NCBI GenBank assembly: GCA_013361335.1
Contig: JABFYH010000048.1
Span: 1 to 34,215 of the forward strand
DNA: 34,215 nucleotides
Direction: 5' to 3'
Source: Gemmatimonadaceae bacterium
GTDB taxonomy: Bacteria; Gemmatimonadota; Gemmatimonadetes; Gemmatimonadales; Gemmatimonadaceae
The notes beneath the pieces were generated by a model. That model did not search any database, was not told where the DNA came from, and was given only the letters and a program-made list of their open reading frames with translations. The position numbers and the translations under genes were made by a program. This document shows positions 1 through 34,215 of the stretch, piece after piece. Numbering within the stretch: position 1 is the first letter of the stretch; each line of letters starts with the position of its first letter.

Positions 1-1
1 C

Positions 2-2068
2 ATCGGCCGCCCCTTCGGCGAGACCGATCCGTACTTCGGCGCCGACCTCGGCTTCTTCGTCTACTGGCTCCCCTTCGAGACGACGGCGTACTACTGGACC
101 ATCCTCGTCTTCGCCGTCGTGACGGTGCTCGTCGTGCTGCTGTACGCGCTCACGCCGAGCCTGCGATGGGAGCGCGGGCGGCTATACGTCTCGGCGTACG
201 TGCGACGCCATCTCACGATGCTCTGCGGCGTGCTCCTCGGCATCCTGGCGTGGAGCTACCGGCTCGCCATGTATCGCCTGCTCGCCGAGGGCGGCGGCAC
301 CGCGGGGGTGTTCACGTCGATCGATCACCGCGTGCTCGTGCCGGCGATGCTGCTGCTCGCCGTCATCACGCTGTGCGCGGCGCTCGTCGTGCTCTGGGCC
401 GGATGGTCGGGGCAGATGCGCCTGGCCTTTCTCGCCATCACGGTCGTGATCGCGCTCAGCATCATCGGCCGCTCCGTGGCGCCGCTGCTCGCCCGACGTT
501 CGATCGATCCGGCGGATGCGGTCGCGCGCGAGCGGCCGTATCTCGCGACGCGCCTGAGCTACACCCGCGTCGCGTACGGCGTGGACCGCATCCGCCCCGA
601 CTCCATCGGCGCCGGCTTCCGCACGGTGAGCGACGCCGCTGCGCACGCGGCGATCTGGGACGGTGCGACGCTGTCGCTCGCGGCCGAGCGGCTCCGGCGC
701 GTCCGGGTCGTCGGTGACGGCGCCGCCTGGCAGGACCGCGACGGGGCGTTGACCGCGGTGCTCGTGGAGCACAGCAGCGAGGGCACCGCCGACGCGCGCG
801 ACGTCTGGGGTCTGAGCCGCTACGACGCGACCACCGCCGACGAGCGAGGCATGCCCCTGCGCGCGGGCGGCGGGTCGCACTTCGGCGACGAGACCGTCCT
901 CGACGAGCCCGCCGTCTTCACCGGCGCCCCGGACTACTCCGTCGTCGCCGACTCGCTCGGCCGCGTCGCGGGCGTGGAGATGGTGTCCACCAGCTCGCGC
1001 ATCGCCCACGCGTGGGCGCTCCAGAACTTCCGCCTCCTGTTCGGCGAGCTCCCCCTCAACCGGCCGACGATCGTCCGGCTGCGGGACGTGCGTGACCGCG
1101 TGCGGGTGCTGGCGCCCTTCTTCGTCCAGGGGAGCGAGGTGGTGCCGGTGGTCGCCGGTGATTCGCTGTACTGGGTGATCGAGCTGTACGCCGCCTCCGA
1201 CGACTATCCCCTGTCGCAGCGGTTCACCGTGCTCGGCGAGGAGCGAGGATACTTCCAGCACGCGGCCACGGCGCTCGTCCATGCCGGCAGTGGCCGGGTG
1301 CGGCTCGTTCCCGTGCCGGCGCCCGATCCGGTAGCGGCGAGCTGGATCGCGCGCTTTCCGACGCTCTTCGTCGCGCCGACGGCGCTGTCTCGTCCGGTGC
1401 AAGCCGCCCTCCCACCTGCGGCGGACGGGGCGCACGCGCAGGCGCTCGCCTTCGCCGCGGCCGGCTTTCGCGGCGACAGCCTCGAGGTCCGGCATCTCGC
1501 GGCGCTCGACGGCGCCGACTCGGCGTCGTCGCGCGAGGCGCTGCACGCGGCGCTTCCGGGGTCGGGGGTCGCCGCCCTGTGGCCCCTCCTCGACGAGCAG
1601 GACCGGGTGCGTGGCGTGATCGCCGCCGAGGGCGGGATCCCGCGCGCCACGTCATGGATTCCGCTCACGAGCGACGGGGCGCGATGGGGCGGCGTGCTCG
1701 ATCGACTCCGGGCCGCCGACACCGCGAGTCACGAGAGCGGGCTCGTTCGCTCACCGGTTCGCGTGCTGCCCGCGGCCGGCCGCGCGCTCTACGCGCAGCC
1801 CGTCTTCCAGTGGCGGCCGGGCGGTAGTCCGCGCATCGCGCGCGTGGCGGCGGTGTTCGGCGACACCGTCCGCGTCGGCGCGACGCTGCTCGCGGCCGTG
1901 GGCGGAGCAGGGCCGGCGCGCGCGAACGAGATGGCTCCGCGCGATCTGCGCGCGCGCGCCGACAGCCTCTATCGCGTCATGCGCGACGCACTCGCGCGTG
2001 CCGACTGGAGCACCTTCGGCCGAGCGTTCGATGCGCTCGGCGCAGCGCTGCGGGCGCCAGCTCCATGA
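2..2068 (+). CDS. UPF0182 family membrane protein (5' end outside window)
   Basis: The reading frame is open from the first bases, so the true start lies upstream; 688 residues are visible. The first visible residues contain a DPYFG-DLGFF-YWLPFE pattern typical of UPF0182 (COG1615), followed by about four hydrophobic helices (near visible residues 30-55, 75-95, 110-135 and 140-160). A long soluble part follows with family-like stretches (ERPYLATRLSYTR-AYG, FRLLFGELPLNRPTI, RVLAPFF, LYWVIELY--SDDYPLSQ). Family members usually have about seven N-terminal membrane helices and a large extracytoplasmic domain of unknown function, so roughly 200-300 N-terminal residues are missing here. A GTG at 119 lies inside a membrane segment and is not a credible start. 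The function of the family is unknown. Confidence 0.85.
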   Translation: MGRPFGETDPYFGADLGFFVYWLPFETTAYYWTILVFAVVTVLVVLLYALTPSLRWERGRLYVSAYVRRHLTMLCGVLLGILAWSYRLAMYRLLAEGGGTAGVFTSIDHRVLVPAMLLLAVITLCAALVVLWAGWSGQMRLAFLAITVVIALSIIGRSVAPLLARRSIDPADAVARERPYLATRLSYTRVAYGVDRIRPDSIGAGFRTVSDAAAHAAIWDGATLSLAAERLRRVRVVGDGAAWQDRDGALTAVLVEHSSEGTADARDVWGLSRYDATTADERGMPLRAGGGSHFGDETVLDEPAVFTGAPDYSVVADSLGRVAGVEMVSTSSRIAHAWALQNFRLLFGELPLNRPTIVRLRDVRDRVRVLAPFFVQGSEVVPVVAGDSLYWVIELYAASDDYPLSQRFTVLGEERGYFQHAATALVHAGSGRVRLVPVPAPDPVAASWIARFPTLFVAPTALSRPVQAALPPAADGAHAQALAFAAAGFRGDSLEVRHLAALDGADSASSREALHAALPGSGVAALWPLLDEQDRVRGVIAAEGGIPRATSWIPLTSDGARWGGVLDRLRAADTASHESGLVRSPVRVLPAAGRALYAQPVFQWRPGGSPRIARVAAVFGDTVRVGATLLAAVGGAGPARANEMAPRDLRARADSLYRVMRDALARADWSTFGRAFDALGAALRAPAP

Positions 2069-2070
2069 GC

Positions 2071-2099
2071 TTGCCCGCCACATTGGCCGTGTCTAGCTT
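2071..2099 (+). promoter_or_regulatory. Weak candidate promoter for sucCD
   Basis: TTGCCC (2071-2076) and TAGCTT (2094-2099) are separated by 17 bases in the 73-base gap before sucC. The match to sigma-70 consensus is partial (4/6 and 3/6), so this is only a candidate. Confidence 0.25.
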
Positions 2100-2141
2100 G
2101 CCACGGCTGTCCCCCGGATCGACCATCACAGCGGAGAGGGC

Positions 2142-3293
2142 GTGAACATCCACGAATATCAGGCCAAGGAGCTTCTGCGCGCCGAAGGCGTGCCGATCCC
2201 CCCTGGCGAGGTCGCGACGAGCGCCGAGCAGGCCGAGGCGATCGCGAAGAAGATCGGCGGCATGGTGGTGGTGAAGGCGCAGGTCCACACCGGCGGCCGC
2301 GGCAAGGCCGGCGGCGTGAAGCTCGCCAAGACGCCCGCCGAAGCCAAGGAGGTCGCGAAGAAAATCCTCGGGATGCAGATCAACGGCCTCACCGTGCATC
2401 AGGTGCTCGTCACCTCGGCCGCCGACATCGCGAGCGAGGCGTACGTCGGGATCATCCTCGATCGTGCCTCCAAGAAGCCCGTGTTCATGGTGAGCCCCGC
2501 CGGTGGCATCGACATCGAGGAGGTCGCGGCCAAGACGCCGGAAAAGATCCTCAAGCTCCCGATCGATACCCGGTACGGCCTGCAGCCGTACCAGGCCAGC
2601 GAGCTCGGATTCTTCCTCTTCCCGGACGACGTCAAGAAGGTGCGCGCCGCGTCGAAGATCATGACGCAGCTCTACTCGGCGTTCATGAAGCACGACGCGT
2701 CGCTCGCCGAGATCAATCCGCTCGTCGTCACCCCGGCCGGCGAGGTGCTCGCGCTCGACGCCAAGTTCTCCGTCGACGACAACGCGCTCGACCGTCACCC
2801 GGATCTCGTGAAGCTCCGCGACGAGACCGCCGAGGAGCCGAGCGAGGTGGATGCGCGCAACTCGAACCTCACCTTCATCAAGCTCGACGGCAACGTCGGC
2901 TGCGTGGTGAACGGCGCCGGCCTCGCGATGGCGACGATGGATCTCGTGAAGTACTACGGCGGCGAGCCGGCGAACTTCCTCGACATCGGCGGCTCGTCGA
3001 ATCCCGAGAAGGTCGTCAACGCCCTGCGCATCATCACCGGCGACCCGAGCGTGAAGGTCATCCTGTTCAACATCTTCGGCGGCATCACCCGCACCGACGA
3101 CGTGGCGAACGGCATCGTGACCGCCACCAAGGCCAACCCCCTCGAGATTCCGATCGTCATCCGGCTCACCGGCACGAACGAGGAGATCGCCATGAAGATC
3201 CTCCAGGAGAACGGGTTCAGCGCGTCGTCCGACATGGACGAGGCGGTGAAGAAGGCGGTGGATCTGGCGACGAAGGGGGGCAAGGCGGCATGA
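2142..3293 (+). CDS. sucC: Succinyl-CoA synthetase (ADP-forming) subunit beta
   Basis: This is the beta subunit of succinate-CoA ligase in the TCA cycle: succinyl-CoA + NDP + Pi to succinate + CoA + NTP. At 383 residues it matches the usual length (E. coli 388). It opens with [12 protein letters not shown]. An ATP-grasp domain follows, with [19 protein letters not shown] near residues 44-62. The C-terminal CoA-ligase domain carries the conserved [19 protein letters not shown] and [10 protein letters not shown] segments. The start is GTG at 2142, supported by GGAGAGG (2133-2139) just upstream; alternative downstream starts would remove the family N-terminus. The stop overlaps the sucD start (ATGA), so the two subunits are translationally coupled. 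Confidence 0.97.
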
Positions 3294-4159
3294 GCATCTT
3301 CATCGACAGGAACACCACGGTCGTCGTGCAGGGGATCACGGGCCGCGACGGCTCGTTCCACACGAAGCAGATGATCGAGTACGGCACGCGGATCGTCGGC
3401 GGCGTGACCCCGGGCAAGGGCGGGCAGAAGTTCGAGGGTACCGTGCCGGTGTTCAACACCGTGCACGACGCGGTCAAGGCGACCAACGCCAACACCTCCG
3501 TCATCTACGTGCCCCCGATGTACGCCGCCGACGCGATCATGGAAGCGGCCGACGCGGGGATCAGGTTCATCGTCGCCATCACCGAAGGCGTGCCGGTGAA
3601 CGACATGACGCGGGTGCATCCCTTCGTGAAGGAGAAGGGCGCGCGCCTCCTCGGCCCGAACTGTCCGGGGCTCATCACGCCGGGGCAGAGCAAGGTGGGG
3701 ATCATCCCCGGCCGCATCTGCATGCCCGGCAACATCGGCGTCGTGAGCCGGTCGGGGACGTTGACGTACGAGGTCGTCTATCAGCTCACCCGCGCCGGGA
3801 TGGGGCAGAGTACCTGCGTCGGCATCGGCGGCGATCCGATCAACGGCACGAACTTCATCGACTGCCTCGAGGCGTTCGAGAAGGATCCGCAGACGAAGGC
3901 GGTCGCGATGATGGGCGAGATCGGCGGCACGGACGAGCAGGAGGCCGCGGAGTTCGTCCGCACCAGGATGAAGAAGCCGGTCGTCGGCTTCATCGCGGGG
4001 CAGACCGCGCCTCCCGGGCGCCGCATGGGCCATGCGGGTGCGATCATCTCCGGCTCCGCCGGCACGGCGGCCGAGAAGCTCGAGGCGTTCGAGAAGGCCG
4101 GGATGGGCATCGCCCGGCGCCCGATCGAGTTCGTCGAGCAGCTTCGCGCCCGGATGTGA
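3290..4159 (+). CDS. sucD: Succinyl-CoA synthetase subunit alpha
   Basis: This is the alpha subunit, which binds CoA and carries the phosphohistidine intermediate. It has 289 residues, the normal size. The N-terminal CoA-binding Rossmann domain shows [16 protein letters not shown] and [10 protein letters not shown]. The ligase domain has [21 protein letters not shown] and the active-site segment [17 protein letters not shown] with the phosphorylated His. It starts at an ATG overlapping the sucC stop by 4 bases. It ends 25 bases before the next gene. Confidence 0.97.
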
Positions 4160-4184
4160 TGACCGCGTCGCGCGGCGAGTCGGC

Positions 4185-5072
4185 ATGAAGCTGCGCGACG
4201 TGCTCGCGCCGGAGCGGACCGTCGTGCCGCTCCAGGCCGAGACTCTTCAGCAGGCGGGCGACGTGCTGCTGGAGCGCCTGGCGTCGGCGCATGGCGTCCT
4301 CGATCTCGCCAAGCTCCGGCGGCGCGTGTCGGAGCGCCGGGCGGACGACGCCGTCGCGATGGGCGATCGCGCCTTCCTGCTGCACTACCGCACCGACGCG
4401 GTGGGGCAGCTCGTGGTGGCCCTCGGCGTCGCGGGGGCGCCGATCTGCCGTCATGCGCCGGACGACGGGGAGCAGTGCGCCCGCATCGTGATCATGATCG
4501 CCGCGCCGCCGCGCCATGCGGCGCGGTACCTCCAGGTCGTGGGCGGCTTCGCGCGCCTGCTCCGGAAGCCGGAGGTGCTGGAGCGGGTGCTCGGCGCGCG
4601 GGACCCACACGCCCTCACGGCGCTCGAGCCGTTCTCGGAGTATCGCCTCCCCGAGCAGCTCGCCGTTCGCGACGTGATGAGCGATCGGCCGATGACGGTC
4701 GCGGCGGACATCCCGCTCAAGGACGTCGCCCGCACGCTGGTGCGCACCGGGCTCGGCGCCGTTCCGGTCGTGGACGAGGAGCAGCGGGTGATCGGGATGA
4801 TCAGCGAGCGCGAGGTCATCCGGTATCTGCTGCACGTGCAGGCGTTCACCGGTCCCGATGCGCGGGTCGCGTCGCCGCCGATCGCCGGGACCCGCACCGT
4901 GCGCGACGCGATGACGCGCCAGGTGCTGTGCGTCGCCCCCGAGCAGCCGATCGCCGAGGTGGCGTCGCTGATGAGCAACAAGGACGTGGATCGCGTTCCC
5001 GTGGTGCGGGAGGGGCGGCTGGTCGGCTTCCTCACCCGTGGTGACATCGTTCGCAAGCTGATCGGCACCTGA
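4185..5072 (+). CDS. PTS EIIA-like domain plus tandem CBS domains, putative regulator
   Basis: The protein has 295 residues. Residues about 1-145 resemble the fructose/nitrogen-type phosphotransferase EIIA fold (PtsN-like): an N-terminal [22 protein letters not shown] helix pair, then [20 protein letters not shown], where His67 sits where EIIA proteins carry the phosphorylated His. Two CBS domains follow, at about 161-217 ([12 protein letters not shown] to [13 protein letters not shown]) and 239-293 ([12 protein letters not shown] to [13 protein letters not shown]). CBS pairs usually bind adenine nucleotides. The start is the ATG at 4185, because the frame upstream runs inside sucD. No transporter or HPr/EI genes are nearby, so a regulatory role linked to energy state is only inference, though the sucCD and ndk neighbours would suit it. 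The EIIA assignment is moderate; the CBS assignment is strong. Confidence 0.8.
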
Positions 5073-5098
5073 GCGCCGGCAGAGCATTTCGCATTCAC

Positions 5099-5113
5099 CG
5101 GGGCGCGGCCCCG
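5099..5113 (+). other. Small GC hairpin before ndk
   Basis: CGGGGC (5099-5104) and GCCCCG (5108-5113) form a perfect 6-bp stem with a 3-base loop in the 62-base gap between the CBS gene and ndk. No T-run follows, so it is not a good intrinsic terminator. It may attenuate or simply separate the two messages. Confidence 0.3.
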
Positions 5114-5134
5114 CGTACTTCGAGGATGAGACCG

Positions 5135-5560
5135 ATGGCAGGCAACTACACGCTCACGATCATCAAGCCCGACGCCTTCGGCGCGGCGAAGGCGGGCAAG
5201 ATCATCGCGCTGCTCGAGGAGAAGGGGTTCACGGTCAAGGCGGCGCGGGTGCTGCACCTGACGCAGCAGCAGGCGGGGGAGTTCTACGCCGTGCACCGCG
5301 AGCGCCCGTTCTACAAGGAGCTGGTGTCGTTCATGACCTCCGGCCCGTGCATGCCGATGGTGCTGGAGAAGGCGAGCGCCGTGTCCGCGCTGCGCGACGC
5401 CATCGGGGCGACCGATCCGGCCGAGGCCGCTGCGGGGACGGTGCGGAAGCTCTACGCCGAGTCGAAGGGGCGGAACGCGATCCACGCGTCCGATTCCGAT
5501 GAGAACGCGACGCGCGAGGCGGGCTTCTTCTTTGCCGAGACGGACTTGATCTTCGGCTGA
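5135..5560 (+). CDS. ndk: Nucleoside diphosphate kinase
   Basis: This enzyme transfers the gamma phosphate from NTPs to NDPs by a ping-pong mechanism through a phosphohistidine. The 141 residues match the family length. TLTIIKPDA (Lys11), [16 protein letters not shown] and the active-site NAIHASDS with His117 are all present. An ATG at 5126 is in frame, but the likely start is 5135. The GAGGA at 5122-5126 overlaps the upstream ATG and stands 8 bases before 5135, and the family N-terminus fits the shorter protein. It is followed by an intergenic hairpin and a new candidate promoter. Confidence 0.96.
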
Positions 5561-5573
5561 GCGTGAACGGTCA

Positions 5574-5630
5574 ACCGTGAACCGTGAACCGTCACGGCGG
5601 GCAAGGCAGTCACGGTTCACGGATCACGGT
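5574..5630. repeat. Imperfect long inverted repeat built of ACCGTGA units
   Basis: The left arm 5574-5592 is made of direct repeats of a 7-base unit (ACCGTGA). The right arm 5612-5630 is its near-perfect reverse complement, with 18 of 19 positions pairing and the mismatch at 5581/5623; the loop is 19 bases. It lies directly after ndk and could act as an mRNA 3' stem or terminator-like element, but there is no T-run. The structure is seen directly; its function is not known. Confidence 0.75.
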
Positions 5631-5644
5631 ACACGGCCTCGGGG

Positions 5645-5673
5645 TTGATAACTCGTTCGGCCCCAAGTAGTTT
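5645..5673 (+). promoter_or_regulatory. Candidate promoter for DUF177-rpmF-plsX-fab run, possibly leaderless
   Basis: TTGATA (5645-5650) matches the -35 consensus at 5 of 6 positions. After a 17-base spacer comes TAGTTT (5668-5673). The next gene starts with ATG at 5682, only 8 bases after the -10-like element, so transcription would begin at or next to the start codon. No usable Shine-Dalgarno sequence precedes that ATG, which supports a leaderless message. Confidence 0.45.
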
Positions 5674-5681
5674 TGTAGGCT

Positions 5682-6197
5682 ATGCTGTCCTTTGACATTC
5701 GGTCGCTCACCGAGCGCGCCGTCGCGGTCGACGACACGTTGTCGCCCGACGATCCGGTGTGGTTGGAGGGGGACGCTGTGCCGTCGGCCCCCATTCGCGT
5801 CAAAGGGCGGTTGTCGGCGGCGGGCCCCGGGCGATTCTACTGGCACGGGACAATCGAAGGGGACGTGACGCTGCCCTGTCGCCGCTGTCTGGGCGACGCC
5901 GCCGCCCACGTCGCCGACGACGCCCACCTCATCTTCGCGGAAGCGGGGGCCGAGGGCGTCGAGGACGACCCCGATGTGTTCGTGCTGGACGATCGCTCGC
6001 CAGAGCTCGACCTGCGACCGGCGATCCGGGAGCAGTGGCTGTTGAACGTTCCAGGCTACGCGTTGTGCCGGGACGACTGTAAGGGGCTGTGCCCGACGTG
6101 TGGGACCGAGCTCAATCTCGGTGCCTGTGACTGTGCCTCGACCGCAGCGGATCCCCGCTGGGCCACGCTGCACAAGCTCCGCGACGGACAGGGCTGA
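5682..6197 (+). CDS. DUF177 / YceD family protein, large-subunit rRNA accumulation factor family
   Basis: The protein has 171 residues. It belongs to the YceD/DUF177 family, which is encoded next to rpmF in many bacteria and is linked to 23S rRNA accumulation. It has the family CRRCL pair (Cys66, Cys69) and the C-terminal cysteine cluster CRDDCKGLCPTCG (Cys129, 133, 137, 140) plus Cys149 and Cys151, probably a metal site. The upstream region lacks a Shine-Dalgarno sequence and suggests leaderless translation. rpmF follows 35 bases downstream, the classical arrangement. Confidence 0.9.
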   Translation: MLSFDIRSLTERAVAVDDTLSPDDPVWLEGDAVPSAPIRVKGRLSAAGPGRFYWHGTIEGDVTLPCRRCLGDAAAHVADDAHLIFAEAGAEGVEDDPDVFVLDDRSPELDLRPAIREQWLLNVPGYALCRDDCKGLCPTCGTELNLGACDCASTAADPRWATLHKLRDGQG

Positions 6198-6232
6198 GTC
6201 GCTCCGGTTCTTATCCTTATTCCGACCAGACC

Positions 6233-6415
6233 ATGGCCGTCCCGAAGCGCAGAACCTCCAAGCGGAAAAAGCGCGCCCGCAACACGCACAAGACCGCACC
6301 CGTCATCGCGATCCAGAAGTGCCCCCGCTGCCAGGCGATGAAGCGCCCGCACCATGTGTGCGCCGAGTGCGGGTACTATGCGGGTGAGCAGCGAGTCGAA
6401 GCCAAGGAAGCCTGA
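6233..6415 (+). CDS. rpmF: Large ribosomal subunit protein bL32
   Basis: The protein has 60 residues and is strongly basic at the N-terminus (MAVPKRRTSKRKKRARN). It carries a four-cysteine zinc ribbon, CPRC (30, 33) and CAEC (43, 46), so it is the zinc-binding form of L32. No strong Shine-Dalgarno sequence is visible before its ATG. It sits between DUF177 and plsX, the common yceD-rpmF-plsX-fab order that joins ribosome and fatty-acid synthesis. Confidence 0.96.
   Translation: MAVPKRRTSKRKKRARNTHKTAPVIAIQKCPRCQAMKRPHHVCAECGYYAGEQRVEAKEA
6404..6410 (+). promoter_or_regulatory. Ribosome binding site that sets the plsX TTG start
   Basis: AAGGAAG at 6404-6410, inside the end of rpmF, is 7 bases from TTG at 6418. 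This supports the TTG start. Confidence 0.6.
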
Positions 6416-6417
6416 CC

Positions 6418-7446
6418 TTGGCGCGGATCGCGTTGGACGCCATGGGGGGCGACTTCGCCCCTCAGGCGACCGTAGCCGGCGCGCTGCTCGCGCTCGCCGA
6501 GCTCGATCCCGCTCATAGCATCCAGCTGGTCGGCCGGACCGCCGTCGTGGACGCGCAACTGCGCGATTACCTCGACGGCGACTTCGCCGCGCTCGCCCAC
6601 CAGCGCGACCGCATCACCATCGTCGAAGCGCCCGACGTCATCGAGATGACCGACAAGCCCAGCGCCGCCGTGCGCGGGAAGCCGAACAGCTCCATGGCCG
6701 TCGGCCTCCGCCTCCAGACCGACGGCAGCTCCGATGCCTTCGTCTCCGCCGGCAGCACCGGCGCCCAGATGGCGGCGTCGATGGTCCTCCTCAAGCTCCA
6801 CGCCGGCCTCAAGCGCCCGGCGATCGTCACCCTCTTTCCCTCCGCCCGCAAGACGATCGCCGTCCTCGACTCCGGCGCCAACGTCGACTGCTCCGCCGAA
6901 GAGCTCGTGCAGTTCGCCCGCCTCGGCGCCACCTACGCCGAATGCATGCTCGGTCGCGCCAATCCGGCCGTCGGCCTGCTGAGCATCGGCGAGGAGGCGG
7001 AGAAGGGGAACGCCGTCACGAAGGAGACCCATCCGCTGCTCGTCGATTCGGGCCTGAACTTCATCGGCAACGTCGAGGGCCGCGACCTGCCCGCCGGCGG
7101 GACCGAGCACCAACAGGTCGACGTCGTCGTCTGCGACGGCTTCGTCGGCAACGTGGTCCTCAAGTTCTACGAGGGGGTGGCGCCGCTCATGATGGAAACG
7201 CTGCGCAAGGCGGGGGTGAGCTCCGATCAGCTCGAGTCCGCGCTCAAGCACCTGGACTACTCGGAGCACGGAGGCGCGCCGCTCCTCGGCGTGAAGGGCG
7301 TCAGCATCATCGCCCATGGCAAGTCCTCCCCCCGCGCCGTCAAGAACGCGGTGAAGGTGGCCGCGCAGGCGGTCACCTCCCGGATGAACGATCGGATCGG
7401 CGAGCGGCTCGGCGCCGTCGCCGCCAGTGCGGAGGACGCCGCATGA
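6418..7446 (+). CDS. plsX: Phosphate acyltransferase PlsX
   Basis: PlsX converts acyl-ACP and phosphate to acyl-phosphate, the donor for PlsY in phospholipid synthesis; it is a peripheral membrane enzyme. The protein has 342 residues. The N-terminus MARIALDAMGGDFAP is the family hallmark, followed by KPSAAVRGKPNSSM, FVSAGSTGAQMA and VVCDGFVGNVVLKFYEG. The start is TTG at 6418, two bases after the rpmF stop, with AAGGAAG at 6404-6410. The stop overlaps the fabH start (ATGA). Confidence 0.96.
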   Translation: MARIALDAMGGDFAPQATVAGALLALAELDPAHSIQLVGRTAVVDAQLRDYLDGDFAALAHQRDRITIVEAPDVIEMTDKPSAAVRGKPNSSMAVGLRLQTDGSSDAFVSAGSTGAQMAASMVLLKLHAGLKRPAIVTLFPSARKTIAVLDSGANVDCSAEELVQFARLGATYAECMLGRANPAVGLLSIGEEAEKGNAVTKETHPLLVDSGLNFIGNVEGRDLPAGGTEHQQVDVVVCDGFVGNVVLKFYEGVAPLMMETLRKAGVSSDQLESALKHLDYSEHGGAPLLGVKGVSIIAHGKSSPRAVKNAVKVAAQAVTSRMNDRIGERLGAVAASAEDAA

Positions 7447-8441
7447 AACGCCCCGTCGCCTACCTCGCCGGCACCGGCCGTGGCATCCCGACCAAGGTGA
7501 TGACCAACCACGACTTCGCCGCGATCGGCATCGAGACCGATCACGACTGGATCGTGGAGCGCACCGGGATCGTCCAACGCCACATCGGGCGCGACGACGA
7601 GACCACGACCTCGATGGCCGCGACCGCGGCGCGCGCCGCGATGCAGCGCGCCGGCGTCACCGCCGGCGAGATCGACGCGATCGTCCTCAGCACCGCCACC
7701 CCGGACCGCCTCCTCCCCGCGACCGCGGTCGACCTCCAGGCGGAGCTCGGCGCCACCCGTGCCGCGGCCTTCGACATTTCCGCCGCCTGCACGGGATGGA
7801 TCTACGGCATGACCGTCGCCGAGGGGCTGATGGCCTCGGGCGTGATAGAGACCGCGCTCGTCGTCAGCGCCGAGAAGATGAGCGCGATCGTCGACTGGAA
7901 GGACCGCTCGACCTGCGTCCTGTTCGGTGACGGCGCCGGCGCAACGGTCCTCAAGCGCGCGAAGAAGGAGCGGGACACCCACGGCATTCTCAGCGCCTAC
8001 ATGCGCAGCGACGGCACCCTGGCCGAGCTCCTGTGGCGGCCGAGCGGCGGCGCGAAGGTCCCGTACAGTCAGGCAGTGCTCGACGACCGCTCGACCTACG
8101 TGAAGATGGCCGGCCGCGAGGTGTTCAAGCACGCCGTCCGCTCGATGGCCGAGGCGTGCGACCGGGCGCTCGACGCTGCGAGGCTGACCGGCTCCGACAT
8201 CGACATCCTGATCCCCCACCAGGCGAACGTGCGGATCATCGAGGCGACCGCCAAGCACGCGAACATCTCGATGGACAAGGTCTACGTGAACGTCGACCGC
8301 TACGGCAACACGTCGTCCGCCTCCATCCCGATCGCGTTGGACGAGGCGATCGAACGGGGCCGCGTGCGGGAGGGGACGACGGCGCTCTTCGTGGCCTTCG
8401 GCGCGGGGTTCACGTGGGGCTCCATGGTCGCCCGCTTCTAG
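7443..8441 (+). CDS. fabH: 3-oxoacyl-ACP synthase III
   Basis: FabH condenses acetyl-CoA (or another short acyl-CoA) with malonyl-ACP to start fatty-acid synthesis. The protein has 332 residues. The catalytic triad is visible: Cys116 in ISAACTGW, His259 in IPHQANVRII and Asn289 in RYGNTSSAS. The start ATG overlaps the plsX stop by 4 bases. The frame continues open far upstream inside plsX, but homology begins at MKRPVAYLAGTGRGIP. Primer preference (straight or branched) cannot be read from sequence. Confidence 0.97.
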   Translation: MKRPVAYLAGTGRGIPTKVMTNHDFAAIGIETDHDWIVERTGIVQRHIGRDDETTTSMAATAARAAMQRAGVTAGEIDAIVLSTATPDRLLPATAVDLQAELGATRAAAFDISAACTGWIYGMTVAEGLMASGVIETALVVSAEKMSAIVDWKDRSTCVLFGDGAGATVLKRAKKERDTHGILSAYMRSDGTLAELLWRPSGGAKVPYSQAVLDDRSTYVKMAGREVFKHAVRSMAEACDRALDAARLTGSDIDILIPHQANVRIIEATAKHANISMDKVYVNVDRYGNTSSASIPIALDEAIERGRVREGTTALFVAFGAGFTWGSMVARF

Positions 8442-8443
8442 CC

Positions 8444-9385
8444 ATGCCGAACGTCGTACTGCTGTTCCCGGGGCAGGGCTCGCAGACTCCGGGGATGGGA
8501 AAGGATCTCGCCGACCGGTTCCCGGCCGCGAAGGAGGTGTTCCTCGCGGCGGACGCCGCCGTTGGCGCGCCCCTCTCGCAGCTCAGCTTCGAGGGGCCGG
8601 CGGAGGAGCTCACCCTCACCCACAACGCCCAGCCGGCGCTCCTCACCCACGGCGCCGCCCTCTGGGCCGTGCTGCGTGACTCGATCGGCTCGGAGGTCGT
8701 GGCCGCCGCCGGTCATTCGCTCGGCGAGTTCACCGCCTATCATGCAGCCGACGCTCTCTCCCTCCCCGAGGCGGTGCGGCTCGTGCGCCGGCGCGGGGAG
8801 CTCATGCTCGAGGCCGGCCGCAAGCGGCCCGGCACCATGGCGGCGATTCTCGGCACCCCGACGCGCCCCATCGAGCGGATCTGCGAGCAGGCGACCGCCG
8901 AAGGCAGCCTCGCCGTGCCGGCCAACTTCAACGCGCCGGGCCAGGTCGTGATCAGCGGAGAGGTCGGCGGCGTCGAGCGTGCGTCCACGCTCGCCAAGGA
9001 AGCCGGCGCCAAGGCCATCCCGTTGAAGGTGAGCGGCGCCTTCCACTCCCCGCTCATGGCCGACGCCGCCGCCGGCCTCGAGGCCGCGCTGGATCTGGCG
9101 CACTTCGGCGACCCGCGCTTTCCGGTCTACGCGAACGTCAACGCCCAACCGGTTGAGAGCGCGGCACTTGCCCGGCGGCTGCTCGTGGAGCAGCTCACCG
9201 CGCCCGTGCAGTGGGCCCGCGAGCTCGAGCACATCGCCGCCCTCCACCCCGACGCGTTGTACGTCGAGCTGGGGCCTGGCGCTGTGCTCAAGGGGCTCGC
9301 CAAGAAGATCGCGCCGGCGATCAAGGTCGTCCCCTGCGGCACCGCCGCCGACGTCGACGCGCTCCTCACCCTGGTGACCGCATGA
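8444..9385 (+). CDS. fabD: Malonyl-CoA:ACP transacylase
   Basis: FabD loads malonyl groups from CoA onto ACP. The protein has 313 residues. It opens with VVLLFPGQGSQTPGMG. The nucleophile is Ser92 in AAGHSLGEFTAY and the catalytic His201 is in SGAFHSPLM, both at positions typical for the family; FNAPGQVVISG lies between them. The ATG at 8444 is two bases after the fabH stop. The stop overlaps the fabG start. Confidence 0.97.
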   Translation: MPNVVLLFPGQGSQTPGMGKDLADRFPAAKEVFLAADAAVGAPLSQLSFEGPAEELTLTHNAQPALLTHGAALWAVLRDSIGSEVVAAAGHSLGEFTAYHAADALSLPEAVRLVRRRGELMLEAGRKRPGTMAAILGTPTRPIERICEQATAEGSLAVPANFNAPGQVVISGEVGGVERASTLAKEAGAKAIPLKVSGAFHSPLMADAAAGLEAALDLAHFGDPRFPVYANVNAQPVESAALARRLLVEQLTAPVQWARELEHIAALHPDALYVELGPGAVLKGLAKKIAPAIKVVPCGTAADVDALLTLVTA

Positions 9386-10119
9386 AGATCGATCTCGCTG
9401 GCCGCACCGCCCTCGTCACCGGGAGCACCCGGGGCATCGGACGCGCCATCGCCGAGGCGCTCGCCGGCGCCGGGGCGAGGGTCGCCGTGGTGGGGCGCGA
9501 CCAGGCGAAGGCCGCCGAGGCGGCCGCCGCCGTCGGTGCCGGTGCCCAGGGATTCAACGCGGACGTGGGCGACCCGGCGTCGATCGGCGCGCTGGTCGAG
9601 ACGGTGGAGAAGGCCTTTGGCCAGATCGACATTCTCGTCAACAACGCCGGCCTCACGCGCGACAACATCCTCTTCCGCATCAAGGACGACGACTGGGACA
9701 CGGTGCTCGACGCGAACCTGCGCGGCGCCTTCCTCGCCATTCGCGCCACCTCGCGCGGGATGATCAAGCGGCGCTGGGGACGCATCATCAACATCGCGAG
9801 CATCGTCGGCATCACCGGCAACAAGGGCCAGGCGAACTACGCCGCGAGCAAGGCGGGGCTCATCGGGCTCACGAAGTCGGTGGCCAAGGAGCTCGGCTCG
9901 CGGAACGTGCTGGTGAATGCCGTGGCGCCCGGGTTCATCGAGACCGACATGACCGCCGCCATGACGCCGGACGCGCGCGCCGCCCTCTCGGGGCAGATTC
10001 CCCTCGAGCGGCTCGGCTCACCACGCGACATCGCCGGCGTGGTCACCTTCCTTGCATCCGACTACGCTTCCTACATCACCGGCCAGACCCTGGTGGTCGA
10101 CGGCGGCATGGTCATGTGA
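9382..10119 (+). CDS. fabG: 3-oxoacyl-ACP reductase
   Basis: FabG is the NADPH-dependent ketoacyl reductase of fatty-acid elongation, a short-chain dehydrogenase. The protein has 245 residues. It has the TGSTRGIGRAIA nucleotide-binding loop (residues 13-24), the NNAG motif (87-90) and the catalytic residues Asn112, Ser140, Tyr153 and Lys157 (YAASKAG). The ETDMT segment and the C-terminal ITGQTLVVDGGMVM are typical. The start ATG overlaps the fabD stop (ATGA). Confidence 0.97.
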   Translation: MKIDLAGRTALVTGSTRGIGRAIAEALAGAGARVAVVGRDQAKAAEAAAAVGAGAQGFNADVGDPASIGALVETVEKAFGQIDILVNNAGLTRDNILFRIKDDDWDTVLDANLRGAFLAIRATSRGMIKRRWGRIINIASIVGITGNKGQANYAASKAGLIGLTKSVAKELGSRNVLVNAVAPGFIETDMTAAMTPDARAALSGQIPLERLGSPRDIAGVVTFLASDYASYITGQTLVVDGGMVM

Positions 10120-10141
10120 CCGGCGGCGCGCCCCCGGCGAC

Positions 10142-10171
10142 GTGACATTTCGTACGATCTGTGGCTAACTT
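10142..10171 (+). promoter_or_regulatory. Weak candidate internal promoter for acpP
   Basis: The 86-base gap before acpP, longer than the other gaps in this run, holds GTGACA (10142-10147) and TAACTT (10166-10171) with an 18-base spacer. An extra promoter would fit the high demand for ACP. The match is partial. Confidence 0.3.
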
Positions 10172-10205
10172 TCCCGCGTTCAAAAACACTACAGGAGCCC
10201 CACTC

Positions 10206-10445
10206 ATGGCCGACAACGCCCAGAAGGTCCGCGACATCATCGAGAAGGAGCTCGGCGTCGAGCGCGACAAGATGACCGACGAAGCGAGCTTCATCGAGGA
10301 TCTCGGCGCCGACAGCCTCGACATCGTCGAGCTGGTCATGGAGTTCGAGAAGGAGTTCAACATCGACATCCCCGACGAGGACGCGGAGAAGATGCGCACC
10401 GTCGGCGATGCCGTGGCCTACCTGAACGCCAAGGTCGGCGCGTAA
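10206..10445 (+). CDS. acpP: Acyl carrier protein
   Basis: ACP carries growing acyl chains on 4'-phosphopantetheine. The protein has 79 residues and is acidic. The attachment Ser37 lies in the conserved [12 protein letters not shown] motif, and [18 protein letters not shown] is the usual C-terminal part. The start is the ATG at 10206, with AGGAG at 10193-10197 and an 8-base spacing. An in-frame upstream GTG at 10161 would add 15 residues not seen in ACPs. The stop codon shares a base with the fabF start. Confidence 0.97.
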
Positions 10446-11689
10446 TGCGGCGTCGGGTCGTCGTCACTGGGCTCGGTGCCGTAACGCCGCTCGGGAACGA
10501 CGTGGCGACGACTTGGCGCGCCATGAAGTCGGGGGTGTCCGGCGCTTCGGGCATCACGAAGTTCGATGCGTCGAGCTTTCCCGTGCGCTTCGCCTGCGAG
10601 GTGAAGGGGTTCGATCCCCTCACGGCGATGGACCGCAAGGAGGCGAAGCGCGCGGACCTGTACACCCAGTACGCCGTCGTGGCGTCCGTCGAGGCGATGC
10701 GCGACGCCGGCTTCGCCGACGGCGGCTTCGACGTCGACCGCACCGGCGTCATCGTCGGCAGCGGGATCGGCGGGCTGAAGAGCTTCGAGGAGCAGCACGA
10801 CATCTACCGCGAGCGGGGGGTCAGCAAGATCAGCCCCTTCTTCATCCCGATGTTCATTGCCGACATCGCGGCGGGGGTGGTGTCCATGCGCTTCAACGCG
10901 CGCGGCCCCAACTACGCCACCGTGTCGGCCTGCTCGACGAGCGCCCACGCCATCGGCGACGCCTTCCGCACCATCCAGTACGGCGACGCCGATATCATGA
11001 TCTCGGGGGGCGCCGAAGCCACCGTCACGCCGATGGCGATCGGCGGCTTCGCCAACATGACCGCGCTCTCGCGACGGAACGACAGCCCTGAAACGGCCTC
11101 GCGCCCCTTCGACGCGACCCGCGACGGCTTCGTGATGGGCGAAGGCGCGGGCATCGTCGTGCTCGAGGAGCTGGAGCACGCCCTGAAGCGGGGCGCCCGC
11201 ATCTACGGCGAAGTCGTGGGCTACAAGGCGACCGGCGACGCCTACCATCTCACCGGCCAGCTCCCGGAGCACGAAGGGCTGCAGCGCGCCATGCGCGGCG
11301 CGATGGCCGACGGCGGCCTGGCCGCGGCGGACGTCGACTACGTGAACGCGCACGGGACCTCCACCCCGCTCAACGACTCCAACGAAGCCAAGGCGATCGC
11401 GTCGGTGCTCGGCGAGGCGGCGCGGCAGGTGAGCGTGTCGTCCACCAAGTCGATGACCGGCCACATGCTCGGCGCCGCCGGCTCGGTGGAGTTCATCGCC
11501 TGCACGCTGGCGATCCGCGATCAGATCGTCCCGCCGACGATCAACCACACGACGCCGGACCCGGAGTGCTGCGGGCTGGACTTCACGCCCAACACGGCCC
11601 GCGAGCGGACCGTGCGCGCGGCGCTGAGCAACAGCGCCGGCTTCGGCGGCCACAACGTCTCGCTCGCCGTCAAGCGCTATCAGGGCTGA
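10445..11689 (+). CDS. fabF: 3-oxoacyl-ACP synthase II
   Basis: FabF is the elongating ketoacyl-ACP synthase. The protein has 414 residues. The Cys-His-His catalytic set is visible: Cys163 in VSACSTSAHAIG, His303 in VNAHGTSTPLND and His340 in KSMTGHMLGAAGS. The N-terminal VVVTGLGAVTPLGN is typical. It overlaps the acpP stop by one base (TAATG). It ends 38 bases before ispF. Confidence 0.97.
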   Translation: MRRRVVVTGLGAVTPLGNDVATTWRAMKSGVSGASGITKFDASSFPVRFACEVKGFDPLTAMDRKEAKRADLYTQYAVVASVEAMRDAGFADGGFDVDRTGVIVGSGIGGLKSFEEQHDIYRERGVSKISPFFIPMFIADIAAGVVSMRFNARGPNYATVSACSTSAHAIGDAFRTIQYGDADIMISGGAEATVTPMAIGGFANMTALSRRNDSPETASRPFDATRDGFVMGEGAGIVVLEELEHALKRGARIYGEVVGYKATGDAYHLTGQLPEHEGLQRAMRGAMADGGLAAADVDYVNAHGTSTPLNDSNEAKAIASVLGEAARQVSVSSTKSMTGHMLGAAGSVEFIACTLAIRDQIVPPTINHTTPDPECCGLDFTPNTARERTVRAALSNSAGFGGHNVSLAVKRYQG

Positions 11690-11727
11690 CGGCATGGGCC
11701 CGGTCGTACGCGCACGCTCGACGTACG

Positions 11728-12219
11728 ATGGCTGAGCGCCTCGCCCTCCGCAGCGGGATCGGCTACGACTCGCACCGCTTCGCGCCCGGCGGACCGCTCG
11801 TCCTCGGCGGGGTCCGCATCCCCTCCGACGTCCATCTCCACGGTCACTCGGACGGCGACGCCATCGCCCACGCCGTCACCGACGCCATCCTCGGCGCGGC
11901 CGCGCTGGGCGACATCGGCGCGATGTTCTCCGACGCCGACTCGGCGAACGCCGGCCGCGACTCCATCGAGATGCTCGGGCTCGCCGCCGCGCGGGTCACG
12001 GCGGCCGGTTGGCGCGTCGGCCAGCTCGACATCGTCGTGATCGCGGAGACGCCGAGGATCTCCGCGCATCGCGACGCGATGCGCGCCCGGATCGGCGGCG
12101 CCGTCGGCGTGGCGGCGGACGAGGTGAGCATCAAGGGGAAGACCAACGAAGGCATGGGATTCGTCGGTCGCGGCGAAGGCATCGCCTGCCTCGCCACGGC
12201 GACGCTCCTCCGCGTCTGA
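11728..12219 (+). CDS. ispF: 2-C-methyl-D-erythritol 2,4-cyclodiphosphate synthase
   Basis: IspF forms MEcPP in the non-mevalonate isoprenoid pathway. The protein has 163 residues. Metal ligands are visible as Asp14 and His16 (GIGYDSHRF) and His48 (GHSDGDAIAHAVTDAILGA). The C-terminal SIKGKTNEGMGFVGRGEGIAC is conserved. The frame stays open upstream into fabF, but the ATG at 11728 fits the family N-terminus. ispD is not in the window. Isoprenoid output would also feed polyprenyl carriers used by the glycosyltransferases further on. Confidence 0.95.
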   Translation: MAERLALRSGIGYDSHRFAPGGPLVLGGVRIPSDVHLHGHSDGDAIAHAVTDAILGAAALGDIGAMFSDADSANAGRDSIEMLGLAAARVTAAGWRVGQLDIVVIAETPRISAHRDAMRARIGGAVGVAADEVSIKGKTNEGMGFVGRGEGIACLATATLLRV

Positions 12220-12223
12220 TCGG

Positions 12224-12841
12224 ATGCTGCAGTCCTTTCTGCAGTGGTTGGCGGCGTGGCCGCCCGCGGTGCTCTATCTCGTGCTCGCCCTCTTCGCGGC
12301 GCTCGAGAACGTCTTCCCGCCACTGCCCACCGATACCGTCGTCGCCTTCGGCACCTGGCTCGCCGCGCGCGGCGAGGGCAGTGCCCTCGGCGCCTTCCTG
12401 GGCACGTGGGTGGGGAACGTGGCCGGCGCGGCGGCGATGTACGAGGTCGGGCGCCGGCATGGCACGACCTGGATGCGCCGCAAGTTCCCCCGCCTCGCCG
12501 ACGAGCAGGGCGAGGCTCGGCTGCGCACGCTCTACTCGCGTTACGGGCTGGCGGCCCTCGTCCTGAGCCGGTTCATTCCCGGTGTGCGCGCCCTCGTGCC
12601 CCCATTCGCCGGCGCCCTGCGGGTGCCGGCCCTTTCCGCCATCGCGGCCATGGCGCTCGCATCGGCGGTCTGGTACGGCCTGATCGCCTATCTCGCCTGG
12701 CGCGCGGGATCGAACTGGGATGCCGTGACGCGGATGATCGCCCGCTCGGGGCGGATCGTCACCGTCTCGGCCGTCGCCGTCGCCCTCCTCGCCGCGCTCG
12801 TCTGGCTCCTCCATCAGCGGCGGGAGCGCGCGCGCTCGTGA
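12224..12841 (+). CDS. DedA family membrane protein
   Basis: The protein has 205 residues and about four to five hydrophobic segments (near residues 14-30, 52-72, 110-125, 133-160 and 175-197). It has the DedA/VTT (SNARE-associated, PF09335) signatures: LFAALENVFPPLPTDTVVAFG, LGTWVGNVAGAAAMYEVGRRHG and the amphipathic SRFIPGVRALVPPFAG. DedA proteins act in membrane lipid translocation; several recycle undecaprenyl phosphate or phosphatidylethanolamine. Which lipid applies here is unknown. The start is 4 bases after ispF and the stop overlaps the GTG of xerD. Confidence 0.88.
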   Translation: MLQSFLQWLAAWPPAVLYLVLALFAALENVFPPLPTDTVVAFGTWLAARGEGSALGAFLGTWVGNVAGAAAMYEVGRRHGTTWMRRKFPRLADEQGEARLRTLYSRYGLAALVLSRFIPGVRALVPPFAGALRVPALSAIAAMALASAVWYGLIAYLAWRAGSNWDAVTRMIARSGRIVTVSAVAVALLAALVWLLHQRRERARS

Positions 12842-13749
12842 CCGACGTCGAGCGTCGGAGCCGCAGCTTTCTGCTCGCGCGCTTCACGGATTACGTCGCG
12901 CTCGAGCAGGGGTTGTCACCGCGCACCCAGGAGGCCTACCAGCGCGATCTCGTCCGCTTCGTGGAGTATGCCGACGCGCGCGGTGCAAAGGCGCCGCCGG
13001 ACATCACCGCGCGCCTGCTGCGGGAGTACGTCTATCACCTTAAGGACCTCGGGCTCTCGCCGGCCTCGATTCGCCGGAACGTCTCGGCGGTGCGGACGTA
13101 CTTCCGCTTCCTCACCGGCGACGGCATCGTCGTCCGCGACCCGAGCGAGCGCCTGGAGACCCCGAAGCGGTGGCGCACCCTCCCCGAAGTGCTCTCGGTG
13201 GACGAGGTGCAGCGGCTTCTCGCCTCGCCGACGCTCGACGACGCGCTGGTCTTCCGCGATCGCGCGCTGCTGGAGCTGGCGTACGGCGCGGGGCTGCGGG
13301 TGTCGGAGTGGATCAGCCTCGGCGTACGCGACCTGCTGCTCGAGGACGGCCTCGTTCGCGTGTTCGGGAAGGGGAGCAAGGAGCGCCTGGTCCCGATCGG
13401 CCGGTCGGCGATCGGCGCGGCGGCGATCTATCTCCGCGAGCTCCGGCCTCGGCTCGAGAAGGGCGCCGGAAAGGGTATCCTCTTCCTGAACGCCCGCGGC
13501 ACGCCGCTCACGCGCATGGGCGCGTGGAAGATCCTCCGCGGCCACGTGGAGCGCGCCGGGATCGCCAAGCACGTCTCCCCGCACACCCTTCGCCACTCCT
13601 TCGCCACGCATCTCCTCGAAGGGGGCGCGGACCTCCGGGCTGTCCAGGAGATGCTCGGCCACGTCGACATCGCGACGACCCAGATCTACACTCACGTCGA
13701 TCGGGAGTATCTCCGGAAGGTGCATCGGAGCTTTCATCCCCGCGGCTAG
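12838..13749 (+). CDS. xerD: Tyrosine recombinase XerD-like
   Basis: This is a site-specific recombinase of the XerC/XerD type that resolves chromosome dimers at dif. The protein has 303 residues. The N-terminal SAM-like core-binding domain covers about 10-95 and the catalytic domain about 115-300. Active-site residues Arg154, Lys178, His249, Arg252, His275 and nucleophile Tyr284 are all present, offset by 5-6 from E. coli XerD. The start is GTG at 12838, overlapping the DedA stop (GTGA). XerD is preferred over XerC from overall pattern only. A dif-like site lies about 19 kb downstream, at 32994-33021. Confidence 0.92.
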   Translation: MTDVERRSRSFLLARFTDYVALEQGLSPRTQEAYQRDLVRFVEYADARGAKAPPDITARLLREYVYHLKDLGLSPASIRRNVSAVRTYFRFLTGDGIVVRDPSERLETPKRWRTLPEVLSVDEVQRLLASPTLDDALVFRDRALLELAYGAGLRVSEWISLGVRDLLLEDGLVRVFGKGSKERLVPIGRSAIGAAAIYLRELRPRLEKGAGKGILFLNARGTPLTRMGAWKILRGHVERAGIAKHVSPHTLRHSFATHLLEGGADLRAVQEMLGHVDIATTQIYTHVDREYLRKVHRSFHPRG

Positions 13750-13950
13750 GCGCCCGGCCCGGCAAGCTACACGGACGAAGGTCGCGCGGATCGTACTGAC
13801 GTGAGATCCGTCTCGATCCGTATGATCCGCACTCACCCTTCGTCGTTGGGGTCGGCCCGCTGGCTCAGGCTTCGCTCCCGAGCTCGGGATGCAGTACCTT
13901 TCGCCGCTGTGCGTCAGATTTATGGCCCAAGGCCATCAGCTTCGCCGCCC
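13750..13950. other. 201-base intergenic region with palindromes
   Basis: This is the gap between xerD and trpG. It contains a perfect 12-base palindrome, CCCGAGCTCGGG (13877-13888), and a 6-bp inverted repeat, ATGGCC/GGCCAT (13922-13936, 3-base loop), 15 bases before the trpG start. The frame of trpG is open through most of it, but the protein family begins at 13951. I see no clear -35/-10 pair, although a promoter for trpG is expected here. Confidence 0.4.
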
Positions 13951-14525
<575 letters not shown>

Positions 14526-14529
<4 letters not shown>

Positions 14530-16007
14530 GGCGCGCCCTCCTTCTCGCGCCGCTCTGGTGCGCGCAGCCGGCCGACGCCCAGGACGTCGTCGTGCGCGAC
14601 GCCGGCGCCGGCAGGGGCGCGGCCATCGTCCAGGCGGTGACCGCCGGGCCCCACGCGGTGCGCGCCGGCACGGAGCCACTGGTCCTGCCGCGGGACAGCA
14701 CCGTCACCACGAGCCTCCTCGTGCTCGGCCGCGATACGTATCTCGCGAGCCGCGTCCAGGGCGACGTCGTCGTCGTGGGCGGCAATCTGTTCCTGCGCCC
14801 CGGCGTCGACGTGAGCGGCCGCGCCGTCGCCATCGGCGGCACGGTCGCGCCCACGGCCCTCGGCCGCGTCGGCGGCGGGACGGAGAGCCTGCGCGACGAG
14901 AGCTACGCCGTCGAGCGAGCCGACGGACGCTACCTCCTCGACTATCGCGGCCTGCGCTCCGAGGACGCGCCGGAGCCGATGTTCCAGCTCGCCGGCTTCT
15001 CCGGGGTGAAGATGCCGAGCTACGACCGCGTGGAAGGGTTGTCGCTCCCGGTGGGCGTCCTCGTGCAGGTGGGGAATCATGCGCTCGAGCTGGAGCCAAC
15101 CGCCACTTATCGCAGCCGTCGCGGCGTGGTCGACCCGGGGCTCGAGATCCGGACGCGCGAGACCAGCGCGACGCGATTCGTCGGCCGAGTGGCGCGGGCG
15201 ACGCGCTCCAACGAGCGCTGGATCTACACCGATTTCATCAACTCCCTGACCACCATCTGGGCGGGGAGCGACATGCGCAACTACTTCCGCTCCGACATCG
15301 GCGAAGGGCGGCTGTTCCACCGCTTCGGCGATCCGGAGACGATGAGCCTCGAGCCCTACGTCGGCGGGCGCTTCGAGTACGTCCGCCCGATCACCGCGGC
15401 GGGCAACGTCTGGAGCGTGTTCGGCCGCACCGACGTGAAGAAGATGGCGCGTCCCAACCCGCCGGTGGAGCAGGGGCACCTCGGCTCCGCGCTGGCGGGC
15501 GCGCAGTTCCGCTCGACCGGGTTCGCCACCTCGTACGTCAACCTCGAGGTGGAGCAGAGCGTCCGCGTGCCGCTGGGCACCCAGGCCTTCACCCAGGCGA
15601 CGCTGGACGGCGAGATCCGGCTGCCCTCCTTCCGCACGCACTTCATGCAGTTCCGCGCGCACGCGGTGGGTACGCGCGGCGCCGCGCCGCGTGCGCGGTA
15701 CGCCTATCTCGGCGGGGGCGGCACGCTGCGCACCCTCGACCCCCTCGAGCAGGGCGGCGCGGCGCTGTTCTACCTCGAGAGCCGCTATCTCATCCCGATC
15801 GAGAGCGTGCAGCTTCCGGTGATCGGCACGCCCATCATCACGCTGCGCGATGCCTTCGGCTCGGCGGGGATGCGTTCGCTCCCCGACTTCCAGCACGAGG
15901 TGGGCGTCGGGATCGGGCTGAGCGTGCTGCGGGTCGAGTATACCACTGCCGTCGCCGGCCGCGCGGGACACGAGTTCGGCGTCGGCATCTCGCTCTCCCG
16001 GTTCTAG
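14526..16007 (+). CDS. Outer-membrane beta-barrel protein with bactofilin-like N-terminal segment
   Basis: The protein has 493 residues. A short signal peptide ([18 protein letters not shown], likely cleaved before QD) is followed at about residues 58-108 by short beta-strand repeats ([42 protein letters not shown]), which resemble polymer-forming (bactofilin-like) turns. The rest has alternating hydrophobic/polar strands rich in Tyr, Phe and Arg. It ends in GVGISLSRF, with a C-terminal Phe typical of barrel insertion signals. A distant link to the Omp85/surface-antigen barrel type is possible but unproven. The start is GTG at 14526, overlapping the trpG stop (GTGA). I do not recognise a specific function. 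Confidence 0.7.
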
Positions 16008-16034
16008 CGGCGACTTCGGACGGCCACTTCGGAA

Positions 16035-16063
16035 TTGCGGAACGTCGGCCCGCGTCCTATCTT
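16035..16063 (+). promoter_or_regulatory. Candidate promoter of the kdsB-to-dapF LPS operon
   Basis: TTGCGG (16035-16040), a 17-base spacer and TATCTT (16058-16063) lie in the 127-base gap before kdsB. The -10-like hexamer TATCTT also occurs at the expected place upstream of the tRNA gene (34058-34063, minus strand). The leader would be about 65 bases. Confidence 0.45.
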
Positions 16064-16134
16064 GCTGGCGTGAAAGTTGCGTCCGGCGCGCGCCTCGCGC
16101 ATCCATCCCTGAGCCGGCGCCCCCGGCCCCGCGC

Positions 16135-18565
<2,431 letters not shown>

Positions 18566-18566
<1 letters not shown>

Positions 18567-19390
18567 TGACCGTCCGCTTCCGCCGCGACGCGCTCTTCCT
18601 CATCGCCGGCCCCTGCCAGCTCGAGGACGATGCGCTCAACCTGCGCGTGGCGGAGCATCTCGCCCGCCTGGCACCACGAGTGCCGGGCGGGATCATCTAC
18701 AAGGCGAGCTTCGACAAGGCCAATCGCTCCAACCCCGGCGCGACGCGCGGCCTCGGTCTCGACGCCGGCCTCGCCGCCCTCGACCGCGTGCGCCGCGCGT
18801 CGGGCCTCCCTGTGCTCACCGACGTCCATCTGCCGGAGCAGTGCGCGGCGGCAGGCGAGGTCGTCGACGTGATCCAGATCCCGGCCTTCCTCTCGCGCCA
18901 GACCGATCTGCTGATGGCGGCCGGTGCCACCGGCAAGCCGGTGAACGTGAAGAAAGGGCAGTGGATGCATCCGGAAGGGATGCGCGGCGCGGTCGGGAAG
19001 GTGCGCGCCGGCTTCGCCGAGGCCGGCCACGGCGGCGCCGCCGAGGTGGCGGCCACGGAGCGCGGCACCTTCTTCGGCTACGGCGATCTCGTCGTCGACT
19101 TCCGCGCCCTGCCGCGCATGCGGACGGCGTGCGATGCGCCGGTGGTGTTCGACGCGACGCACAGCGTCCAGCAGCCGGGTCGCGGTGAAGGGGGTGCGAG
19201 CGGTGGCGCGCGCGAGTTCATCCCGCCGCTCACCCTCGCTGCCTGCGCCGTGGGAGTGGACGGTCTCTTCATGGAGACCCACCCCGATCCGGCGCACGCG
19301 CCGAGCGACGGGCCGAACATGATGCCGTTGGCGCAGCTCGACGATCTCGTCCTGCGCGCCGTGGACGTCTGGCACCGGGCGCGCGCATGA
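18566..19390 (+). CDS. kdsA: 3-deoxy-8-phosphooctulonate synthase (Kdo-8-P synthase)
   Basis: KdsA condenses arabinose-5-phosphate with phosphoenolpyruvate. The protein has 274 residues. It shows [64 protein letters not shown] and [16 protein letters not shown]. Cys17 in the AGPC motif is the metal ligand position of the metal-dependent class (Asn in the E. coli type), which suggests a metalloenzyme. Start and stop overlap pyrG and kdsC. Confidence 0.96.
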
Positions 19391-19953
19391 TCCAGCCCTC
19401 CCTGGCGCGGTCGATCCGCATCGTCGGCCTCGACGTCGACGGGGTGCTCACCGATGGCGGGATCTACCTCGGCGCCGCGAACGGTCAGCCGGTGGAGCTC
19501 AAGCGCTACGAGATCCAGGACGGCCTGGGCATCCACCTGCTGCAGCGCACCGGCGTTCGCGTCGCCATCGTGACCGGCCGCGTCTCGGAGAGCGTGCGCC
19601 TGCGCGCCGCGGAGCTCGGGATCGACGACCTCGCACAGGATCCGAACGCGCAGAAGCTGCCCGCCTTCCTGGCCATGCTCGACCGCCACGGGATCGCGCC
19701 CTCCGAAGCGGCGTTCGTCGGCGACGACTTTCCCGACCTGGCGATCCTGCGGCTCGTGGGGCTGCCGGTCGCCGTGGGCAACGCCGTGCCGGAGGTGAAG
19801 GCGGCCTGCGCGCTCACGCTCACCCGACACGGGGGCGCCGGCGCGGTGCGCGAGTTCGTCGAGCTGCTCATGAAGGCGCGCGGCGACTGGAATGCCGTCA
19901 CCGAACAATACGTCACCGAGCGGTCGCTCCCGCTCGCGGAGCTCGACCGATGA
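19387..19953 (+). CDS. kdsC: 3-deoxy-D-manno-octulosonate-8-phosphate phosphatase
   Basis: This HAD-family phosphatase dephosphorylates Kdo-8-P to Kdo. The protein has 188 residues. HAD motif I is [10 protein letters not shown] (nucleophile Asp near residue 16), motif II is IVTGR, the conserved Lys lies in NAQKLPAF and motif III is FVGDDFPDL. The active enzyme in this family is a tetramer without a cap domain. The start ATG overlaps the kdsA stop by 4 bases and the stop overlaps kdsD by 4 bases. Confidence 0.94.
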
Positions 19954-20915
19954 CGCCGGAGCAGCTCGTGGAGCGCGGACGCCGCGTCGTGCGGCTCGAG
20001 CGCGAGGCCCTCGCTGCGGTCGAGGAGCGGCTCGACGACGCGTTCGCGCGCGCCGTGATGATGATCGCCGAGGCCTCGGGACGGGTCATCGTCGCCGGGG
20101 TCGGCAAGTCGGGGCTGATCGGGCGGAAGATCGCCGCGACCCTCACCTCCACCGGAACCCCCGCGCACTTCCTCCACCCCGTCGAGAGCACCCACGGCGA
20201 TCTGGGGATCGTCGGCAGCGGGGACGTGGCGATCCTGCTCTCCAAGTCGGGGGAGTCGGACGAGCTGCTCGCGCTGCTCGAGCAGCTCCAGGGGCTCGGC
20301 GTCCGCACGGTGGCGATCACCGGCGACCGCAGCTCGGCGCTGGCGCGTCTGGCCGACGTCTCCCTCGACGCCTGGGTGCGCGAGGAGGCCTGTCCGCACG
20401 ACCTCGCGCCGACGACGAGCACGACCGCGGCGCTGGCCATCGGCGACGCGCTGGCCGTTGCGCTGCTCGAGCACAAGGGATTCCGTCGCGAGGACTTCGC
20501 GCGGCTGCACCCGGGGGGCGCCCTCGGTCGGCGGCTCGTCACGCTGGTGGACGTCGTGATGCTCACCGATCCGCTGCCCGTCCTGCCGCCCGGCACCCGG
20601 CTCGGCCAGGCGATCGTCGTGCTGGCCGAGCAGCGCGGGATCGTCATCGTCGCCGACGGCGATCGACGCGTGCACGGCGTGCTCACGGCTGGAGACCTGA
20701 CGCGATTGATGGAGCACGAGCGCGACGTCCTCGTCGAGCCGGTGGAGCGCATCATGACCCGCTCGCCGCGCACCGCGCGCACCGGCGAGCTGGCGAGCGC
20801 GGTGGCCTATCGCATGGAGACCCACGGCATCATGGCCATGCCCGTGCTCGACGCACACGACCGGCTGGCCGGGGTGGTGCACCTCCACGACCTCCTGCGC
20901 GCGAGGGTCGCCTGA
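19950..20915 (+). CDS. kdsD: Arabinose-5-phosphate isomerase
   Basis: KdsD (KpsF/GutQ type) isomerises ribulose-5-phosphate to arabinose-5-phosphate, the first step to Kdo. The protein has 321 residues. The SIS sugar-isomerase domain covers about 35-185 (VAGVGKSGLIGRKIAATL, HPVESTHGDLG, LLSKSGESDELL, PTTSTTAALAIGDALAVALL). RLHPGGALGRRL is the family linker. Two CBS domains occupy about 205-320. Overlaps with kdsC and lptC indicate translational coupling. Confidence 0.95.
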   Translation: MTPEQLVERGRRVVRLEREALAAVEERLDDAFARAVMMIAEASGRVIVAGVGKSGLIGRKIAATLTSTGTPAHFLHPVESTHGDLGIVGSGDVAILLSKSGESDELLALLEQLQGLGVRTVAITGDRSSALARLADVSLDAWVREEACPHDLAPTTSTTAALAIGDALAVALLEHKGFRREDFARLHPGGALGRRLVTLVDVVMLTDPLPVLPPGTRLGQAIVVLAEQRGIVIVADGDRRVHGVLTAGDLTRLMEHERDVLVEPVERIMTRSPRTARTGELASAVAYRMETHGIMAMPVLDAHDRLAGVVHLHDLLRARVA

Positions 20916-21478
20916 TGCGCGCGCCGGTGATCCGTTCGGCTGCCGTGGTGATCGCCGTCGCGGTCGTCGCGGTCGCAGGCTGCTCCCGTCAGAAGACCAG
21001 GCCGGTCGCCAAGGGAGGGGTCTCGCTCGCCGACAGCGCCGAGCAGGTCCTCTTCAACATGCGCTCGCTCCTCACCGACAAGGGGATCCAGCGTGGGGAG
21101 CTGTTTGCCGACTCGGCGTACATCTTCGACGACAACACGCGGATCGAGTTGCGGAAGGTGCGCGCGACCTTCAACACGGCGCTTGGCACGAAGGACGGCA
21201 CGATGAGCGGCGACCGCGGGCGCTACGACCTGCGGCAGCAGGTGCTCGAGGGGTTCGGCCACGTCGTGATCACGACGAACGACGGCAAGCGTCTCACCTC
21301 GCCGCACGTGCGCTACACCCAGTCGATCAACGAGGTGTCGAGCGACAGCGCGTTCACGCTGGTCGAGCCCGGGCGGACGGTGTCCGGCGTGGGCTTCCGC
21401 GCCGACCCGCAGCTCAGCCGGTTCCAGATCATCAAGGCCGCCCGCGGGCAGGGCAGCTTCACGCTGCCCGGCACATGA
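20915..21478 (+). CDS. lptC: LPS export protein LptC-like, predicted lipoprotein
   Basis: The protein has 187 residues. The N-terminus (residues 5-22, VIRSAAVV..VVAVAG) ends in a lipobox-like VAGC with Cys23, so it is predicted to be a lipoprotein rather than a simple anchored protein like E. coli LptC. The rest is a single beta-jellyroll OstA/LptC-type domain (GELFADSAYIFDDNTRIELRKVRATF, GTMSGDRGRYDLRQQVLEGFGHVVITTNDGKRLTSPHVRY). It should take LPS from LptB2FG and pass it to LptA. Its position between the kds and lptA/lptB genes is decisive for the name. Confidence 0.85.
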   Translation: MRAPVIRSAAVVIAVAVVAVAGCSRQKTRPVAKGGVSLADSAEQVLFNMRSLLTDKGIQRGELFADSAYIFDDNTRIELRKVRATFNTALGTKDGTMSGDRGRYDLRQQVLEGFGHVVITTNDGKRLTSPHVRYTQSINEVSSDSAFTLVEPGRTVSGVGFRADPQLSRFQIIKAARGQGSFTLPGT

Positions 21479-22941
21479 TGCGCCTCGCGATCGCGATCCT
21501 CGCTACGGTGTGCGCAGCCGGCAGCGGCGGCGCCCAGAACGCCGCGCCGCCGTCGGGGCGGTGCGTCTTCCGCTTCGACAACACGCCGACGACCCGCATC
21601 TCCGGCAACAAGCTGCCGAGCGGTCAGTACAACTCCTTCATCGGCGGGGGCGTCATCGCGCGCTGCCCGGCCCAGAAGATCGTCCTGCGCTCCGATAGCC
21701 TCGAGGCGTACGGCGACGAAGGGCGCCTCTACTTCGTCGGCAACGTCGACTACGTCGAGCCGCGGCTGACGCTCAAGTCGGCCTTCCTGACGTACTTCCA
21801 GCGCGACGAGCGGCTGCTCGCCGTCCAGAACGTTCGCGCCAACCTCCCGAGCGGCTCGACCCTGCGCGGGCCGACGCTCGAGTTCTTTCGTGCGGTGCCG
21901 CGGGTGCGCCCCGTGCAGTCGGCGACCGCGACCGGACGTCCGACCGTCGGCCTCGTCCAGCGCGATTCGCTGGGGCGGGCGCAGCCGCCGATCGAGGTCA
22001 CCGGCAACAACATCTACCTCACCGGCGATAGCGTCGTCTCCGCGGTCGGCAACGTCGTCGTCGTGCGGCCCGAGCTCACCGCAACCGGCGACTCCCTCTT
22101 CGCGAACAGCGGGATCGGGCTGCTGCGTCTCATGCGCACGCCCAAGATCGTCGGCACCAAGGGGCGCCCCTTCACCCTCGTCGGCGAGACGATCGATCTC
22201 CTCACGCGACGCCGAAAGCTCGACCGCGTCCTCGCCAAGACGGCGGCGGTCGCGACCAGCGAAGACCTCGAGATGCGGTCCGACTCGATCGACCTTCGCG
22301 TGACGGACGATCTCCTCCAGCGCGCCATCGCCTGGGGGCGGAGTCGCGCGCGCGCGACGTCGCCGGGTCAGACGATGGTCGCCGATTCCATCGACGTGCT
22401 GCTGCCGAAGCAGCGAGTCCGCGAGCTCGTGGCCATCCGCGGCGCGAGCGCCGAGGGAACGCCCGACACGACGAAGTTCCGCACGACCGAGAAGGACCGG
22501 CTCACCGGAGACACCATCTTCGCCCACTTCGACTCGGTCGCCGCGAACGACACCGCGCACAAGCCGCGGATCCGGCTCCTCGTCGCCGTCGCGGGGCGGG
22601 GATCGCTCGCCACCTCCCTCCAGCATCTCGCGCCGAGAGACACGAGCCTCTGTCGCCCGGACATCGTCTACGTTCGGGGCCGCATGATCACCGCGTACTT
22701 CGACACGGGCGCCGTGTCGCGCGTGAAGGTCGCGGACGAGGACAAGGCCGGCGGGATCGTGCTCGAGGCGAAGCCCGACTCGACGATGCGCTGCCATCGG
22801 CCCGCCGCCGCCACGCGCGCGGCATCCGCGACGAATCCGACCCAGCCGAACGCACCGCGTGCACCCACGCCGGTCCCGGCGTCGCCCCCGGCGAGCACTC
22901 CCGTGGCGCCCCCTGCATCGAGCACCCCGAGGCGTCCATGA
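21475..22941 (+). CDS. OstA/LptA-like periplasmic LPS-transport protein, extended
   Basis: The protein has 488 residues. A signal peptide is visible (MMRLAIAILATVCAAGSGGA, likely cut before QN). The body is a series of OstA-like beta repeats: LRSDSLEAYGDEGRLYFVGNVDYVEPRLTLKSA, IEVTGNNIYLTGDSVVSAVGNVVVVRPELTATGDSL and several more up to residue about 420. A Pro/Ala/Thr-rich tail covers about 440-488. LptA is normally about 185 residues, so this protein is more than twice as long. It could form a longer periplasmic bridge or combine LptA with an LptD-like N-terminal part; no barrel domain is seen. ATG is at 21475 or 21478, overlapping the lptC stop. Confidence 0.75.
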   Translation: MMRLAIAILATVCAAGSGGAQNAAPPSGRCVFRFDNTPTTRISGNKLPSGQYNSFIGGGVIARCPAQKIVLRSDSLEAYGDEGRLYFVGNVDYVEPRLTLKSAFLTYFQRDERLLAVQNVRANLPSGSTLRGPTLEFFRAVPRVRPVQSATATGRPTVGLVQRDSLGRAQPPIEVTGNNIYLTGDSVVSAVGNVVVVRPELTATGDSLFANSGIGLLRLMRTPKIVGTKGRPFTLVGETIDLLTRRRKLDRVLAKTAAVATSEDLEMRSDSIDLRVTDDLLQRAIAWGRSRARATSPGQTMVADSIDVLLPKQRVRELVAIRGASAEGTPDTTKFRTTEKDRLTGDTIFAHFDSVAANDTAHKPRIRLLVAVAGRGSLATSLQHLAPRDTSLCRPDIVYVRGRMITAYFDTGAVSRVKVADEDKAGGIVLEAKPDSTMRCHRPAAATRAASATNPTQPNAPRAPTPVPASPPASTPVAPPASSTPRRP

Positions 22942-24161
22942 CGGGTCCGGAAATTCCGCCGCGCCTCAGGACGCTCATTCACCGCCTCGCCAACGGCGAC
23001 CGGTCGCTGGCGCTCGCGCTGCACGCCATCATCTGCGCCGCCGATGACGCCGGTGTGGCGACCTTCGACGCCGTCGCCGTCTGCTACCGCAACGACCACC
23101 TCGCCGCACAGCGCGTCGCCGGCCGCGACGCCGAGCGCGAAGCGGGCGAGCTGAGCATGGATCAGTTCCGGAGCCACCTGGCCAAGTCGGTCTTTCCGCG
23201 GCTGCAATCCGACAACGTCATCGTCCTGCCGGACACCACGCCGCTCGAGCCGGACTCGCGCATCCGGATTGCCGACCCGCTGTGGACGGACATCGCCCGG
23301 ATGCGCGGCGAGGTCGCTGATGTGCTCAGGCACACCGGCGAGCACGCCACGCCGCGTTTCGTCCCGACCGTCCCGCCGCCCAAGGCAGAGACGTCGAGCG
23401 TGCTCGAAGCGCGAGGGCTGGTGAAGACGTATCGCCGGCGTCGGGTCGTCAACGACGTGGCCCTCCGATTGCAACAGGGGGAGATCGTCGGACTGCTGGG
23501 TCCGAATGGGGCGGGGAAGACCACCACGTTCTACATGATCGTGGGCCTGATCCAACCGCAGTCGGGCCAGATCCTGCTGAACGGCGAGGACATCACGGCC
23601 CTGCCGATGTACAAGCGGTCGCGGATGGGGCTCGGCTACCTCTCGCAGGAGCCCTCCATCTTCCGGAAGCTGTCCGTCGAGGACAACATCGTGGCGATCC
23701 TCGAGACGCTGCCGCTGTCCAAGGAGCAGCGCGAGAAGCGCCTGGCGACCGTGTTGAAGGAGCTGCGCATCGAGCACCTCCGGCACAGCAAGGCCTTCCA
23801 GCTCTCGGGCGGGGAGCGGCGGCGGCTCGAGATCACTCGCGCGCTGGTGACCGAACCGAAGTTCATGATGCTGGACGAGCCCTTCGCCGGCGTCGACCCG
23901 ATCGCCGTGCATGACATCCAGACCATCGTCGCCGGCCTGCGCCACCGCGGCATCGGCGTGCTGATCAGCGATCACAACGTGGAGCAGACCCTCGATATCG
24001 TGGACCGCGCGTACATCATGTTCGACGGCCAGGTGAAAGTGTCCGGCACCGTGCGCGAGCTCGTGTTCGATGACGAAGTGGCGAAGATCTACCTCGGCCC
24101 GACCCTCTCGGCGCGCCTCCGCGCCCGGTTCGACTCCGAGTTCCAGGGAGAACGCGCATGA
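22938..24161 (+). CDS. lptB: LPS export ABC transporter ATPase LptB with an extra N-terminal domain
   Basis: The protein has 407 residues. Residues about 155-395 are a complete LptB: Walker A GPNGAGKT (188-195), Q-loop SQEPS (236-240), signature LSGGERRR (289-296), Walker B FMMLDEP (309-315) and H-loop His346. It powers LPS extraction from the inner membrane. Residues 1-150 are an additional, mostly helical region (LIHRLANGDRSLALALHAIICAADDAG.., WTDIARMRGEVADVLRHTGEH) that I do not recognise. It is joined in frame by a Pro-rich linker (PTVPPPKAETS) to the ABC domain. The start ATG at 22938 overlaps the upstream stop (ATGA), so the extension is probably translated. The stop overlaps rpoN. Confidence 0.92.
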   Translation: MTGPEIPPRLRTLIHRLANGDRSLALALHAIICAADDAGVATFDAVAVCYRNDHLAAQRVAGRDAEREAGELSMDQFRSHLAKSVFPRLQSDNVIVLPDTTPLEPDSRIRIADPLWTDIARMRGEVADVLRHTGEHATPRFVPTVPPPKAETSSVLEARGLVKTYRRRRVVNDVALRLQQGEIVGLLGPNGAGKTTTFYMIVGLIQPQSGQILLNGEDITALPMYKRSRMGLGYLSQEPSIFRKLSVEDNIVAILETLPLSKEQREKRLATVLKELRIEHLRHSKAFQLSGGERRRLEITRALVTEPKFMMLDEPFAGVDPIAVHDIQTIVAGLRHRGIGVLISDHNVEQTLDIVDRAYIMFDGQVKVSGTVRELVFDDEVAKIYLGPTLSARLRARFDSEFQGERA

Positions 24162-25627
24162 GACCCGGCCTCGGTCAGCATACCCAGCTCAAGCAGGAGC
24201 TGAAGATCAATCCACGCCTCTACCAGGCGATGGACCTGCTGTACATGCCGCTGCTCGACCTCCAGCAGCACCTCAAGCAGGAGCTGCTCAACAACCCGTT
24301 CCTCGACATGATCGAGCCGGACGAGGAGGACGAGGAGGAGGGCGAGGCGCCGCAGGACGAGACCAACCAGGAGACCGAGGCCGAGAAGGAGGAGAAGGGT
24401 GAGATCGACTGGGAGGAGATCCTGCTCGACGGCTTCGACGCGGGCGGCCGGCGCGAAGAGCACGAGGAGCGCGAGTACTACGAGCCGGTCACCGTCGATT
24501 CGCGCGACCTGTCCGATCACCTCCGCGATCAGGTCACGCTGCTGGACCTGAACGGTCGGCAGATGTTCCTCGCCGAGGAGTTCATCGGCAACATCAACGA
24601 GGACGGCTACCTCGCCTGCGGGCTCGAGAAGATCGTCGAGGGCGCGAACGACGAGGTGCGCAAGGCGGCCGAGGAGACCGAGCGCGAGGTCACCGACCTG
24701 CCGGTGTACACCATCGCCGAAGCCGAGGAGATGCTCGGCGTCATCCAGAGCCTCGATCCCCCGGGCGTCGGCGCGCGCGACCTGCGCGAGTGCCTGATGC
24801 TCCAGCTCCGCGAGGCGGGGCTCGAGCATTCGGTGCCGTACCGCCTCGTCCGCGACTGCTTCGACGAGCTGATCGCCCACCGCTGGAGCGAGATCTCCAA
24901 GCGCTTCGGCATCAGCCCCGCCGACGTGCAGAAGGCCGCCGACGAGATCGCGAAGCTGGATCCCAAGCCGGGCCTCGTCTACAGCGACGCCAGCGACAAC
25001 TACATCATTCCCGACCTGATCGTCGACAAGATCGACGGCAAGTACCACGTCTTCCTCAACGACGCGAACCTGCCGCGGCTGAAGCTGAGCAAGGCGTACC
25101 AGGAGATCGCCCGCGACAAGAAGAAGTTCGACGGCGAGAACAAGGAGTTCATCTCGAACAAGCTCAACTCGGCCAACTGGATGATCCAGGCGATCGAGCA
25201 GCGGCGGCAGACGATGCTCAAGGTCATGAACTACATCGTCGAGCGGCAGCGCGAGTTCTTCGAGAAGGGGGTGCAGTACCTCAAGCCGCTCACCCTGCGC
25301 GAGGTGGCCGAGGTGATCAACATGCACGAGAGCACCGTGAGCCGCGTGACGAACGAGAAGTTCGTGCAGACGCCGCGCGGCGTGCTCCCCCTCAAGTTCT
25401 TCTTCTCCTCGGGGCTGTCCACCACCGCGGGCGAGGACGTGTCGGCGCGCGGCATCAAGGCGCAGATCCAGAAGCTCGTCGCCGACGAGAACCCGAAGCA
25501 TCCGCTCACCGATCAGGCGATCGTGAACATCCTCAAGGAGACCGGCGTCCAGATAGCGCGCCGCACCGTCGCGAAGTATCGCGACCAGCTCGGCGTGCTC
25601 TCGGCACGGATGCGCAAGCGGGTATGA
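24158..25627 (+). CDS. rpoN: RNA polymerase sigma-54 factor
   Basis: Sigma-54 directs RNA polymerase to -24/-12 promoters and needs AAA+ activators. The protein has 489 residues. The Gln/Leu-rich region I (QHTQLKQELKINPRLYQAMDLLYMPLLDLQQHL) is followed by an acidic region II (about 53-90, many Glu/Asp). The core-binding domain has GYLA, IQSLDPPGVGARDLRECL and LDPKPG. The HTH is LREVAEVINMHESTVSRVTN, and the RpoN box ARRTVAKYRDQLG lies near the C-terminus. lptB-rpoN adjacency is widely conserved in Gram-negative bacteria. Its start and stop overlap the neighbours. Confidence 0.97.
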   Translation: MRPGLGQHTQLKQELKINPRLYQAMDLLYMPLLDLQQHLKQELLNNPFLDMIEPDEEDEEEGEAPQDETNQETEAEKEEKGEIDWEEILLDGFDAGGRREEHEEREYYEPVTVDSRDLSDHLRDQVTLLDLNGRQMFLAEEFIGNINEDGYLACGLEKIVEGANDEVRKAAEETEREVTDLPVYTIAEAEEMLGVIQSLDPPGVGARDLRECLMLQLREAGLEHSVPYRLVRDCFDELIAHRWSEISKRFGISPADVQKAADEIAKLDPKPGLVYSDASDNYIIPDLIVDKIDGKYHVFLNDANLPRLKLSKAYQEIARDKKKFDGENKEFISNKLNSANWMIQAIEQRRQTMLKVMNYIVERQREFFEKGVQYLKPLTLREVAEVINMHESTVSRVTNEKFVQTPRGVLPLKFFFSSGLSTTAGEDVSARGIKAQIQKLVADENPKHPLTDQAIVNILKETGVQIARRTVAKYRDQLGVLSARMRKRV

Positions 25628-26622
25628 TCACCGGCGAGCAGGCGCGCACCGCGGCGCCGCTGGTCGCGCGCCGGGCGTCCGACGTCGACGTCTCGGTCCT
25701 CGTCCCCGCCAAGGACGAGGCGGAGAACCTGCCGCTGTTCATGCAGCTCGCCGCGGACGCCTTCGCCACGCAGCCGGCCGTGCGCTACGAGGTCGTCGTC
25801 ATCGACGACGGCTCCGAGGACGACAGCTGGCCCGTGCTGCAGGGGCTCGCCGGCCAGTATCCCTTCCTGCGCATCGTGCGCCATCGGGCGCGCCGCGGCA
25901 TCGCCGACGCGCTGCGCACGGGCTATCTGAGCTCGTCGGGGCGCGTGCTGGTGTTCTATCCCGCCGACCTCCAGTTCCTGCCCGCCGACATCCCTCGGCT
26001 CGTCGCCCCCATCCTCGACGATACCGCCGACATGGTGACGGGCTACAAGGAGGGGAAGTACGAGAAGGCGTTCGTGTCCAACATCTACAATGGGCTCAGC
26101 CGGCGCCTGTTCGACGTGCCGGTCAAGGATCTCAACTCGGTGAAGGCCTACCGCCGCGAGATCATGGACGCGCTCCCGGTGCGCCCGGACTGGCACCGCT
26201 ACATGATCGTCATCGCCGCGGCGCAGGGATTCACCGTCACCGAGATCCCCGTCGCGCTGCACCCGCGCAACGCCGGGGTCTCCAAGTTCGGCCTGTCGCG
26301 CATCCCGGTCGGTGTGCTCGACATGCTGTCGGTGTGGTTCGAGCTGCGCTTCGGCAAGAAGCCGCTGCTGCTGTTCGGGATGCTCGGCGCCGGCCTCTTC
26401 GCCGTCGGGCTGCTGGCGGGGATCGCCGCGCTCGTCGCGCTCGCAGTTGACAATGTGGGCTACCGCTGGGTGTGGACGCTCGTCCAGACCTGCCTCATCC
26501 TCGGCAGCGTGCTCTTCGCCACCGGACTCCTCGGCGAGCAGATCGCCGGCCAGCGCGCCGAGGTGCGGGAGCTGCGGCGGCAACTCGACGAGGTTCGCGC
26601 GACGCGCCGCCCCGACGCGTAG
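25624..26622 (+). CDS. Family 2 glycosyltransferase with C-terminal membrane helices
   Basis: The protein has 332 residues. The GT-A domain at about 20-245 shows VSVLVPAKDEAENLP, EVVVIDDGSEDDSW, RIVRHRARRGIADALRTGY and VLVFYPADLQFLP as the DxD-region variant, plus VKDLNSVKAYRRE. Two transmembrane helices follow (about 255-280 and 288-308), as in polyprenyl-phosphate glycosyltransferases of the GtrB/ArnC type. A charged, probably coiled tail ends the protein (EQIAGQRAEVRELRRQLDEV). It likely attaches a sugar to polyprenyl phosphate; the sugar is unknown. The start overlaps the rpoN stop (ATGA). Confidence 0.88.
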   Translation: MITGEQARTAAPLVARRASDVDVSVLVPAKDEAENLPLFMQLAADAFATQPAVRYEVVVIDDGSEDDSWPVLQGLAGQYPFLRIVRHRARRGIADALRTGYLSSSGRVLVFYPADLQFLPADIPRLVAPILDDTADMVTGYKEGKYEKAFVSNIYNGLSRRLFDVPVKDLNSVKAYRREIMDALPVRPDWHRYMIVIAAAQGFTVTEIPVALHPRNAGVSKFGLSRIPVGVLDMLSVWFELRFGKKPLLLFGMLGAGLFAVGLLAGIAALVALAVDNVGYRWVWTLVQTCLILGSVLFATGLLGEQIAGQRAEVRELRRQLDEVRATRRPDA

Positions 26623-26624
26623 CG

Positions 26625-27791
26625 ATGCGCGTCCTCTTTCTCACGCACTCCTTCCCCCGTTTCGCGGGGGACGCCGCCGGCTCGTTCGTGCTTCGCCTCG
26701 CCACGGCTCTCGGACAGGAGGGCATCGAGGTGCACGTGGTGGCGCCGGCCGCCGCCGACGCTCCGGCGCGCGAGCAGCTCGGCACCGTGCACGTCGAGCG
26801 CTTTCGCTATGCGCCGCGGCGGCTGGAGACGCTCGCCTACACCGGGAACATGGCGTCCCAGGTGCGCGAGTCGTGGGGCGCGCGCGCGGCGCTCGCCGGC
26901 ATGCTCGCCGCGGAGCTGACGGCGTCGCTTCGTGCGCTGCGCCGCGTCCGCCCCGCGCTCGTGCATGCACACTGGTGGTTCCCGAACGGGTTGGTGGGCG
27001 GCTGGGCGGGGATGCTCACGCGCACGCCGATGGTGACGACGTTCCACGGCACGGACATCCGGATGGCGCGCGCCTATCCCGCGTCGCGCGGCGCCTTTCG
27101 CCAGGTGATGCGACGGTCAGCAGCCGTGACCGCCGTGTCCCGCTGGCTGGCGGCGGAGGCGCAGGAGATGTCCGGCATCATGCCCAGGGTCGCGCCGATG
27201 CCCGTCGAGACCGCGTCGTTCACTCCAGGCCCGGAGCGGACCGAACGTGCGGGACTGCTCTTCGTCGGCCGACTCACGCGGCAGAAGGGGGTCGACCTGC
27301 TGCTCCGGACGCTCGCGCTCCTGCCCGCGTCGCTCACGCTCGACGTCGTGGGCGACGGCGCGGAGCGCGCGACGCTGGAGGCGCTCGCGCGATCGCTCGG
27401 GCTGGAGCCGCGCGTCACCTGGCACGGTGCGCAGCCCGGTCATGCGCTCCCCGCCTTCTACCGCTCCGCCGCCGCGCTCGTCGTGCCCTCGGTCGACGAA
27501 GGGCTCGGCCTGGTGGCGGTCGAGGCCCAGCTGTGCGAGACTCCGGTCGTGGCCTTCGCCTCCGGTGGGCTGATCGACGTCGTCGAGCACGGCGTGACGG
27601 GGCTGCTCGTCGAGCACCGGGAGGCGTCGGCGTTGGCGGCGGCGGTCGGCGCGCTGCTCGCGCGTGAGGATCGCGGCGCCGCACTCGGCCGCGCCGGCCG
27701 AGAGCGCGCGCTCTCGACCTTCGACCCGAGCGTCGTGGCCCGCCACTACGCGGACATCTATCGCACCGCACTTGGCCGCGCGATCCGCTAA
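26625..27791 (+). CDS. Family 4 (GT-B) glycosyltransferase
   Basis: The protein has 388 residues. The N-terminal domain starts MRVLFLTHSFPRFAGDAAGSFV and contains VHAHWWFPNGLVGG and TTFHGTDIRM. The C-terminal nucleotide-sugar domain begins near residue 205 (LLFVGRLTRQKGVDLLL) and contains the E-x7-E-type motif SVDEGLGLVAVEAQLCETPVVAFASGGLIDVV. It is a retaining GT4-type transferase using an NDP-sugar and probably takes part in surface polysaccharide or glycolipid synthesis. The acceptor is unknown. The ATG is two bases after the previous stop; the end overlaps the next gene. Confidence 0.9.
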   Translation: MRVLFLTHSFPRFAGDAAGSFVLRLATALGQEGIEVHVVAPAAADAPAREQLGTVHVERFRYAPRRLETLAYTGNMASQVRESWGARAALAGMLAAELTASLRALRRVRPALVHAHWWFPNGLVGGWAGMLTRTPMVTTFHGTDIRMARAYPASRGAFRQVMRRSAAVTAVSRWLAAEAQEMSGIMPRVAPMPVETASFTPGPERTERAGLLFVGRLTRQKGVDLLLRTLALLPASLTLDVVGDGAERATLEALARSLGLEPRVTWHGAQPGHALPAFYRSAAALVVPSVDEGLGLVAVEAQLCETPVVAFASGGLIDVVEHGVTGLLVEHREASALAAAVGALLAREDRGAALGRAGRERALSTFDPSVVARHYADIYRTALGRAIR

Positions 27792-28740
27792 GCCCGTCGT
27801 CCGCGCCCTCGGCTGGGTGCTCGCCGCGCTCGTCGTCTGGTTCGTCGGACGGCTGCTGCTGCACGACCTCCGCGACCTCCGCGCACATCCGGTCGCCACC
27901 GCGCCCGCGTGGGGGACGATCGCCCTTTCCGGCGCGCTCTTCCTGTCGGCGCATGCGATCCTCGTGCAGACCTGGCGCAGCGTGCTCGGTTGCTGGGACG
28001 CGCGGCTCCCCTTCTGGACGGCGGCGCGCATCTGGAGCGTCTCGAACCTCGGCCGATATCTGCCGGGAAAGATCTGGCAGATCGGCGCGATGGGCGCGAT
28101 GGCGCGCGACGTCGGCGTGTCGCCGGTCGCCGCCTCCGGCTCGGCCATTCTCGGCACGCTGGTGAATCTCGTCGCGGGATTCGTCGTCGCGCTGCTCGGC
28201 GGGCGCGCATTGCTCGAGCGCTCGTCCAACGGACACGGCACCCTGGCCATCGTCTTCGTGCTCGTCGCCGCCGCCGCGCTGCTCGGCGCGCCCGCCGTGC
28301 TGCCGCGGCTCGCCCCGTGGCTCGGCCGCGTCGCCGGACGTCCCGTGTCGGCGCGTCTGCCGACGCGAGCGGTGCTGTATGCGCTCGCCGGCAACATCGC
28401 GGCATGGCTGGTTTACGGCGCGGCGTTCCGCCTCTTCATGATCGGCCTGCTCGGGGGCGCGGCTGGCGGCTACGCGGCCTATCTGGCAGCTTACACCATC
28501 TCGTACCTCGTTGGTTATCTTGCGCTCTTCGCGCCCGCCGGGATCGGCGCGCGTGAAGGGGCCATGGTGACCGTCCTGGCGTATGCGGGTCTCGCGACCC
28601 GACCCGAGGCGGCGCTGGTGGCTCTGGCATCGCGGGTGTGGCTGACGCTGCTCGAAGTCGTCCCTGGTTTCCTCTTCTGGGCGTCCGCCGCCGTGCGACG
28701 CCGGCCCCCGACCACCGACCCTTCGGATGTCACGACCTGA
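27772..28740 (+). CDS. UPF0104 / lysylphosphatidylglycerol synthase transmembrane-like protein, flippase-like
   Basis: The protein has about 322 residues with roughly eight hydrophobic helices. It has the PF03706-type signatures SNLGRYLPGKIWQIGAMGAMARDVGVSP and APAGIGAREGAMVTVLAYAG. Such proteins occur next to glycosyltransferases and are candidates for lipid or lipid-linked sugar translocation. The start is uncertain. TTG at 27772 overlaps the preceding gene by 20 bases and gives a sensible N-terminus (AARSAKPVVRALGWVLAALVVWF); no good Shine-Dalgarno sequence is seen, and a GTG shortly downstream is possible. The stop overlaps the next gene by 14 bases. Confidence 0.8.
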   Translation: MAARSAKPVVRALGWVLAALVVWFVGRLLLHDLRDLRAHPVATAPAWGTIALSGALFLSAHAILVQTWRSVLGCWDARLPFWTAARIWSVSNLGRYLPGKIWQIGAMGAMARDVGVSPVAASGSAILGTLVNLVAGFVVALLGGRALLERSSNGHGTLAIVFVLVAAAALLGAPAVLPRLAPWLGRVAGRPVSARLPTRAVLYALAGNIAAWLVYGAAFRLFMIGLLGGAAGGYAAYLAAYTISYLVGYLALFAPAGIGAREGAMVTVLAYAGLATRPEAALVALASRVWLTLLEVVPGFLFWASAAVRRRPPTTDPSDVTT

Positions 28741-31198
28741 CGGCAATCCCGCGGCGCCCCTCGATTCGGCGCCGCGCTTCGCGATGGGCTGGGTGGCGCT
28801 GGCCTACGCGCTCGCCACCCTCACGCTCGCGTATCCGGTGCTGTCGGGGCTGTTCCTCGTCAACCCGCACAGCGACCAGTACATCGCCGGATTCGCCTTC
28901 CGCGATTTCGCGGCGCAGTCGCTGCGCGCAGGGCAGGGGATCCCCCAGTGGAATCCCTACCTTTTTGGCGGGTTGCCGTACGTCGCGGCGATGCACGGCG
29001 ACATCTTCTATCCAACGGCCTGGCTGCGGCTCATCATGCCGACCGACCTGGCGATGTCGTGGGGCTTCATCATCCACACCTTCCTCGCCGGCCTCTTCAC
29101 CTACGGCTTCCTGCGCGCCTGGGGGCTGGGCTTCGCCGCGTCGCTCGTCGGGGGGATGGGATATCTGCTCTCGGGACCGATCGCGTCGTACGCGTCTCCG
29201 GGACACGACGGCAAGCTGTTCGTCTCCGCCCTGCTGCCGCTCGCGCTCTGGCTGCTGGTGCGCGGCATCCGCGACGACCGGCACTGGGCGTGGGGTGCAT
29301 TTGCTCTCACGATCGGGCTCGCCGTGCTCGCCCCGCACCCCCAGCTCCTGCAGTACCTGTTGCTCACCGCGGGATCGTTCGCGCTCTTCCTCGCGCTCGG
29401 AACCGACCGCGCCGGCGTGAAGCTCGATCGCCGCACCGGCGTCCGCCGCTTGGCCCTCGCCCTCGCGGCGGTCCTCGTCGGTATGGCGATGGGGGCCATC
29501 CAGTTTGCGCCCGTGCGCGAGTACGTGCCCTGGTCGACGCGTGTCGGCCGCGACTACGGCTACGCGACGAGCTACTCCTTCCCGATCGTCGAGCTCTTCA
29601 ACACGTATCTGCCGCAGTTCACCGGGATGTTCGATCGCTACTGGGGACCGAACGGGATTCATCTCCACAGCGAGTACATCGGCGGGCCAGTGCTGATGCT
29701 GGCGGGCGCCGCCTTCGGGGGCGATCGGCGGCGCGCCTTCCGCCGGTTCTGGCTCGGCGTCACGGCCGTCGCGTTCCTGTGGATGCTCGGCGGCGAGACG
29801 CCCTTCTTCCGACTCGTCTACGAGCTCATCCCCGGGACCAAGTTCTTCCGCGCGCCGAGCACGATCGTCTTCGTGTTCGCATTCGGGCTGTGCGTGCTGG
29901 CGGCGCTCGGGACGGAGCGGCTGCTCGCCCGGCAGATCGGCCGTCGCTACGCGCTGGGCTGGCTCATCGGCGGGCTCGTGATCGCGCTCGTCGCGAGCGG
30001 CGGCGTGCTGAGCTCCATCGCGGAGAACCTCGCCCGCCAGTCCGGGGAGACGCTGGCACTCAGCCGCGGGTTGGACTCCGGTACGGCCGCGCGGTACGGC
30101 GAGGCGTTCGTGCAACGCGCGAATGCGAACGCGGCGGACGTGGTGCTCGGTGCCTGGCGGAGCTTCCTGTTTTTGGCGCTGGCGGCGGGGGCGCTCCTGG
30201 CCTATCTGCGAGGCGCGCTGCCCGCGCGTCTCGCTGGCGCCGCGCTCGCGGCAATCATCGCCATCGACCTCTGGAGCGTGGAGCGGGAGTACTGGATGTT
30301 CTCCCCTCCCGCTCGGACACTGTACGCGAGCGATTCGGCCATCGAGCTGCTGAAGAAGGAGGCCCAGCCGGGTCGCGTGCTCGTCATGGCGGTGAGCGAC
30401 AGCGGGCTCGCGCAGCGCGATCCGTACTTCGGCACCGATACGCAAGGCAGCGGCACCGGGCTGATGGTGCACGGGATCCGGTCGCTCACAGGCTATCACG
30501 GGAACGAGCTGGGACGGTACGATCGCCTCATGGAGGCGCAGCTCCAGGGTGCCCGCTCGGCCGTCAGCACTCCGATGTTCTGGCGCCATGAGAACGCGCG
30601 GTACCTGTACACCAACCAGGCGCTGGGCGACAGCTCGCTCCAGCTCCTCATCGGTCCCGTGAAGAACGCGTCCGGGTCCACCGTCTACCTGTACCGGCTC
30701 CCGGGCGACAACCCGTACGCCTGGGTCACCCCCGTCGTCACCAAGGCACCGGACCAGGACGCCGAGGCGGCCGCGCTGGACCCGCGCTTCGACCCGCTCC
30801 GCATCGCGGTGCTGGACACCTCGGCCGCGATCAACACGCCCACGGTCACGGCGCTCCCCGAGCGGCTCCCGCTGACGACGAGCACGTCGGATCTCGGGCC
30901 GGGCAAGGCGACGATCGCCCTCAGCGGGCCGGCTCCCGCGGGGGCGGCGCTCGTGGTGTCGGAGAACTATTTCCCCGGCTGGCGGGCGAAGATCGACGGC
31001 CGCGACGCGGCCGTGTACCGGGCCGACTACAACCTGATTGGGGTGCCTCTATCGGCCGGCGCTCGCCGAGTCGAGCTCAGCTTCCAGGACGCTGCGGTGT
31101 CGACGGGGAAGGCCGTCACCCTCGTCGCCCTGGCCCTGTCCCTGGTCGCGCTCGCCCTGGGCCTCGCGAACGACCGCCGGAGGACGCGCCTTGCCTGA
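28727..31198 (+). CDS. YfhO-like multi-pass membrane protein (GT-C type)
   Basis: The protein has 823 residues. It contains about a dozen predicted membrane helices, with a first helix near 20-45 and a first extracytoplasmic loop with HSDQY and IPQWNPYLFGGLPYVAAMHGDIFYP, as in YfhO (PF09586). A C-terminal extracytoplasmic domain (about 545-795) ends in the family feature VVSENYFPGWRAKIDG and a final helix. The fold class is shared with GT-C glycosyltransferases that use polyprenyl-phosphate sugars; in Gram-positive bacteria YfhO is linked to teichoic acid glycosylation. The polyprenol-phosphate transferase directly downstream would supply such a donor. The substrate is unknown. The ATG overlaps the upstream stop. 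Confidence 0.85.
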   Translation: MSRPDGNPAAPLDSAPRFAMGWVALAYALATLTLAYPVLSGLFLVNPHSDQYIAGFAFRDFAAQSLRAGQGIPQWNPYLFGGLPYVAAMHGDIFYPTAWLRLIMPTDLAMSWGFIIHTFLAGLFTYGFLRAWGLGFAASLVGGMGYLLSGPIASYASPGHDGKLFVSALLPLALWLLVRGIRDDRHWAWGAFALTIGLAVLAPHPQLLQYLLLTAGSFALFLALGTDRAGVKLDRRTGVRRLALALAAVLVGMAMGAIQFAPVREYVPWSTRVGRDYGYATSYSFPIVELFNTYLPQFTGMFDRYWGPNGIHLHSEYIGGPVLMLAGAAFGGDRRRAFRRFWLGVTAVAFLWMLGGETPFFRLVYELIPGTKFFRAPSTIVFVFAFGLCVLAALGTERLLARQIGRRYALGWLIGGLVIALVASGGVLSSIAENLARQSGETLALSRGLDSGTAARYGEAFVQRANANAADVVLGAWRSFLFLALAAGALLAYLRGALPARLAGAALAAIIAIDLWSVEREYWMFSPPARTLYASDSAIELLKKEAQPGRVLVMAVSDSGLAQRDPYFGTDTQGSGTGLMVHGIRSLTGYHGNELGRYDRLMEAQLQGARSAVSTPMFWRHENARYLYTNQALGDSSLQLLIGPVKNASGSTVYLYRLPGDNPYAWVTPVVTKAPDQDAEAAALDPRFDPLRIAVLDTSAAINTPTVTALPERLPLTTSTSDLGPGKATIALSGPAPAGAALVVSENYFPGWRAKIDGRDAAVYRADYNLIGVPLSAGARRVELSFQDAAVSTGKAVTLVALALSLVALALGLANDRRRTRLA
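31179..31183 (+). promoter_or_regulatory. Shine-Dalgarno that sets a TTG start at 31191
   Basis: GGAGG at 31179-31183 is 7 bases from TTG at 31191, inside the end of the YfhO-like gene. It marks the start of the next glycosyltransferase. Confidence 0.7.
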
Positions 31199-31913
31199 GC
31201 GGGCCCTCGTCATCGTTCCGACGTACAACGAACGCGAGAACATCCGGCGACTGATCGACACGGTGCTCGTCCAGGATGCGCGGCTCGAGGTCCTCGTCGT
31301 CGACGATGGGTCGCCGGACGGCACCGGACAGCTCGTCGACGAGATCGTCGGGCTGAACGGGCGGGTGCATGTGCTTCACCGGGAGCGGAAGATGGGGCTG
31401 GGCACCGCCTACATCGCCGGTTTCCGCTGGGCGTTGGAGCGGCAGTACGACTACATTTTGGAGATGGACGCCGACTTCTCCCACGACCCGATCCACCTGC
31501 CGCAGTTCCTGCGGGCGGTGGAAGGGGCGGATCTCGTACTGGGGTCGCGGTATCAGCAGGGCCGGGTCACCGTGGTGAACTGGCCGATCGCGCGGCTGAT
31601 CCTGAGCTACTGCGCCAACATATATGCGAGGGGCGTAACTGGCCTCCCGGTGTGGGATGCGACCGGCGGCTTCAAGTGCTTTCGCAGGTCGGTGCTCGAG
31701 GCGATCGACCTCAGTCGCGTTCGCTCCAACGGCTACGCCTTCCAGATCGAGATGAGCTTCCGGGCCTGGAAACGCAACTTCCGCATCGCCGAGATCCCGA
31801 TCGTGTTCGTCGACCGGACGGAGGGGACGAGCAAGATGTCGAAGTCGATCGTTCGCGAGGCGGTCTGGATGGTCTGGCGCCTGCGATGGTGGTCGCTGCG
31901 GGGCACGATCTAG
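31191..31913 (+). CDS. Polyprenol monophosphomannose synthase-like glycosyltransferase (DPM1 type)
   Basis: The protein has 240 residues and is a single GT-A domain without membrane helices. It has IVPTYNERENI, VVDDGSPDGTG, MGLGTAYIAGFRWAL, the DxD motif EMDADFSHDP (near residues 89-98), LVLGSRYQQG and GGFKCFRR. These match dolichol/polyprenol-phosphate mannosyltransferases, which transfer a hexose from an NDP-sugar to polyprenyl phosphate at the inner membrane face. The sugar is not certain. The TTG start at 31191 overlaps the YfhO stop by 8 bases. The upstream frame is open but has no homology. Confidence 0.9.
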   Translation: MPERALVIVPTYNERENIRRLIDTVLVQDARLEVLVVDDGSPDGTGQLVDEIVGLNGRVHVLHRERKMGLGTAYIAGFRWALERQYDYILEMDADFSHDPIHLPQFLRAVEGADLVLGSRYQQGRVTVVNWPIARLILSYCANIYARGVTGLPVWDATGGFKCFRRSVLEAIDLSRVRSNGYAFQIEMSFRAWKRNFRIAEIPIVFVDRTEGTSKMSKSIVREAVWMVWRLRWWSLRGTI

Positions 31914-31953
31914 GCGCGTCACGTCGGCGCGCTTCACATCCTCCGAGGCGAAC

Positions 31954-32781
31954 TTGCTCCCCACCGGACGCACCTTCTACAAGATGAGCGGGTCGGGCAA
32001 CGACTTCGTCATGGTCGACGCCATGCGCGAGCCCCCCGGTCCGCTCGCGGAGTCCCGGGTCATCCAGGAGGTCTGTGCGCGGGCGACCGGGGTCGGGGCC
32101 GATGGGATCGTCTTCCTCGAGCCGGCGAGTCGAGGGAGCGGGGCGGCATACCGGATGACCTACCTCAACAGCGACGGCTCCCGTGCCGACCTGTGCGGAA
32201 ATGCATCGCTATGCTCGGCCCGCCTCGCGACGGAGCTCGGCGTAGCGAGCTCGGCCGAATTTCGCGTCGAGACGGACGCCGGAATCCTCGGCGCGCGGAT
32301 CCTGCCGACCGGGCCCGAGGTCGACCTGCGGCCCGTGACCGACGTTCGGCGCACCCTGCCATTTCGGCTCGTCCAGGGCGAGCAGTGGATGGGGTACGCG
32401 GTGGCCGGGGTGCCGCACCTCGTCGTCCGGGTCGACGACGTGGCGACGGTGCCGGTGGTCGAGCGCGGCCGGCCGCTGCGTCATGAAGCGTCGCTACCCG
32501 GCGGCGCCAACGTGAACTTCGTCTCCCGGGACGCGGCCGGCGGGTGGCGGATCCGGACCTATGAGCGCGGGGTCGAGGGCGAGACGCTGGCCTGTGGAAC
32601 GGGATCGGTCGCCACGGCGATCCTGCTGCGGGAAGCCGGCGAGGTCGAGGACCGAGTCGCCCTCGCGACGCGGTCGGGGCGGACGCTGACGGTCCGGCTC
32701 ACGAAGGCCGACGGTGGCTGGCAGCCCTCGCTGAGCGGCGAGGCTCGGCTGGTCTTCGAGGGCCGGTTCGGCGAGATCTGA
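31954..32781 (+). CDS. dapF: Diaminopimelate epimerase
   Basis: DapF interconverts LL- and meso-diaminopimelate for lysine and peptidoglycan. The protein has 275 residues, the usual length. The N-terminus has FYKMSGSGNDFVMVD. The two catalytic cysteines are Cys81 (RADLCGNASLC) and Cys214 (TLACGTGSVAT). The first motif differs from the common CGNGxRC by Ala and Leu at two places, with the Gly-Asn kept. The start is TTG at 31954 with GAGG at 31945-31948; a later ATG at 31984 would remove the conserved start. The gene is 40 bases after the glycosyltransferase. Confidence 0.94.
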   Translation: MLPTGRTFYKMSGSGNDFVMVDAMREPPGPLAESRVIQEVCARATGVGADGIVFLEPASRGSGAAYRMTYLNSDGSRADLCGNASLCSARLATELGVASSAEFRVETDAGILGARILPTGPEVDLRPVTDVRRTLPFRLVQGEQWMGYAVAGVPHLVVRVDDVATVPVVERGRPLRHEASLPGGANVNFVSRDAAGGWRIRTYERGVEGETLACGTGSVATAILLREAGEVEDRVALATRSGRTLTVRLTKADGGWQPSLSGEARLVFEGRFGEI

Positions 32782-32881
32782 GGGGCGTTCGGCCCGATCC
32801 GCCCGCCGATGGCGACAGCGATCGCGACAGTGGGCGTTGCCTGGCCTCGCCGCTTACAGCCCCGATCCCCATCGGAACGGC

Positions 32882-32906
32882 TCAGCTCACTGGCTGGGTG
32901 AGCTGA
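32882..32906. terminator. Hairpin after dapF, possible terminator
   Basis: TCAGCTCAC (32882-32890) and GTGAGCTGA (32898-32906) form a perfect 9-bp stem with a 7-base loop, 100 bases after the dapF stop. There is no T-run, so an intrinsic terminator is not certain; an mRNA 3'-end stem is equally possible. Confidence 0.35.
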
Positions 32907-32955
32907 CTTGGCTCAACCCGGTACGGGGTAAGGGGTTGATACGCCGTCACCGCAG

Positions 32956-32988
32956 GTGGAGAATCAAGTTCTCCACATTTCTCCACGT
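32956..32988. repeat. Three copies of TTCTCCACNT beside the dif-like site
   Basis: One inverted copy has its core at 32956-32963 and two tandem direct copies lie at 32969-32978 and 32979-32988, exactly 10 bases apart. The first two form an 8-bp perfect stem with a 5-base loop, followed by ATTT. The array ends 5 bases before the dif-like site. The layout resembles binding sites for a protein on one face of the helix, or a weak terminator for dapF. Confidence 0.6.
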
Positions 32989-32993
32989 TCGTA

Positions 32994-33021
32994 AGTTTAC
33001 ATAATACATCTTATACGTACC
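32994..33021 (-). other. dif: Candidate chromosomal dif site (XerC/XerD recombination site)
   Basis: Read on the minus strand, this 28-base AT-rich segment has an 11-6-11 layout: arm GGTACGTATAA (33021-33011), centre GATGTA, arm TTATGTAAACT (33004-32994). The first arm matches the E. coli XerC arm at 9 of 11 positions. The second matches the E. coli XerD arm at 9 of 11 and the B. subtilis right arm, as I recall it, at 11 of 11. It is non-coding, stands out from the GC-rich surroundings, lies where gene orientation switches, and xerD is in the same window. Confidence 0.82.
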
Positions 33022-33158
33022 GGTGAGCACGGACGCGGCTGCCAGCTGTTCGAATGATGGCGCATCTCGCGATGGCACGCTCCACCACGGACATGACCCC
33101 CGGAAATCCTCAGAGGCCGCTCGGCACATCCGCCATCGCCAGCACCGGAACGAACACG

Positions 33159-33181
33159 AAAAAGGCCGAACCGAACGACCC
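33159..33181 (-). terminator. Intrinsic terminator of the TPR gene
   Basis: On the minus strand GGTCG (33180-33176), a 7-base loop and CGGCC (33168-33164) form a short stem with one G-T pair, followed by five T (33163-33159). It is about 70 bases beyond the TPR stop codon. Confidence 0.55.
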
Positions 33182-33252
33182 ACCGTCAGGTCCGCTCAGT
33201 CCGGCCGACTTCGGCCTACTCCGTTTCCTCGTCCGCCCGCCGGCCCTGACCG

Positions 33253-33930
33253 TCAGCCCTTCGCCGGGCTTGCCACCAGCTCGCCCAACCGCACCCGAGC
33301 CTCCGCCGCCAGCGCCGGGCTCTCCTGGTTCGCCGCCAGACCCTCCCACACCCGCCGAGCCTCGGCGTGCTTCCCGGCCGCCATGTAGGCGTGACCGGCC
33401 TTCGCCAGCAGGAAAGCCTTCTCGTTCGGCATCGCCGTCAGCCCCGCTGCCCGCTCATACTCGGCTGCCGCATCGGCAGGCTTGTCGAGCTGGGAATACG
33501 CGTCCCCCAACAGCCCCCGCACGGCCGACGCGTTCGGCCCGGATGACAGCTTGTCGGCCAATCCCTTCAGGTAGGTCACCGCCCCCTGATTGTCTCCCTT
33601 CTCGAGCTTGAGCTGCGCCAGCAGCATCCCAGCCTCGGCGCCGGCCGGCGTCCCGGAGTACCGCTCCGCCACCTTGCCGAGATCCGACTCGGCGAGCTGG
33701 ACATTGGGGTTCCCCGGCTGCAGCGACTGCTTCGCCAACAACAGCTGCTTGTCGGCGTTCTGCAGCTTCCGCGTCTTCGCCGTCTGGTAGTACCAGGCGC
33801 CGGCGATCGCGACGAGCACCACGACCCCGGCCACCGTCACCAGCTTGGAGTTGACGTGAAACCAGTCCATGAAGCTCTCGGCTTTCGGCTGGCGCGCGGG
33901 GGCCACAGCCCCGGTATCAGGAGTCGTCAT
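33253..33930 (-). CDS. Membrane-anchored tetratricopeptide repeat protein (YfgM/TPR_21-like)
   Basis: The protein has 225 residues. A short cytoplasmic N-terminus with ESFMDWFHVNSK (19-29) precedes one transmembrane helix (about 30-48). A helical TPR region follows (about 55-218), with repeats such as AGMLLAQLKLEKGDNQGAVTYLKGL, VRGLLGDAYSQLDKPADAAAEYERA and AKAGHAYMAAGKHAEARRVWEGL. The layout is that of YfgM-type proteins, which associate with SecYEG and periplasmic chaperones in E. coli; the exact role here is unknown. The start is the ATG at 33930, because a longer frame would run into the tRNA. No Shine-Dalgarno sequence is visible, and a TAACTT 8 bases upstream suggests a possible leaderless start. 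Confidence 0.82.
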   Translation of the reverse strand: MTTPDTGAVAPARQPKAESFMDWFHVNSKLVTVAGVVVLVAIAGAWYYQTAKTRKLQNADKQLLLAKQSLQPGNPNVQLAESDLGKVAERYSGTPAGAEAGMLLAQLKLEKGDNQGAVTYLKGLADKLSSGPNASAVRGLLGDAYSQLDKPADAAAEYERAAGLTAMPNEKAFLLAKAGHAYMAAGKHAEARRVWEGLAANQESPALAAEARVRLGELVASPAKG

Positions 33931-33952
33931 AGGTTTACAAGTTATTGAATGA

Positions 33953-33966
33953 CCGGCGGGCGCCGG
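33953..33966 (-). terminator. Hairpin between tRNA-Arg and the TPR gene
   Basis: CCGGC (33953-33957) and GCCGG (33962-33966) form a 5-bp GC stem with a 4-base loop directly downstream of the tRNA on the minus strand. The following TCATT is a poor T-tract. It may mark the tRNA transcript end or a processing point. Confidence 0.3.
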
Positions 33967-33968
33967 CA

Positions 33969-34042
33969 TGCCCCTGGGGTGACTCGAACACCCGGCCAAC
34001 GGTTTAGGAAACCGCTGCTCTATCCACCTGAGCTACAGGGGC
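33969..34042 (-). tRNA. tRNA-Arg (anticodon CCT)
   Basis: The 74-base cloverleaf reads on the minus strand. The acceptor stem GCCCCTG/CAGGGGC is perfect, the D-arm has GCTC/GAGC, and the anticodon stem GCGGT/ACCGT encloses loop TTCCTAA with anticodon CCT, decoding AGG. The T-arm is GGGTG-TTCGAGT-CACCC and the discriminator is A. CCA is not encoded. The gene lies 38 bases upstream of the TPR gene on the same strand. Confidence 0.97.
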
Positions 34043-34057
34043 GAGGGGTCGCTCCCC

Positions 34058-34063
34058 AAGATA
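34058..34063 (-). promoter_or_regulatory. Candidate -10 element of tRNA-Arg
   Basis: TATCTT on the minus strand stands 15 bases before the tRNA 5' end, a normal place for a tRNA promoter. It is the same hexamer as in the kdsB candidate promoter. No convincing -35 is visible at 16-18 bases upstream. Confidence 0.35.
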
Positions 34064-34109
34064 GCCCTCTCGGCCGACGCGCGCGACTGTGGGCGAGCCA
34101 GATATCAGA

Positions 34110-34215
34110 CTCACCGTCTCGCCGTCTCACCGTCTCACCGTCTCACCGTCTCACCGTCTCACCGTCTCACCGTCTCACCGTCTCACCGTCTCACCGTCTC
34201 ACCGTCTCACCGTCT
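34110..34215. repeat. 8-bp tandem repeat (CTCACCGT)n, runs off the window
   Basis: At least 13 consecutive copies of the octamer CTCACCGT are present. Only the second copy carries a change (CTCGCCGT). The array starts about 70 bases upstream of tRNA-Arg and reaches the window edge, so its length is unknown. The period of 8 is not a multiple of 3, and no coding frame is evident. Confidence 0.95.

Follow-up and report, generated by a model that had tools for sequence, protein, structure and literature searches.

In this study, we provide evidence that a 28 bp segment (32994-33021) is the chromosomal dif of a Gemmatimonadota bacterium, and that a conserved, initiator-box-like element lies beside it; we give this joint reading a probability of about 0.88, a figure that does not extend to binding by DnaA. 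The window, i.e. the whole stretch of DNA analysed, is 34,215 nucleotides long and is one whole contig (G000:C136) of its assembly. Among named records, the closest to its DapF come from Gemmatimonadetes metagenome assemblies, and on this basis it is placed in Gemmatimonadota. An earlier note on this DNA had proposed a dif-like Xer recombination site at this position, and with it a window at the replication terminus; the box element (32969-32987) and xerD are additions to that finding. Judged from its sequence, the site is a dif, a known kind of site, and dif in Gemmatimonadetes has already been predicted in print, the box element at dif being the unexpected part. A chromosomal dif is generally regarded as working with XerC, XerD and FtsK, and is not known to require an additional DNA element.

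Identification of a dif site in the window

Read on the minus strand, 32994-33021 is GGTACGTATAA-GATGTA-TTATGTAAACT (on the plus strand AGTTTACATAA TACATC TTATACGTACC), and the inner arm ends are ATAA and TTAT, as in the dif architecture. The 11-6-11 layout claimed in the earlier note is thus confirmed from the sequence, and the likenesses it saw between the arms and those of Bacillus subtilis and Escherichia coli agree with the known dif sequences of these species. A dif profile allowing at most three mismatches gave a single match in the window, against 0.01 expected from 100 shuffles. At no more than two mismatches the same segment was the sole match in the own assembly (3.75 Mb, 84% complete, in 230 contigs, which bounds its standing as the single best match genome-wide), and the pattern read backwards had no match there. 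The features of the window are collected in the table.

Table. Positions of the dif site, the adjacent boxes and the genes discussed, in window coordinates
Feature	Position	Strand	Basis
dif site, 28 bp (11-6-11)	32994..33021	minus	Profile matches in window, assembly and phylum
XerC-type arm GGTACGTATAA	33011..33021	minus	Arm assigned by analogy with known dif sites
Central region GATGTA	33005..33010	minus	Variable among relatives
XerD-type arm TTATGTAAACT	32994..33004	minus	Sequence and column scores in relatives
Outer box TTCTCCACA, 16 bases from dif	32969..32977	+	At least 7 of 8 letters in 64/69 loci
Inner box TTCTCCACG, 6 bases from dif, 10 bp repeat of outer box	32979..32987	+	Weaker: 25/69 loci
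GTGGAGAA, inverted partial box copy	32956..32963	+	Possible hairpin with 32970-32977; not conserved
xerD, 303 aa, GTG start (start chosen by hand)	12838..13749	+	TIGR02225, 349.6 bits (cut-off 329.6)
dapF (diaminopimelate epimerase), reads towards dif	31954..32781	+	PF01678, 127.7 bits
TPR protein gene (TPR_21), facing dif from the opposite flank	33253..33999	minus	PF09976, 46.1 bits

Distribution and conservation of dif in the phylum

Two profiles were used among the relatives, whose families are labelled f1 (the own family) to f11: a strict one with both arms fixed and at most three mismatches, and a loose one with at most two mismatches. The strict profile matched 26 of 60 genomes (own included), once each, with an empty control when read backwards; it matched eight of ten same-genus genomes, leaving two without a match, and none of 24 genomes from two other families of the order, where the arms differ. 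With the loose profile, 275 of the 298 phylum genomes gave a match and 15 a backward-read match; by the table count, exactly one match occurs in 251 of them, more than one in 24 and none in 23. A further set of 35 genomes had been picked for a prior loose-profile match, so that its 35/35 matches are no evidence.

The double matches of four assemblies (G190, G193, G196 and G200) sit near contig ends, and a pair of dif sites around an integrated element was rejected for them on that ground. The G190 pair overlaps by 122 bases, and the pairs of the other three, which lack an exact end overlap and differ by substitutions, look for that reason like strain variants; we regard all four as assemblies with a contig end or strain variants near dif. 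A Gemmatimonadota-type dif copy was also seen at L317:10570-10597, on a 16.6 kb IMG/VR contig, possibly from a phage using host Xer.

Among the same-family loci, column information averages 1.65 bits per column in the core, and 0.20 and 0.37 in the 60-base flanks (25 of 26 loci, L010 being dropped as too near a contig end). Conserved bases between diverging flanks are what the earlier note had proposed to look for, and this holds for these loci except at the box element beside the XerD arm.

The dapF-TPR context described in the same note is right as well. Of 69 loci (described below), 68 have dapF ahead of the site and in the same orientation, 63 have the TPR gene converging from the other flank, and 62 have both genes so placed. 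For 30 loci from other orders, no dapF was detected in the 1.5 kb flanks of dif, and 11 have a TPR gene converging on dif.

Terminus position and Xer machinery

In relatives (G030, G003 and G077, weakly G024) the site lies roughly opposite dnaA and near the GC-skew switch, and in G030, G024 and G003 KOPS converge on it. The dnaA-to-dif distance, as a fraction of the circle, is 0.416 in G030, 0.481 in G024, 0.450 in G077 and 0.479 in G102. For G030 and G024, 40 and 20 stretches of 20 kb, respectively, were sampled. In G030, which is one contig of 4,636,964 bases, 16 of the 18 stretches ahead of dif have positive GC skew and 17 of the 21 beyond it have negative skew. The value changes from +0.076 in the 20 kb ending at 1,930,000 to -0.011 in those starting at 1,940,001, and dif, at 1,930,285, lies between these two stretches; the stretch from base 1, beside dnaA, has negative skew. 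G024 follows the same pattern weakly. In G077 the maximum of the cumulative skew over a 20 kb stretch falls about 146 bases from dif, and in the same-genus G003, over 800 kb, it falls 15 kb away; the peak at 26 bases in G102 says little, as that 20 kb stretch ends 0.9 kb past dif. The earlier note had proposed looking for a skew extremum at the site, and this check holds in the relatives; the window itself, where skew averages -0.017 to the left of the site (the wrong sign) and -0.18 over 1.2 kb to the right, is at 34 kb too short to decide.

The KOPS motif GGGNAGGG is distributed between leading and lagging strands as 79:22 in G030, 26:4 in G024 and 68:15 in G003, ranking by strand skew 4th of 83,280, 9th of 52,418 and 45th of 84,152 one-N octamers, respectively. 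Its polarity switches at dif in G003 (Fisher p = 8e-6). KOPS are few in the window (4:2), which is too short for polarity.

XerC, XerD and FtsK-gamma are all encoded in the own assembly. XerC, on G000:C214, scores 332.0 bits, 3 under its own cut-off, and 287.7 with the XerD model; FtsK_gamma is on G000:C4, and was present in all six genomes checked. Within the window, xerD lies about 19 kb from dif. The best phage-integrase match lies 17-21 kb from dif in six of six relatives (G003, G024, G030, G077, G102 and G103). In eight of 12 genomes from other orders the top XerD match lies 21-46 kb from dif; in G099 it is 256 kb away, in G180 it is on the contig that carries dif but about 3 Mb off, and in G082 and G124 it is on a different contig. 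In all, 15 of 19 genomes (own, 6 relatives and 8 of 12 from other orders) have xerD, or the best integrase match, at 17-46 kb from dif. In the genome set of Kono et al. 2011 (PMC3025954), xerC is described as mostly near dif and xerD as near the origin, and the linkage of xerD and dif seen here differs from that arrangement. A third recombinase of the assembly (G000:C89:9061-9660, L138) is an integron integrase (TIGR02249, 398.9 bits).

The reading of the segment as dif, and of its surroundings as the terminus, is supported by uniqueness, the phylum-wide match, position, KOPS polarity and the presence of XerC, XerD and FtsK-gamma.

A conserved box element beside the XerD arm

The column scores of the loci revealed a second conserved patch beside the XerD arm, and the printed flanks gave TTNTCCACA. 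The element comprises a well-kept outer 9-mer of this form on the XerD-arm side of dif, starting 24-25 bases from it, and often a looser second one in the same orientation, 10 bp nearer to dif. It was scored in 69 loci, namely 26 from f1 (L001-L026), 30 from f2 (L107-L136) and 13 named-record loci found via DapF; the last were classed by arm sequence as 11 f1 (L047 perhaps f2) and two f2 (L049 and L062), so that 37 loci are taken as f1 and 32 as f2. These 13 come from 26 Gemmatimonadota DapF loci (L027-L050, L062 and L068), of which L034, L040, L042 and L068 gave no dif, seven were left out as repeats with identical flanks (L027, L029, L032, L038, L043, L046 and L050), and L044 and L048, both with the outer box, were left out though not identical to others.

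With each locus aligned at the better of two registers, 64 of 69 match the outer box at 7 or more of its 8 specified letters (mean 7.5), while seven shifted anchors given the same treatment reached that score in 0 of 67-69 loci each, with means of 2.2 to 2.7 letters. By source, the box is present in 22/26 loci assigned to f1, 30/30 assigned to f2 (the first of a longer list rather than a random draw, so that 30/30 overstates the rate) and 12/13 classed by arm sequence; some of the five misses (L016, L018, L020, L023 and L039) carry a related 9-mer one or ten bases off. The inner copy is looser, 25 of 69 loci reaching the same score. An alignment-free search gave exact TTNTCCACA within the 60 bases next to the XerD arm in 56/69 loci and on the other side in 0/69; of 4674 control 60-mers taken from these loci, 10 contain it. 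These control occurrences all belong to f2 loci (L107-L136 and related; 10/1705), at sites more than 100 bases from dif, and none to the 2969 control 60-mers of f1.

The least biased rate for the element comes from the exact composite TCCAC-N18/19-TTNACATAA-N6-TTATNCG, which was found in 132 of 288 genomes of the order, its backward-read control being empty. Among the other 156 are assemblies that are incomplete, genomes with variant arms or boxes and perhaps some that truly lack the element; entire genera have no exact composite, e.g. 0/30 in g22, two flanks of which (L012 and L235) carry TTTCCCACA as the outer box. In 800 kb of G003, exact TTNTCCACA occurs at 8 sites, and the only pair within 30 bp is the pair at dif. 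These sequence comparisons show, in a statistical sense, that the element exists and is tied to dif.

The element follows dif and not dapF. Throughout f1 the box-to-dif distance is kept while dapF-to-dif varies from 28 to 459 bases, and in G025, where dapF ends about 2.2 kb off, the box is still beside dif. In f4 and f6, which belong to other orders with other neighbours, the outer box is at the same register in 6 of 9 loci, e.g. as TTATCCACA and TTTTCCACA. It was found in 0 of 21 loci of f5, f7, f8, f9 and f10, and at the same place in 0 of 17 readable loci of other phyla, and these two results rule out the box as a general feature of dif. For the other phyla, 34 of 40 genomes gave some match, with a backward-read control about as rich, and 17 of 30 loci taken from them were readable as dif-like; in one locus from another phylum (L329), TTATCCAC starts 31 bases from the arm. 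In three of 15 f5 loci (L294, L298 and L299), TGTGGAAAA, the reverse complement of TTTTCCACA, lies about 10 bases from dif on the XerC-arm side. The box was also considered as a KOPS and rejected, its G-rich strand reading away from dif, the reverse of KOPS.

Resemblance of the boxes to DnaA boxes

The TTNTCCACA class is about 58-fold enriched at dnaA: 58 sites were counted in 33 dnaA loci (112 kb, 0.52 per kb) versus 18 across chromosome samples totalling 2.0 Mb (0.009 per kb). The DnaA of the own assembly has a normal helix-turn-helix domain IV (PF08299, 93.6 bits). The two groups of sites differ at the third base, which at dnaA is T in 33, A in 20, G in 3 and C in 2 of the 58 sites, and in the outer box at dif is C in 39, G in 17, T in 8 and A in 5 of the 69 loci, so that A or T is found in 53/58 versus 13/69 (the count omits a 34th dnaA locus, L146, which has T 1 and C 2). 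Of the inner copies, 48 of 69 carry A or T at this base, as do all six outer boxes of f4 and f6; in G024, TTCTCCACA occurs twice near dnaA.

The R-box consensus is given as TTWTNCACA, with A or T at the third base (PMC4585315). Both boxes of the window have C there and do not match it, thus we call them DnaA-box-like only. They are perhaps weak DnaA boxes and perhaps sites of another protein. Binding of the element by DnaA is plausible, and that DnaA is the actual binder has, in our estimate, a little less than an even chance.

A DnaA-related protein with two AAA+ domains was tried as the binder and rejected, the three copies scanned having no PF08299 DNA-binding domain. This protein, with two tandem Bac_DnaA AAA+ domains, is encoded at G000:C150:5222-6787 (L148), G030:C1:1693244-1694866 (L149) and G003:C13:514251-515816 (L147), and its matches lie about 205-293 kb from dif in G030, G003, G077, G102 and G103.

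Discussion

The site shares with dif of E. coli and B. subtilis the 11-6-11 layout, the ATAA-N6-TTAT core, a position roughly opposite the origin and the XerC/XerD/FtsK-gamma machinery, and with E. coli also the polarity of KOPS GGGNAGGG; it differs from both in the TTNTCCACA boxes beside the XerD arm. A dif was predicted in the one Gemmatimonadetes genome (1/1) of Table 1 of Kono et al. 2011 (PMC3025954), which is the same kind of site; the main text of that paper uses none of the words DnaA, flanking or accessory. Searches by name found no paper on Gemmatimonas dif or Gemmatimonadota DnaA boxes, and missed Kono et al. 2011 in this way, which writes Gemmatimonadetes. Likewise, no description of DnaA boxes beside dif was found in the literature searched, which excluded most subscription papers and so does not establish absence.

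Accessory DNA beside a Xer core is known from the plasmid sites cer and psi (with ArgR/PepA and ArcA/PepA, respectively), which resemble the present arrangement if the putative protein binding here is real; the accessory DNA of cer is described as about 180 bp long, binding ArgR and PepA (PMC5357621). Unlike cer and psi, the element reported here has two 9-mers of other sequence within 25 bases of the core, and is on a chromosome. DnaA boxes at oriC, datA, DARS1 and DARS2 are likewise TTNTCCACA-type 9-mers at fixed spacing, but the present boxes are at dif, number one or two, which is few compared with datA or DARS, and mostly have C or G as the third base.

From established Xer biology, FtsK guided by KOPS would travel to dif, its gamma domain would activate XerD there, and strand exchange by XerC and XerD between two dif copies would convert a chromosome dimer to monomers. 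We read the box element as a putative docking site for an accessory protein of this dif, for which DnaA or a protein of DnaA-type specificity is the likeliest candidate. Bound beside XerD, such a protein would link the resolution of dimers, or the handling of the terminus, to the state of replication initiation. FtsK-gamma activates XerD in E. coli (PMC5357621), thus the position of the box against the XerD arm suggests a gate or scaffold at the step of XerD activation. A stronger version, in which the initiator DnaA sits beside dif in one large lineage and couples the end of the chromosome cycle to its starter, appears rather unlikely to us at present; such coupling might run through gating of XerD activation, or through loading or resetting of DnaA as the terminus is copied, and the steps so coupled would be dimer resolution, FtsK arrival and terminus segregation.

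An ordinary dif with a box bound by a protein other than DnaA, for example a terminus organiser of the phylum in a MatP-like role, is a serious contender that falls somewhat short of probable. It would account for the C or G at the third base at dif as against A or T at dnaA, a difference seen also within the own assembly, and direct repeats phased at 10 bp would suit any cooperative binder. However, the remaining letters of the 9-mer are those of a DnaA box, of a class strongly enriched at dnaA, and the A or T of most inner copies and of all six f4/f6 boxes, together with the TTCTCCACA copies near dnaA in G024, also argue for DnaA. An organiser, moreover, would be expected at many places, yet exact sites are rare elsewhere in G003.

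The other alternatives concern what the box or the 28 bases are doing at this locus. The box might be an operator or terminator of dapF or the TPR gene that is beside dif by chance, and it is true that both genes flank the site in nearly all of the 69 loci and that the inverted GTGGAGAA gives a possible hairpin in the window. We consider this improbable: the genes converge, with no promoter of either expected between them, the distance from box to dif is fixed while that from dapF to dif varies, the register is kept in f4/f6 loci where dapF was not detected, and no locus was seen in which dif and dapF are apart and the box is beside dapF. A promoter or operator for either gene was rejected on account of the convergence and of the box following dif, and a hairpin terminator on account of the rarity of the exact inverted GTGGAGAA, which is present in only 3/37 f1, 1/36 f2 and 1/30 other printed loci. 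It is more improbable still that the 28 bases are the Xer attachment site of a mobile element or the end of a decayed prophage. Integrating elements are known to use dif-like sites, and the IMG/VR contig carries a close copy; against this, the site is single in the assembly, has a fixed gene context in the order and lies near the skew switch in relatives, where no second, better conserved site was found, and of 28 reading frames in the window compared with Pfam only xerD matched an integrase family. A phage using this dif was also considered and rejected; the IMG/VR contig, the one hit, has terminase-like (7.5e-7) and scaffold-like (0.00095) matches and no box beside its dif copy.

The reading preferred here, a chromosomal dif accompanied by a conserved box element, has two consequences. 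The phylum-wide dif profile offers a terminus marker for fragmented Gemmatimonadota assemblies, and a conserved, initiator-box-like accessory element at a chromosomal dif would make a link between initiation and dimer resolution directly testable in these bacteria.
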